A stretch of 51,337 nucleotides of DNA from NCBI GenBank assembly GCA_016934715.1, contig JAFGSI010000023.1, positions 1-51,337 on the forward strand. The letters run 5' to 3'. The notes below the pieces were generated by a model. The model saw nothing but the letters and a program-made list of their open reading frames with translations, did not search any database and was not told the origin of the DNA. The DNA comes from Anaerolineales bacterium (GTDB lineage Bacteria; Chloroflexota; Anaerolineae; Anaerolineales; Villigracilaceae). This document shows positions 1 through 51,337 of this stretch, piece after piece; positions within the stretch are counted from its first letter, which is position 1, and every line of letters begins with the position of its first letter. A program made the translations under genes and the position numbers.

Positions 1-14
1 GCTGTGCTGTACGC

Positions 15-42
15 TTGACAGGAGTAAAGGATGTGTTAAAAT
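15..42 (+). promoter_or_regulatory. Sigma-70-type promoter of the DtxR-family regulator
   Basis: TTGACA at 15-20 and TAAAAT at 37-42 are separated by 16 bp. The predicted transcription start near 49 lies just upstream of a perfect palindrome at 67-84, so a repressor bound there would block early elongation. Confidence 0.7.
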
Positions 43-66
43 AATCCAGTATGTATCAAGTCTTTT

Positions 67-84
67 TATTAGTATATACTAATA
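67..84. promoter_or_regulatory. Palindromic operator, probable metalloregulator binding site
   Basis: TATTAGTATATACTAATA is a perfect 18-bp palindrome placed between the promoter and the start codon of the DtxR-family gene at 132. AT-rich palindromes of this size and position are typical of DtxR/MntR autoregulatory operators. Binding by this protein is inferred. Confidence 0.6.
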
Positions 85-131
85 TTTCGCGGCAGTATAT
101 CACATTAACATGATGCATGTCAAGGTGATCC

Positions 132-824
132 ATGGCACAAAACAATAAAACACAAACCGAGACCCGTCCCACCCCTACAATCGAGGATTACCTGGCAATT
201 ATCTACGTGATGGCGCGCGACGGGGAAAAAGTCATCGCGGCCCGCCTGGCTGAAACACTTGAAGTCGCCTCGTCAACCGTGACTGTGACTCTCAAACGCA
301 TGGAACGCGATGGCTGGATTGCAGCAGAGACGGGAAAAGACATCCACCTTACCGATCAGGGCGGCGAAGCAGCGCGCTCTGTGATCCGCCGCCACATGCT
401 TACCGAATGGATGCTTGCCCGAATGTTGAATGTACCCTGGTCCCGTGTTCACGCGGAAGCGGACCAGATCGAGCACGCCATCTCGGAAGCTCTTGAAACC
501 CAAATGCGCACCAATCTCGATGATCCTCAACTCTGCCCGCATGGAAATCCGCTCCCGGGCTATGAACATGTTGCAGCCGACTGGCTTCCACTGACCCGCG
601 TGTTGCCCGGCGAGACGGTCATCATCCGCCGGATCCATGAGATCGCAGAGGATAACCACGAGCTGCTGGAGTTCCTTGAACAGAACGGGATTGTTCCTGG
701 CGCACAGGTTGAAGTTGCTGAAGTCTTGCCTTTTAACCAGACCATGCGCTTGAAAGTAGGGAATCAAAATACTGTCCTGGGCTTTCCGACCGCCAAATAT
801 ATCTATATCGAAAAGCAGGCCTGA
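132..824 (+). CDS. DtxR/MntR-family metal-dependent transcriptional regulator
   Basis: This 230-aa protein has a winged-helix DNA-binding domain at about residues 15-75 (an IEDYLAIIYV start and a VASSTVTVTLKRME recognition helix). A helical metal-binding and dimerisation domain follows to about 145, and a FeoA/SH3-like C-terminal domain covers about 150-228. It should repress or activate metal-uptake genes in response to Mn(II) or Fe(II), but no transporter gene adjoins it, so its targets lie elsewhere. ATG at 132 is preceded by AAGGTGAT. The promoter carries a perfect 18-bp palindrome, suggesting autoregulation. Mn and Fe cannot be told apart by eye. Family assignment is firm. Confidence 0.9.
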   Translation: MAQNNKTQTETRPTPTIEDYLAIIYVMARDGEKVIAARLAETLEVASSTVTVTLKRMERDGWIAAETGKDIHLTDQGGEAARSVIRRHMLTEWMLARMLNVPWSRVHAEADQIEHAISEALETQMRTNLDDPQLCPHGNPLPGYEHVAADWLPLTRVLPGETVIIRRIHEIAEDNHELLEFLEQNGIVPGAQVEVAEVLPFNQTMRLKVGNQNTVLGFPTAKYIYIEKQA

Positions 825-892
825 AGTCCAGGCATTTCAGGAGGTCTGAATATCCCCCCGGGGTGGCCCCGCAGTTATCTCCACCACTGCTG

Positions 893-936
893 AAAGACAA
901 CGGCCCGCGTTTGCCGGAACGCGGGCCGTTGTCTTT
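893..936 (+). terminator. Strong rho-independent-type hairpin
   Basis: A perfect 19-bp stem (893-911 with 918-936) encloses a 6-nt loop. The outer stem is AAAGACAA/TTGTCTTT, so A- and T-rich tracts flank a GC core and it could act on either strand. It separates the DtxR gene from the TetR gene. Confidence 0.75.
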
Positions 937-992
937 CCTGGAAGTTCTGCACCCGATGGGGATTCTGACCAGAGGAAGAAGCCCAAAGGGGG

Positions 993-1021
993 TTGACAAA
1001 TAATCATTATTTAGTTAGTAT
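993..1021 (+). promoter_or_regulatory. Promoter and palindromic operator of the TetR gene
   Basis: TTGACA (993-998) and TAGTAT (1016-1021) are 17 bp apart. The spacer begins with a perfect 7-bp inverted repeat around one base, AAATAAT-C-ATTATTT (998-1012). An operator inside the spacer is a usual arrangement for an autorepressed TetR gene. Confidence 0.6.
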
Positions 1022-1045
1022 TAAGTAAATATAAAGGAGAGCCTC

Positions 1046-1651
1046 TTGAGAAAACAAAGAGATGGCGAAGACACCAAACAACGCGTCTTATCCGCTGCGC
1101 AGGAGCTCTTCGCAGCAAAGGGCTTTTCCGGAACGTCGCTCCAAAAAATCGCCCTGAGGTGTGGCATATCGGATGGCCTGATCCTCCACCATTTCCAAAG
1201 CAAGAAGAACCTTTATCGCCAGGTACTGGAAAACCTGGCAGAGCAGTATACCCAGGTGCTTGTGCAAGCCAAAGAGGCCAGCGCTACTCCTCAAGAGATG
1301 ATGCAGCAGACCCTGACGGCTTCCTTCAACTTTTGGAAACAGGATTCAACCTACCAGCGCATCTCACTGTGGGCTTACCTGGAAGGACAGACCGAATTTG
1401 CAGAGAAAGAAGCCTATTTGACCGCCGGCCTGGCACAGGCAGTCAAGCAGCTCCAGGTACAGGGGCTCATCGACAACCGCTTCTCTCCTGCAGTCCTCCT
1501 GACCCTGGTCATCGGACCCATCCACTTCTGGCTGCGTTACCGCGAACAATTCAGAGCGGCCCTGAACCTGATCGAGACATCCGACGAACTGGACCAACTC
1601 TTTCTTGGGCAGTTGATTCAACTGGTGATGGAACTCTCGGCGAAAACATAA
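1046..1651 (+). CDS. TetR/AcrR-family transcriptional regulator
   Basis: This 201-aa protein has an N-terminal TetR helix-turn-helix at about residues 8-58, with the typical run from AAQELFAAKGFSGTSLQKIA through ISDGLILHHFQSKKNLY. A variable ligand-binding domain follows. Translation starts at TTG 1046, supported by AAGGAGAG just upstream. A palindrome inside its promoter suggests self-repression. Two methyltransferase genes follow on the same strand after 29 bp and may be its targets. The ligand is unknown. Confidence 0.88.
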   Translation: MRKQRDGEDTKQRVLSAAQELFAAKGFSGTSLQKIALRCGISDGLILHHFQSKKNLYRQVLENLAEQYTQVLVQAKEASATPQEMMQQTLTASFNFWKQDSTYQRISLWAYLEGQTEFAEKEAYLTAGLAQAVKQLQVQGLIDNRFSPAVLLTLVIGPIHFWLRYREQFRAALNLIETSDELDQLFLGQLIQLVMELSAKT

Positions 1652-1680
1652 TGGGCACTTGTCCAAAAGGAGAGGAAACG

Positions 1681-2595
1681 GTGTCGAAACGACGAATACA
1701 AACCAGGTCTTCGCAGACAGCCGCGTACATCTGTTTTTCGCGCGGCTGCGCTACACGGGAAAAAGATCCTCGTTTTCGCGGGCCGGACACCCTGGCGGAG
1801 ATCCTGTTTCCCCCCATGGCCAGGTTGATGCTGAACGCTACCCCTTTGCGAAAAGCCCTCATGCGCACAATGTTCCCCCCCGGAATCCATGAGTACGTCC
1901 TCGCCCGGACGAAGGTGATGGACGCGGCCTTTGTGGATGCGCTGGAAGCCCGCTTCGCCCAGATCGTTCTGCTGGGTGCCGGTTTTGACACGCGTGCCCT
2001 GCGTTTTGCCGACCGCAATCAGGGAACGAAAGTCTTCGAACTGGATGTCGCCACCACGCAACAAGCCATGCGAAAAGTCCTAAGGGATAAAAAGATCCCC
2101 TTACCCGCAGATTGTATCTTTGTCCCCATTGATTTTGAGAGGCAGGACATCTTCGCTGTGCTGTCAGAAGCCGGTTACCGGCCGGGGCAGAGAAGTCTGT
2201 TCCTCTGGGAGGGCGTCACCATGTACCTGTCCGCCCAGGCGGTGGACAACACGCTGGAATTCATTCACCATCATGCCGCCCCTGGCAGCCGCGTGGCCTT
2301 TGATTACATTTACGCTTCAGTGCTGCGGCGAGAGAACCGGTACTTTGGAGAACAAGAGATTTTTGATACGATCGCCAATACCGGCGAAGGCTGGACTTTC
2401 GGACTGGAAGAGGGCGAGATCGAATCCTTCCTGGTCAAGCGGGGATTCGATCTGATCGCTCACTATACCCCACCCCAATTAGAAAAACGATACCTGACTG
2501 CGGAAGATGGAAGGCTGCACGGGCGCGTCAACGGGACCCATTGCATCGTCCTCGCTTCAGTCAATGGAGGTTCTGGTGAAAAGAACAACGACTGA
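1681..2595 (+). CDS. Class I SAM-dependent methyltransferase of the LCM/TIGR00027 type
   Basis: The GTG start at 1681 follows AAGGAGAGG and gives 304 aa. The open frame continues far upstream through the TetR gene in another phase, but only the part after 1681 resembles a protein. LLGAGFDTRALRF is the SAM-binding loop of the leucine-carboxyl-methyltransferase-like family, followed by an acidic strand (FELD). LWEGVTMYL and a late HGRVNGTHCIVLA stretch also fit that family. The substrate is unknown; many relatives act on polyketides or other small molecules. It overlaps the next methyltransferase by 20 bp, implying translational coupling. Confidence 0.8.
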   Translation: MSKRRIQTRSSQTAAYICFSRGCATREKDPRFRGPDTLAEILFPPMARLMLNATPLRKALMRTMFPPGIHEYVLARTKVMDAAFVDALEARFAQIVLLGAGFDTRALRFADRNQGTKVFELDVATTQQAMRKVLRDKKIPLPADCIFVPIDFERQDIFAVLSEAGYRPGQRSLFLWEGVTMYLSAQAVDNTLEFIHHHAAPGSRVAFDYIYASVLRRENRYFGEQEIFDTIANTGEGWTFGLEEGEIESFLVKRGFDLIAHYTPPQLEKRYLTAEDGRLHGRVNGTHCIVLASVNGGSGEKNND

Positions 2596-3340
2596 GATCC
2601 CCAATTATGGCAACTGGGTGAACATAAAATTCATCTACATTCCCGGGTTGATCGGCTTAACCTTCCTGATTCTGGCCTTCTTCGTGCCGATCCTGGCGAT
2701 CCTGGCCGGGTTGTTCCTTCTGCTGGCTGCGTACTTTGCTTATGCGCGCCACCTTTTCGCCCCGCAAGGGAAGAACGTCCAGGGAAAAATCTGGGCAAAG
2801 CTGCTTGACCATCTGGATTGGGACGGAAATGGGAAAATCCTGGATATCGGATGTGGCAGTGCGGCTCTTGCCATTGCCCTGGCGAAAAAATACCCGCAGG
2901 CATCTGTCACGGGGATCGATGACTGGGGAAAAGGCTGGGAATACTCGCACAGTATCTGTGAACGTAATGCCCGGATCGAAGGGGTCGAGCCGCAGGTCAC
3001 ATTCCAGAAGGCCAGCGCCTCCAGGATCCCTTTTCCGGATGACTCTTTTGATCTGGTCGTAAGCAACCTGGTCTTTCACGAGGTCGCCGGTACCATCGAT
3101 AAGCGTGAATTGCTCCGGGAGGCTTTGCGGGTGGTCAAGAAAGGTGGGACGTTTACCTTCCAGGACCTGTTCTTGATCGAGCCAATGTTCGGCAAGATGG
3201 ATGCTCTGCTGGAGGTTGTTCGCAGTTGGGGCATCAGCCGGGTGGAGTTTATCGAGACGCGCAATGAACCTTTCATTCCGACAGCCTTGAAACTCCCCTT
3301 CATGGCTGGGACAATCGGAATTCTGGTGGGGGTGAAATAA
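2576..3340 (+). CDS. Membrane-anchored class I SAM methyltransferase
   Basis: The GTG start at 2576 is preceded by ATGGAGG inside the upstream gene and gives 254 aa. Two hydrophobic segments (about residues 18-55) form an N-terminal hairpin anchor. A Rossmann methyltransferase domain follows, with ILDIGCGSAALAIALA as motif I, a GIDDW acidic strand end, and PFPDDSFDLVVSNLVFHEV as motif II/III. The catalytic domain should face the cytoplasm. The substrate is not recognisable; membrane anchoring suggests a lipid or hydrophobic target. It is probably co-transcribed with the preceding methyltransferase under the TetR gene. Confidence 0.75.
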   Translation: MKRTTTEIPNYGNWVNIKFIYIPGLIGLTFLILAFFVPILAILAGLFLLLAAYFAYARHLFAPQGKNVQGKIWAKLLDHLDWDGNGKILDIGCGSAALAIALAKKYPQASVTGIDDWGKGWEYSHSICERNARIEGVEPQVTFQKASASRIPFPDDSFDLVVSNLVFHEVAGTIDKRELLREALRVVKKGGTFTFQDLFLIEPMFGKMDALLEVVRSWGISRVEFIETRNEPFIPTALKLPFMAGTIGILVGVK

Positions 3341-3344
3341 ATCC

Positions 3345-3370
3345 CGGCAGGCCAACTTGCGAACCTGCCG
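3345..3370 (+). terminator. Possible terminator hairpin
   Basis: CGGCAGG (3345-3351) and CCTGCCG (3364-3370) form a 7-bp stem immediately after the stop codon of the methyltransferase. There is no T-run after it, so termination is uncertain. Confidence 0.35.
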
Positions 3371-3495
3371 TGAACGAATCCGGTCACCTCACACAACCCT
3401 CTCGCTGAGGGCGCAAGAGGCTGGAAACCTGTGCCTGCCAGGCCAGATCCACAGGCTTCTGGCCCCGCGCCCTGGCCAGGTCTGCGAACGCCCGA

Positions 3496-4275
3496 TCAGA
3501 CCGGTTTCTGAGCAATGACCCAAAGGCATACAGGGTTGATCTCAAAGTCTCCGTCCTGGATCCTTTCAATCTTATAGCCAATGCCTTCGAGAAGTATTTT
3601 AAGTTGGTCAGGCGTATAGTAGCGGGGACGAGTGTCCGTACGATCATTGAGGCACGCCTGGTAAGCAAATTGATCGTAGCGGGACTTGAGACTCTGAAAC
3701 TGGAAAAGGACCTTTCCACCGGGTTTGAGACATCTGAAGGATTCAACGAAATATACGAAAGCATCTTCCGCAGGCATATGAACGAAGGTTGCCAGGGAGA
3801 AAACCAGGTCGAACCTATTCTCTTCGAACAGGGATAGATCCTTCCCATTGTTGACATGCAAAAAACAGTTCGGATGCTCGCGGTTATACTTGCGCCCGAG
3901 CCTGATCGCCTTTGGAGACTTGTCCACGCCGTGAATCTCGCCAACCAGCGGCGCCAGGAATTTTTCAACCCGTCCAACTGCACAACCGATGTCCAGGACA
4001 TTCGCAAGATCGGGGAACAACCGCGCGATCATCTCAGCATCGCACTTCCCTGTTTCCGGGTCGTAGCGTGTATTCCAATCATCTGCATTAAGGATGTAAC
4101 TCCCCGCATAGGTGATATCGACTTTCACATCCAAACCAATCGGCGAAAGGAACCGACGAATAAATGTCTGAAAGCCGACCAGGCGTCTTTTGTTTCCTGA
4201 TACGGGTTCTACTTTCTGGTCGTCAAAAACTGGATGCACCAAGAAGTTTTTCATTAGGTTTTGTGATTCCTCCAC
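3496..4275 (-). CDS. Class I SAM-dependent methyltransferase
   Basis: This 259-aa protein carries VLDIGCAVGRVEKFLAPL (motif I), a GVDKSPKAI acidic-strand motif and a LKPGGKVLFQFQS post-motif strand, so it is a Rossmann methyltransferase. The Cys in DIGCAVGR and the DWNTRYDP stretch resemble small-molecule or sugar-associated methyltransferases rather than RNA enzymes. It converges with the gene ending at 3340 and follows a strong terminator of the upstream minus-strand gene. It therefore probably has its own promoter in the AT-rich stretch at 4276-4345. The substrate is unknown. Confidence 0.75.
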   Translation of the reverse strand: MEESQNLMKNFLVHPVFDDQKVEPVSGNKRRLVGFQTFIRRFLSPIGLDVKVDITYAGSYILNADDWNTRYDPETGKCDAEMIARLFPDLANVLDIGCAVGRVEKFLAPLVGEIHGVDKSPKAIRLGRKYNREHPNCFLHVNNGKDLSLFEENRFDLVFSLATFVHMPAEDAFVYFVESFRCLKPGGKVLFQFQSLKSRYDQFAYQACLNDRTDTRPRYYTPDQLKILLEGIGYKIERIQDGDFEINPVCLWVIAQKPV

Positions 4276-4347
4276 AAGAATGGCGAATACCGCAACCCTG
4301 ATTATATATCCAATGCAGGATTGGATGGTGACCCGTCGCCAATTAAA

Positions 4348-4407
4348 CCCCTCGGCCTGCCGCTCTCAAACGCAAGCTTGTGCTTGGCGCAGCGGCAGGC
4401 CGAGGGG
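4348..4407 (-). terminator. Large nested hairpin terminator of the HD-GYP gene
   Basis: A perfect 16-bp inverted repeat (4348-4363 with 4392-4407) encloses an inner CAAGC-ttgt-GCTTG hairpin. On the minus strand the stem is followed by TTTAATT. It lies 37 bp after the stop of the HD-GYP gene, so it should end that transcript. Confidence 0.65.
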
Positions 4408-4444
4408 GTGCAAAAGAGGGCCTCAAAGACGCCAGGCGCCTGGA

Positions 4445-5914
4445 TCAAGCCCCCATCATCTGCAGAAATGCCTTGACGACTGTCGGATCGAAGTGTCGGC
4501 CGGCCTCCTGGCGGACATGCTCCAGGGCCCTGGTTACCGGCCAGGCGGAGCGAAATGGCCGCTCCGAAGTCAAAGAATCATACACATCCACCACGCTGAA
4601 GATGCGGGCCGGGAGTGGAATCTGATCCTGGAGCAAACCATTGGGATAACCGCTCCCGTCCCAACGCTCATGGTGGTACAGCGGGATCTTCAACGCCGGG
4701 GCAAGGTAGGCCACCGTTGAGAGAATCTGGCCGGCCATTTGCGGGTGACGCCGGACGATCTCCCACTCTTTCTCGTCGAGCGGACCGGGGCGATTCAGGA
4801 TTTGGTCGGAAATCCCGATTTTCCCGACATCATGCAGGAGGGCCCCGCGCCGGATGTGGACCAGTTCGTCCTCCTGGATGCCCATCTGACGGGATAATTG
4901 CTCGGTCAGCTTGATCACGTTCCGGATGTGGATACGGTCCTCACGCCCACTGACCTCGAGAGCCTTCGACCAGCTCTCAATCATCGCATCATAGGCCATC
5001 CCCAACTCGGCATTGGCATTCTGCAGGTCCAGGAACATCGAGGCACTGTCAATGGCCAGGGCGGCCTGGGAAGCCAGCATGCCCAGGAATTCGAGCCAGT
5101 CTTCCTGCGGCGTCAGCGGCGACCGGTGATAGATCTCCAGAACCCCCTTGACCTGCCCCTTGGCAATCAACGGGACCGCGTAATAGCTCATGAAGCCTTC
5201 GAGGTTGAAATCGGGCAATAACGCCCCTTCCATCCAGTTGGAAGGCAACGTCGACAAGCTGACGGTCCGCCGCTCGAGGACAGCAATCCCGGCATACCCT
5301 TCACCGACCCTGACAGCAGGGCGATGGGCTTCGGGCATCCGAAATCCCTTCCCGGCGGCAAATTCGAGCATCCGCATCCTGGAATTGAAGAGCAGCACGT
5401 CAGCGGCATCGACGGCCAACTGGTTGATCACTTCCCGCAGGATGACTGAAAGCGTGACCGTCAGGTCGAAACTGGATGAGATGGCGGCGTCGATGGCATG
5501 CAGGGCTGTCAATTGGCGCAACTGCAGCCGCGACCGTTCGGACATATGCACGTGCTCAGTGATGTCCCGCACGAGAACAATGACATGTTCACGGCCTTCC
5601 GGGACCAGGCGGGCATCGAACCAGCGTTCCCCCTTCGAGGTCGTCAGCTTATACTTGAGCCCACTGACCTGCCCCGTGGCATTTGCCTTTCGCAAGGCCT
5701 TCTCGAAAAGGTCGCCCACTTCAGGAGGCAGGATCGCCTGCATCGTTTTGCCCAGGAACTGCTCGGGGGATGAATAGAGCAATGCCGGATCACCGGCGCG
5801 ATAATGCAGGATCGTTCCATCGAACCGGGTCCAGAAGAGCAAATCGGGGAAAGCGTTAAAAATCGCTTCCAGTTGGCGTTCGGGATCGAACTCGGGCGTG
5901 TCCGGATGGAGCAT
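4445..5914 (-). CDS. PAS-GAF-HD-GYP cyclic-di-GMP phosphodiesterase
   Basis: This 489-aa protein has a PAS domain (about residues 10-120), a GAF domain (about 135-285) and an HD-GYP domain (about 300-489). The HD-GYP part keeps HDVGKIGI, HHERWDGSGYP and VVDVYDSLTS, the metal-binding and GYP signature residues, so it should hydrolyse cyclic-di-GMP. No membrane segment is seen. I chose ATG 5914 because AGGATGG lies 8 nt before it; ATG 5926 and TTG 5938 are alternatives. It follows the 108-aa gene in the same direction, but a 120-bp gap with a hairpin (about 5980-6001) separates them. What PAS and GAF sense is unknown. Confidence 0.87.
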   Translation of the reverse strand: MLHPDTPEFDPERQLEAIFNAFPDLLFWTRFDGTILHYRAGDPALLYSSPEQFLGKTMQAILPPEVGDLFEKALRKANATGQVSGLKYKLTTSKGERWFDARLVPEGREHVIVLVRDITEHVHMSERSRLQLRQLTALHAIDAAISSSFDLTVTLSVILREVINQLAVDAADVLLFNSRMRMLEFAAGKGFRMPEAHRPAVRVGEGYAGIAVLERRTVSLSTLPSNWMEGALLPDFNLEGFMSYYAVPLIAKGQVKGVLEIYHRSPLTPQEDWLEFLGMLASQAALAIDSASMFLDLQNANAELGMAYDAMIESWSKALEVSGREDRIHIRNVIKLTEQLSRQMGIQEDELVHIRRGALLHDVGKIGISDQILNRPGPLDEKEWEIVRRHPQMAGQILSTVAYLAPALKIPLYHHERWDGSGYPNGLLQDQIPLPARIFSVVDVYDSLTSERPFRSAWPVTRALEHVRQEAGRHFDPTVVKAFLQMMGA

Positions 5915-6035
5915 TTGCTGAGCCATCCTTGGGCTCAAGACTGTACCAGTTCACACGATTAACGGCCGGGACGCGGGCACAGCAGGCCCCCTGGGCTGCT
6001 GCGCCCCCACCCACCGCGCCATCCGGTCCGACCGC

Positions 6036-6362
6036 TCAGATGCTGACGTATCTGCTGTCGTGAGCGGGTTGATGTACCTGCAGGCCTGCCTGCTCTCCCA
6101 GCAGCCAGGCGATCTGCCAGGCCAGTTCCGCCAGGGAATTGGCCCGCAGGGAAAGGATCAAATCCCTTTCCTGATCGTTCAAACAAAAACTTTCGTCCTG
6201 ATACCCATCCCGCAGCGCCAATTCGGGCTCTGCCAGCAGCAGGCGGCAGAAGGATGGGCTCACCACCGCAGCGGCAAGCAGCCGGCAAACCTCGCGATGA
6301 TTCTCCAGAGAGTCCTGGAATGCCAGCGGGACCGACACCTTCAGGGTCTGATAATTCAACAT
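6036..6362 (-). CDS. Small protein, possible precursor-type (NHLP-clan-like)
   Basis: This is a 108-aa soluble-looking protein. Its middle part shows the pattern SPSFCRLLLAEPELALRDGY, then an FCLNDQERDLILSL motif and a SLAELAWQIA stretch. By eye this resembles small nitrile-hydratase-like-leader-peptide or Os1348-type proteins, in which a residue block ending in L..P..AL precedes an F.L...E helix. The resemblance is weak and unverified. The ATG lies inside the end of the DUF5317-like gene (7-bp overlap), so the two are translationally coupled and belong with the 47-aa ORF and the large regulator upstream. Function is unknown. Confidence 0.7.
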   Translation of the reverse strand: MLNYQTLKVSVPLAFQDSLENHREVCRLLAAAVVSPSFCRLLLAEPELALRDGYQDESFCLNDQERDLILSLRANSLAELAWQIAWLLGEQAGLQVHQPAHDSRYVSI

Positions 6363-6946
6363 GGCACTTCCTCTAAATGCAGAATGATTCGGCGCCGGCT
6401 TCCAGCTGCCATCATCCAGAAAACGCCGATAGCGATAAAAACATCTCCGAGGCTGAACGCAACCTGGTAAGGAAAGCCGGCCGGAGGCAGAAGGCGGTCA
6501 CCGAGAAAGGCCAGTTGCGTCTGCGCGAGTGGAAGCAGAACATCCTTCCAGCCGAACCGGCCGCCGATCTGGACTGTGGCCAGAGCATCTGCCGAAACCA
6601 GCCGCCCGGCAGTCTCAGGGCTGATCGGCATGAAACCGCCGTGAACAGCCATGATCAGCAGGTTGCAGGCCGTCCCGAGAGCCAGAACCCAGACCCCGAC
6701 CGTCCGGCGATTCAGCCAGCAGAATAGCAGCAGGAGTGTCTGGGAGAGGATCAGGCCTGCACCAGCCAGCGCAACGGGGATCTCTGTTCGGGCCTGCGGC
6801 AGGTAGACCGCGACCAACTGCGGCAAAAAAGCGATCGGGACCAACCACAGGAAACGAAGCCCTGGAGGCTCCCAGGAACGCTTCTGCCAGCGTGCCACGG
6901 CCAGACCAGCCAGCAGCCCGGCCAGAACAGCGGCCAGGAGGACCAA
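6356..6946 (-). CDS. DUF5317-like polytopic membrane protein
   Basis: This 196-aa protein has about five or six hydrophobic segments: residues 1-18, 30-48, 58-76, 82-102 and two near the C-terminus. A conserved-looking loop reads NLLIMAVHGGFMPIS, followed by GGRFGWKDVLLPL. I recognise this as DUF5317, a membrane family of unknown function. Translation probably starts at TTG 6946, 3 bp after the stop of the 47-aa ORF with no clear Shine-Dalgarno of its own, so translational coupling is likely. It overlaps the 108-aa gene by 7 bp. A role in processing or exporting the upstream peptide is inference from context only. Confidence 0.78.
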   Translation of the reverse strand: MVLLAAVLAGLLAGLAVARWQKRSWEPPGLRFLWLVPIAFLPQLVAVYLPQARTEIPVALAGAGLILSQTLLLLFCWLNRRTVGVWVLALGTACNLLIMAVHGGFMPISPETAGRLVSADALATVQIGGRFGWKDVLLPLAQTQLAFLGDRLLPPAGFPYQVAFSLGDVFIAIGVFWMMAAGSRRRIILHLEEVPC

Positions 6947-6949
6947 GGC

Positions 6950-7093
6950 TTAGCGGGGACCGATCCCGCCGTCGTCTGGGGCGCCAGCACCCAGAACGAA
7001 CAGGGCCAGGGTGAGCAGCACGAGGATGATCTGCACGTGCTGACGATTGATCTTGCTGACGAACAGGTTGATCTGAGAGAGTTTGCCTTTCAT
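6950..7093 (-). CDS. 47-aa signal-peptide-like small protein, candidate secreted pro-peptide
   Basis: The ORF starts at ATG 7093, preceded by AAGGTGG, and stops at 6950-6952. It begins MKGKLSQINLFVSK, has a hydrophobic core (VQIILVLLTLALFVL, about residues 20-34) and ends GAGA then PDDGGIGPR. The Ala-Gly-Ala before PDDGG fits a signal peptidase I site, which would free a 9-residue peptide; otherwise it is a one-pass membrane protein with a short polar tail. It sits between the giant regulator and the DUF5317-like gene with a 3-bp gap to the latter. I know of no assigned function. Confidence 0.7.
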   Translation of the reverse strand: MKGKLSQINLFVSKINRQHVQIILVLLTLALFVLGAGAPDDGGIGPR

Positions 7094-7188
7094 TGGCCAC
7101 CTTCCATGCGGTCAGAATATCGAACAGTACAACGTTACAGCCGGGCAGGCTTCAAAGGTGGCTTCAATTTGTGCTGCCCCCCACAACC

Positions 7189-7219
7189 TATCGGCGCCTC
7201 AACCCATGAGGCGCCGATA
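7189..7219. repeat. 12-bp inverted repeat spanning the stop codon of the large regulator gene
   Basis: TATCGGCGCCTC (7189-7200) and GAGGCGCCGATA (7208-7219) form a perfect stem with a 7-nt loop and include the regulator's TGA stop. There is no T-run on the minus-strand side, so it may be a weak terminator or an attenuating hairpin limiting read-through into the 47-aa ORF. Confidence 0.5.
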
Positions 7220-10200
7220 CAAGGCTTCGGTCTCGGGAGCCGGCTCGAGGTCCAGTTCGAGGCGCAGGGCTTTCCGGCAGGCCTGATACTGACGGGTCAC
7301 GGCGACCCGGTCCCCGCGCCCGGCATACAGTTCCATCGCCAGGCAGTGGAACTGCTCCAGGCAGGGATCCTCCCGCAGGGCCCGGTGGCAGGTCTGCAAG
7401 GCCCGCTCCGGATTTCCCTCCTGTCGGTACAGACCGGCCAACTCCTGCAAGGCCTCCAGATATTTCTGGCGCAGGCGTTCGCGTTCCGGCCAGACCCAAT
7501 CGGCGTCCAGGTCACGCAGGTAAGGCCCGTCCCAGAGACGGACCGCGGCGGCGAGATGCCGGACCTGCTCCTCAGCGCCTCCGGCCGAGCGGGCCCGCGC
7601 CAGCAGGCTCTCGAAGGCTTCGACATCATATTCGTAGTCCAGATCGCTGTTGAAGCAATACAGATCATTCCCGAACAGGACGACCTCCGAACCGAGAGCC
7701 CGTCGCAGCCGGTACAGGTCGTTCTTGAAGCGCAGTTTCAACTGGCGGGCATCCATTTCGGGCCAGAAGACCGCCCCGATCTCCTCCTTCGTCACCGGGC
7801 GAGGTACAGAAAGCAAGTAAAAGAACAGGTCGCGGACCGAGGTCGTCTGCCACTGCGACGAGGTCACCAGCCGGCCATTGACCCGGACCTGTGGCCGGCC
7901 CAGGCCGCGGATCGCCAGACGCGCCCCTTGCAAAGGGACCGACGTATCCAGTTGGCGCAGGCGTTTGTGCAGGCCCGGCAAGCGCGCTTCCACCTGCTCA
8001 GCCTGTTCCAGCCAGGCGGACAGGAGCGGACCCACCTGTGGATCCTCGACCAGTCCGGCCAGCCAGGGACGCGCCCGCCGGACTGCCTGGACCAGGGCCT
8101 GGACCTCCTGCCCGGGGCGGACATCCGCCAGCGACTCTTCGACATCCCGGCGGGCTGCGGCGAGATCCCCGCCCGCCAGCCGGGCAACTGCCAGCCAGAA
8201 CCGCGCCACGGCATTCTCCGTGACCAGGTTCCCCTGCCGGAAGCCATCCACCGCACGGACGAGTTCCCCGGCAGCCTGGTCGGGGTCTCCGCAGACCAGG
8301 GCGAGACGACCACTTTCGAGCTGCCACAAGCTGCGCTCATAACCGGACTCGTTGGACTGGATGAAGGTATGGGTGATGGTCAGATGAGCACGCGCCTCCT
8401 GGAACTGGCCGCGCAGGCGGGCCAGGCGGGCCTGGGCCAGCCCGAGGTAGTTAATCAGGAATTGGTAGCTGACCTGGTAGGCGATCTCGGTCGCCATCTC
8501 ATAGGCCTGGCCGGCAGCGTCGAATTCATCCAGATCGATGTAAACATCGCCCAGGCTCACCAGCAGCAGGGATCGCTGCCAGGGCAGGCCGCCCTGGCGG
8601 GCACAGTTCAGCCCGTCTTCCAGGGTCCGCAGGGCGGATTCGTAGTCCCCCCGGGAATGATGCAGGACCCCCAGGCTGTTCAGAACATTGGCCTGGGAAT
8701 GGAGATTGTTTTCCCGACGCCATTCTGCCAGCGCCTGTTCGTAGGCCTGCAGCGCAGAAGCGTCATTGCCCAGGGCCCGATAGGCAATGCCAAGTTCCAT
8801 CTGCAGCCGGGCGATGCTGGGAGCTTCCCCGAGGCGCTCATAAGCCTGCAGGGAGTCCTGCAACGAACGGGCTGCCAGCGAGGCCTGACCCAGGCGGAAA
8901 AGACTCAACCCCTTGAAGCGGGCCGCCTCGGCATAGACCGCCGCCAGATCGGCGAAATCTGCGCTTAAGACCAGGGACTCCTCGGAATCCTGCAGGGCAC
9001 CCGCATAATCCCCGACCAGGCGCCGGGCCGCTGCCCGGCGGACGAGGGCCAGGGCCAGCCCATCCGGCCGACTGCCCGGGCGGAAGGCCGCCACGGCCCG
9101 GTCGAGCAGAGGCAGCGCATCGCTGCCCTTCCCGGCGGCACACAGGAAAGCTCCCTTGAGCGAGAGCAGGGCTGCACGCTCGTCGAGCAGGCTGGCCGGC
9201 AGGGAGTCGAGCCAGGTGCGCAGGGTCAGCAAACGCTCGTGCAGCAGCATCGCCGGTCCGGCCTGCTCGGTCAGGTCGGCCAGTCGGGTCTGGTTGCCAT
9301 ATTGCTGGTAGATCTGGTAAGCCCGGTCCCAATCGCCACGCTCGGTACAGACCGCCGCCAGGCGCATGAAAAGCGCCTGCGCCCCGACCGGGTCCTCCTC
9401 CAGGTAGCGGGACAGCAGGAAATCCCGGAACAGGGGATGATAGCGCAGGGCGCGCCCATGCGGACCGACCGGCAGAACGAAGAGGTTGCTGCGCCTGACC
9501 GCTTCGACCTGGCGCTTCCAATTCCCATCCCCGAGGACAGCGGCGCACAGTTCGGCATCGAACTCGCCCAGCACGGAAGTCTGCAGCAGGAAGCGGCGCA
9601 GGGCAGCCGGTTGTGGAGCAAGCACCTGCTGATCAAAGTAGCCGGCCAGGTCCACACCGGCGGCGCGGGCGGCGCGCGACAGGTCCGGGATGACGCCGGC
9701 CGCATCCGGAGCGGACAGGTGCAGGCCGGTGATCCAACCCTCGGTGCGCTGTATCAGGCGCTCCAGCGTGGCCTCGTCCAGATCGACCCCGTACTGGCTG
9801 GCGAACAACTGGCAGATCTCATCGGCGCGAAAGGCCAGTTCCTCCAGGTCGAAGCCGATCACCTGCTGGCGGGCCACCAACAGGGCGATGTCGGGCAGGG
9901 TTGGCAGGCGGCGGGAGGCCAGGACCACGTGACAATGATCCGCTGCCAGGTGGATGAAGCGGCTGACAAACCCGGCAATCCCGGTCACCGCATCGACAAA
10001 ATGAAAGTCGTCGATGACCAGGACGAAATGTTCTCCGATCCGTTCGTAGACTTCGTTGACCAGGGTCGACAGCAACTGCTCCCCATCCTCGGCAAAGGAA
10101 ACCAGCCGCTTCAGCGCCGCGACGGACTGCCTGCCGAACTGCGGAAAACGCTCGGCCAGGGCGGCGATCAAATAAGCGCTGAAGCGCTGCGGATCGCGGT

Positions 10201-10423
10201 CCACCTCGTCCAGCGTCAGCCAGCAGACGGCCATTTCGGTATGATGGGCCATGTCGACCAGGAAGGTCGTCTTGCCATACCCGGCCGGGGCCGTGACGAG
10301 CAGGAGCTTCTTTTCCAGCAATTCGTCGAAGAATCCCAGCAGCCGCTCACGGTGCAGGATCTCCGGACGCAGCGCCGGGATGACGATCTTGGTTCGGTTC
10401 AACGGCAATGGGTCAGCCGACAT
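7199..10423 (-). CDS. Giant AfsR/MalT-like regulator: AAA+/STAND ATPase, TPR array and C-terminal BTAD
   Basis: This is a 1074-aa protein. The STAND-type ATPase has Walker A TAPAGYGKTT at residues 44-53 and a Walker B FVLVIDDFHF. TPR-like helical repeats cover the middle (about 430-790). A winged-helix plus bacterial transcriptional activation domain ends it (about 830-1070, from VRVNGRLVTSSQWQ through the terminal PAPETEALYRRLM). Such proteins use the TPR region to bind a ligand or partner and activate transcription on ATP binding. The ATG at 10423 has GAGGG five bases upstream and follows the MalT-type N-terminus; an upstream in-frame start near 10477 lacks support. Its neighbour downstream is a secreted-peptide-like ORF, a plausible ligand. 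Confidence 0.88.
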   Translation of the reverse strand: MSADPLPLNRTKIVIPALRPEILHRERLLGFFDELLEKKLLLVTAPAGYGKTTFLVDMAHHTEMAVCWLTLDEVDRDPQRFSAYLIAALAERFPQFGRQSVAALKRLVSFAEDGEQLLSTLVNEVYERIGEHFVLVIDDFHFVDAVTGIAGFVSRFIHLAADHCHVVLASRRLPTLPDIALLVARQQVIGFDLEELAFRADEICQLFASQYGVDLDEATLERLIQRTEGWITGLHLSAPDAAGVIPDLSRAARAAGVDLAGYFDQQVLAPQPAALRRFLLQTSVLGEFDAELCAAVLGDGNWKRQVEAVRRSNLFVLPVGPHGRALRYHPLFRDFLLSRYLEEDPVGAQALFMRLAAVCTERGDWDRAYQIYQQYGNQTRLADLTEQAGPAMLLHERLLTLRTWLDSLPASLLDERAALLSLKGAFLCAAGKGSDALPLLDRAVAAFRPGSRPDGLALALVRRAAARRLVGDYAGALQDSEESLVLSADFADLAAVYAEAARFKGLSLFRLGQASLAARSLQDSLQAYERLGEAPSIARLQMELGIAYRALGNDASALQAYEQALAEWRRENNLHSQANVLNSLGVLHHSRGDYESALRTLEDGLNCARQGGLPWQRSLLLVSLGDVYIDLDEFDAAGQAYEMATEIAYQVSYQFLINYLGLAQARLARLRGQFQEARAHLTITHTFIQSNESGYERSLWQLESGRLALVCGDPDQAAGELVRAVDGFRQGNLVTENAVARFWLAVARLAGGDLAAARRDVEESLADVRPGQEVQALVQAVRRARPWLAGLVEDPQVGPLLSAWLEQAEQVEARLPGLHKRLRQLDTSVPLQGARLAIRGLGRPQVRVNGRLVTSSQWQTTSVRDLFFYLLSVPRPVTKEEIGAVFWPEMDARQLKLRFKNDLYRLRRALGSEVVLFGNDLYCFNSDLDYEYDVEAFESLLARARSAGGAEEQVRHLAAAVRLWDGPYLRDLDADWVWPERERLRQKYLEALQELAGLYRQEGNPERALQTCHRALREDPCLEQFHCLAMELYAGRGDRVAVTRQYQACRKALRLELDLEPAPETEALYRRLMG

Positions 10424-10439
10424 TCCTACCCTCAAGATA

Positions 10440-10490
10440 ATTGTAACCGCAATCCTGCCCGCATGTGTCAGACCCATTTCAGGGTATACT
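10440..10490. promoter_or_regulatory. Divergent promoter region
   Basis: On the minus strand TACAAT (10440-10445) lies 16 bp before the regulator's start codon at 10423. On the plus strand TATACT (10485-10490) faces the dehydrogenase gene at 10544. Neither has a convincing -35 box, as expected for activator-dependent promoters. Confidence 0.4.
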
Positions 10491-10543
10491 CACGGCGGTG
10501 ATCGTCTCATCCTGAAAATCCTGACCCACACACTTCCAAGCCG

Positions 10544-12682
10544 ATGAAACAACTGCTGCAGAACATGAAGACTGGCAAGACTACGATCGAAGAGGTCCCC
10601 GTGCCCACGCCGCGCCCCGGGCAGGCCCTGGTCCGGGTGGCTGCCTCGCTCGTCTCGGCCGGGACCGAACGGATGCTGGTCGAGTTCGCCGGAAAGAGCC
10701 TGGTCGGCAAGGCCCGCTCGCGGCCCGACCTGGTGCGCCAGGTGCTTGACAAGGCCCGCCGGGAGGGTTTGATCCCGACCGTTCAGGCAGCCTTCAACCG
10801 CCTTGACCAGCCCATGGCCCTGGGCTACTCCTCGGCCGGCACGATCACTGCCCTGGGCGCCGGGATGGACAGCTTCCAGGTCGGCCAGCGGGTCGCCTGC
10901 GCCGGGGGCGGATACGCGGTCCACGCCGAGTACAATCTCGTGCCGCGCAACCTGCTCACCCCGCTGCCCGAGTCGGTCGACTTTGAATCAGCGGCCTTCA
11001 CCACCCTGGGGGCGATCGCCCTGCACGGCTTCCGCCTGGCCGAGGCCCAGATCGGCGAGACCGTGGTGGTGATTGGCATGGGACTGCTCGGACTGTTGAC
11101 CGGCCAGATCGCCGCCGCGGCCGGCTGCCGGGTCCTGGGCATCGACCTGGACCCGGGCCGGATTGCCCTGGCCGCCGCCCTCGGACTGGAAGCCGTCAAC
11201 CGCGAGCGGGCCGAGGAGGCCGCCCGGGCCTTCACCGCCAACCGGGGCTTCGACTGCCTGATCATCTGCGCCGATACGCCCTCGGCCGACCCGGTCGAAC
11301 TGGCCGGGGCCATCGCCCGCGACCGGGCCCGGGTCGTCGCCACCGGTGCGGTCGGCCTGAGCCTGCCACGCAAAGCCTACTACGAGAAGGAACTCTCCTT
11401 CATTAATTCACGCTCCTATGGTCCAGGGCGCTATGACGCCGCCTACGAAGAATCTGGTCAGGATTATCCGATCGGATACGTGCGCTGGACGGAAGGCCGC
11501 AACTTCCAGGCCATCGTCGATCTGATGGCTGATGGCAAACTGCGGGCCAGGCCTCTGGTCACCCACCGCTTCCCGATCGAGCGGGCCCCCGAAGCCTACC
11601 AGGTCATCACCGGCAAGAGCAAACAGGCCTTCCTGGGCGTGCTGCTCACCTACGCTCAGACCAGGGACGAAGGACGAAAGACGGTGGCATTGGCCACCGT
11701 CCGGCGGCCTGCGTCCACGGTCCGCCTCGGCGTCTTGGGAGCTGGCCTGTTCGCCAATGCCACGCTCCTGCCGGCGATCAAGAAAGCCGGCGGCATCGAC
11801 CTGGTCGGCATCGCCTCAGCGGGCGGGCTGCACGCCCAGCACGCGGCCCGGAAGTTCGGCTTCGCCTACGCCACCTCCAGCGATGAGGAAATCCTCAACG
11901 ACCCGCAGATCAACACCGTCGCCATCCTGACCCGTCATGACACCCACGCCGAATTGGCAGTCCAAGCCCTGCAGGCCGGCAAGCACGTATTCGTCGAAAA
12001 ACCCCTGGCGATCAATGCCAAGCAGCTCTCAATGATCAGCGATCAGCTGCAGCAGACGGAAGGCTGTCTGCTGATGGTGGGCTTTAACCGCCGCTTTGCC
12101 CCCCTGGCGGCGGATCTGAAAGCTTTTCTCGGCGATCGGACCGAGCCGCTCTTCATGCACTTCCGCGTCAACGCCGGCCACATTCCCCTCCACCACTGGA
12201 CCCACGACCCCGAGCAGGGCGGCGGGCGGATCATCGGCGAGGGCTGCCACTTCGTCGACTTCCTGACCTTCCTGGCCGGAGCCGCCCCGACCTCGGTGAC
12301 CGCCCGGGCCCTGCCCGACAACAACCGCTATCACGAGGACAACGCCTGCATGCTCTTCAGCTTCCCCGATGGCTCACTCGGCGTGGTGGATTACCTGGCC
12401 AACGGCGACCGGTCCTTCGCCAAGGAACGGGTCGAGGTCTTCTGCGGCGGATCGCTGGCCGTCCTGGACGACTTCCGGACCCTCGAGATGGTCCGCGATG
12501 GGCGCCGCAAGGTGCGCAAACTGGCCGGGCAGGACAAGGGGCACGTCGACGAGATGCGGGCCTGGGCCGCAGCCGTCCGCTCCGCTGAGCCGCCGATCCC
12601 ATACGAGCAACTGTTCGGCGTGGCCAGGGCGACCCTGGCGGCCGTCGAAGCCTTGCGGACCCGGCACACTGTGGCATGCTAA
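10544..12682 (+). CDS. Bi-domain oxidoreductase: zinc-type alcohol dehydrogenase fused to Gfo/Idh/MocA dehydrogenase
   Basis: This is a 712-aa natural fusion. Residues 1-370 form an MDR/alcohol-dehydrogenase domain (SLVSAGTERML, ALGYSSAGT, VVVIGMGLLGLLTGQIAAAAG as the NAD-binding motif). Residues about 390-712 form a Gfo/Idh/MocA dehydrogenase (RLGVLGAGLFANATLLPAI as the NAD motif, HVFVEKPLAIN as the sugar-site lysine motif, HHWTHDPEQGGGRIIGEGCHFVD). The full-length fusion occurs in many surface-polysaccharide clusters beside heparinase-like proteins and glycosyltransferases, and the same partners lie at 18.4-22.1 kb here. The likely role is oxidation or epimerisation of a nucleotide sugar; the substrate is unknown. 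Confidence 0.87.
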   Translation: MKQLLQNMKTGKTTIEEVPVPTPRPGQALVRVAASLVSAGTERMLVEFAGKSLVGKARSRPDLVRQVLDKARREGLIPTVQAAFNRLDQPMALGYSSAGTITALGAGMDSFQVGQRVACAGGGYAVHAEYNLVPRNLLTPLPESVDFESAAFTTLGAIALHGFRLAEAQIGETVVVIGMGLLGLLTGQIAAAAGCRVLGIDLDPGRIALAAALGLEAVNRERAEEAARAFTANRGFDCLIICADTPSADPVELAGAIARDRARVVATGAVGLSLPRKAYYEKELSFINSRSYGPGRYDAAYEESGQDYPIGYVRWTEGRNFQAIVDLMADGKLRARPLVTHRFPIERAPEAYQVITGKSKQAFLGVLLTYAQTRDEGRKTVALATVRRPASTVRLGVLGAGLFANATLLPAIKKAGGIDLVGIASAGGLHAQHAARKFGFAYATSSDEEILNDPQINTVAILTRHDTHAELAVQALQAGKHVFVEKPLAINAKQLSMISDQLQQTEGCLLMVGFNRRFAPLAADLKAFLGDRTEPLFMHFRVNAGHIPLHHWTHDPEQGGGRIIGEGCHFVDFLTFLAGAAPTSVTARALPDNNRYHEDNACMLFSFPDGSLGVVDYLANGDRSFAKERVEVFCGGSLAVLDDFRTLEMVRDGRRKVRKLAGQDKGHVDEMRAWAAAVRSAEPPIPYEQLFGVARATLAAVEALRTRHTVAC

Positions 12683-12797
12683 ACAGGTCCTCGGGATCGA
12701 GGCCGCCTCCCGAGCCTTTCGCGAGGGAGAGCAGGATCTTTTTTCCAGCCTCGATCTGGCAGCACACTCCTTTTGAAACCGCGACGAAAGGAAAGAT

Positions 12798-14549
12798 TTG
12801 ACTCCCCTGCGCAGTTCTACCGCCCGAAACTGGCTTCTTCTCGTCAGCCTTCTCATTCCGATGGCTTTTTTTGTGCTGGTCACCTACATCGTTCCACGCC
12901 CGTATTACTATCACTGGCCCGATGTAGAACAAGGTACCTATTACATGGCTCGCCTGCTCTTCATCGGACAACCAGCCGACATGGTTTTACACCCCGGCAT
13001 CCCAATTCAATACCTGACGAAGTACATTTTCTTCTTCTCCGGGACCGGATTTTCACACACGCAAACCTTCTTCAACATCGGATACTTTCTGACTGCCGTC
13101 TTCACCGGTCTGAGTTTCTCCTTTTTCTCAAAAAAGGTGCTTGAAAAGCTCCCGGCTGGCGCAGCCATCCTTGCGCTGATGATCTGCTTCGCCAATCCGA
13201 GCGTGCTCGCCTTTGCCAGTACGTTTGGGGACGATTCCTTCATGCTGCCCTTTACAATCGCTACCGCTACCGTCCTGTGGATGGCCTTCAAGCATTCAGA
13301 TTTCAAAAAGATCGCGCTCTACTTCTTCATCACCGGTCTCGGCCTGGGCCTGACCCTGGCCGTCAAACTATCTTCTCTGCCGCTCGCCATCGCGATCAAC
13401 CTCGCCGCGTGGGTGCAGATCACTGTCCTACCACTCCAGGCCGGGAAAAAAGTGGCCAGCTACTTCATCCTTCCCGCGGCCACCGGCCTTTCGTTCCTGC
13501 TCAGCACTGCGCCGATCATCAATCGCTACCCGGAGTTGTTCAGGCTCCTGATCAACCGCAAGGATATTTTGCCGTCCCTGGAAAATTCCCTTCGAGGACT
13601 GCGCTCGTTATTCGGGAACCCTTCTTTGTGGCCGCTGCTCCTGGTGGGCATCGGGATTGTCGGCACCTTCCTGTTCTTTTCCATCCGGGATACTGCCCTG
13701 AACTTGCGGGCCGTCCAGGGATCCCAAAAGGAGCGCGAAAAATTCCTGCAAGCAGTGTTCCTGGCGCTATTGCTCGCTTTCCTGGTGTACTCCTTTGCTG
13801 CGATTGAACCTTCAGGCGAACCCGGGTTGCTGCTGCGGAATTTGCTCCCGGAAAGCATCTTCTTTCCATTCGCCATTGCTTACATCTTTCCATTTTTTAC
13901 CAAAACACCGCCCAATTCTCGAGCCTTACAGTCTGGCCTGGTTCTTACTGGAAGTATCCTCCTGTGTGCCTCCGCCGCCGGGTATCTGCTCTTTCGGGAA
14001 AACTATATCCGCCGAGAGACAGCCCTGGCAACCGCAAACGAAGAATACTTCTCGCAGTACGCGCCGGACGGGCTGCGCGTGGCCATCTGGGATGGCAGTC
14101 CCGGGAACTTGATCGGTGAAGAGGCTTTCCACTTTTACGGAAATTACCTGTATGCCCATGATGCGTTTGACCAGGAGCTGCTGGCTGAGTATCCCCACTA
14201 CACTTTCTTTAAAATGCGCGAAGTACCCAGGATCATTGCCGCCAGCTCAGCAGCCGGTCAACCGGGGCCGGATGTCCCTGATGGCCTTCTGGGTGTCTGG
14301 CAGAGCATATTCCCCCCGTACTGGAATCCCAGAAGCGATGAGATCGTGACCGGTGAGGCCAGCCAGATCACGATCCGATTGATCGCTTTTCCCACCTCCG
14401 AATTATACGAGCTGGAGAGAAGGGATCAGGATCTGGAGGCGCTGGTAGTGCTTGTTACAGAACGTTTCGGAAAAGTGACTGTACAGGAAGTCGCCATCCA
14501 AGGTGTTCCCTGGACCCTGATCTTGATCGATGAGCCCGGAGAGCCGTAA
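12798..14549 (+). CDS. Polytopic membrane protein, GT-C-like glycosyltransferase
   Basis: This 583-aa protein starts at TTG 12798 after GAAAGGAAAG. About ten hydrophobic segments occupy residues 12-420, and a soluble domain of about 150 residues follows, facing outside. The first loop contains YYYHWPDVEQGTYY, an acidic motif after TM1 as in lipid-carrier-dependent GT-C enzymes (PMT/ArnT fold). A second acidic stretch, STFGDDSF, lies after a later segment. This suggests transfer of a sugar from a polyprenyl-phosphate donor. No signature is decisive, so the activity is inferred. Lower-GC codons and position between sugar genes suggest an accessory function. Confidence 0.6.
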   Translation: MTPLRSSTARNWLLLVSLLIPMAFFVLVTYIVPRPYYYHWPDVEQGTYYMARLLFIGQPADMVLHPGIPIQYLTKYIFFFSGTGFSHTQTFFNIGYFLTAVFTGLSFSFFSKKVLEKLPAGAAILALMICFANPSVLAFASTFGDDSFMLPFTIATATVLWMAFKHSDFKKIALYFFITGLGLGLTLAVKLSSLPLAIAINLAAWVQITVLPLQAGKKVASYFILPAATGLSFLLSTAPIINRYPELFRLLINRKDILPSLENSLRGLRSLFGNPSLWPLLLVGIGIVGTFLFFSIRDTALNLRAVQGSQKEREKFLQAVFLALLLAFLVYSFAAIEPSGEPGLLLRNLLPESIFFPFAIAYIFPFFTKTPPNSRALQSGLVLTGSILLCASAAGYLLFRENYIRRETALATANEEYFSQYAPDGLRVAIWDGSPGNLIGEEAFHFYGNYLYAHDAFDQELLAEYPHYTFFKMREVPRIIAASSAAGQPGPDVPDGLLGVWQSIFPPYWNPRSDEIVTGEASQITIRLIAFPTSELYELERRDQDLEALVVLVTERFGKVTVQEVAIQGVPWTLILIDEPGEP

Positions 14550-14640
14550 TGGGGCGGTGCTCCGGATACCCGGGCGTTGATCCGGGATTCGCAGCCCGAA
14601 AGGCTGGCAGGCTGTAACAAGAGAAGATCCCCCGCCGGTC

Positions 14641-15426
14641 TCAGCGCTCTATGCGCTGCAGGGTGACATGAGCAAACATCCCCCAGGTCTGCGGCGGGAA
14701 CAATCGTTCGACCAAAGTCCAGGGCCCCCAGGCCCAACCGGGCATCAGCTGACGCAGCGACACTCCCCCGGAGACCAGGTACGCGAACGGCATCAGCGGC
14801 CGGAGCGCGACAATCTCCCAGCAGGGGTATTCACGCTCGAACCGCTCGCGATCGCGCTGGAACAGAATCCAGGGCAAAGCCCCGTTGGCTCCCGAAAGCG
14901 GGCCGCTGGGAGGAAATTCCCAACGCTCGGCATCCAGGACAAACGGCTCTTTATGCATGTGCGTATAAACGAAACGGGACCAGGGTGTGATCCACGGCTC
15001 GATCATCGTCACCACCCCACCCGGCCGCACGCAGCGCGCCGCTTCGAAGAAGAAGGCGCGCACATCGGGAAGATGGTGCAGCACTTCGACCATGACGATG
15101 CCGCCTAACGAAGCAGGTGAAAATGGCAGGGACTGCCCATCCAGGATCACATCCACATAAGGCAGGATAAAAATTTCGGATGAGATGACTTCCGGACAAT
15201 GATCCTGGAAGAAACCACCGCCCGAGCCCAATTCCAACACCGCCCCCGGGCTCCCAGGCAGAGCGCCAGAGAGCATCCCGTACCAGCGCCGGTAGATCTT
15301 GCGCAGGAAGGTATTCTTCCGGATCAACTCCCGGCGCAGGGTGGTCAACTGCGGATCATCATCATCGATGCCGCGCAGTTCAGGGACAAGCAACCATTCG
15401 CGTAAACGCGAGAAGAATCCGGCCAC
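14641..15426 (-). CDS. SAM-dependent methyltransferase, polysaccharide-associated
   Basis: I take GTG 15426, 4 bp after the stop of the upstream methyltransferase, giving 261 aa; the longer in-frame extension only translates that gene in another phase. AVLELGSGGGFFQDHCPEV is motif I, and VMVEVLHHLPDV with CVRPGGVVTMIEPW are the post-motif strands of a class I enzyme. A hydrophobic C-terminal region (about residues 200-245) may bind membrane or lipid. It is the last gene of a four-gene minus-strand operon with two more methyltransferases and a methyltransferase-GT2 fusion. The acceptor is probably a glycolipid or a polyprenyl-linked sugar, by context. Confidence 0.72.
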   Translation of the reverse strand: MAGFFSRLREWLLVPELRGIDDDDPQLTTLRRELIRKNTFLRKIYRRWYGMLSGALPGSPGAVLELGSGGGFFQDHCPEVISSEIFILPYVDVILDGQSLPFSPASLGGIVMVEVLHHLPDVRAFFFEAARCVRPGGVVTMIEPWITPWSRFVYTHMHKEPFVLDAERWEFPPSGPLSGANGALPWILFQRDRERFEREYPCWEIVALRPLMPFAYLVSGGVSLRQLMPGWAWGPWTLVERLFPPQTWGMFAHVTLQRIER

Positions 15427-15430
15427 AGGC

Positions 15431-16093
15431 TTATCCGAGCGGTTTGAGATAGTGTCCGACCTGATAGATGGCTCCCACGCCGGGAAGGGCAGAGCGCAAC
15501 TGGGCGGTCCTTTCCTGCTGCAGGTATTTCCCGGCCGCCGCGGCGATCTGTTTCTCGGTCGAGAAATGCGATTGGCGAATGTCATACCCGAGCACCCAGA
15601 ACATGAAAACCATGAATGGCCGTTCCACCGGCGTCCCGTAGACCACCTGCCCACCTGGCTTGAGGACCCGGGCGATCTCCCGGAAGGCCCGGTCCTGATC
15701 GGCGGCCTGCAGGTGTTCGAGGATGCTGACCAGCAGAACCGTGTCAAAGCTGTTGTCTGCATAGGGCATGTCCAACACGTTCCCCTGCTTCAGCAGCGGG
15801 TGGATGCCGAGCGGTTCGAAGACCGCCTGGACCTGGGACAGGTCGGCGGTCAGATCCAGGCCATGGATCTCCTCATAAATTTCATTCAGATTCAGGAAGG
15901 CGACCCCACTGCCGCAGCCAATTTCCAGAACCCGCCTTCCGCCGCGGCATTCAGCCAGGCACAATTCGACCCTGCGACGGTAGAGCTGCCCGAAAACGGG
16001 GTAATAATAAAAGCGGATCGGGTCTTCTTCCGGCAGGACCCCACGATATTGATCTGCCGTAAGCATCTTCAAGCGGGGCATTTTTGATTTCAT
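15431..16093 (-). CDS. SAM-dependent methyltransferase (UbiE/Methyltransf_11 type)
   Basis: The ATG at 16093 overlaps the previous stop as ATGA and gives a 220-aa protein. VLEIGCGSGVAFLNLNEI is motif I and HGLDLTADL the acidic strand. NVLDMPYADNSFDTVLLVSILEHL and VLKPGGQVVYGTPV complete a Methyltransf_11 fold. It is tightly coupled to its neighbours on both sides (3-4 bp). The acceptor is unknown; the operon points to surface glycan or lipid modification. Confidence 0.75.
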   Translation of the reverse strand: MKSKMPRLKMLTADQYRGVLPEEDPIRFYYYPVFGQLYRRRVELCLAECRGGRRVLEIGCGSGVAFLNLNEIYEEIHGLDLTADLSQVQAVFEPLGIHPLLKQGNVLDMPYADNSFDTVLLVSILEHLQAADQDRAFREIARVLKPGGQVVYGTPVERPFMVFMFWVLGYDIRQSHFSTEKQIAAAAGKYLQQERTAQLRSALPGVGAIYQVGHYLKPLG

Positions 16094-16842
16094 CGGAGAT
16101 CCATCGCAACCGGACGGCGGGCCGAGATATACAACGAACCAGCCAGCGACCGTACTAGCGGCACACTTTCCAGCGCCGCTTCCAGTTTCTGCACGAAGGG
16201 GATCATCCCCACCGATGTGGAGGGATGCAGCCAGTCCCGCGGGGCGATGCACACGTCGACAAAGCCAACCCGGCGCATAAGCCGGCCAAGTGCACCCCGG
16301 AAGAAGGCGGTCTCATCGGGCGACTCTCCCAGCCGCTCTCCGATCCAGCGGACGTTCTTCTGGAGCATGATCTGCGGGTTGGCCATATTGGGTTCGGCAA
16401 ATGACATCACGCCGCCGGGCCGGAGCAGGCGCAGAATCTCCTGCAAGGCTGGACCGATCTCGAGGTGATGCAAGATCGACGAACCAAGGATGGCATCGAA
16501 TGCCTCGGCGGAACCGAGCGTCTCGAACGGCTGGCAGAGAAAGGTCACATCCGGCAGGCCACGACGACGGGCCTCGGTGAGCAATTCCTCAGAAATATCC
16601 AGGGCAATGATCTGGGCACCGTATGCGGCGAATTTCTCGGTAAAATTTCCGGTTCCGCAGCCGATCTCGAGGACGCGCATCCCGGGCGTCAAGCCAGCGG
16701 CCCTGGCGATGGTCGCGGCCCGGCGCTGGGCGCGGACCTGGCCGGCGGGTGTTCCCCAGCCCCAGACATCCTCCGCCCCGGCAGCGGAGAGTTTCCTGCC
16801 ATGTTCAATTTCGCGCTCGGCACGAGTAGTGGATTCTGTCAT
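16090..16842 (-). CDS. SAM-dependent methyltransferase
   Basis: I chose ATG 16842 because AAGGA lies 6 nt before it, giving 250 aa; a TTG at 16860 is possible. MRVLEIGCGTGNFTEKFAAY is motif I, ALDISEELL the acidic strand and ILGSSILHHLEIG the catalytic-pocket strand. LRPGGVMSFAEPNMANPQ is the post-motif. The Asn-rich FAEPNMANPQ and a C-terminal amphipathic stretch resemble methyltransferases of O-antigen or exopolysaccharide clusters. It overlaps the next gene by 4 bp. Confidence 0.75.
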   Translation of the reverse strand: MTESTTRAEREIEHGRKLSAAGAEDVWGWGTPAGQVRAQRRAATIARAAGLTPGMRVLEIGCGTGNFTEKFAAYGAQIIALDISEELLTEARRRGLPDVTFLCQPFETLGSAEAFDAILGSSILHHLEIGPALQEILRLLRPGGVMSFAEPNMANPQIMLQKNVRWIGERLGESPDETAFFRGALGRLMRRVGFVDVCIAPRDWLHPSTSVGMIPFVQKLEAALESVPLVRSLAGSLYISARRPVAMDLR

Positions 16843-16901
16843 CAGTATTCCTTCAGGCAAAAACAGGGCCGGGGAGCCCTGTCTGCCAACGGGTGTGGAC
16901 T

Positions 16902-18335
16902 CTAAATGAATTTCAGTCGCCGGGCGGCAAAAGCCACCATGCGCAATAAAAGCCAGCCGTGCTTCCAGCGCTGGATATTGGTGGTCCCATAGGTACGTTC
17001 GCGGTAGCGGATCGGCATATCGACGATCTTCAGGTTCTGCCTGGCGGCCCCAAAGATCAGGTCATAATCCCCAAAGGGATCGAACTCCCCAAAATAGGAG
17101 CGATTGGCAGCGATCTTCTCGTAATCCTGCCGCCAGAGCACCTTGGTGCCGCACAGGGTGTCCTTGATCGGCTGGCCAAGCATCCACGAAAAGACCAGGC
17201 TGAAGAACTTGTTGCCTATCAGGTTGAGGGTCCGCATCGCCTGGCGCTCCATCGGGTAGACCAGCCGGACGCCATTGATGAACTCGCCCGTGCCCGAGAC
17301 GATCGCGTCGTAGAAGCGCGGCAGGTCCTCGGGCGGGACGGTCAGGTCGGCATCCAGGATCATCAGGACCTCGCCCCTGGCCTCAGCATAGCCCTTACGG
17401 ACCGCATCCCCCTTGCCGATACCGCTTTGCCGAAACAACTTGCAGGTACGGCCGGGATTGCGGGCCATTTCGCTCTCGATCGCAGCATAGGTGTCGTCCT
17501 TGGAGTGGCCTTCGACAAAGATCAGTTCGGTCCCACTCCCCATCTCCGGAACACGGGCGAAGATGTCCGGGATGTTGCCTGCCTCATTGCGCGCCGGAAC
17601 GACCACGCTCACAACCGGCTCGGGCTTGCGGGCCGAGATCCCTTTCGGCCGGGCGACCATGAAATTGGACAACGCCAGGGCATTGAACGGCCAGGCGCGC
17701 ACCAGGAAGCGATTGCAGAATCCGTTCAGGAGCGGGATCGGCAGGGGGAAGAGCACCTCGGTCCAGTTCCGGAAGGTCTCGAAACCGGCCAGGTTGAGCA
17801 GGTTGCGCACATCCTCGACCGTCAGCCAGTTCTGCTCGCACAGCGGGACCGCCAGGCGGAGTTTCTGGGCCACCGAAAGGACCGGCTGCCAGAGATGGCT
17901 GTAGAGATTGAGCACCAGGCGAGTACGCGCAGTGCACAGGCGCCGGAGCTGGTCGAGGGTCAACTGCACATCCCACAGATCATTGACCAGATCTGACAGG
18001 ATGATCACGTCGAAGGCTCCCTGCAACGCAGACAGGTCGCAGGCATCGGTCTCCACGAATTGCAGATTGGGATGGCGCTGGCGGGCGCGAGCCAGCATTG
18101 CGGGAGAGAAATCCACCCCCACGCCCAGTGCCGGCTGGACGGCGGCCAGCAGATCTCCCTCGCCGCAACCGACTTCCAACACGCGCTGGCCAGGACTGAC
18201 CAGGAACCTGTACACTTGCGCCAGGCGGCGGTGATAGGCCCCGCCCCAGCTGTGCAGACCGTCGCGCTGGTGGGCGACCGCATCCCAGTGCGCCTGCCGG
18301 GATTGACGATACTTCAAGGCGGAAGAGATTTCCAT
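16902..18335 (-). CDS. Methyltransferase-glycosyltransferase family 2 fusion
   Basis: This 477-aa protein joins two enzymes. Residues about 45-200 are a class I methyltransferase (RVLEVGCGEGDLL at 51-63, then GVDFSPAML). Residues about 240-477 are a dolichyl-phosphate-mannose-synthase-like GT2 (VVSVVVPARNEAGN at 241-254, the donor-metal DAD at 328-330, and KDTLCGTKVLWRQDY). The GT2 part should transfer a sugar from a nucleotide donor to a polyprenyl phosphate; the N-terminal part should methylate a sugar or lipid. ATG 18335 has AAGGAT about 11 nt upstream. It is the first gene of the minus-strand operon, with a promoter at 18372-18400. Confidence 0.83.
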   Translation of the reverse strand: MEISSALKYRQSRQAHWDAVAHQRDGLHSWGGAYHRRLAQVYRFLVSPGQRVLEVGCGEGDLLAAVQPALGVGVDFSPAMLARARQRHPNLQFVETDACDLSALQGAFDVIILSDLVNDLWDVQLTLDQLRRLCTARTRLVLNLYSHLWQPVLSVAQKLRLAVPLCEQNWLTVEDVRNLLNLAGFETFRNWTEVLFPLPIPLLNGFCNRFLVRAWPFNALALSNFMVARPKGISARKPEPVVSVVVPARNEAGNIPDIFARVPEMGSGTELIFVEGHSKDDTYAAIESEMARNPGRTCKLFRQSGIGKGDAVRKGYAEARGEVLMILDADLTVPPEDLPRFYDAIVSGTGEFINGVRLVYPMERQAMRTLNLIGNKFFSLVFSWMLGQPIKDTLCGTKVLWRQDYEKIAANRSYFGEFDPFGDYDLIFGAARQNLKIVDMPIRYRERTYGTTNIQRWKHGWLLLRMVAFAARRLKFI

Positions 18336-18371
18336 ATTCAACTTGATCCTTTTTCGGGTAGCACGGTGCCC

Positions 18372-18400
18372 ATTGTAAAGCCTATGACCACTTTTGGAAA
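18372..18400 (-). promoter_or_regulatory. Promoter of the methyltransferase operon
   Basis: On the minus strand TTTCCA (18395-18400) and TACAAT (18372-18377) are separated by 17 bp, about 36 bp before the ATG at 18335. It lies back to back with the plus-strand promoter at 18427. Confidence 0.6.
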
Positions 18401-18426
18401 GTCTCGGCCTGGATTCAAAAGTTACG

Positions 18427-18432
18427 TATAAT
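18427..18432 (+). promoter_or_regulatory. -10 box of the heparinase-like gene
   Basis: A consensus TATAAT ends 16 bp before the ATG at 18449, leaving an mRNA leader of about 10 nt with no Shine-Dalgarno. No good -35 box is visible. Confidence 0.5.
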
Positions 18433-18448
18433 AAGCCTGCGTCCTGCC

Positions 18449-20422
18449 ATGTCCCTTCTTGCGCGCCTCCTGACCACTGCCAAAGCCGTCCGCCAACTGG
18501 GCCTTCCCCGGGTGGCATTGTTCGGAATCTATCGGCTCGGGCTGGCAAGCGGGCACTACAAGAGAAGTGAACCAGAACCTGAAGGCAACATCCCCGCGGC
18601 AGATCTTGTCCCGGTCTTTCCACTCCCTGATCGACAGCTGCTCCTGGAGACCCTCGGCCCGGAGGGGAAATCCACCCTGCTGGCCGAGGCGGATGAGATC
18701 GCTGCCGGACTGGTGCGCCTCTTCGGCGCCGCTCCGACCGAACTGCGCCTGGATTGTGAAGGCCCCCTGCGGCACTGGACCGCCTATGAAAGCGACCCTG
18801 GACTGCTGGCTGCGCTCCACGGCCTGCCGGCTGACATCAAATTAACCTGGGAACCGGTCCGCTTTGGCTGGGCCTTCGCCCTTGGCCGGGCCTACCACCT
18901 GAGCGGCGACGAGCGCTACCCCGCCGCCTTCTGGCGCGGCTTCGAGACCTTCGCCGACGCCAACCCGCCGTTCCTCGGCCCGCACTGGATGAGCGGGCAG
19001 GAAGCGGCCCTGCGCCTGATGGCCTTCGCCTGGGCGGCCCAGGTCCTGGCAGCCTCGCCTCATTCGACGCCAGAACGGATGTCCCGTCTGGCCACGGCGG
19101 TTGCCAGCCATGCCGCCCGCATCCCCCCGACCCTGGTCTACGCCCGCTCGCAGCATAACAATCACCTGCTGACCGAGGCCGCCGGCCTGCTGACCGCCGG
19201 CCTGGCCCTGCCCGGGCACTGCGCGGCGAGGCGCTGGCGCAGCCTGGGCTGGAAATGGCTGACCACCGGGCTTTCGCAGCAGATCGACGGCTACGGCGAA
19301 TACGCCCAGCACAGCACCAATTATCATCGCCTGATGCTCCAGGTAGCCCTCTGGATCGGGGCCCTGCTGCCCGGGCATGCGCTACACTGGCCGCGCCCGA
19401 CCGTCGAGGCGCTTGGACGCGCCACCCACTGGCTGCTGGGGCTGCTCGACCCCGTCTCCGGCCAGGTTCCCAACCTGGGCGCCAACGATGGCGCCTACAT
19501 CTTTCCTTTATCCACCTGCGCATTCGCAGATTTCCGACCGGTGACTCACGCCGCGGCGCAGGCCTTCCTCCACTACCACCTGCCCACCGGAGCGTGGGAC
19601 GAACTGGCGCTCTGGTCGGGCCTGTCCCCGGACGACCCGAAGCTGCTGGAACTGGAGCGCTACCCGGGCGACAACCTGGCAGCCCACGACTCGTGGGGAA
19701 CACTGCGGGCCATCCGCCTGGCCTCGCGCCCCTCGCACGCTGACCAGTTGCACTTCGATCTGTGGTGGCGCGGCCTGAACCTGGCCCGTGACCCCGGCAC
19801 TTACCGCTACAACGCCCCCGCCCCATGGGACAACGCCTTGACGAGCACCCTGGTGCACAACACCGTCAGCGTGGACGGCCGCGAGCAGATGACCCGCGCC
19901 GGGCGCTTCCTGTACCTCGACTGGATCGACGCCTACTACCAGGTTGTCATTGACCCCGACGAACAGATCCTGCAGCACGCCCGCGCCCACCACTATGCCT
20001 ACTGGCGCCAGGGCCTCAAACACACCCGCACCGTGCTCGTCACCAGCGACGTGTGCTGGCGCGTTGAAGACGAATTGTCCTTCCTGCCCTGGTTGCCCTG
20101 GAGGCGCCGCCCGCGGGTCCTGCGTCTGCACTGGCTGTTGCCGGATTGGGAATGGGAGGCAGACCGGACCGGCAATCGGCTCGTTGTCTCCCTGCGCTCC
20201 CCTCACGGCCCGCTCGGGCTGACCATTTTCGGACCCGGGGATGGGCTCCAGGTCCGGCTGGCGCGGGCCGGGGAGCGAGTCTACGGTCAGGGCGAGGCCG
20301 CCCCGATCGACGGCTGGTATGCCCCGACGTATGGTATAAAGGAGCCCGCGCTGTCGCTGGCGGTCACCTTCACCGCGCGAGACAATGCGAAATTCATCAG
20401 CGAGTTCAGGTTCCCAAAATGA
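18449..20422 (+). CDS. Heparinase II/III-family protein
   Basis: This 657-aa protein has an N-terminal alpha/alpha-toroid (about residues 100-390) containing YARSQHNNHLLTEAAGLL and GYGEYAQHSTNYHRLML, whose Asn, His and Tyr fit the lyase active site. A C-terminal beta-sandwich heparinase II/III domain follows (about 420-655). No signal peptide is seen, which is usual for members in polysaccharide-biosynthesis clusters. There they may trim or edit the glycan or act with the bi-domain dehydrogenase. It is followed by Nudix and GT4 genes with ATGA and 41-bp overlaps, so it heads an operon. Confidence 0.83.
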   Translation: MSLLARLLTTAKAVRQLGLPRVALFGIYRLGLASGHYKRSEPEPEGNIPAADLVPVFPLPDRQLLLETLGPEGKSTLLAEADEIAAGLVRLFGAAPTELRLDCEGPLRHWTAYESDPGLLAALHGLPADIKLTWEPVRFGWAFALGRAYHLSGDERYPAAFWRGFETFADANPPFLGPHWMSGQEAALRLMAFAWAAQVLAASPHSTPERMSRLATAVASHAARIPPTLVYARSQHNNHLLTEAAGLLTAGLALPGHCAARRWRSLGWKWLTTGLSQQIDGYGEYAQHSTNYHRLMLQVALWIGALLPGHALHWPRPTVEALGRATHWLLGLLDPVSGQVPNLGANDGAYIFPLSTCAFADFRPVTHAAAQAFLHYHLPTGAWDELALWSGLSPDDPKLLELERYPGDNLAAHDSWGTLRAIRLASRPSHADQLHFDLWWRGLNLARDPGTYRYNAPAPWDNALTSTLVHNTVSVDGREQMTRAGRFLYLDWIDAYYQVVIDPDEQILQHARAHHYAYWRQGLKHTRTVLVTSDVCWRVEDELSFLPWLPWRRRPRVLRLHWLLPDWEWEADRTGNRLVVSLRSPHGPLGLTIFGPGDGLQVRLARAGERVYGQGEAAPIDGWYAPTYGIKEPALSLAVTFTARDNAKFISEFRFPK

Positions 20423-20895
20423 GCACCCGCGCAGTCGCAATCCTCATCCAGGATGATCAGGTGGCATTGATCGAACGCCACCGGGATGGTCGCCATTATT
20501 TCACCTTCCCCGGCGGCGGCGTGGAAGCGGGCGAAACGCCCGAAGGGACCATCCAGCGCGAAATCCACGAGGAACTCGGCCTGGAAGTGGCCGTGCGCCG
20601 GCTGGTGGCTGAGATCTGGTTCCGCGGCCGGCCGCAACTCCATTACCTGGTCGAGGCCGTCGGCGGGACCTTCGGCACCGGCACTGGCCCTGAGATGGTC
20701 AGCCCTCACCCGGGACGCGGCACCTATAAGGCGGTCTGGATGCCCATCGACCAGGTGCTCGACCGGCCGGTCCTGCCGCGCCCGATGGCCGAACTGCTCT
20801 TCCGCTCCCAAACCCAGGGTTGGCCAGAACCCCATCCTGTCATCCAGGAAGACGATGCACATCCTGCTCATCCATCAAGCCTTCGCTGCACTTGA
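20419..20895 (+). CDS. Nudix hydrolase
   Basis: The ATG at 20419 overlaps the heparinase stop (ATGA), giving 158 aa. The Nudix box is intact: GGVEAGETPEGTIQ followed by REIHEELGL matches GX5EX7REUXEEXGU. It should cleave a nucleoside diphosphate linked to another moiety, perhaps a nucleotide sugar of this cluster. The last 40 bp overlap the GT4 gene, so the C-terminal tail beyond about residue 145 is unlikely to be conserved. Confidence 0.87.
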   Translation: MSTRAVAILIQDDQVALIERHRDGRHYFTFPGGGVEAGETPEGTIQREIHEELGLEVAVRRLVAEIWFRGRPQLHYLVEAVGGTFGTGTGPEMVSPHPGRGTYKAVWMPIDQVLDRPVLPRPMAELLFRSQTQGWPEPHPVIQEDDAHPAHPSSLRCT

Positions 20896-22120
20896 CGAGC
20901 CCGGCGGGACGCGCCACCACGAATTCGCACGCCTGCTGGCAGAGCGCGGCCATCGCCTGACCGTCATCGCCAGCCCGGTGAGCTATTTGACGGGGGCGCC
21001 CCCCGTGCACGCCTCCGTCTCCCCCCATTTTCAGAAAAAGAGGAAGGCGCAACTGGAAGAAGAGCAGCCCCGGGGCGAGGTTCGGATCCTGCGTGCCCGG
21101 GTCTATTCGGCCCACCACAAGTCCTTCGTCCACCGCGTCCTGGCCTTCGTCTCGTTCATGGCCTCCGCGTTCTTCCTCGGCCTGCGGGTGCAGCAGGTCG
21201 ACCTGGTGTGGGGCACCTCGCCGCCGATCTTCCAGGGCGTGACCGCATGGCTGCTGGCGCGCCTAAAAGGCGTCCCATTCCTGTTCGAGGTCCGAGATTT
21301 GTGGCCCGACTTCGCCATCGCCGTCGGCGTGCTGACAGACCGGACCCTGATCCGCATGTCCCTGTGGTTGGAGCGCTTTCTCTACCATCGCGCCGACCGG
21401 ATGATCGTCAACAGCCCGGCCTACGTGGCCCACGTCAGCGAGCGCGGAGCAAAGCAGGTTGACCTGGTGCCCAACGGCGCCGACCCGACCATGTTCAATC
21501 CCGCCGACAACGGGGCGGCCTTCCGCTCCGCTCACGGCCTGACAGAGAAATTTGTCGTCCTGTATGCCGGGGCACACGGCATGTCCAACGACCTGGGAAT
21601 GGTCCTGGACAGTGCCAGCAAGCTGGCAGGTGAACCCCGGATTCAATTCATCTTCCTCGGCGACGGCAAGGAGAAATCCGGCCTGGTTGCCCGGGCCGAG
21701 GAAATCGGCCTGTCCAACGTAACCTTCCTGCCCGCGATCCCCAAGCGCGACATCCCCGCTGCCCTGGCCGGAGCGGATGCCTGCCTGGCGATCCTCAAAC
21801 CGATCGACGAGTACAAGACCACCTACCCCAACAAGGTCTTCGACTACATGGCCGCCGGGCGGCCGGTGGTGCTGGTCATCGACGGCGTGATCCGGGAGGT
21901 GGTAGAGGCGGCCGGATGCGGGGTCTTCGCCCAACCCGGGGACCCACAGGCCCTGGCAACCGCAGTCCGAAGCCTGGCAGCAGACAAAAAGAAAGCCCGC
22001 GCCATGGGCCTGGCCGGACGCGAGCACCTGGAAGTGCATTTCAGCCGGGTGGCGATCGGGGCAAAATTGATCAGAATTCTAGAAGAAGTGGGCGCTTTGC
22101 GTTCACACAGGGCCCAGTGA
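20855..22120 (+). CDS. GT4-type glycosyltransferase (WbuB-like)
   Basis: I chose ATG 20855, preceded by AGGAAG; it starts MHILLIHQAF and gives 421 aa. It has a two-domain GT-B fold. An N-terminal domain contains FEVRDLWPDFAIAVGVL, typical of WbuB-like transferases. The linker sequence LVPNGADPTMF and the donor-binding stretch KVFDYMAAGRPVVLVIDGVIREVVEAAGCG follow. It probably adds a hexosamine-type sugar to a lipid-linked saccharide. It overlaps the Nudix gene by 41 bp. Confidence 0.86.
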   Translation: MHILLIHQAFAALDEPGGTRHHEFARLLAERGHRLTVIASPVSYLTGAPPVHASVSPHFQKKRKAQLEEEQPRGEVRILRARVYSAHHKSFVHRVLAFVSFMASAFFLGLRVQQVDLVWGTSPPIFQGVTAWLLARLKGVPFLFEVRDLWPDFAIAVGVLTDRTLIRMSLWLERFLYHRADRMIVNSPAYVAHVSERGAKQVDLVPNGADPTMFNPADNGAAFRSAHGLTEKFVVLYAGAHGMSNDLGMVLDSASKLAGEPRIQFIFLGDGKEKSGLVARAEEIGLSNVTFLPAIPKRDIPAALAGADACLAILKPIDEYKTTYPNKVFDYMAAGRPVVLVIDGVIREVVEAAGCGVFAQPGDPQALATAVRSLAADKKKARAMGLAGREHLEVHFSRVAIGAKLIRILEEVGALRSHRAQ

Positions 22121-22204
22121 CATCCTTGCGGGCACGCTCCCGTTCCGGATGAAATATCCTGCGCACGATCACTCCGACATTCCCAGTCAGGGAACGCATT
22201 CCAG

Positions 22205-23083
22205 ATGAACAACTCCTACCTGATCGGCGTCATCGCCGCCGTCGCCGCCGGGGTCACCTTCAACCTAGGCATGGTGGCCCAGAAGGTGGCCGTGATGCGC
22301 CTCCCAACGGAGGCCGGCCTGATGCACCAACTGGTGCGCAACCCCTTGTGGATGGCCGGGTTTGCGCTGCAGTTCCTGGTCGGCATGCCGCTCAACTTGC
22401 TGGCCCAGGCCAAAATCGGCCCGGCGCTGCTCCCCGGGCTGATGGCCGCCGGGCTGATCGTCCTGGCAATCGGCGCTGTCCGTCTGGCGGGCGAGTCGCT
22501 CAGTCTGGCCGATGTGGCCGGCATCCTGCTGATCATCGCCGCGATCACTTTCTTCGGGCTGAGCCAGTTGGCCGTGGACATGCAGGCCATCGACCTGTGG
22601 CAGCCGGCCTTCCTGCTCCGCCTGGCCATTTTCACCCTGATCGTTGCAGGCCTGTCGGTCGCCTGCCATCTGGCCCAAAGGACCGCCCCCCGCATGCGCG
22701 GTGTCCTGCGCACGCTTGACGCCGGGTTGCTTTACGCACAGTCCAACCTGTGGCTGGGTGTGCTGATGGGCCTGATCGCCCGTTGGGGTACCGGCCAGCT
22801 CACCGCCCGCGACCTGCTCCTGGCCGGCATTGCCACAGGCATTGTCTCCGCCGGAAGCATGCTCGGCATCGTCGAGACCCAGCGCGCATTCCAGGTCGGC
22901 GAGGCGACCAAGCTGGTCCCGATCCAGAACGTGCCCGGACAGATCCTGCCGATCATCGCCTACTTCGCCGTATTCGCGCTCAGCCCTTCAACCCCGGCTG
23001 CACTACCCCTGGCAGCGCTGGGGATCCTGCTGGTCCTGGCCGGGGCGGCCCTGCTGGCCCGCCGCCAGACGGCGTTAAATTGA
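22205..23083 (+). CDS. DMT/EamA- or NIPA-like membrane transporter
   Basis: This 292-aa protein has about nine or ten hydrophobic helices across its whole length. The first helix contains AVAAGVTFNLGMVAQKVAV, and the arrangement of two similar halves fits the drug/metabolite transporter superfamily (EamA or magnesium-transporter NIPA type). A late QNVPGQILPIIAYFAVF helix with proline is typical. It lies downstream of the sugar genes after an 84-bp gap. The substrate cannot be told. Confidence 0.68.
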   Translation: MNNSYLIGVIAAVAAGVTFNLGMVAQKVAVMRLPTEAGLMHQLVRNPLWMAGFALQFLVGMPLNLLAQAKIGPALLPGLMAAGLIVLAIGAVRLAGESLSLADVAGILLIIAAITFFGLSQLAVDMQAIDLWQPAFLLRLAIFTLIVAGLSVACHLAQRTAPRMRGVLRTLDAGLLYAQSNLWLGVLMGLIARWGTGQLTARDLLLAGIATGIVSAGSMLGIVETQRAFQVGEATKLVPIQNVPGQILPIIAYFAVFALSPSTPAALPLAALGILLVLAGAALLARRQTALN

Positions 23084-23139
23084 AGTCCCATGGACGCTTC
23101 CTGCTCCCACCTTCCGCTCCAGCACAGCCTGTCGGCGGG

Positions 23140-23364
23140 ATGATTCTCTGGCGGCGACAGGCATTCGGCTACGTCACTGGAGCCGGATTGCTCTTCCAGG
23201 CCAGCATGCTGTTTGTCGGCCTGCTCGTCTTTTTCATCCTGCAGCCGCTTGGTGCCAATGTGCCGTTCCGGCTGGAAGATTTCGTTGTAATGCTCGTCTG
23301 GGGGTTGATCTGCTTCGTCCCGTTCGGGCTGTTCCTGCGCGGCCTGGTCGCGCCACGCGATTGA
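23140..23364 (+). pseudogene. Fragment of a polytopic membrane protein (C-terminal part) or a 74-aa small protein
   Basis: From ATG 23140 a 74-aa ORF shows two hydrophobic segments: GLLFQASMLFVGLLVFFILQ and a later FVVMLVWGLICFVPFGLFL stretch. It ends GLVAPRD. The beginning (MILWRRQAFGYVTGAGLLFQ) looks like the interior of a longer four-or-more-helix protein whose N-terminal part is missing. Upstream in the same frame is only the transporter gene read out of phase. I read it as a truncated remnant; a free-standing small protein is possible. The start has no clear ribosome-binding site. Confidence 0.5.
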
Positions 23365-23412
23365 GAGATCCATGGCCGGTCCGAAGCGCCTCTGGCGCTC
23401 CGGACTGGCCGG

Positions 23413-24033
23413 CTAGGGGATTTCCAGCGGTGCACCCAGGTCGCCAGGCGGCATGCTGAAAAGGCTCAGAGCGGTGCAGCTGGGAGCCGAGGCCGAGGTG
23501 CTGAGTCCCTCCGCCGAGACAACATCGATTTGGATGGACGTATCCTCCCGGAAGCCGGTGTCGACGGTCAGTTTCAGGGTCACCTGGTAGCCGGCCGCCA
23601 GCAGGGGGACGCAGACGGTCTTGTCGGGGTGTTCGCGGTCCTCGTCAGAGGCCGAGAGTGTTGCGCAGACCTGGGTCAGGTCCAGGCCGCCCGGGTTGCG
23701 GAGAGTAGCAAAGGCGTTGGTAACCTCACCCATCGAGTGACTCAGGTCGAGGCTGGTATTGCAGCCGAAGATCACGGCCTCCAGGGCCGGGGCCAGGGTC
23801 GGCGTGGGCGATGTCGGGCTGGGGGTCTCGGTCGGAGGGATCCCGGTCGGGGTCACACTGGGGGTGAGGGTCGGCGTCGTGATGGTCGGGAGAATGATGA
23901 CCGGTGTGGGGGAGAGCACCCGCGGCGTGGGCGACGGCAGGGACGTCGGCACGACCGGGAGCGGGTTGGCTGTCCAGCCGCAACCGGCCAGCAGGAAGAT
24001 CAAAATCAGGGCAAAAAGCCGTAGACGCATCAT
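23413..24033 (-). CDS. Lipoprotein with Pro/Thr-rich linker, unknown function
   Basis: This 206-aa protein begins with tandem ATG codons (24033 and 24030) after GGAAGAGAGAG. Its lipoprotein signal has the lipobox LAGC (FLLAGCGW). A linker rich in Pro, Thr and Ser covers about residues 25-85. The rest is a small beta-rich domain with four or so cysteines (GCNTS, QVCATL, TVCVPLL, PSCTAL) that may form disulphides, expected outside the cell. No family was recognised. It is 34 bp downstream of asd and may be co-transcribed, though a functional link is not evident. Confidence 0.7.
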   Translation of the reverse strand: MMRLRLFALILIFLLAGCGWTANPLPVVPTSLPSPTPRVLSPTPVIILPTITTPTLTPSVTPTGIPPTETPSPTSPTPTLAPALEAVIFGCNTSLDLSHSMGEVTNAFATLRNPGGLDLTQVCATLSASDEDREHPDKTVCVPLLAAGYQVTLKLTVDTGFREDTSIQIDVVSAEGLSTSASAPSCTALSLFSMPPGDLGAPLEIP

Positions 24034-24067
24034 CTCTCTCTTCCCCTGCCGGCCAGGATCCCGCGGC

Positions 24068-25132
24068 CTATGGCAGCCCGCCGGCATACCCCAGTCTGAC
24101 CAGCAGTTCAGCGTTATAAAGCGAGCCGCCCGCCGCACCGCGGATGGTATTATGCGATAGTACCACAAACTTGAGGTGAAAGAGAGGGTCGGGACGCAAG
24201 CGGCCGACCACGGTCGTCTGACCGCCGCCCGTCTCCCGGTCAAGGCGCGGTTGCGGGCGGTCCCACTCGGTGCGCACCACGATCGGTGGACGCGGCGCCG
24301 ACGGCAGGTCGCGGGCCGCCGCAGGGCCCTGGTAATCGGCCAGAACGCGGGCAGCCTGCTCCACGGATGGGGCCCGGTCGAATTCCAAACTGGCGCAGAC
24401 CAGGTGCCCTTCGCTGACCGCCACCCGGTTGGTATGCGCCGACAGGACCACCTCAGCCGGGACGATCGCCCCATCCCGATAGGCCCCTAGAATCTTGGTC
24501 GGTTCGGCCTCCACCTTGGGCTCCTCGCCCTTGATGTTGGGGATGACGTTGTCGACGATATCCAGCGAAGCCACGCCGGGATAACCGGCCCCCGAGATGG
24601 CCTGCAGCGAGACGACCACCCCCCGCCGCAGCCCGAAGGCCTCCTGCAGCGCCTTGAGGGCCACCGTCAGGCCGGCGCTGGTGCAGTTGGAGTTGGTGAC
24701 GATGCAGCCGCTCCAGCCGCGCTCGCGGCGCTGGCGCTCGATGATCGCCGCATGCTCGGCGTTGACCTCCGGCAGCAGGATCGGCACGTCGGGCGCCTCC
24801 CGGAAGGCCGAGGCGTTCGAACAGACCGCCGCCCCGGCCCGGGCGTAGGCCGGCTCCAGTTCGCGCGCCAGATCGACCGGCAGGGCCGAGAAGGCCACCT
24901 GCCCGGGAGCGGACCCAGGGTCGGTGGGTCGGACGATCATCTCACGCGCCCAGGTGGGCATCGGGGCGGTCAGGACCCAGTGGCAGGCCTCCCCGTAGGG
25001 CTGGCCGATCGAACGGTCCGAGCCGGTCAGGCTGGTAACCTCGAACCAGGGATGGCTGTCCAGCAGCTGGACCATCCGCTGGCCGACGCTGCCAGTAGCC
25101 CCCAGGATGACGACAGGGATCTTCTGCTCCAT
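24068..25132 (-). CDS. asd: Aspartate-semialdehyde dehydrogenase (archaeal/yeast type)
   Basis: This 354-aa enzyme converts aspartyl phosphate to aspartate semialdehyde with NADPH. The N-terminal LGATGSVGQRMVQLL is the nucleotide-binding motif. SNCTSAGL carries the catalytic cysteine, and SAHTNRVAVSEGHL carries the active-site histidine. The order and length match the archaeal/yeast-type subfamily rather than the E. coli type. ATG 25132 follows the aspartate-kinase stop by 1 bp with GGAGAAG upstream. It shares the attenuator-controlled transcript with lysC. Confidence 0.93.
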   Translation of the reverse strand: MEQKIPVVILGATGSVGQRMVQLLDSHPWFEVTSLTGSDRSIGQPYGEACHWVLTAPMPTWAREMIVRPTDPGSAPGQVAFSALPVDLARELEPAYARAGAAVCSNASAFREAPDVPILLPEVNAEHAAIIERQRRERGWSGCIVTNSNCTSAGLTVALKALQEAFGLRRGVVVSLQAISGAGYPGVASLDIVDNVIPNIKGEEPKVEAEPTKILGAYRDGAIVPAEVVLSAHTNRVAVSEGHLVCASLEFDRAPSVEQAARVLADYQGPAAARDLPSAPRPPIVVRTEWDRPQPRLDRETGGGQTTVVGRLRPDPLFHLKFVVLSHNTIRGAAGGSLYNAELLVRLGYAGGLP

Positions 25133-25133
25133 G

Positions 25134-26579
25134 TTAGGCTTCTCCGTTCACGATGAGGGAATGGACGGCCTGGACAGCCGCTTCGGTATCCGCGGCGGTC
25201 ACGACCATGCTGATCGAGACTTCCGACGAGCCCTGGGCAATGGCGATCACGTTGACGCCGCAGTCGCCCAGGGCGCTGAAGATCTTTCCGGCCACGCCGG
25301 GGACCCGGATCATGCCAGCTCCAACCACGGTGATAATGGCAGCCTCCTCGGTCGCCCAGACCCGGTCGATGTCGCGGAGGGCCAGTTCGGAGACGAAGGC
25401 CGCCTCGACGGCCTGCTGCACCCGCCTGGCGGCCTCGTCGGGAACGGCGAAACAGATCGACTGCTCCGACGAGGCCTGGCTGATCAGCGGGACGCTGGTT
25501 CCGGTGGATGCCACCGCCGCGAAGCTCCGGGCCGCCACGCCCGGGACCCCGAGCATGCCGCGCCCCTCGACTGTGATCAGCCGCTGTTTGCGGATCGCCG
25601 TAACCGCCTTGAGCACCGGGCGGCTGCCGGTCGGGCCCTTCCCGTTGGCATCCCCGACCAGGCGCGTGCCGGGGTGCCCGGGGTTGAACGTGTTGCAGAT
25701 GCGCAGGCCGATTCCGGCCTCGACCACCGGCAGGATTGTCTTGGGATGAAGGACCTTGGCCCCGAAGTAGGCCAGTTCAGCCACTTCGCGATAGCTCAGC
25801 TCGGGAATCGTACGGGCCGAGGGCACCCAGCGCGGATCGGCAGTCATGACCCCATCCACGTCGGTCCAGATCCAGACTTCGTCGGCTCCCAGGGCCATGC
25901 CCAGAATGGCAGCCGAGTAGTCGCTGCCGCCGCGCCCCAGGGTGGTGGTGATGCCGTCCGCGGTGGCGCCGATGAAGCCGGTCACGACCGGCACCCGGCC
26001 GGCTTCCAGGATCGGGCCCAGGACGGCCTGGGTCCAGGATGTTGTGGAGGCCATGTCAGGGTGGGCATTCTGGTGGGAGTCGTCGGTGCAGATCAACCGA
26101 GTGGCCACGACAGCCTGCACCGGGAGGTTCTGGAGCTCCACCGCCGCGGCCAGCAGGTGAACGCTCATCCGCTCGCCCAGGGCGGCCACGGCGTCGAGGG
26201 CACGCGGGGTGGCCTCGCCCAGCACCGCCAGGGCGTGGCACAGGCTCATGAATTCGCCGATCAACAGGCCGATCTCCCGCTTGACCCGGGCGCTCGCCCC
26301 GGGATCTGCGACCAGGGCATCGGCGAGCTCATAGTGCTGCTGGCGCAGGCGGCCTTCGGCCCGGGTGACGATTTCCATGTCGCCCCGCACGGCGGCTGCG
26401 GCGCCCTCGAGCAGCAGGCTGGTCACCCCTGTCAGGGCCGAGGTGACCACGACCACGCCCGGCCAGTCGGCCCGGGTGGCGCGAACGATCCCGGCAGCAG
26501 CCCGCATCGCGGCCGGCGACCCGACCGAGGTGCCACCGAACTTCATCACGACCGTCCTGGATCCCGATTTGGATGTCAT
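25134..26579 (-). CDS. lysC: Aspartate kinase
   Basis: This 481-aa enzyme phosphorylates aspartate, the first step to lysine, threonine, methionine and isoleucine. The N-terminal VVMKFGGTSVGSPAAM is the kinase phosphate loop. GRGGSDYSAAILGMALGADEVWIWTDVDGVMTADPR-type motifs complete the catalytic domain (about 1-290). Two ACT domains follow (about 310-480), with the VPLISQASSEQSICFAV effector-site motif. ATG 26579 has GGAGAGAGAG just upstream. It lacks a homoserine-dehydrogenase fusion. A leader peptide and terminator precede it, so threonine and methionine supply should control expression as well as feedback inhibition. Confidence 0.95.
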   Translation of the reverse strand: MTSKSGSRTVVMKFGGTSVGSPAAMRAAAGIVRATRADWPGVVVVTSALTGVTSLLLEGAAAAVRGDMEIVTRAEGRLRQQHYELADALVADPGASARVKREIGLLIGEFMSLCHALAVLGEATPRALDAVAALGERMSVHLLAAAVELQNLPVQAVVATRLICTDDSHQNAHPDMASTTSWTQAVLGPILEAGRVPVVTGFIGATADGITTTLGRGGSDYSAAILGMALGADEVWIWTDVDGVMTADPRWVPSARTIPELSYREVAELAYFGAKVLHPKTILPVVEAGIGLRICNTFNPGHPGTRLVGDANGKGPTGSRPVLKAVTAIRKQRLITVEGRGMLGVPGVAARSFAAVASTGTSVPLISQASSEQSICFAVPDEAARRVQQAVEAAFVSELALRDIDRVWATEEAAIITVVGAGMIRVPGVAGKIFSALGDCGVNVIAIAQGSSEVSISMVVTAADTEAAVQAVHSLIVNGEA

Positions 26580-26629
26580 CTCTCTCTCCTCTGCACGCCG
26601 CCCTGCCGTTTCCACCGAGCGAAGGGTTG

Positions 26630-26655
26630 AAAAAACGCCCCGCAGGTGCGGGGCG
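26630..26655 (-). terminator. Attenuator terminator upstream of aspartate kinase
   Basis: On the minus strand CGCCCCGC, a 4-nt loop and GCGGGGCG form an 8-bp perfect stem followed by six T. It lies between the leader-peptide stop and the lysC start. Confidence 0.85.
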
Positions 26656-26720
26656 CCGGTATGCTGGTCTGGTGGTTCTCTTTACACGTTCACCGCTCTC
26701 TACCCATGCACAGGCGCCCC
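26650..26720 (-). promoter_or_regulatory. Antiterminator arms of the aspartate-pathway attenuator
   Basis: On the minus strand GGGGCGCC inside the leader peptide (plus coordinates 26713-26720) is exactly complementary to GGCGCCCC (26650-26657), which overlaps the 5' arm of the terminator stem. The two pairings exclude each other, the expected geometry for attenuation. Confidence 0.75.
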
Positions 26721-26758
26721 AGGGGGATCTGGGTCATCATGGTAGTAGCGGTGGTCAT
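26690..26758 (-). CDS. Thr/Met-rich leader peptide of the lysC-asd operon
   Basis: The 22-aa ORF begins MTTATTMMTQIPLGRLCMGR. Five of the first nine codons are threonine, with two methionine and then isoleucine, the end products of the aspartate pathway. It lies 17 nt or so after the predicted transcription start and before the terminator. The analogy is with the E. coli thr leader. A ribosome stalled at the Thr or Met codons would leave the antiterminator arm free. No strong Shine-Dalgarno precedes it. Confidence 0.8.
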   Translation of the reverse strand: MTTATTMMTQIPLGRLCMGRER

Positions 26759-26781
26759 ACGGCAGGTGAACATTGGGCGCA

Positions 26782-26810
26782 AATATACCAAGTTGTCTAG
26801 AACTCGTCAA
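26782..26810 (-). promoter_or_regulatory. Promoter of the lysC-asd operon
   Basis: On the minus strand TTGACG (26805-26810) and TATATT (26782-26787) are separated by exactly 17 bp. The predicted start near 26775 gives a short leader before the leader peptide. Confidence 0.8.
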
Positions 26811-26819
26811 GAGGGATGA

Positions 26820-27203
26820 TGCCGGAGATTCTGCCAGTTGTCAAAATTACAGCGACGCCTGATTGGGATATTTTCATTCCAGCGCGCATTCTTGCCAGAT
26901 ATGGTGGGCGATTATTACCAGCACTCGCTTTGGGCTGGGTTGGACGCGTTTTCAAAAACTCGCCAGGATCCAAGCCGATCCTGCAAAGCACATATTAATC
27001 ACCAGAAATGCAGTTGTTCCAGAGTACTGCGTAAACCTCCGAACCGAAAACGTTGCTGCCCCCCGCTTCGCGGCGACTTCAGTGCAGCGATCTCTGCAAG
27101 AAGCAGTTCCAGGCGCCCACCCCAAAGGAGTGCCCTTTTGCTGGTCAAAAGCGGGACGGTTATTTTCGCGGAGGCACAATCCCTGCCGTTGCTATCGTCC
27201 GAT
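26820..27203. other. Gene-free stretch
   Basis: Short ORFs exist on both strands (up to about 60-75 codons) but none has a credible start signal or recognisable protein. The ORF running from 26863 into the pstB region is a shadow. No tRNA or known RNA was recognised. Base composition is more AT-rich in the first part than in the flanks. Confidence 0.5.
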
Positions 27204-27233
27204 AAAAAACAGGTCGCCAGACATCCCGACCTG
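27204..27233 (-). terminator. Terminator of the orphan pstB
   Basis: On the minus strand CAGGTCG and CGACCTG form a 7-bp stem with a 10-nt loop, followed by TTTTTT. It lies 25 bp after the pstB stop. Confidence 0.8.
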
Positions 27234-27258
27234 CAGTCCTGCCTGGCGCTCAAGACTT

Positions 27259-28023
<765 letters not shown>

Positions 28024-28030
28024 GGGTTGT

Positions 28031-28036
28031 ATTTTA
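28031..28036 (-). promoter_or_regulatory. -10 box giving a leaderless pstB mRNA
   Basis: On the minus strand TAAAAT (preceded by TG, extended -10 type) lies 7 bp before GTG 28023, between the upstream stop and this gene. Transcription would begin at or next to the start codon. Confidence 0.5.
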
Positions 28037-28041
28037 CACGA

Positions 28042-29652
28042 TTAATGTGCCCCGGTACGGGAAACGCTGACGCCCAGATTGTCGGCGTGGTCGCTGATCC
28101 GCTCCAGCACGCGCATGGTCTCGGTAAAGATCACGTCGGCTTCGGGCTGGCATCGTCCCGCCTCCAGGCGGTCGATGTGCCCCTGGCGGATCTGCCAGTA
28201 GAGCCGGTCGAATGCGCTCTCCTCCTGGCAGACCCGGGCAGCCAGTGCATGGTCACTGTCCCGGAAGGCCCGGATCGCCTGTTCGTACGTCTGGTGCACG
28301 TGTCGGCCAGCCAGTTGAAGAGCCTGGCTGGCCTCGGGGCTGAACTGCACATCGTTCTCAACCCGCTCCAGGGCATACTGGGCCAGGTCTTCCGACATGT
28401 CGGCCACACGCTCGATGTCCATCAGCAGGTTCTTGATCTGGAAACAGCGCTTGCGCTGGTGTTCGGTCAGGTCGCTCCCGAGCAACCGGTCGACGAAATC
28501 GACCAGTGTCTTGAAGACCGGGTCGACGAACTCGTCCTCCTGGGTGATCACCCGTTGGGCGAGGGCCGTATCGCATTCAACCAGCGCCCGGCAACTATCG
28601 CCGACCATCTGGGCGGTCACCTCTCCCAGGCGGGTCAACTCCCGGGAAGCCTCGGTCAGAGCCACTGCCGGGACGCTGAACTGCATCGCGTCGATGAAGG
28701 CGGTCAGCTTGGCCTTTTCTTCCTTCTTTTGATTCGACACCAGCCATTCACTGAAGCGGGCGATCTGTTTGACGAACGGGAACAGGATGATGCTCACAGA
28801 GACATTGAAGATCGTATGTGCGTTGGCGATCTGGCGCGGCAGTTCACTGGAGGTGTGGCTGATCAGGCTGGCGTACGGGGCGATGAACGGCAGGAATAGC
28901 AAGACGCCAAAGACGTTGATGGTGATCTGGGCCAACGAGGCCTGGCGGGCTGCCCGCGACAGCCGCAGCGAAGCGATCAAACCAGTGATGCAGGACCCGA
29001 TATTGGACCCCAGGATGATCCCGACCGCGGCCTCGATCGTGATGGCATTGCTCATCCCCATTGCCACCGTCATGCTGGTCACAGCGGTGCTGCTCTGGGT
29101 GATCGAGGTCATGAGCAGCCCGGCCAGGACAGCCACCAGCGGGTACTGGCCCATGGTCAGAAAGCCGCGGGCGATCCAGGAGATCTCCATCAGCTCGTCG
29201 AGGGCCCCGGACATCAGGGTCATGCCCAGAAAGACGATCCCGATCCCGAAGCTGATCTCGCCGTATTTGTTCCAGTCGCGCTGGCGGAAGAACTCAAACA
29301 GGATCACTCCCAGGACGACGAAGACCATGTTAAAGTTGCCGATGTTGAAGGCCACGATCTGGGCCGTGAGGGTGGTCCCGATCTCCTGTCCGAGCATGAC
29401 GCTGATCGCCTGTTGGACAGACATCAGATTGGCATTGATCAGGCCGATCATGGTCACCATCAGCAGGCCGCTGCTGTGGATCAAGGCCGTCGCCGCCGTG
29501 CCAAAGAGGGCACTCCGGATCCGTCCGCTGGTCACGCGGTCGAGCCATTTTTGGATCTGGTCCCCGGCCAGTTTTTCCATTCCCCCGCTGAGCATGCGAA
29601 TGCCGAACAAGAACAATGCCAGTCCCCCCAGCACCTGCAGGAAACCAATCAT
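28042..29652 (-). CDS. Na/Pi-cotransporter family protein with C-terminal PhoU-like domain
   Basis: This 536-aa protein has ATG 29652 with GGAGG four bases upstream. The N-terminal two-thirds (residues 1-330) holds about eight membrane helices in two repeats; LIHSSGLLMVTMIG and ITQSSTAVTSMTVA are the paired QSS-type substrate motifs of the NptA family. The last 190 residues are helical with PhoU-like ERVADMSEDLAQYALE and LERISDHADNL. It should move phosphate across the membrane, with the PhoU-like domain sensing or gating. It runs divergently from pstS1 and precedes the orphan pstB. Confidence 0.88.
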   Translation of the reverse strand: MIGFLQVLGGLALFLFGIRMLSGGMEKLAGDQIQKWLDRVTSGRIRSALFGTAATALIHSSGLLMVTMIGLINANLMSVQQAISVMLGQEIGTTLTAQIVAFNIGNFNMVFVVLGVILFEFFRQRDWNKYGEISFGIGIVFLGMTLMSGALDELMEISWIARGFLTMGQYPLVAVLAGLLMTSITQSSTAVTSMTVAMGMSNAITIEAAVGIILGSNIGSCITGLIASLRLSRAARQASLAQITINVFGVLLFLPFIAPYASLISHTSSELPRQIANAHTIFNVSVSIILFPFVKQIARFSEWLVSNQKKEEKAKLTAFIDAMQFSVPAVALTEASRELTRLGEVTAQMVGDSCRALVECDTALAQRVITQEDEFVDPVFKTLVDFVDRLLGSDLTEHQRKRCFQIKNLLMDIERVADMSEDLAQYALERVENDVQFSPEASQALQLAGRHVHQTYEQAIRAFRDSDHALAARVCQEESAFDRLYWQIRQGHIDRLEAGRCQPEADVIFTETMRVLERISDHADNLGVSVSRTGAH

Positions 29653-29758
29653 TTTGCCTCCGGCCAATATGGGTTGGGCGGATCAAGCACGCCGGTCCCA
29701 TTATAGAACACTTCGACAAAACGCACAGAATTCTAAGAAAGCGGGCCGATTTATGCCT

Positions 29759-29764
29759 TATAAT
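29759..29764 (+). promoter_or_regulatory. -10 box of the first pst operon
   Basis: TATAAT ends 7 bp before the ATG of pstS1, so the mRNA would begin at the start codon. No PHO-like repeats occur upstream, unlike the second pst operon. Confidence 0.6.
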
Positions 29765-29771
29765 TCGGCCG

Positions 29772-30647
29772 ATGAAACTCGCCCGACTGCTCCTCCTGGT
29801 CCTGGTAGTCACCAGCCTGGCCGCCTGCGGGCCGTCCCCCGTCTCGGGGGAAACGGCGCAGGCGGCCGCTTATATAGAGAACAAGGGCTCCGACACGATC
29901 GTCAACCTGGCCCTGGCCTGGGCTGAACGCTACCAGGGGGTCCGTCCTGAAGTGCGCATCTCGGTCTCTGGTGGCGGTTCGGGGACCGGCATCGCCGCCC
30001 TGATCAACGGCACGGTTGACATCGCCAATGCCTCGCGTCAGATCAAGGACGAAGAGCGCGCCAGTGCCATCGCCAACGGAATCGAGCCAGTTGAGTTCGT
30101 CATCGCCCGCGACGCGATCGCCATCATCGTCCACCCCGACAACCCGGTTGGCCAGCTGACTTTGATGCAGTTATCCAACATTTACAGCGGGCGGATCAGC
30201 AACTGGACCGAGGTCGGCGGCGAGGACCGCCCGATCGTGCGCCTGTCGCGCGAGACCAACTCGGGTACCCATGTCTACTTCCTCGAAACCGTTCTGCGCA
30301 TGGGCGACGGAGACAGCGACCTGCTGTTCTCGATGAACACCCTGCTGCTGCCCTCTTCGGAGGGCATCATCAACGAGGTCCGCCAGAACCCCAACGCCAT
30401 CGGCTACGACGGCCTGGGCTATGTCCCGCCGGACCTGAAGGTGGTCGCTGTGGCCCGTGACCCCGGCGGCCCCTACATCCTGCCGGCCATTGCCACGGTC
30501 AACGATGGGTCCTACCCGATCGCCCGTGACCTGTATATGTACACCACCGGCGAACCGACCGGGGTCGTGCAGGAATACCTGGACTGGATCCTTTCCCCCG
30601 AGGCCCAGGAGATCGTGGCCGAACTGGGTTTCGTCCCGATCCGGTAA
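29772..30647 (+). CDS. pstS: Phosphate-binding lipoprotein PstS (first set)
   Basis: This 291-aa lipoprotein (lipobox LAAC at about residues 16-19) is anchored outside the cell. ENKGSDTIVNLA, SGGGSGTGIAALINGTVDIANASRQI and SRETNSGTHVYFLETVL carry the Ser, Thr, Arg and Gly residues that bind phosphate in PstS proteins. It begins the operon pstS-C-A-B on the plus strand; its TAA overlaps the pstC start. The promoter lacks PHO boxes, so expression may be constitutive or differ from the second set. Confidence 0.9.
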   Translation: MKLARLLLLVLVVTSLAACGPSPVSGETAQAAAYIENKGSDTIVNLALAWAERYQGVRPEVRISVSGGGSGTGIAALINGTVDIANASRQIKDEERASAIANGIEPVEFVIARDAIAIIVHPDNPVGQLTLMQLSNIYSGRISNWTEVGGEDRPIVRLSRETNSGTHVYFLETVLRMGDGDSDLLFSMNTLLLPSSEGIINEVRQNPNAIGYDGLGYVPPDLKVVAVARDPGGPYILPAIATVNDGSYPIARDLYMYTTGEPTGVVQEYLDWILSPEAQEIVAELGFVPIR

Positions 30648-31561
30648 TGCTCGCCAGAGAACACATGGAGAAATCGAAAAATTTCCGCGAATATGCGATC
30701 ACCCGGCTGATCAGGGTTTCCGGCTACTCGGCGATCGTCTTCGTGGCCCTGATCTTCTTCTTCCTGCTGCGCGAAGGCATCCCGGCCCTGGCCGAAGTCG
30801 ACCTGGGGACGCTTTTCAGCACCCGCTGGTATCCGATCGAGGGCCTGTACGGCATCCTGCCGCTGATCACCGGCTCGCTGATCGTCACCGTCGGCGCGAT
30901 GCTGGTGGCGGTTCCTTTCGGGATCGGGACGGCGGTCTTCATGTCCGAGATCGCCCCGCGCTGGCTGCGCGAGGTGCTCAAGCCGCTGGTCGAACTGCTC
31001 GGCGGGCTGCCCTCGGTGGTGCTCGGCTTCCTGGGAATCCTGCTGCTTTCACCCTACCTGCGGGTCCTGCTCGACCTGCCGACCGGCCTGACCGCCCTGG
31101 CCGGGGCGATCCTGCTGGGCGGGATCGCTGTGCCGACGATCGTCTCGATCGCCGAGGATGCTTTGGACGCTGTGCCGACCTCCTACCGCGAGGGCGCCTG
31201 GGCCCTGGGTGCCACCCGCTGGCAGACGATCTGGCGGGTGACCCTGCCGGCTGCTCGCTCAGGCATCCTGACCGCGGTGATGCTCGGCATCGGGCGCACG
31301 ATCGGCGAGACGATGACCGTCATGATGGTTACCGGCAACGCCCCGGTGCTGGCCGTACACCTCAACTCGCTCTTCTCCCCGGTCCGGACGATGACAGCCA
31401 CGATCGCCGCCGAGATGGGTGAGGTCGCCTCCGGCAGCAACCACTACCACGTGCTGTTCTTCATCGGCATGGTCCTGTTCCTGATCTCGCTGGCCGTCAA
31501 TCTGAGCGCCGCGGCGATCGTCTTCCGCTCCAAGAAGCGCGCCGAGAGGGTTTTATCCTGA
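30647..31561 (+). CDS. pstC: Phosphate ABC transporter permease PstC (first set)
   Basis: This 304-aa permease has about six membrane helices. The EAA-type cytoplasmic loop reads EDALDAVPTSYREGAWALGATRWQTI and the GIGRTIGETMTVMM helix is typical of PstC. It starts at ATG 30647, overlapping the pstS stop (TAATG); ATG 30665 is an alternative. It pairs with PstA to form the phosphate channel. Confidence 0.9.
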   Translation: MLAREHMEKSKNFREYAITRLIRVSGYSAIVFVALIFFFLLREGIPALAEVDLGTLFSTRWYPIEGLYGILPLITGSLIVTVGAMLVAVPFGIGTAVFMSEIAPRWLREVLKPLVELLGGLPSVVLGFLGILLLSPYLRVLLDLPTGLTALAGAILLGGIAVPTIVSIAEDALDAVPTSYREGAWALGATRWQTIWRVTLPAARSGILTAVMLGIGRTIGETMTVMMVTGNAPVLAVHLNSLFSPVRTMTATIAAEMGEVASGSNHYHVLFFIGMVLFLISLAVNLSAAAIVFRSKKRAERVLS

Positions 31562-31562
31562 G

Positions 31563-32423
31563 ATGAAGAAAACCTTCCTCAACCGTGACCTGATCCAGCG
31601 GCTGGGCTTCTCGATGATCAGCCTGGTGGCGCTCTTCACCGTCGTGCCGATCGTGGGCGTTATGATCTACATCATTCTCCAGGGCGCGCCGGCGATCTCG
31701 TGGGAATTCCTGACCGCCATGCCACGCGACGGGATGCGCGCGGGCGGCATCTGGCCAGCCATCGTCGGGACTTTCTACCTGACGGTCGGCACGGCCGTCT
31801 TCTCGGTCCCGCTGGGGATCGCGGCGGCAATCTACCTGTCCGAATACGCCTCCGAAAACTGGCTGACCCGCACCATCCGAATTGCGATCATCAGCCTGGC
31901 CGGCATCCCCTCGGTAGTCTACGGCCTGTTTGGGCTGGGACTGTTCGTCCTGTTCCTGCAGTTCGGTACCAGCATCCTGGCCGCCTCACTGACCCTCTCG
32001 ATCATGACCCTGCCGGTGATCATCAGCGCCTCGGAGGAGGCCCTGCGCTCCGTCCCGCAGGCCTTCCGGACCGTGAGCATTTCACTGGGTGGAACGCGCT
32101 GGCAGACGATCCGCAGGATCGTCCTGCCCCAGGCCCTGCCGGGGATCATCACCGGGGTCATCCTGGGGTTGGAGCGCGCCGCCGGCGAGACCGCCCCGAT
32201 CCTGTTCACCGGGGCCGCCTTCTTCCTGCCGCGCCTGCCCGGCTCGCCGCTGGATGCCACCATGGCCCTGCCCTACCACCTGTTCGTCATCTCCACCCAG
32301 GTGCCCGAGATGCCCTTCCAGATCCAGTACGGCACAGCTTTGGTGCTGATCATCTTCGTGCTGGGCATGAATCTCGTTGCAACGGTGATCCGCTCGCGGG
32401 CAAGAGCAAAAAGACAATGGTAG
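31563..32423 (+). CDS. pstA: Phosphate ABC transporter permease PstA (first set)
   Basis: This 286-aa permease has six membrane helices, the EAA loop SEEALRSVPQAFRTVSISLGGTRWQT and the LERAAGETAPILFTGAAFF helix diagnostic of PstA. The start is 1 bp after pstC and the end overlaps the PstB gene by 7 bp, so the four genes form one transcript. Confidence 0.92.
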   Translation: MKKTFLNRDLIQRLGFSMISLVALFTVVPIVGVMIYIILQGAPAISWEFLTAMPRDGMRAGGIWPAIVGTFYLTVGTAVFSVPLGIAAAIYLSEYASENWLTRTIRIAIISLAGIPSVVYGLFGLGLFVLFLQFGTSILAASLTLSIMTLPVIISASEEALRSVPQAFRTVSISLGGTRWQTIRRIVLPQALPGIITGVILGLERAAGETAPILFTGAAFFLPRLPGSPLDATMALPYHLFVISTQVPEMPFQIQYGTALVLIIFVLGMNLVATVIRSRARAKRQW

Positions 32424-33178
32424 AAAACAAGATCGTTATCGAAGACCTTTCCCTATCCTATACGGATGGAACCGAATCGCTGCACGAGATCAGCTTGAAC
32501 ATCCCCGTCAACGCCATCTCGGTCCTGTTCGGCCCGGCCGGCGGCGGGAAATCGAGCCTGCTGCGCTGTCTCAACCGCTTGAACGACCTGGCCGATGTGC
32601 GGACCGTCGCAGGCCGGATCCTGCTCGATGGGGTGGACATCCTGGATCCTGCGACCGACGTGATCGCACTGCGCCGCCGGGTCGGGATGGTCTTCGCCCG
32701 TCCGGTGGTCCTGCCGTTGTCCATCCGCGGCAACCTGACCTACGGGCTGGAACTGGCCGGCGAGAAGCGCCGCTCGCGCCTGGACGAGGCCGCCGAACGC
32801 GGCCTGAAGCTGGCCGCCCTGTGGGATGAGGTCAAGGAACGCCTCGATGACCCGGCCATCGCCCTCTCCGGCGGACAGCAGCAGCGCCTGTGCCTGGCGC
32901 GTGTCCTGGCCCAGCAGCCGGAGGTCATCCTGCTCGACGAGCCAACCTCCGGCCTCGACCCGATCTCGACCAGCAAGGTCGAGGGGGCCCTGCAGGAACT
33001 CAAACGGGAGTACACCATCGTCCTTGTCCCGCACTCGGTCCAACAGGCCGCCCGCACCGCCGACTACGCCGCCTTCTTCCTGCAGGGCGGACTGATCGAA
33101 TACGGCGTGGACAAGGAACTCTTCACCCACCCCAAGAAGCAGCGCACCGAGGATTACGTCGAAGGGCGGTTCGGCTGA
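32417..33178 (+). CDS. pstB: PstB-like ATPase of the first set, Q-loop glutamine missing
   Basis: This 253-aa ATPase overlaps pstA by 7 bp. Walker A is GPAGGGKSS, the signature is ALSGGQQQR (149-157), Walker B is VILLDEP and the switch histidine (H206) is in VPHSVQQ. At the Q-loop (91-100) it reads MVFARPVVLP where PstB normally has [10 protein letters not shown], so the conserved Gln94 is Ala. The Q-loop Gln couples ATP binding to the permease, so activity may be reduced or regulatory. The family is firm; the consequence is inference. Confidence 0.87.
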   Translation: MVENKIVIEDLSLSYTDGTESLHEISLNIPVNAISVLFGPAGGGKSSLLRCLNRLNDLADVRTVAGRILLDGVDILDPATDVIALRRRVGMVFARPVVLPLSIRGNLTYGLELAGEKRRSRLDEAAERGLKLAALWDEVKERLDDPAIALSGGQQQRLCLARVLAQQPEVILLDEPTSGLDPISTSKVEGALQELKREYTIVLVPHSVQQAARTADYAAFFLQGGLIEYGVDKELFTHPKKQRTEDYVEGRFG

Positions 33179-33223
33179 TGGTCTGCTCAGCCTGCACCCA
33201 CGACCCGGCGCACAGGCAGGTCG

Positions 33224-33268
33224 TTTTTGTTTTCGCCATGAATTCCGCCAAGCGGACGAAAACAAAAA
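33224..33268. repeat. AT-rich inverted repeat between the first pst operon and phoB
   Basis: TTTTTGTTTTCG (33224-33235) and CGAAAACAAAAA (33257-33268) are perfectly complementary over 12 bp, and the 21-nt loop contains a second TCCGC/GCGGA hairpin. It may end pst transcripts in either direction, though the layout is not a classical GC stem with a T-run. Confidence 0.5.
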
Positions 33269-33298
33269 AAAGGCCTTATGGCGGATCTGAAATCGGCA

Positions 33299-33304
33299 TA
33301 TAAT
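33299..33304 (+). promoter_or_regulatory. -10 box giving a leaderless phoB mRNA
   Basis: TATAAT ends 6 bp before ATG 33311, which puts the transcription start at the start codon. No PHO repeats are seen here. Confidence 0.55.
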
Positions 33305-33310
33305 GAATTC

Positions 33311-34021
33311 ATGTCCGAATCGATCCTGATCGTCGAAGATGAACCTGCCCTGCAGGAAACCCTGGTCTACAACCTGGAGAAGCAGGGCTTCATGGTCACC
33401 GCTGTCGGCGACGGGCGGGCGGCCCTGGAGGCAGCTCGCACTGCGGCCCCCGACCTGATCGTGCTCGACATCATGTTGCCTGAACTGGACGGCTTCGAGG
33501 TCTGCAAGATCCTGCGCAAAGAGATGTCAGTCCCGATCCTGATGCTGACCGCCCGCGACGATGAGATCGACCGCGTCGTCGGGCTGGAGGTCGGGGCCGA
33601 CGACTACCTGACCAAGCCCTTCTCAATGCGCGAACTGATCGCCCGGGTCAAGGCCCAGTTGCGCCGCACCCAACTGGTGCGCGAGGAACTGGGCAGGAGC
33701 CAGGTTCAAGAGACCAGCCACAAAATTTTGACCTTCGATGACCTGTCACTCGACCTTACCCGCCGCGAGGTGACCTTGGGCGGAACGGTCGTGGCTCTCA
33801 AGCCGCAGGAATACGACCTCCTGGTTTTCTTCGCCGAGCACAAGGGCCAGATGTTGACACGTGAGTTCATCCTGGAACGCGTCTGGGGCTGGGGCTACTT
33901 CGGCGACAGCCGCACAGTCGACGTCCACGTGCGCTGGCTGCGCCAGAAATTCGAGCAGAACCCTGCCCGCCCCACCCGCCTCGTCACCGTGCGAGGCGGG
34001 GGATACCGCTTCGAGGGCTGA
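33311..34021 (+). CDS. phoB: PhoB/PhoP-type response regulator
   Basis: This 236-aa OmpR-family regulator has a receiver domain with acidic D10 and E11, phospho-acceptor D53 ([13 protein letters not shown]), T80 and K102 (TKPFS). A winged helix follows with [14 protein letters not shown] and RGGGYRFEG at the C-terminus. I chose ATG 33311, 6 bp after a TATAAT box. A histidine kinase gene follows after the 67-aa ORF. By position between two pst operons it should activate PHO-box promoters at 36363, 36914 and 37562. Confidence 0.88.
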
Positions 34022-34102
34022 AAGGAACAGGTCCTCAACTGCCGCCCAGATCCTGGTAGGGCGGGCAAGCCTTTGAGAACCCCACCCGATTAAACTGGTC
34101 CC

Positions 34103-34306
34103 ATGAAAACCACACGCGAACGTCTCTTTCTGGGCCGGATCCCTCTCACGCCCCTGGCGGGGTTGATGGCCGCCTGGTTGCTCTCCTTCCCCCTGTTGCC
34201 GGAAGCCTGGATCCCGGTCAGGACCTTCTCCGGCCTGCTGGCCTTCAACTGGCTGCTGACCAACCTATCGGTCCAGCTGGCGCACCGTTTCCTGAGCCTC
34301 CCCTGA
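34103..34306 (+). CDS. 67-aa membrane protein between phoB and phoR
   Basis: The ORF has two hydrophobic segments (about residues 13-31 and 40-58) linked by PLLPEAWIPVRTFSG, which fits a two-helix membrane protein. Its stop is 1 bp before the kinase start, so the genes are coupled. The kinase itself has only one N-terminal membrane helix, so this small protein might supply the missing helices or act as its membrane partner; an ancient frameshift splitting a longer kinase is also possible. No family is recognised. Confidence 0.6.
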   Translation: MKTTRERLFLGRIPLTPLAGLMAAWLLSFPLLPEAWIPVRTFSGLLAFNWLLTNLSVQLAHRFLSLP

Positions 34307-34307
34307 A

Positions 34308-35546
34308 ATGATCTGGACCCTCGGCCTCCTGTCGGTTCTCTCGCTTCTGCTCGCCGCCTGGTTGGGCTGGCGTTTTGTCCGCCTGCGCCGTCGGCTTGAC
34401 GACTACGCCAGGACAGTCCGTCGCGCCGCCTGGAAAGGGAATACACTCCTGCCGCGAGACGTGCCGGCGTTGGAGGAACTGTCCAACGCAGTGCGCGACC
34501 TGGTCGCCGAGCTAAACGATCAGTTCGCCGAGGTGGATGGCGAGCGCGGCAAACTGGCCGCCATGCTCGACCAGATGACCGACGGAGTCCTGATTGCCGA
34601 CGCCAATGGGCAGATCAGCTTCCTGAACCCGGCTGCCGAGCGGCTGTTCGAGCACTACGACGCCGTAGGCCACACAGTGGCAGAGGTCGTCCGCCAGCAC
34701 CAACTGGTCGAGGCCTGGCAGCGCTGCCAGGAGAGCGGCGAGGTCCAGATCGAATCGGTCGAGTTGCCTGGACGGCACCAGTTCCTGCAGCTGTTCGCCA
34801 TTCCCGAACGACACACCAGCGGCAGCCTGCTGATGGTCCAGGACCTGACCCGCGTCCGGCAGCTAGAGACAGTCCGGCGAGATTTCATCTCCAACATATC
34901 CCACGAGTTACGCACACCACTGGCCTCGCTCAAGGCCTTGACCGAAACACTGAACGAGGGTGCCCTCGACGACCCGCCGGCGGCACGCCGCTTCCTGCAA
35001 CGCATCGAGACCGAGGTGGATGCCCTGACCCAGATGGCTGCCGAACTGCTCGAATTGAGCCGGATCGAGTCGGGCCATGTGCCGCTCAAGTTAAAGAACG
35101 TCACTCCGGACCGGCTGCTGGAATCGGCGGCCGAACGGATGCGCACCCAGGCCGAACGCGCCGGACTGGGCCTGCGGGTCGAAGCCGGCGCGGACCTGCC
35201 ACCGGTTCGGGCAGACGCTGCCCGCCTCGAGCAGGTGCTGGTCAACCTGATCCACAACGCAGTCAAGTTCACCCGCCCGGGCGGTGAGGTGATCCTGCAG
35301 GCTGGTGCGGAGAGGGCCTTCGTTCGCTTCGCAGTACACGACACCGGGTTGGGCATCCCGGCCGAGGACCTGGCGCGCATCTTCGAGCGCTTCTACAAGA
35401 CCGACCGCTCGCGCTCCGGCGGTGGGACTGGGCTGGGACTCTCGATCGCCCGGCACATCGTCGAGGCCCACGGGGGCAGGATCTGGGCCGAGAGTGTCGA
35501 AAGCCAGGGCAGCACATTCTTTTTCACCATCCCCACCGCCGCGTAA
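34308..35546 (+). CDS. phoR: PhoR-type sensor histidine kinase
   Basis: This 412-aa kinase has one N-terminal helix (residues 2-22), a PAS-type domain (about 82-180), a dimerisation domain with phospho-histidine H199 in FISNISHELRTPL, and a catalytic domain. The latter has NLIHNAVKF (N box), DTGLGIP (G1) and GGGTGLGLSIARHIVEAHGG (G2). It lacks an extracytoplasmic sensor domain, as PhoR proteins often do, implying that it reads the state of PstSCAB and PhoU. It is coupled to the 67-aa ORF upstream. Confidence 0.88.
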   Translation: MIWTLGLLSVLSLLLAAWLGWRFVRLRRRLDDYARTVRRAAWKGNTLLPRDVPALEELSNAVRDLVAELNDQFAEVDGERGKLAAMLDQMTDGVLIADANGQISFLNPAAERLFEHYDAVGHTVAEVVRQHQLVEAWQRCQESGEVQIESVELPGRHQFLQLFAIPERHTSGSLLMVQDLTRVRQLETVRRDFISNISHELRTPLASLKALTETLNEGALDDPPAARRFLQRIETEVDALTQMAAELLELSRIESGHVPLKLKNVTPDRLLESAAERMRTQAERAGLGLRVEAGADLPPVRADAARLEQVLVNLIHNAVKFTRPGGEVILQAGAERAFVRFAVHDTGLGIPAEDLARIFERFYKTDRSRSGGGTGLGLSIARHIVEAHGGRIWAESVESQGSTFFFTIPTAA

Positions 35547-35552
35547 ATATTC

Positions 35553-35571
35553 CTAACGGGCATAGTATAAT
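35553..35571 (+). promoter_or_regulatory. Promoter of the lipoprotein gene
   Basis: TATAAT at 35566-35571 precedes the lipoprotein ATG at 35592. CTAACG at 35553-35558 sits 7 bp before the -10, the same place as the last hexamer of the PHO boxes, but earlier repeats are not convincing. Confidence 0.45.
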
Positions 35572-35591
35572 AATTCCCGGGAGGGCGAACC

Positions 35592-36359
35592 ATGAAGATG
35601 CACCTGTTTTTGTGTGCCTGTTTGATCCTGTGCGGAGCAGGAGGGCTGACTGGCTGCGAGGGGACCGACGACATCACCAGCGAACCGACCCCCCGGCCGA
35701 CCAGCCGACCGACCCGAACTCCCACCCCACAGCCGAACGCCACCCCCGACCTGACCCCGCCGGCTGTATTCAGCGAGGAGTTCGAGACCGACCTGGCCCA
35801 CTGGTCGCCGGTACTACGCGACCAGAGCAATGAAACCTTCTTCTTCGAAAATGTCGACGAGAGCCTGTTCAGCCTGATCGCCACCGACGGCGAGCTGGTC
35901 TTCGACCTGCAGGGGCCGAACCTGGAACTGTACCTGGTCTACGACCGCCTGTACTACGACATGCGCCTCAGCGTGGTGGCCGCCAACCGGGGCGTCAACT
36001 CCAACGGGATCGTCCTGGTGTGCGGGATGAACGACTACGACGACGGCTGGTTCGAGTTCGTCGTCTCCAACAGCGGCGAGTACGAGGTGCGGGCCTTCGA
36101 CCGCTTCGGGGACGGCTTCCGAACGATCCACAGCGGTGCCTCGACCGCCATCCGCAGCGGGGAGGCGACCAACGAATACACAGCCACCTGCACCCACCAG
36201 GCCCTGGCACTGGCCATCAACGGCCAAGAGGCACTGGACATGCCGATCCCGGCCGAATACGAGACCTTTTACAAGGGCTCACCAGCCATCGCCATCGCTT
36301 CGTACGACCTGCTGCCGGTCACGGCCGCTTTCCAGCGGTTGACGATAACCTGGCCGTAA
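35592..36359 (+). CDS. Secreted lipoprotein of unknown function, beta-rich domain
   Basis: This 255-aa lipoprotein has the lipobox LTGC (about residue 22) and a Thr/Pro/Arg linker (about 28-60). The domain after it (about 65-255) has repeated beta-strand patterns such as FSEEFETDLAHWSP, GIVLVCGMNDYDDGWFEFVV and QALALAINGQEALD. These resemble a LamG or DUF1080-like jelly-roll, which often bind sugars. The resemblance is by eye only. It follows phoR after 45 bp, with its own -10 box, between phosphate genes. Confidence 0.72.
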   Translation: MKMHLFLCACLILCGAGGLTGCEGTDDITSEPTPRPTSRPTRTPTPQPNATPDLTPPAVFSEEFETDLAHWSPVLRDQSNETFFFENVDESLFSLIATDGELVFDLQGPNLELYLVYDRLYYDMRLSVVAANRGVNSNGIVLVCGMNDYDDGWFEFVVSNSGEYEVRAFDRFGDGFRTIHSGASTAIRSGEATNEYTATCTHQALALAINGQEALDMPIPAEYETFYKGSPAIAIASYDLLPVTAAFQRLTITWP

Positions 36360-36362
36360 GAG

Positions 36363-36414
36363 TTTACCCAATCATCACCCGGCCTTAACAGGCCGTTAAT
36401 CAGCCTGTGATAAG
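36363..36414 (+). promoter_or_regulatory. PHO-box promoter of arsC
   Basis: Four hexamers at exact 11-bp spacing: TTTACC (36363), ATCACC (36374), TTAACA (36385), TTAATC (36396). The last ends 7 bp before GATAAG (36409-36414). The same layout is seen before pstS2. Confidence 0.7.
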
Positions 36415-36465
36415 ATGAACTGGCGGAACTTTTGATACGCCAGTCTTCTTTTTGAAAGGACATCC

Positions 36466-36894
36466 ATGAAAATCAGGGTCCTCTTTCTATGTTCTCACAA
36501 TTCGGCCCGCAGCCTGATGGCGGAAGCCTTCCTGCGCGACCTGGGAAACGACCGATTCGAAGCCTTCAGCGCCGGGCTCGAGCCGAAAGGGATTCATCCA
36601 CTGACCAGGGCGGTCATGGAAGAGATCGGCATCGATCTATCCGGGCAGCGTTCCAAGGGAGTGGATGAATACCTGGGCAAGGTGCATTTCCACTACCTGA
36701 TCACCGTCTGCCACGAGGCCGAACAGAACTGCCCGCGCGTCTGGCCTGGAGTCAACCAGCGCCTGCACTGGTCTTTCGAGGACCCGGCCGCCTTTGATGG
36801 CAGTGCGGTGGACAAAATGCTCAAGTTCCGCGAGGTGCGCGACCAGATCGGGGAAACGGTCCGGGACTGGATCGAACAGCAGTTGGTCGCCTAA
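36466..36894 (+). CDS. arsC: ArsC-type arsenate reductase / low-molecular-weight phosphatase
   Basis: This 142-aa protein has the LMW-phosphatase P-loop LCSHNSARS, with the catalytic Cys near residue 10. Two further cysteines in TVCHEAEQNCPRVWPG match the redox pair of thioredoxin-coupled ArsC. It should reduce arsenate to arsenite, protecting cells that take up arsenate through Pst. A phosphatase role is the alternative. A PHO-box promoter at 36363-36414 places it in the phosphate regulon. ATG 36466 has GAAAGGA upstream. Confidence 0.85.
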   Translation: MKIRVLFLCSHNSARSLMAEAFLRDLGNDRFEAFSAGLEPKGIHPLTRAVMEEIGIDLSGQRSKGVDEYLGKVHFHYLITVCHEAEQNCPRVWPGVNQRLHWSFEDPAAFDGSAVDKMLKFREVRDQIGETVRDWIEQQLVA

Positions 36895-36913
36895 CAAAGT
36901 TGAAAGGCCCGAC

Positions 36914-36965
36914 TTACCAATTTGTTAGTCCCCTGTTGGGCGCTTGAAAGTTCAATTGTGATAAT
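36914..36965 (+). promoter_or_regulatory. PHO-box-like promoter of the small-ORF pair
   Basis: TTACCA (36914), TTAGTC (36925) and TTGGGC (36936) repeat every 11 bp; the fourth position (36947) reads AAAGTT, a poor match. The array ends 7 bp before GATAAT (36960-36965), the same layout as at arsC and pstS2. Confidence 0.55.
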
Positions 36966-36987
36966 CTTGTGAAAAGGGAACGCAGGC

Positions 36988-37080
36988 ATGGGATTCTTGA
37001 TCTTCTCAACGGTTGCAATGCTGGTCGTTTTCGCCGTCGACACGGTGCAGAAACGGCGCAGTTGCCAGCGCAACAAATAA
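36988..37080 (+). CDS. 30-aa small membrane protein
   Basis: ATG 36988 begins MGFLIFSTVAMLVVFAVDTV, then a basic tail (QKRRSCQRNK). It is a single hydrophobic helix with a positively charged end. AAGGGAACG lies upstream. It is the first ORF after the third PHO-box-like promoter and precedes the 91-aa gene. No family was recognised; it could be a phosphate-starvation small protein or a leader. Confidence 0.5.
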   Translation: MGFLIFSTVAMLVVFAVDTVQKRRSCQRNK

Positions 37081-37101
37081 TGCCGGTGCTTTATTGGTAA
37101 T

Positions 37102-37130
37102 CTGCGCCGCATCCCCTGGGTGCGGCGCAG
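37102..37130 (+). repeat. 10-bp inverted repeat between the 30-aa ORF and the 91-aa gene
   Basis: CTGCGCCGCA (37102-37111) and TGCGGCGCAG (37121-37130) form a perfect stem with a 9-nt loop and no T-run. It could pause transcription or stabilise the upstream mRNA. Confidence 0.5.
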
Positions 37131-37181
37131 TTGTCCCGAGCAGTCCGGCTGGGGCAAACACCAGCCAAGAAAGGGGCAGCG

Positions 37182-37457
37182 ATGAACCTGCAAAAGGTCG
37201 ACCGAAAACAAGTCCGTCATCTCGCTTCACGGCAGGCCTACGCCCAGGTCCGACCGGCCAGCTACATGGTGCTGCTCTCCGCCCTGGATGAGGGCTGGCG
37301 GATCGTGGATGTCGAACTCACTCCCGCCAAGGATCAGAATGGCTACATCTTCATCATCACCCTGAATCACCCTGCCGCGCGGCTGCTGCAGGAGATGACC
37401 CTGCCCTGCAATACCATGACCGAAAACCTGCTGCACGACGCCAGGCAGTCTGCCTGA
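37182..37457 (+). CDS. 91-aa protein of unknown function in the phosphate region
   Basis: ATG 37182 is preceded by AAGGGGCAG. The protein begins MNLQKVDRKQVRHLASRQAY, has a central beta-like stretch (GWRIVDVELTPAKDQNGYIF) and a helical end with a single cysteine (LPCNTMTENLL). It is soluble and has no recognised family. It lies in the same transcript region as the 30-aa ORF, under a PHO-box-like promoter, and a terminator follows at 37519-37559. Confidence 0.6.
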   Translation: MNLQKVDRKQVRHLASRQAYAQVRPASYMVLLSALDEGWRIVDVELTPAKDQNGYIFIITLNHPAARLLQEMTLPCNTMTENLLHDARQSA

Positions 37458-37518
37458 ACTGCACGAACTGTCCGAACGCAAACCCTTCCTTAACCAGCAG
37501 AGTTTCCTCCTCCCCTAA

Positions 37519-37559
37519 CCAGAAGGTCCCATTCCGCCCTCGGAAATGGGGCCTTCTGG
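37519..37559 (+). terminator. Terminator after the 91-aa gene
   Basis: CCAGAAGG (37519-37526) pairs with CCTTCTGG (37552-37559), and an inner CCCATT pairs with AATGGG; the stem is followed by CTTT. It sits immediately upstream of the PHO box of pstS2. Confidence 0.7.
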
Positions 37560-37561
37560 CT

Positions 37562-37613
37562 TTAACCAAACGTTAAACCAGCGTTCCACGGTCCTTAACT
37601 ACGGTCTGATAAT
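37562..37613 (+). promoter_or_regulatory. PHO-box promoter of the second pst operon
   Basis: TTAACC (37562), TTAAAC (37573), TTCCAC (37584) and TTAACT (37595) are spaced exactly 11 bp, ending 7 bp before GATAAT (37608-37613). No -35 consensus is present. This is the clearest of three promoters with this design. Confidence 0.75.
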
Positions 37614-37661
37614 ATGACAGCATGGAAAACAAAACCTTAACGGAAAGAAGGAGGATTATAC

Positions 37662-38666
37662 ATGCGTAAGCACCTGTTTGTTCCACTGTTCGCCATCTTG
37701 ATCACCAGCCTGGTGCTGGCCGCCTGCAGTGCGTCCCCGGTCGCGACCGAAGAACCTGTGGTCATGACCGAGCAGCCCACCGAAGCCCTCCCAGACCCGC
37801 TGGCCGGGTACCTGCCCGAGAACACCAGCGGTGAAATCATCACCGCCGGTTCATCGACGGTCTTCCCACTCTCCGAGCGCATGATGCAGCGCTTCGAAGA
37901 GGAAGGCTTCACCGGCGCCATCACCATCGACAGCATCGGTTCCGGTGCCGGTTTCGAGCGCTTCTGCGTCAACGGTGAGACCGACATCGCAAACGCCTCG
38001 CGCGCCATCAAGGACAGCGAGGTTGAGTCCTGCCAGAGCATCGGCCGCGAACCGATCGAATTCCGGGTCGGCACGGATGCCCTCGCCATCGTCGTCAGCC
38101 GCGCGAACGACTTCGCCACCGACGTAACCAGGCTCGAACTGGCCGCCATCTTCTCGACCGCTGAAACCTGGTCCGACGTGCGCCCCGAATGGCCGGCCGA
38201 GCCGATCCTGCGCTTCATCCCCGGCACCGACAGCGGCACCTTCGACTACTTTGTTGAAGAAATCTTCGACGAGGACGAGGCCCCGATCCTGTCCGCCTCC
38301 AACCTGCAACTCTCCGAGGACGACAACGTCCTGGTCCAGGGCGTGCTGGGCAGCCCCTACGCCATCGGCTTCTTCGGCTTCGCCTACTACCAGGAGAACG
38401 CCGGGGCGCTGAACGTGCTCGCCATCGACGGCGTAGCCCCCACCGCCGAGACCGCCGAGAGCGGCGAGTACCCGCTGGCTCGCCCGTTGTTCATCTACTC
38501 CACGGCCCAGATCATGCAGGAGAAGCCCCAGGTTGCTGCCTTCATCTACTTCTACTTGACCAACGTCAACTACGAGATCGTGGATGTTGGCTACTTCCCA
38601 GCCAGCCAGGAAGCCCTGGAGGCGGCCGTGGACGCCTGGTACGCAGCCGTCGGCCTGCAGCCCTAA
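37662..38666 (+). CDS. pstS: Phosphate-binding lipoprotein PstS (second set)
   Basis: This 334-aa lipoprotein has lipobox LAAC (about residues 19-22), a Thr/Pro linker to about 50, and the phosphate-binding motifs TAGSSTVFPLSERM, GSGAGFERFCVNGETDIANASRAI and PGTDSGTFDYFVEEIF. It is longer than PstS1 and closer to the usual type. ATG 37662 has GAAGGAGG upstream. It starts pstS-C-A-B-phoU under the clearest PHO box. A hairpin at 38697-38724 after it may favour PstS over the membrane parts. Confidence 0.92.
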   Translation: MRKHLFVPLFAILITSLVLAACSASPVATEEPVVMTEQPTEALPDPLAGYLPENTSGEIITAGSSTVFPLSERMMQRFEEEGFTGAITIDSIGSGAGFERFCVNGETDIANASRAIKDSEVESCQSIGREPIEFRVGTDALAIVVSRANDFATDVTRLELAAIFSTAETWSDVRPEWPAEPILRFIPGTDSGTFDYFVEEIFDEDEAPILSASNLQLSEDDNVLVQGVLGSPYAIGFFGFAYYQENAGALNVLAIDGVAPTAETAESGEYPLARPLFIYSTAQIMQEKPQVAAFIYFYLTNVNYEIVDVGYFPASQEALEAAVDAWYAAVGLQP

Positions 38667-38696
38667 TCAAGCAGGCACCTTCTCCCATCAACCACC

Positions 38697-38724
38697 CTTC
38701 CTCCCTGGGATTACAGGGAGGAAG
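38697..38724 (+). repeat. 11-bp stem-loop between pstS2 and pstC2
   Basis: CTTCCTCCCTG and CAGGGAGGAAG form a perfect 11-bp stem with a 6-nt loop and no T-run. It may protect the pstS message or partially attenuate read-through. Confidence 0.6.
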
Positions 38725-38750
38725 GCCCTGTCATCCAATAAGGATTCATC

Positions 38751-39701
38751 ATGCCTGGAAAAAAAGAGGCGGCCCAAGGAACCGGCTACCCGGTCCGCAA
38801 AGAGGGATTGCGCAAGCGCCGCAGGGTCGGGGAGACCATCATCCAGTCCCTGCTCTTCTTCGCCGGTTTCTTCTCCATCTTCACGACCCTGGGGATCGTC
38901 TATGAACTGGGCAAGGAAGCCCTGCTCTTCTTTCGCACCCCCGAGGTGGATCCATGGGAGTTCCTGACCGGGACCTCCTGGCAACCCCACATCAACGAGT
39001 TCGGCATCCTGCCACTGGCCACATCCACATTTATCACCTCGCTGATTGCCATGACCATTGCCATCCCGCTCGGGATGGCGGCCGCCATCTACCTGAGCGA
39101 ATACGCCTCCCACAAGGTCCGCAGGACCCTCAAGCCGATCTTGGAAATCCTGGCCGGCCTCCCGACCATCGTCTACGGCTACTTCGCCCTGATGTTCGTC
39201 ACCCCCCTGCTGCGCTCGCTCTTCGGCAACGACGTGGTTCAGATCTACAACATGGCCTCCGGCGGTCTGGTGATGGGCATCCTGATCCTGCCGCTGATCG
39301 CCTCGATGAGCGAGGACGCCCTCAACGCCGTGCCGCGCGCCTTGCGCGAGGCTGCCTATGGGCTGGGGGCGACGAAACTGGAAGTAGTCCTCAAGGTGGT
39401 CGTCCCTGCAGCACTTTCTGGCATCGCCGCGGCGATCATCGTCGGGATCAGCCGGGCTATCGGCGAGACCATGATCGTGGCTGTCTCGGTTGGCGCCGGG
39501 CCAAACTTCACCTTCAACCCCTTCCAGAGTGCCGAGACCATGACTGGCCACATCGTGCGCATCTCGGGCGGCGACCTGAGCTACGACTCGATCGATTACA
39601 ACAGCATCTTCGCCATTGGCCTGCTATTGTTCTTCATCACCTTGACCCTGAACATCGTCAGCCAGCGCATCGTGCGCCGCTTCCGGGAGGTGTACGAATG
39701 A
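38751..39701 (+). CDS. pstC: Phosphate ABC transporter permease PstC (second set)
   Basis: This 316-aa permease has a charged N-terminal tail of about 28 residues, six membrane helices, the EAA loop EDALNAVPRALREAAYGLGATKLEVV and GISRAIGETMIVAVSVG. It overlaps pstA2 by 4 bp (ATGA). It pairs with PstA2 under the PHO-box promoter. Confidence 0.92.
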   Translation: MPGKKEAAQGTGYPVRKEGLRKRRRVGETIIQSLLFFAGFFSIFTTLGIVYELGKEALLFFRTPEVDPWEFLTGTSWQPHINEFGILPLATSTFITSLIAMTIAIPLGMAAAIYLSEYASHKVRRTLKPILEILAGLPTIVYGYFALMFVTPLLRSLFGNDVVQIYNMASGGLVMGILILPLIASMSEDALNAVPRALREAAYGLGATKLEVVLKVVVPAALSGIAAAIIVGISRAIGETMIVAVSVGAGPNFTFNPFQSAETMTGHIVRISGGDLSYDSIDYNSIFAIGLLLFFITLTLNIVSQRIVRRFREVYE

Positions 39702-40948
39702 AAAAGAACAATCCCTCCTACTCGAACGGCGGCCGGTTCCGCGATAACCTCGCGACCCGCCATCGCGCCGGGGTGATCTGGCAGATCGTCTTCCAGGCTT
39801 CAACCGTGATCGGCATCATCGCCCTGACCGCCCTGCTGCTCAACATCATCGACGGCGCCTTCGGCTACGTGGCCTATGAAGCCCGGGTTGACCCTGCCAG
39901 CCTGGCCGTGGACGGTGTCGCGATAGAGGATCTTCCGCAGGAGCTCCTGGTGGAGATCCTGCGCCAGAACCTGTCCAGCGGGGCCTTCAACAAACTCGAC
40001 AACGAGATCCCTTTCAATGAACGCAGCCGGATCAATGTCTACGACCTGGTCATCGAGCGGATCGTCCGCTACGACGTGACCGAGTCCTGGACCCTGAGAG
40101 AATCGCTGACCCAGGGAGCCGAGATCCGGGCCCGGGTCATCGAGGAGTACCCGGATGCCGAACTGCGTTTTATCTCCTGGATCAACGCTGAGTTCATCCA
40201 GCGACCGCAGTCCAGCGAAGCGGTCAACGCCGGGGTACGCACAGCCATCCTCGGTTCCCTGCTGACGATCCTGGTCACCATCCTGGTCGCCTTCCCGCTG
40301 GGCGTCGGGGCGGCGATCTATCTTGAAGAGTACGCCCTCGACAACTGGCTCAACCGCCTGATCCGGACCAACATCAACAATCTGGCCGGCGTGCCGTCGA
40401 TCATCTACGGCATCCTCGGCCTGGCGATCTTCGTCCGGGTGCTCGGCGTCCTGACCAGCGGTGCCGTCTTCGGCAGCGTAGACCCTACCACTGCCAGCGG
40501 CCGGACAGTCCTCTCGGCCGGACTGACCCTGGCCCTGCTGGTGCTGCCGCTGATCATCATCAACGCCCAGGAGGCCCTGCGGGCCGTTCCGCAGTCGCTG
40601 CGCCAGGCCAGCCTGAGCGTGGGGGCCACCAAATGGCAGACCGTCTGGTCGCACGTCCTGCCCAATGCCATCCCGGGCATCCTGACCGGCACGATCCTGG
40701 CCGTCAGCCGGGCGATCGGTGAGACCGCCCCGCTGATCGTGGTCGGGGCCTCGACAGCGATAAGTTTTGACCCGAATATCTTCTCCCGATTCACCACCCT
40801 GCCGATCCAGATCTACCAGTGGACCGCCCGCCCGCAAGCCGAATGGCGCCACCTGGCAGCAGCGGCCATCCTGGTCCTGATCGTCCTGCTGCTCAGCCTG
40901 AATGCAACTGCTATCGTGCTGCGCAACCGCAGCACCAAGAGGTTCTAA
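39698..40948 (+). CDS. pstA: Phosphate ABC transporter permease PstA (second set), with large extracytoplasmic insert
   Basis: This 416-aa permease starts at ATG 39698 with GGGAGG upstream. A first helix (about residues 30-50) is followed by about 120 extra residues outside the membrane (from [12 protein letters not shown] to NAEFIQRP). The permease core then begins at about 180, with EAA loop [26 protein letters not shown] and [15 protein letters not shown]. PstA1 here is only 286 aa and lacks the insert. The insert might contact PstS or sense ligand. It overlaps pstB2 (TAATG). Confidence 0.9.
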
Positions 40949-41736
40949 TGTCAACCACAGCCGATTCCAACTACGTCATCGAGACCCGTCACCTGGCAAT
41001 TTTTTATGGCGATTTCAAGGCCGTGACCGACGTCAACCTGCGCATCCAGCGCCACAAGATCACCGCCATCATCGGACCCTCGGGCTGCGGCAAGTCGACC
41101 CTGCTGCGCTCTTTCAACCGCATGAACGAACTGGTCCCCGAATCGCACGCCAGCGGACAGGTGCTCTTCGACGGCCAGGATCTGTACGCTCGTCAGGTGG
41201 ACCCGGTCGAGGTCCGCCACCGCATCGGGATGGTTTTCCAGAAGCCCAACCCCTTCCCCAAGTCGATCTACGAGAACATTGCCTGGGGGGCACGCGTCCA
41301 CGGCTACCGGGGGAACATGGACGAGCTGGTCGAACGCTCACTGCACCAGGCTGCCCTATGGGACGAGGTCAAGGATATCCTGCACCGCTCCGGCCTGGCG
41401 CTCTCGGGCGGACAGCAACAGCGCCTGTGCATCGCCCGGACGATCGCCGTCCAGCCGGAAGTCATCCTGATGGATGAGCCCGCCTCAGCCCTCGACCCGA
41501 TCGCCACGCTCAAGATCGAGGAATTGATGGAAGAACTCAAGCGGAATTACACGATCATCATCGTTACCCACAATATGCAGCAAGCGGCCCGGGTCTCGGA
41601 CTACACCGCCATGATGATGCTGGCCAACGGTCACGCCCGTTCCGGGACGGTGATCGAATTCGATGAGACCAACAAGATCTTCACCCGGCCGTCCGACAAG
41701 CGCACCGAAGATTACGTCACCGGCCGGTTCGGATAA
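40948..41736 (+). CDS. pstB: Phosphate ABC transporter ATPase PstB (second set, canonical)
   Basis: This 262-aa ATPase has every canonical motif: [49 protein letters not shown] and [14 protein letters not shown]. It energises phosphate import. ATG 40948 overlaps the pstA stop. Unlike the other two PstB proteins in the window, no key residue is changed, so this is probably the working copy for the second set. Confidence 0.95.
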
Positions 41737-41758
41737 CCCCGCGGAGAGCGAAAATGGT

Positions 41759-41764
41759 TATAAT
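41759..41764 (+). promoter_or_regulatory. -10 box of phoU
   Basis: TATAAT lies 31 bp before ATG 41796 and 22 bp after the pstB2 stop; with the long leader it allows phoU expression apart from pst. No clear -35 box or PHO repeats. Confidence 0.45.
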
Positions 41765-41795
41765 AAACAGACGGGAAAAGGAAGAAAGGGTACCC

Positions 41796-42476
41796 ATGCG
41801 CAAATCATTCGAAAGCGACATCCAGCAACTCAAAGACGAACTGCTCCTGCTGGGCAGCATGGTCGAGGAAGCCATTCTCGGTTCGGTCGAATCTCTGAAA
41901 AAACGCGACATCGATGCCTCCCGCAGGATCTACGAGATGGATGCCCGCATCAATGCCAAACGCTATGCCATCGAAGAACAGGTCATGGTCCTGATCGCCA
42001 CCCAGCAGCCGATGGCCCACGACCTGCGCCTGCTGGCCTCTGTCCTGGAGGTGGCTGGCGAACTGGAGCGCATGGGCGATTATGCCAAGGGCATCGCCAC
42101 GGTCAACATCCGCATGGGCAATGAGGCGCTGCTCAAGCCCCTGATCGACATCCCGCGCATGGCCCAGAAAGGCGCCGACATGCTCCACCGGGCCCTGACC
42201 GCCTTCATCAATGAGGACGCTGAAACTGCCCTGGCCATCCCGGCCGAGGACGATGAGGTCGACGCTCTCTACACCCAGGTCTATCGCGAACTGATGACCT
42301 ACGTCATGGCCGATCCCAAGACGATCGAACGCGCTAACTGGCTGCTGTGGGTAACCCACAACCTGGAGCGCGTCGCCGACCGGGTCACCAACATCTGCGA
42401 ACGGACCCTGTTCATCGTCACCGGCGAATTCAAAGAGATCGACTCCAGCGACGACGAAACCAGAAAAATGAAATAG
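41796..42476 (+). CDS. phoU: PhoU, negative regulator of phosphate signalling
   Basis: This 226-aa helical protein contains two PhoU repeats. The first has EEAILGSVESLKKRDIDASRRIYEMDARIN and LELERMGDYAKGIA. The second has AIPAEDDEVDALYTQVYRELM and LERVADRVTNICER. The acidic ED..VD and ER.GD/AD motifs bind metal clusters. It should couple Pst activity to PhoR. ATG 41796 has GGAAGAAAGGG upstream. It is the last gene of the phosphate island, immediately before the his leader. Confidence 0.92.
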   Translation: MRKSFESDIQQLKDELLLLGSMVEEAILGSVESLKKRDIDASRRIYEMDARINAKRYAIEEQVMVLIATQQPMAHDLRLLASVLEVAGELERMGDYAKGIATVNIRMGNEALLKPLIDIPRMAQKGADMLHRALTAFINEDAETALAIPAEDDEVDALYTQVYRELMTYVMADPKTIERANWLLWVTHNLERVADRVTNICERTLFIVTGEFKEIDSSDDETRKMK

Positions 42477-42506
42477 TTGCCACGTCTGGACAAGCTGTGA
42501 TACAAT
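42477..42506 (+). promoter_or_regulatory. Promoter of the histidine operon
   Basis: TTGCCA (42477-42482) and TACAAT (42501-42506) are 18 bp apart. The transcription start near 42513 is about 4 nt before the leader-peptide ATG, so that peptide is nearly leaderless. Confidence 0.7.
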
Positions 42507-42516
42507 AGCGCCTGTT

Positions 42517-42594
42517 ATGCAACGCATCTGTCACCTGCATCATCATCATTCGACCAGCCCCTGCCAGACCGGAGAGCAGGTTCGTTCCGCGTAA
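42517..42594 (+). CDS. hisL: Histidine-operon leader peptide
   Basis: The 25-aa ORF begins MQRICHLHHHHSTSPCQ. Five of six consecutive codons from position 6 encode histidine (CAC CTG CAT CAT CAT CAT). It lies between the promoter and a rho-independent terminator upstream of hisG, the standard design of his attenuation. Ribosome stalling at His codons would favour the antiterminator. Confidence 0.85.
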   Translation: MQRICHLHHHHSTSPCQTGEQVRSA

Positions 42595-42634
42595 GTCCAC
42601 AGCGAACCTCCACACGTACCCACTGCCCCCGGTC
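42567..42634 (+). promoter_or_regulatory. Candidate antiterminator and protector hairpin of the his leader
   Basis: GACCGG (42567-42572) can pair with CCGGTC (42629-42634), overlapping the terminator's 5' arm. A second hairpin pairs AGGTTCG (42578-42584) with CGAACCT (42603-42609). These alternatives fit a three-part attenuator but the antiterminator stem is short (6 bp). Confidence 0.5.
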
Positions 42635-42652
42635 GCATGGCCAGGGGTTTTT
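42626..42652 (+). terminator. Attenuator terminator of the his operon
   Basis: CCCCCGGTC pairs with GGCCAGGGG through a 9-pair stem with one C-A mismatch and a GCAT loop, followed by TTTTT (42648-42652). It lies 32 bp after the leader-peptide stop. Confidence 0.75.
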
Positions 42653-42710
42653 GCTACCCCCCTCGGTCCCCTCTTTCTGGGGAAAATGGGGAGAGAGTTG
42701 AAGGAAAACC

Positions 42711-43703
42711 ATGACCCAGCGCTCCCTGCGCATCTCCCTGCCATCCAAGGGCCGTCTGGCTGACGAGACGGTCGCCTTTCTGGACTCGTGCGGGCTGGAA
42801 GTCTACAAACCCAACCCGCGCCAGTACGAGGCCGCCATCCCGGCGCTGCCGGGGCTGACGGTTCTCTTCCAGCGCCCAACCGATATTGTCATCTCGGTCC
42901 GCAACAGCAGCGTCGACTTCGGCATCACCGGCCTGGACGTGCTCGAGGAACACCGCGGCGAGAACGGCCACATCCTGGTCCTGCACGAGGCTCTCGGCTA
43001 CGGCCGGTGTACCCTCGTCCTGGCCGTCCCGGAGGACTGGAAGATCGAGACGGTGGCCGGGCTGCGGGTTCAGGCCGAGGCGCTCGGTCGCCCGCTGCGG
43101 GTGGCAACCAAGTTTCCCGCCCTGGTCACCCGCTTCCTGTCGGCCAACAACGTCCCGTTCACGATCGTCAGCGCCGAGGGGACACTCGAGATCGCACCGG
43201 CCATCGGCTATGCCGACCTGATCGCCGACCTGGTCTCCTCCGGCCAGACCCTGCGCGACAACCGCCTGCGCCCGCTAACCGACGGCGAGATCCAGGCCTC
43301 GCAGGCCGCCCTGATCGCCAACCAGGCCGTCCTGCAGGCCGACCCCCAGGCGCTGGCCATCGCCCGCCAGCTGCTGGAGGTCATCGAAGCCCGCCTGCGG
43401 GCCCGCGACAACCTGTCGGTCTTCGCCAATATGCGCGGTGAAAGTCCCGAGGCGATCGCCGCCAAATTGTTCGCCCAGCAGACCATCGGTGGGCTTCAGG
43501 GGCCGACCATCAGCCGGATGGTCAGCCGCGACGGCGATCCCAACTGGTACGACCTGCACATCATCGTCCGGCGCGACCAGCTCTTCGCCGCCATCAACGA
43601 ACTGCGCGCCATCGGCGGCAGCGGAGTGGTGGTTGCCCCGGTAACCTACATCTTCGAGGAAGAACCGCCGCGCTACAGGGCCATGCTGGAAGCGCTGGCA
43701 TAA
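42711..43703 (+). CDS. hisG: ATP phosphoribosyltransferase (long form)
   Basis: This 330-aa enzyme catalyses the first step of histidine synthesis, joining ATP and PRPP. It begins [19 protein letters not shown] and has GLDVLEEH and the PRPP loop [28 protein letters not shown]. The length (about 330) points to the long form with a C-terminal regulatory domain, so no HisZ is needed. It is the first structural gene after the attenuator; ATG 42711 has GAAGGAAAA upstream. Confidence 0.95.
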
Positions 43704-43741
43704 AGGAGGGTGCGGAGTCGCTGCACCCCAACGGAGACACC

Positions 43742-45073
43742 ATGCTCAAAATCTACGACCCAATCACTGCCCGCAAGACGATCCTCAAACGCATCCCCCC
43801 AGACGAAATCGACGTCCCGACGGCCGTCCTGGAACGGATTGCCACGACCTTCGGGGAACGGATCGGTCCCGAAGAGGCCGTCCGCCGCATCCTGCATGAC
43901 GTGCGGACCCGGGGCGACGCCGCCCTGTGCGATTGGTCAACCCGCCTGGACGGTTTTCCTCCCGGGGCCCGCGTGCGCGTCCCTGTCCCCGCACTGGCCG
44001 CCGCACTGGAGGCCCTCGACACCCCCACCCATTCAGCACTGGCGACGGCCGTCGACAGAATCCGGCGCTTCCACGCCCGCCAGCCGCTGACCTCCTGGCT
44101 GACCAGCGACCTGGGCGGCACGCTCGGCCAGCTGGTCCGTCCCCACCAACGGGTGGGCCTCTACATTCCCGGCGGAACGGCACCGCTGCCCTCCTCGGTG
44201 CTGATGGCGGTCATCCCGGCCCAGGTGGCAGGGGTGAAGGAGATCGTCATCGCCACCCCACCCGAACACGGTACTGGAGAGATCGCCGCCATCACCCGGG
44301 CTGCCTGTGCCCTGTGCGGGGTGACCGAAGTCTACGCCATGGGCGGTGCCCAGGCCATCGCCGCCCTGGCCTACGGCACCGCATCCATCCCGGCCGTGGA
44401 CAAGATCTTCGGCCCCGGCAACCTGTTCGTCACCCTGGCCAAGCGTCAGGTCTTCGGAGTGGTCGGTATCGACGGGCTGGCCGGTCCGACCGAGACGGTC
44501 GTTATCGCCGACGAGACAGCCAGGCCCCAATGGGTGGCCTCCGACCTGCTGGCCCAGGCCGAGCACGACGTGCTGGCCTCGGCGATCCTGCTGACCCCGT
44601 CACACGAACTGGCCGAGCTGGTCCAGTTCGAGGTCGCCCGCCAGATGGAGACCCTGCCGCGCGCCGAAATCCTGGCCCAGTCACTGCCCGGGCGCAGCGG
44701 GATCGTGGTCACGCAAGACCTGGACGAAGCCGCGGCACTCAACAACCACTACGCCCCCGAGCACCTGTGCCTGGCTGTGCGCGACCCCTGGGCCCTGGCC
44801 GAGAAGATCCACAACGCTGGTGGGATCTTCCTGGGCGAGCATTCCTTCGAGGTGCTGGGTGACTACGTCGCCGGGCCCAGCCATGTCATGCCGACCGGCG
44901 GGTCGGCGCGCTTCGCCTCCCCGCTCAACGTATGGGATTTCGTCCACCTGGTCAGCCTGATCGCCCTCGACCCGGCCACCACCCTCGAGATCGCCCCCCT
45001 GGCAGCCCGCATCGCCAGGGCCGAAGGGTTGGAGGCCCATGCCCGTTCGGCCGACTGCCGGGTGGAGGAGTAG
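43742..45073 (+). CDS. hisD: Histidinol dehydrogenase
   Basis: This 443-aa zinc enzyme oxidises histidinol to histidine in two NAD-dependent steps. [60 protein letters not shown] and NNHYAPEHL carry the NAD-, zinc- and substrate-binding residues. It follows hisG by 38 bp and precedes hisC by 17 bp. Confidence 0.97.
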
Positions 45074-45090
45074 CCACGAAGAGCAATGCC

Positions 45091-46194
45091 ATGCCCATGC
45101 AACTGCCCTCGCACATCCATAACCTGCCCGCTTATACACCGATCGAGCCGTTCGAGATCCTCTCGACCCGCTACGGGCGCCGGCCGGAGGAGATCGTCAA
45201 ACTGGACGCCAATGAGAACCCCTACGGGATTTCGCCGCGCGTTCGCCGCGCCCTGGCCGAAATGGACTTTGCCCACATCTACCCTGACCCCGAGAGCCGC
45301 CTGCTGCGCCAGTGCCTGGTCGATTTCAGCGGGGTCCCGCAGGAGTACGTGCTGCCCGGCAGCGGGGCCGACGAACTGATCGACCTGATCCTGCGGGTTG
45401 TGCTGCAGCCGGGCGAGGCAGTGCTGAACTGCCCGCCGACCTTTGGGATGTACGCCTTCGACACCCTGCTCAACGCCGGACGGCTGGTCGAGGTTCCGCG
45501 CCGCCCGGACTTCTCACTCGACCTGGATGCGGTCCAGGAGGCAGCCTCGCGGGAGGCTGTCCGGGTGCTCTTCCTGGCCGCCCCCAACAACCCCGACGGC
45601 TCGCTGCTGCCGGCGGAGGTGGTCGAGGCACTGCTCGACCTGCCCATCCTGGTGGTCCTCGACGAGGCCTACATTGAATTCGCCGACGAGAGCGACCAGC
45701 TCGGCCGCGGCCTGAGCCGGATCTCCCAGGTCCCGGCGCGTGAGAACCTGGTCGTCCTGCGGACCTTCAGCAAATGGGCCGGACTGGCCGGACTGCGGAT
45801 CGGTTATGGCGCCTTCCCGGCCTGGCTGATGCCGGCCCTGTGGAAGGCGAAGCAGCCGTATAATGTCAACGTCGCTGCCAGCGTGGCAGCCATGGCAGCC
45901 ATCCAGGACCAGGATTTCCTGCGGGAGCAGGTGCGGACCCTGCGCCGCGAACGGGAGCGCCTGTGGCTGGGACTGGCGGCTATCTCCTGGCTGCAGCCTT
46001 ACCCGAGTCGTTCCAACTTCGTCCTGTGCCAGGTGACCGGCCGCGACGCCGCCCGTCTCAAAGCCGACCTGGCGCAGCAATACGGCATCCTGATCCGCTA
46101 CTTCGACAGGCCCGGGCTGCGCGATCACATCCGGGTCAGCGTTGGTAAGCCTGAACACACGGATGCCCTCTTGCAGGCGCTGAAGGCGATCTAG
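45091..46194 (+). CDS. hisC: Histidinol-phosphate aminotransferase
   Basis: This 367-aa PLP enzyme transaminates imidazole-acetol phosphate. KLDANENPYGI and PGSGADELIDLILR open the fold; LDEAYIEFADES and RTFSKWAGLAGLRIGYG hold the aspartate and the Schiff-base lysine. RDHIRVSVGKPEHT is the C-terminal substrate arginine motif. I chose ATG 45091 (ATG 45097 is an alternative); neither has a strong Shine-Dalgarno. Confidence 0.95.
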   Translation: MPMQLPSHIHNLPAYTPIEPFEILSTRYGRRPEEIVKLDANENPYGISPRVRRALAEMDFAHIYPDPESRLLRQCLVDFSGVPQEYVLPGSGADELIDLILRVVLQPGEAVLNCPPTFGMYAFDTLLNAGRLVEVPRRPDFSLDLDAVQEAASREAVRVLFLAAPNNPDGSLLPAEVVEALLDLPILVVLDEAYIEFADESDQLGRGLSRISQVPARENLVVLRTFSKWAGLAGLRIGYGAFPAWLMPALWKAKQPYNVNVAASVAAMAAIQDQDFLREQVRTLRRERERLWLGLAAISWLQPYPSRSNFVLCQVTGRDAARLKADLAQQYGILIRYFDRPGLRDHIRVSVGKPEHTDALLQALKAI

Positions 46195-46270
46195 ACGAAG
46201 AATGCAGAGCCCGCAGGGAGTATCTGTTTGTTGAGTGATCTGCGTACACTTCGTGACCGGAAAGGGAAAC

Positions 46271-46858
46271 ATGAGAACTGCCACCATCAGCCGCAAGACC
46301 AATGAAACCGACATCGCCGTCGAACTGAACCTCGACGGCAGCGGGGCGCACACGATCGCCACCGGGATCGGCTTCCTCGACCACATGCTGGCCCATCTCG
46401 CCGTCCACGGCCTGTTCGACCTGGTGGTCCAGGCGCAGGGCGACCTGCACGTCGACGAACACCACACCGTCGAAGACGTGGCCCTGGCGCTCGGGCAGGC
46501 CTTTGACGAGGCGCTCGGGGACAGGCAGGGCATCGTCCGCACGGCCCATGCCTACGTGCCGATGGACGAGGCTTTGGCCTTCGTGGCGCTGGATTTCTCC
46601 GGCCGGCCGGCCTGCATGATGGAGGCCGCCTGGACAAGCCCCGCGGTGGGTGGGATCGCCACCAGCCTGTTCGAGCATTTCTTCCAATCCTTCGCTGTCT
46701 CAGCCCACGCCACCCTGCACGCCCGGGTCGTCTGTGGCCGCGACGACCATCACAAGGCCGAGGCGCTTTTCAAGGCCCTGGCCAGGGTCCTCGACGCAGC
46801 GACCCTGATCGACCCGCGCCGGGCCGGGAAGGTCCCTTCGACCAAGGGGACTCTGTAA
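46271..46858 (+). CDS. hisB: Imidazoleglycerol-phosphate dehydratase
   Basis: This 195-aa manganese enzyme removes water from imidazoleglycerol phosphate. [47 protein letters not shown] and [17 protein letters not shown] are the two metal-binding histidine sets. It is the monofunctional form with no phosphatase domain, and no histidinol-phosphatase gene occurs in the operon. ATG 46271 has GGAAAGGGAAA upstream. Confidence 0.95.
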
Positions 46859-46869
46859 GAGGAGCAACC

Positions 46870-47004
46870 ATGTGCGCCTGGCAGCTTGAAATCCTCGAAG
46901 CCCTCAAAGCCGTGCCTGAAACCCTGGCCGACCCGCTGGACAGCCCTGGCCAGGAACGGTCTCTGATCGCCCGCCAGCTGAAACGGACAGGGCGAGATCG
47001 ATGA
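46870..47004 (+). CDS. 44-aa small ORF between hisB and hisA
   Basis: ATG 46870 has AGAGGAGCAACC upstream, a strong ribosome-binding site, and the TGA overlaps the hisA ATG (ATGA). It begins MCAWQLEILEALKAVPETLA and ends with a basic stretch (RQLKRTGRDR); it looks soluble and helical. The coupling suggests it is translated. The function is unknown; it could be a genuine small protein or a device to bring ribosomes to hisA. Confidence 0.55.
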   Translation: MCAWQLEILEALKAVPETLADPLDSPGQERSLIARQLKRTGRDR

Positions 47005-47747
47005 CCGCCGACACCTTCACCATTTTCCCCGCAATCGATCTGCGCGCCGGCAAGGTCGTCCGCCTGGCCCAGGGCGACCCCGACCGTCAGACGATCTACA
47101 GCGATGACCCGGGTGCGACGGCCCGTCGCTGGCTGGACGAGGGTGCCCGCTGGCTGCACATCATCAACCTGGACGGGGCGTTTGGAGCCAGCGATTCGGC
47201 CAATCAGCGGGTGCTGGCGGAGATCCTGGAGGTCGCCGGGCGTTACAACGCAAGCGTCGAGTTCGGCGGCGGGATGCGAGAGGAAGATGCCATCCGGGCG
47301 GCACTCGAGATGGGTGTAGAGCGCGTCTTCCTCGGTACGGCAACGATCAAGAATCCAGAACTGGTCGCCCGGGCGGTAGCAACCTACGGCTCGCAGCGTA
47401 TCGCCGGCGACATCGGCGCCCGCGACAGCCGGGTGACGGTCAGCGGCTGGCAGGAGGCCACCGGCCTGGGCGTGCTCGAGGTCGGGCGGCGCCTGCGCCA
47501 GCTGGGTCTCGAATGGTGCGTCCTGACCGACGTACGGCGCGACGGCGTCGGCATCGGTGTGGACGTCCACAGTGCGGCCGAACTGCAATCCGCCAGCGGC
47601 CTGAAGGTGGTTGCCTCGGGCGGCGTGGCGAGCCTCGACGACGTCCGCCGGGCACAGATCACCGGGCTGGCCGGGATCATCATCGGGCGGGCGCTGTACG
47701 AGGGCCAGCTCTCCCTGCAGGAATGTCTCAAGGCGGTGCATTCATGA
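47001..47747 (+). CDS. hisA: ProFAR isomerase
   Basis: This 248-aa TIM barrel isomerises ProFAR to PRFAR. FPAIDLRAGKVVRLAQGD has the first catalytic aspartate; GGGMREEDAIRAAL and LTDVRRDGVGIGVD have the phosphate-binding loop and second aspartate, and VVASGGVASLDDV completes the pattern. It overlaps the small ORF and hisH by 4 bp each. Confidence 0.95.
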   Translation: MTADTFTIFPAIDLRAGKVVRLAQGDPDRQTIYSDDPGATARRWLDEGARWLHIINLDGAFGASDSANQRVLAEILEVAGRYNASVEFGGGMREEDAIRAALEMGVERVFLGTATIKNPELVARAVATYGSQRIAGDIGARDSRVTVSGWQEATGLGVLEVGRRLRQLGLEWCVLTDVRRDGVGIGVDVHSAAELQSASGLKVVASGGVASLDDVRRAQITGLAGIIIGRALYEGQLSLQECLKAVHS

Positions 47748-48358
47748 TCACGATCGTCGACTACCAGGCCGGCAACCTGACTTCCGTCCGGCGAGCCCTT
47801 GACCACCTCGGCATCCCCAGTAGGATCACCGCCGACCCGAACCTGGTCCGCCAGGCCGAACGGATCATCTTTCCGGGCGTCGGTCATGCCGGAGCGGCAA
47901 TGGCCGTACTGAAGGAGCGCAGCCTGGACTCGGCCCTGGTCGAGGCCGTGCAGGCCGGGACCCCCACTCTGGGGATCTGCATCGGCTGCCAGATCATCCT
48001 GGGGTACTCGCAGGAGGGCGACACCCCCGGGCTGGGACTGCTGCCCGGAATCTGCACCCGCTTCCAGTTCCCGGACGCAGCGCTCAAGATCCCGCACATG
48101 GGCTGGAACGCGGTGACAGTCACGCGTCCACACCCGGTCCTTTCGCACCTTCGTCCCGGGAATGAGTTCTACTTTGTCCATTCGTTTTATCCGCAACCTG
48201 AAGACCCAAACGAGGTCTACGCCATCTGTGATTACGGCGGCCCCTTCCCGGCGGCGATCGGGGGCGGCAATCTGTTCGCGGTCCAGTTCCACGCCGAGAA
48301 GAGCGGGCCGGCCGGGCTGCAGATCCTGAAGAACTTTGCGGAATGGCAGCCATGTTAA
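47744..48358 (+). CDS. hisH: IGP synthase glutaminase subunit
   Basis: This 204-aa glutaminase feeds ammonia to HisF. It begins [28 protein letters not shown] holds the catalytic cysteine (an extra Cys replaces the usual Met next to it), and [16 protein letters not shown] the catalytic His and Glu, with Ala where Pro is usual. It overlaps hisA by 4 bp and hisF by 7 bp. Confidence 0.95.
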
Positions 48359-49128
48359 GCAAACGGATCCTCTCCTGCCTGGATGTGCGCGACGGCAAAC
48401 TGGCCAAGAGCGTCAAGTTCGTCAACACCAGGGACATCGGCGACCCTGTCGTGCAGGCCCGCAGGTACTACGAAGACGGCCTGGACGAACTGGTCTTCTA
48501 CGACATCACCGCCTCCAGCGACAAGCGCGCCATCATGATCGAAGTGGTCGGGCAGGTGGCGGCCCAGGTCTTTATTCCATTCTCCGTTGGAGGCGGCCTG
48601 CGGACGGTGGCAGACTGCTCGCGCGTGCTGCTGGCCGGAGCCGAGAAGATCCACCTCAACTCGGCGGCCGTCCGGCGCCCGGAACTGATCGCCGAGGCCG
48701 CGCATGCTTTCGGAGCCCAGGCGGTGGTCCTGTCGATGGATGTGCTGCGCGTGGCGCCGACGCAGACGATCCCCTCCGGCTATGAGATCGTCATCAACGG
48801 GGGACGCACCCCGATGGGGCAGGACGCGGTCGCCTGGGCCCGGCGTGGTGTGGACCTCGGCGCCGGCGAGCTGGTGGTCAACTCGATCGACGCCGACGGG
48901 ACCAGGGAAGGCTACGAACTGACCCTGACGCGCACCATCGCTGAAGCGGTCAGCATCCCGGTCATCGCCTCGGGCGGGGGCGGTACCCCTGAACATCTCT
49001 ACCAGGTCCTGACCGAGGGCAAGGCCGACGCCGCCCTGGTGGCCTCGATGCTGCACTACGGCGAGTACACGGTCAGGGAGATCAAGGAATATCTGGCCGG
49101 GCGCGGGTTGAAGATCCGCATGGCCTGA
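48352..49128 (+). CDS. hisF: IGP synthase cyclase subunit
   Basis: This 258-aa TIM barrel makes imidazoleglycerol phosphate and AICAR from PRFAR with His[21 protein letters not shown] has the first catalytic aspartate; [29 protein letters not shown] and [15 protein letters not shown] are the phosphate loops and second aspartate region. I took ATG 48352, matching the family start; ATG 48343 lies in frame. Confidence 0.95.
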
Positions 49129-49142
49129 TGGAGTGATTACGC

Positions 49143-49457
49143 ATGCGTAACCTGAAATTTGACGCCAACGGCCTGATCACGACCGTGGTGCAGGATGCCA
49201 ATACGAAAGACGTGCTGATGGTGGCCTGGATGAACGCCGAGTCGCTGCAGAAGACCATCGCGACCGGCCAGACTTGGTTCTGGTCACGCTCGCGCGGCGA
49301 GTTGTGGCACAAGGGCGCCACTTCGGGCCACACCCAAAAGGTGGTCGAGATCCGTTCCGACTGCGACGGCGACACGCTGCTGGTGCTGGTCGAGCCGCGC
49401 GGCCCGGCCTGCCATACCGGCCAGGTCAGCTGTTTCTTCCGGGAGTTGAGAGATTAG
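49143..49457 (+). CDS. hisI: Phosphoribosyl-AMP cyclohydrolase
   Basis: This 104-aa enzyme opens the adenine ring of [34 protein letters not shown] and DCDGDTLLV with [13 protein letters not shown] supply the zinc-binding cysteines and metal site. It is the single-domain form; the pyrophosphatase is a separate gene. It follows hisF by 14 bp. Confidence 0.95.
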
Positions 49458-49532
49458 CCGTGGAACTCGCGAGAGGTCCCACGGAATCTCTCGGCGAAGG
49501 CTGTACGCTCTGCGGCAAAGAAGGGAGTCACA

Positions 49533-49808
49533 ATGGTAATTGAGGAACTCTACGCGATCATTCGCGACCGCAGGCAAAACCCACCTCAGGGGTCTTACAC
49601 CGCCTCCCTGTTCGAGGCCGGATTGACGCGCATCGCCCAGAAGGTCGGCGAGGAGGCCACCGAGGTGGTCGTGGCGGCCCTGGCGCAGGAAGAGGACCGG
49701 CTGGTGGAGGAGGTCGCCGACCTGGCGTACCACGTCCTGGTGCTGATGACCGCCCGTGGGATCACGCCAGCGGAGGTGGCGCAGGAATTGCGCCGGCGGC
49801 ACAAATAG
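49533..49808 (+). CDS. hisE: Phosphoribosyl-ATP pyrophosphatase
   Basis: This 91-aa enzyme removes pyrophosphate from PR-ATP. The MazG-like helices carry KVGEEATEVVVAAL and RLVEEVADLAYHVLVLM, whose Glu and Asp bind magnesium. AAAGAAGGGAG precedes ATG 49533. It is the last his gene seen; no rho-independent terminator is evident in the 207 bp after it. Confidence 0.95.
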   Translation: MVIEELYAIIRDRRQNPPQGSYTASLFEAGLTRIAQKVGEEATEVVVAALAQEEDRLVEEVADLAYHVLVLMTARGITPAEVAQELRRRHK

Positions 49809-49999
49809 CACCAGGCCACCCGTTGGCCTCGAGATTCCCAAAGAAGATCACTTCCCGCGGCCTCCAGCAGGAGCAGCCACGCCCACTCGCCAGCTGCAGC
49901 CCATAGCAAGTGCAAAATCAAAAGGGAAGGAGAACTGCCGCCGCTGGTCCAGCGTCATAAGGATCCCGCTCACAGCAGTACAATTCGGACTATTTTTGT

Positions 50000-50005
50000 G
50001 ATAAT
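50000..50005 (+). promoter_or_regulatory. -10 box of the hydrolase lipoprotein gene
   Basis: GATAAT, preceded by a TGT that resembles an extended -10, ends 10 bp before ATG 50016. No -35 box is visible. Confidence 0.45.
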
Positions 50006-50015
50006 ATTCGAAACC

Positions 50016-51079
50016 ATGAAAAAAACTGGTTTCCTGTTCTTCCTGTGCGTCGTCCTCGCAGCCTGCAGCCCGGGGCCGTCCAGCGCGCCGACCCCCACCC
50101 TGACCGTCTCGCCGAGCCTCACGCCCAGCCCCACGGCGACGCCCACCTTCACGCCGACCGTCACCCTGACCCCCACCCCTATGCCGATCGTCCACCCGAT
50201 GAGCATCCCGGTCATGCGGGCCGGGGAGTACCCGGGCAGTGAGATCGTCGTCGAACGCGAACTCGAGCGCAGGGGCAACTACCGGCGCTACTACGCCTAC
50301 TATCTGTCCGAAGGCTACAAGATCTACGGCCTGCTGACCATCCCCAACGGCGACCCGCCCGAAGGCGGCTGGCCGGCGCTGGTTTTCAACCACGGCTACA
50401 TCGCCCCCTCCATTTACCGCACCACCGAACGCTACGTGACCTACGTCGACCGGCTGGCCCGGTCCGGCTACGTCGTCTTCCGGATCGACTACCGCGGCCA
50501 CGACCGCTCGGAGGGTGAAGCCCGCGGCGCCTACGGCGACCCCGGCTACACGGTCGATGTGCTCAACGCGGTCGCCTCCCTCGCCCAGCATCCGGCCGTC
50601 AACCCGGAGAAGATCGGCATGTGGGGCCACTCGATGGGCGGTTTCCTGACCCTGCGGGCGATGGTCATCTCGCCGGACATCAAGGTCGGGGTGATCTGGG
50701 CCGGGGTGGTCGTCTCTTACCCCGAGATGCTCTACAACTGGACCCGCACCACGCCCTTCACCCCCCCCCCGGGACGCGCACCTCCTGGAGGACCGAATGG
50801 GTCGAGACCTTCGGAACCCCCGAGCAGAATCCCGAATTCTGGGCGGCGGTCTCGGCAACCAGTTACCTGGCCGACCTGTCGGGACCGCTGCAGCTGCACC
50901 ACGGCACCGCCGACGATGACGTACCGTTGGCCTTTTCCATCCGCCTGGCTGAACAGGTCCGGGCGGCCGGGAGGAGCGTCGAACTGTACACCTACGAGGG
51001 GGATAACCACAACCTGGTTATCTACTTCACCCAGGCCATGGACCGCACGATCGCTTTCTTTGATTCGGTTTTGAAATAG
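50016..51079 (+). pseudogene. Alpha/beta-hydrolase lipoprotein, frame broken at a run of ten C
   Basis: The start (ATG 50016) gives a lipoprotein signal (lipobox LAAC), a Thr/Pro linker to about residue 55 and a hydrolase domain with VFNHGYIAPS, RIDYRGHDRSEG and the nucleophile elbow WGHSMGGFLTL. At the C10 tract (50761-50770) the frame is lost. The homologous sequence continues in the -1 frame to 51079, with GTADDDVPLA and EGDNHNLV, the expected acid and His. One more C would restore a full 354-aa protein. It is either a sequencing or assembly error, a phase-variable tract or a real mutation. The family resembles dienelactone hydrolase or prolyl oligopeptidase. Confidence 0.8.
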
Positions 51080-51337
51080 AGATCCTGCGATCGTCCCCGG
51101 AAAGGCCTGACCCGAAGGCACCAGCCCACAAAGCCCCATGCTCCCCGGGACATTCATTGGCTTCGTGCCTTCGCAATTTGGCGGCAGTGAATCGCGGGCT
51201 TTTGGGGACCATCCTCTGGAAGAGCGGCAGAAGAGGGATATAATGGGCCATTCTCTACCGTACATTAACATTTGACAGAACAGGCTGAAACCGAAAAATA
51301 GGCTCAACGTCGAGATTCCGCTTCAGTGCATACCTGA
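51080..51337. other. Gene-free end of the window
   Basis: No coding region is visible in the last 258 bp. CGAAGGCAC (51113-51121) and GTGCCTTCG (51165-51173) are an inverted repeat with a 43-nt loop. TATAAT at 51239-51244 on the plus strand may start a transcript for a gene beyond the window. Confidence 0.45.

Follow-up and report, generated by a model that had tools for sequence, protein, structure and literature searches.

The locus examined here raises the question of what a 47-aa open reading frame (ORF) does between the gene of a very large TPR regulator and that of a DUF5317 membrane protein. It lies on the 51,337-nt contig JAFGSI010000023.1 (assembly GCA_016934715.1) of an Anaerolineales bacterium (Chloroflexota) with a 4.09-Mb genome, and this whole contig is referred to as the window. 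A first-pass annotation had described four minus-strand ORFs with a 3-bp spacing and a 7-bp overlap. All four are present (Table 1); the spacing (6947-6949) separates the 47-aa ORF from the DUF5317 gene and the overlap (6356-6362) joins the latter to the 108-aa ORF. Absent from that annotation were a fifth gene, encoding a PAS-GAF-HD-GYP phosphodiesterase, and a direct-repeat promoter. We are highly confident that the locus is a conserved and self-contained cassette, and we propose a role in peptide-linked signalling for it.

Table 1. Features of the cassette in the window.
Feature	Position	Strand	Basis
PAS-GAF-HD-GYP phosphodiesterase, last cassette gene	4445..5938	-	HD_5 2.7e-32, GAF 2e-12, PAS_4 1e-11
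108-aa NHLP-clan protein (Os1348/Franean1_4349-like), no evident core	6036..6362	-	NF038399, PF14407
DUF5317 membrane protein, 196 aa, TTG start	6356..6946	-	PF17248 7e-31, 107.7 bits (cut-off 25)
47-aa signal-like pre-peptide gene	6950..7093	-	90 peptides of the family, spread over 80 of 81 loci
C-terminal decapeptide A38-R47 (APDDGGIGPR), predicted to be releasable	6953..6982	-	assumes cleavage between G-x-G and A
-10-like hexamer TAACGT, 10 nt past the second repeat	7132..7137	-	TANNNT offset conservation
Operator, two direct repeats TTGAAGCC-N4-TTGAAGCC, 12-bp period	7148..7167	-	perfect 8-mer repeat statistics
Regulator: MalT-like STAND NTPase, TPR (about aa 431-780), C-terminal winged helix and BTAD	7199..10423	-	Pfam/NCBIfam
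Winged helix within the regulator (aa 854-925), with our placement of the recognition helix at aa 891-910	7649..7864	-	alignment

The comparison covered 80 named loci together with the window (81 loci) and a separate set of 61 whole genomes. The common gene order is STAND-TPR-wHTH-BTAD regulator, peptide (one to five copies), DUF5317, NHLP-clan protein and HD-GYP phosphodiesterase. The first-pass annotation had made its proposal depend on whether the short ORF is kept beside DUF5317 and a BTAD regulator. A search with the family across the loci found the peptide in 80 of 81, the sole exception being a contig end, and a regulator homologue upstream in 75, split into two ORFs in five of these; lack of conservation of the ORF can thus be set aside for this set. 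The NHLP-clan protein occurs in 79 of the 81 loci. An HD-GYP homologue is found in 66, always on the same strand and immediately past the NHLP gene, and was not found in 15, 12 of which have more than 1.6 kb of downstream sequence. One locus (L230) contains regulator, peptide, NHLP-clan and HD-GYP genes and lacks DUF5317. Among the whole genomes, peptide and DUF5317 are confined to the same 17 of 61, a match that requires a peptide threshold of E 1e-9: the weakest true match has 3.5e-10, and the next-best matches in genomes without DUF5317 have 4e-5 (G019) and 5.6e-4 (G016). A cultured and named carrier of the cassette is Bellilinea caldifistulae GOMI-1 (locus L100).

The 47-aa ORF is a genuine gene family under selection. 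In a profile of 82 distinct peptides, from which duplicates and peptides under 34 aa were left out, the equivalent of Gly37 is present in all 82 and that of Pro39 in 77 (49 of the 90 family members are contained in the peptide alignment, A3). Values of dN/dS are below 1 throughout: the tail has 0.43, the hydrophobic core 0.16 and the helix end 0.11. Together with the presence of the peptide in 80 of 81 loci and the co-occurrence in 17 genomes at E 1e-9, these values place the locus far beyond chance. A chance ORF is ruled out by dN/dS and conservation. Tandem peptide copies exist in 6 of 80 loci, with a maximum of five.

The C-terminus of the window peptide reads as described earlier, LFVLGAGA followed by PDDGGIGPR, and the export-signal shape ascribed to it is likewise supported, with about 13 mostly hydrophobic residues (-17 to -5) before a small-x-Gly-Ala-Pro pattern. 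The expectation that the tail would be the conserved part did not survive, as it is the least conserved segment by dN/dS; it is not random in this set either, with a length of 8-9 residues in 64 of 82 peptides and Gly at +4 in 80%. The tails of the 82 peptides have no conserved Cys, Ser or Thr, the residues that are commonly modified. Signal peptidase I follows the (-3,-1) rule, and from this rule and the small-x-Gly pattern we infer that a decapeptide may be released between G-x-G and A. A proline beside the alanine hinders signal peptidase I between Ala and Pro, so that cleavage would take place one residue earlier or not at all.

The region before the peptide gene contains the direct repeats. 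A perfect 8-mer repeat at a period of 12 is present in 60 of 79 upstream regions, compared with 0.1 in shuffled sequence; the half-site sequence varies between loci, yet each of these 60 repeats its own 8 bases without a mismatch. TANNNT stands at offset 10 in 49 of the 53 loci with a GNAGCC-type repeat, and a search of the 4.09-Mb genome finds the exact operator of the window only once, before its own peptide gene. In 12 loci beyond the 80-locus set, with the regulator directly upstream, the excess is found at an 11-bp period (4 perfect repeats, 0.06 expected). This arrangement suggests a SARP-like promoter, i.e. a site of the type bound by SARP regulators, and the regulator encoded upstream is predicted with good confidence to bind the two repeats.

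The regulator comprises 1074 aa, or 1092 aa from an alternative start at 10477, and matches BTAD (1.4e-23) and TPR_12 (5.8e-22) in Pfam. Its N-terminal half (aa 10-427) matches the MalT-type NCBIfam model with 2.8e-65 and 220.9 bits, below the 537-bit cut-off of the model, and the Walker A motif APAGYGKT can be read directly. The winged helix was placed by alignment; PF00486 matches the relative L156 weakly (0.0027, below cut-off) and does not match the window protein. Its RFKNxxYRLRRA core is largely conserved. Columns 902, 894 and 897 rank 2, 4 and 10 of 322 in association with the half-site, and N901K is found in the three loci with TGTCTAC. Equally high ranks are reached by columns that lie outside the winged helix, with E938 at the top, so this correlation is confounded by kinship.

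MalT carries a LuxR-type HTH as its output. The regulator shares with MalT/LAL-type STAND proteins the MalT-like NTPase half, at its match below the model cut-off, and a TPR-rich sensor following it, whereas its own output part is a winged helix with BTAD. Both of these elements are features of the SARP and SARP-LAL regulators (AfsR, PimR, ActII-ORF4), for which PMC5930380 and PMC10972967 describe a pair of heptamer direct repeats, spaced by roughly one turn of the helix and followed by a -10-like box, and, for PimR, a single target promoter. The cassette likewise has direct repeats at a fixed distance from a -10-like box. The SARP period is 11 bp (7 + 4 nt, in the -35 region), compared with 12 in the group of the window and 11 in the remoter loci. 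The cassette differs in placing the DNA-binding end behind the STAND-TPR part, at the C-terminus, and in having a micropeptide operon as its predicted target where SARPs have a biosynthetic cluster.

The DUF5317 protein has predicted helices at 2-20, 35-48 with 50-55, 58-78, 85-101 and 166-181, a conserved loop at 102-165 and an AlphaFold2 model with a pLDDT of 93. Invariant in 76 sequences are G10, Q43, N79, G91, N95, G104, M106, P107, R130, D150, S165, G167, D168 and G174; the reference list omits L078, L112 and L126, which have no start in range, and the alignment (A2) omits L071 and L136. The first-pass annotation had considered this protein a transporter or peptidase, for which fold comparison gave no support: Foldseek against the PDB returned nothing below E 4.8, the best VIA match (Z 5.7) is an unrelated design, and PDB sequences searched with a profile yielded an unrelated chain at E 0.65 as the best match. 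D150 and D168 with the motif FSxGD...G (D150...FSLGD168..G) resemble the pattern of LspA. A signal-peptidase-II-like protease is thus a possible but unsupported reading; LspA does not appear in the listed matches of Foldseek and VIA. A viral origin was likewise considered; a scan of viral_contigs with the window protein as single query, which finds close relatives only, returned no DUF5317 relative. DUF5317 matches were also obtained in Thermotoga and Thermus, as controls. No paper on DUF5317 was found among the open-licence PMC articles searched.

Through its family, the 108-aa protein can be assigned to the NHLP clan: NF038399 matches 62 and PF14407 matches 52 of 63 members at E <=0.01 for the former, while the window protein itself stays under the curated cut-offs (18.5 bits against 40 and 17.7 against 48, respectively). 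In the alignment (A4; 63 of 79 relatives, window included) invariant and near-invariant columns stop at A81 of 108, and the AlphaFold2 model (mean pLDDT 75) is confident only for residues 21-90 or so. The best PDB match, the RiPP proteusin 9cjx, is not significant (E 6.4). An NHLP-like domain is common to this protein, its relatives and the RiPP precursors Os1348 and Franean1_4349, from which the window protein differs by its sub-cut-off match and by the conserved core peptide not being seen. Because the chain ends soon past the clan domain and no conserved core was seen in it, it does not appear to be the second precursor suggested earlier.

In the last gene product, the HD domain is accompanied by the motifs LLHDVGKIG (HDVGK) and HHERWDGSGYP, read directly, which place it in the HD-GYP family (HDxGK and GYP). 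In RpfG-type signalling, an HD-GYP protein is the output of a fatty-acid cell-cell signal and works with a two-component pair; in the cassette the HD-GYP phosphodiesterase would likewise be the output of a cell-cell signal, here a peptide, and no two-component pair was seen, the link of HD-GYP to the peptide being genomic only.

Tiny ORFs also adjoin part of the DUF5317 genes in other groups of Chloroflexota. Outside the 80-locus set, reading by eye, the softer count, gave a tiny ORF in 12 of 12 regulator gaps and 12 of 14 HD-GYP gaps; a fixed rule, set after this reading, gave 6 of 13 and 9 of 14, respectively, compared with 6 of 824 control windows. At 46 further DUF5317 sites of the phylum the same rule detected a tiny peptide at 6 only. 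Some of these ORFs precede HD-GYP-DUF5317 pairs without the regulator, which thus would not be the sole partner of such peptides.

Co-variation between peptide segments and partner proteins was assessed by a Mantel-type test in the 57 of 81 loci with complete parts; as the sequences are related, its results are suggestive. Dereplication at 12% removed no locus, and each set comprised 24 partial correlations with uncorrected p, for which 400 permutations (200 in the rank set) impose a floor near 0.0025 (0.005). Between peptide body and DUF5317 the partial r is 0.11 to 0.34 (p 0.002 to 0.12); for the hydrophobic core (h-core) and the TPR part, with the other segments partialled out, it is 0.21 to 0.25 (p 0.002 to 0.005). 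For the tail and TPR, partial r ranges from 0.02 to 0.16 and p from 0.81 to 0.02, depending on the set. The tail as TPR ligand is therefore not supported by co-variation, as it is the body, and not clearly the tail, that co-varies with TPR and DUF5317. Some values fit no simple scheme. The n-region motif correlates with the winged helix in the full sets (r 0.17 to 0.20, p 0.027 and 0.010) and no longer does so in the core set; the tail correlates with NTPase at p 0.046 and 0.017 in two analyses; and the core set gives a negative value for h-core and NTPase (r -0.22, p 0.010).

The reading that we favour, somewhat short of an even chance, is a leader-plus-short-tail peptide that would be exported or inserted with DUF5317 and release a signal within a local regulatory loop. 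On strong sequence evidence, the regulator would contact the two repeats with its winged-helix/BTAD end and, upon switching of its ATPase/TPR part by a ligand, would activate a single main promoter, the one that drives the peptide-DUF5317-NHLP operon; HD-GYP follows. The 47-aa product would be leader and short tail; its body (KINRQH-type n-region and 13-residue hydrophobic segment) would be recognised in the membrane by DUF5317 and the tail carried outward, cut between G-x-G and A-P by signal peptidase I or with the help of DUF5317, and the tail (A-P and about 8 residues) would act as a short signal. Least certain are a return of signal or precursor to the TPR domain, as positive or negative feedback, and a passing of the response into c-di-GMP by the NHLP-clan and HD-GYP proteins. 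In favour of this reading count the recurrence of the cassette genes across the 81 loci, the 17 genomes shared by peptide and DUF5317 at E 1e-9, the coding constraint and tandem copies of the peptide, the repeats and -10-like box of the promoter, the co-variation of the peptide body with DUF5317 and of the h-core with the TPR part, and the tiny ORFs elsewhere in the phylum. Profile matches in the host genome of the window, namely one for signal peptidase I, 11 for SBP_bac_5 (oligopeptide-binding) and 10 for GGDEF, also agree with it. Against it count the conservation of the KINRQHIQ n-region, which exceeds the needs of a signal peptide, the proline beside the alanine at the presumed cleavage site, the absence of clear tail/TPR co-variation, the lowest conservation in the tail, the L230 locus, the 15 loci in which no HD-GYP homologue was found, the 6 of 46 other DUF5317 sites, the missing fold match of DUF5317 and the kinship that confounds the recognition-helix correlation.

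The conserved body and its co-variation with DUF5317 could also belong to a single-pass membrane micropeptide that stays on DUF5317 as subunit, anchor or inhibitor, the regulator sensing something else and the operon forming a device in the membrane that may sense a stimulus and pass it to HD-GYP. The peptide stop lies within 10 bases of the script-assigned DUF5317 start in 56 of 80 loci, and tiny ORFs adjoin DUF5317 even where no regulator is seen, which both agree with such a role. We rate it somewhat below the favoured reading: about 13 hydrophobic residues are short for a membrane anchor, the tail keeps to 8-9 residues in 64 of 82 peptides, a subunit would not normally be encoded in tandem copies and L230 has the peptide without DUF5317. 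That the h-core, and not clearly the tail, co-varies with TPR and that the genome has the exact operator once, before its own peptide gene, would suit a TPR domain binding uninserted or unexported peptide and thus reporting the export or membrane state of its own cell, not of neighbours. We consider this quite improbable: the tests on related sequences are only suggestive, the n-region/TPR correlation is lost in the 42-locus core set, and we know of no such monitor built on a STAND-SARP regulator.

A secreted bioactive micropeptide, RiPP-like or bacteriocin-like, with the NHLP-clan protein as leader-like helper, would agree with the clan similarity of the third gene, with a peptide resembling leader and variable tail, and with the frequent SARP control of biosynthetic clusters reported in PMC10972967. 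Three methyltransferase genes (2507-3340, 3496-4275 and an LCM-type ORF, 1159-2595) lie within 5 kb in the window and could be cited in its favour. We regard it as slightly less probable still, as a family search of the five cassette proteins yielded no modification enzyme, protease or ABC exporter (DUF5317 remaining without assigned function) and the tail has no conserved Cys, Ser or Thr. The close spacing to DUF5317 in many loci, finally, would be expected of a mere translated leader that couples DUF5317 translation or attenuates. This can almost be dismissed in view of the amino-acid constraint (dN/dS 0.11 to 0.43), the invariant Gly and near-invariant Ala-Pro, the tandem full copies and similar ORFs before another gene, HD-GYP, in other lineages; attenuation in particular is disfavoured by dN/dS and conservation.

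Returning to the released-signal reading, the RRNPP systems of Bacillota (Rap, Rgg, NprR, PlcR, PrgX) are similar in that a small pro-peptide adjoins a TPR-bearing regulator. PMC10075063 defines receptors of 250-500 aa with peptide-binding TPRs and adjacent secreted-type pro-peptides of 10-100 aa, the validated ones having 21-50 aa. Pro-peptide genes in tandem also occur in these systems (PMC11343458). The 47-aa peptide, directly downstream of the regulator and of secretion type as judged from its sequence, falls within this range, whereas the 1074-aa STAND-TPR-wHTH-BTAD regulator lies outside the receptor size, though it contains TPRs. It differs further as a STAND NTPase with a SARP-type DNA-binding end, and the cassette by a tail that is not its best-conserved part, by its DUF5317, NHLP and HD-GYP genes and by its phylum; a word search for Chloroflexi gave no mention in the available text of PMC10075063 and PMC9765709.

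No description of peptide signalling in Chloroflexota was found among the open-licence PMC articles searched, and an undescribed peptide-based signalling system is plausible. A wider proposal, more doubtful than probable, is that Chloroflexota own an ancient peptide communication, in which DUF5317 would handle a signal-like micropeptide with a 4-10-residue tail in the membrane. Its reader would be a STAND-TPR-SARP regulator in some cases and an HD-GYP/DUF5317 pair in others, and divergence of tails and DNA half-sites would have given each lineage something like a private channel. If true, these poorly cultured bacteria would have a genetically encoded peptide signal, DUF5317 would gain a first role and a place in a pathway, and the STAND-SARP class would join the regulators thought to read peptides. 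The proposal can be tested, as it involves a single exact operator, a single operon and a synthetic peptide of 10 residues, and the named strain B. caldifistulae GOMI-1 carries the cassette. Even without a signal role, the micropeptides merit a name as a conserved family linked to DUF5317 and to HD-GYP enzymes.

By sequence comparison, the 47-aa open reading frame (ORF) adjoining the gene of the DUF5317 protein (PF17248) is a gene. PF17248 was found by profile search in 17 of 61 related genomes. Besides the window genome, each of the 16 other positive genomes has a comparable short ORF legible ahead of DUF5317; in one of them (locus L024), the available sequence covers just the end of the ORF. 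A peptide profile built from 49 peptides and run against the same 61 genomes matched at E 1e-9 in exactly the 17 PF17248 genomes and in none of the 44 others; at E-values of 4e-5 and above, hits also appear in genomes beyond the 17. Named genomes were scanned for DUF5317 relatives, and the 80 best of the 116 recovered were retained. With the window included, the peptide is present in 80 of 81 loci (90 ORFs in total), and the sole locus without it, L078, starts at a contig end inside DUF5317. The gene association described in the first-pass annotation is confirmed and extended. Two to five peptide copies are present in six loci (L066, L084, L095, L123, L128, L133). In L095 (1345-2581), a tandem array of five peptide genes precedes a single DUF5317 gene, and three of the five have identical products.

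The window contig belongs to a genome of 4.09 Mb, and the features of the locus are listed in the table. The regulator, the peptide, DUF5317 and the 108-aa protein had been recognized correctly in the first-pass annotation, which overlooked the fifth gene, encoding a PAS-GAF-HD-GYP protein with intact HD-GYP motifs. The identification of the 196-aa product as DUF5317 is certain. The NTPase half of the regulator matches the MalT model at 2.8e-65, which is under the model's own cut-off. An NHLP-clan model was matched at E 0.01 or better by 62 of 63 aligned members of the 108-aa family (best 5.7e-9), and the suggestion that this protein is a second precursor was not borne out. Genes for a TetR regulator and an iron-dependent repressor also lie less than 5 kb from the cassette.

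Features of the cassette locus in the window
Feature	Position	Strand	Remarks
Methyltransferase, LCM type (PF04072)	within 1159-2595		<5 kb from cassette
Methyltransferase, Methyltransf_11/25 type	2507-3340		<5 kb from cassette
Methyltransferase, Methyltransf_11/25 type	3496-4275		<5 kb from cassette
PAS-GAF-HD-GYP protein	4445-5938	minus	
108-aa protein	6036-6362	minus	NHLP clan (Os1348/Franean1_4349) resemblance, weak for single sequence
DUF5317 protein, 196 aa	6356-6946	minus	family match 7e-31
47-aa ORF	6950-7093	minus	
Direct repeat	7148-7167		
Regulator, 1074 aa	7199-10423	minus	MalT-like NTPase half, TPR region, C-terminal BTAD domain

Among 82 distinct peptides anchored at the Gly-Ala-Pro motif, Gly is invariant, which is partly forced by the anchoring, Ala is found in 79 and Pro in 77, and the position four before Pro is Gly or Ala in 78. 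The tail following this motif has 8 or 9 residues in 64 of the 82, and its position 4 is Gly in 80%. Pooled dN/dS values from 266 non-independent peptide pairs (identity of 55% or more, no saturation of synonymous differences) were 0.35 for the N-region, 0.16 for the hydrophobic core, 0.11 for the helix end with AGAP and 0.43 for the tail. Thus, the body is better conserved than the tail, and the expectation that the tail would be the most conserved part was not borne out; in length and composition the tail is nevertheless constrained.

Of the 79 upstream regions that are 60 nt or longer, 60 contain an 8-base direct repeat without mismatch at a 12-base period; mononucleotide shuffles give an expectation of 0.1, and every other period between 8 and 23 accounts for 0 to 4 regions. 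The repeated word varies (TGAAGCC, GGAAGCC, TGCATCC, TGATGCC, TGTCTAC, TGGAGCC and others), with each of these words occurring as an identical pair at the same place. Where the repeat is of the GNAGCC type (53 loci), TANNNT follows exactly 10 nt past it in 49, other offsets reaching at most 6. The window repeat has no other exact copy in the genome, and copies with two mismatches occur at five further places versus four for a reversed-pattern control. According to PMC10972967 and PMC5930380, SARP regulators use heptamer direct repeats that overlie the -35 region and are spaced by about one helical turn; the cassette promoter shares this architecture but with a period of 12 instead of 11. Twelve loci outside the 80-locus set, taken for a same-strand regulator directly upstream, show an excess at period 11, with four perfect repeats (0.06 expected) and six with 7 of 8 bases matching (0.70 expected). 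Quite probably, these repeats are bound by the adjacent regulator, which would have the peptide operon as its main target. The match of recognition helix to half-site points in the same direction, yet it is confounded by kinship. In L019, L022 and L027, a GC-rich hairpin and a T run are visible by eye between the regulator stop and the operator, which suggests that the regulator and the peptide operon are transcribed separately.

A regulator homologue lies upstream in 75 of the 81 loci; in five of these (L062, L063, L065, L082, L083) it is split into two ORFs, through either assembly errors or decay. Of the six loci without it, five have upstream sequence shorter than 510 bases; the sixth, L122, is a genuine exception, a peptide-DUF5317-NHLP-HD-GYP cluster with no regulator homologue in the 3.9 kb upstream of 3896. 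In 56 of 80 loci, the peptide stop is at most 10 bases from the DUF5317 start, as set by script. Next comes the NHLP-like protein, which 79 of 81 loci have; the exceptions are L113 and L136, the latter locus being cut at a contig end. A homologue of the HD-GYP gene was found in 66 loci, always on the same strand and immediately 3' of the NHLP gene. In 12 of the other 15, more than 1.6 kb of downstream sequence is available. Since selection of the 80 loci relied on resemblance to DUF5317 proteins from established cassettes, these counts measure conservation inside that group and not phylum-wide. A second cassette in one genome (L230, G031:C249, 1-3141) comprises regulator, peptide, NHLP-like protein and the start of a GAF/HD-GYP gene (read by eye); DUF5317 was not found within it, so DUF5317 can be missing, the genome bin being 10% contaminated.

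An AlphaFold2 model of DUF5317 built from 76 sequences reached a pLDDT of 93, and solved structures gave no significant match. We read the predicted helices as spanning the membrane five times; the conserved loop that links spans four and five is probably outward-facing by the positive-inside rule, that is, on the side toward which the peptide tail would point. For 57 complete loci, co-variation was analyzed through pairwise distances: those of the peptide segments were correlated with the distances of the NHLP protein, DUF5317 and the regulator segments, with partialling of each on the others. The body of the peptide co-varies with DUF5317 (partial r between 0.11 and 0.34 depending on segment and set, p 0.002 to 0.12), and its hydrophobic core with the TPR region (partial r 0.21 to 0.25, p 0.002 to 0.005); BTAD and NHLP gave nothing consistent in these loci, winged helix and NTPase gave isolated effects not kept across all sets, and the tail signal was at most weak (NTPase p 0.017 to 0.36, TPR p 0.020 to 0.81). 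As the tests are uncorrected and rate-dependent, the pattern is treated as suggestive. It agrees with a leader with a variable short tail handled by DUF5317, and equally well with a peptide acting as a membrane subunit. A modified peptide is a further alternative, kept alive by the three methyltransferase genes near the window cassette. The peptide-signalling interpretation of the first-pass annotation, stripped of a best-conserved tail and a second precursor, is plausible and unproven. In outline the cassette would work like RRNPP systems; it is not a member, because its receptor type lies outside the definition in PMC10075063.

In a sample of 400 Chloroflexota genomes, PF17248 is present in 118, and 77 further loci were read. 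Two arrangements are prominent, with either the regulator (13 loci examined) or HD-GYP (14 loci by our rule) directly 5' of DUF5317. Tiny signal-like ORFs precede DUF5317 in the former and HD-GYP in the latter; their products close with a GA-type motif and 3 to 14 further residues, frequently including Trp (GADLKWH, GAPIPWSGK). By a fixed rule, they are present in 6 of the 13 regulator loci and in 9 of the 14 HD-GYP loci, compared with 6 of 824 control windows; at other DUF5317 sites the rule detects them in 6 of 46. Reading by eye yields more. A lasting micropeptide-DUF5317 partnership, joined by regulator or HD-GYP, is therefore likely, and as far as our rule can see it does not extend to every DUF5317 gene. 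In the control genomes of Thermotoga maritima and Thermus composti, the DUF5317 match exceeds the cut-off. Upstream of 6098 in L151, an HD-GYP-DUF5317 pair is preceded by two identical tiny-peptide copies ending in AGADSRWA. In L156 (G217, ~3750-4712), the open frame runs past the DUF5317 domain into a stretch that is NHLP-like by eye and unconfirmed by family profile or Pfam, a possible DUF5317-NHLP-like fusion. In L137-L140 and L142, an HD-GYP gene is followed by long ORFs (596-781 aa between stops) with DUF5317 as their N-terminal part and presumably an MFS transporter as the remainder.
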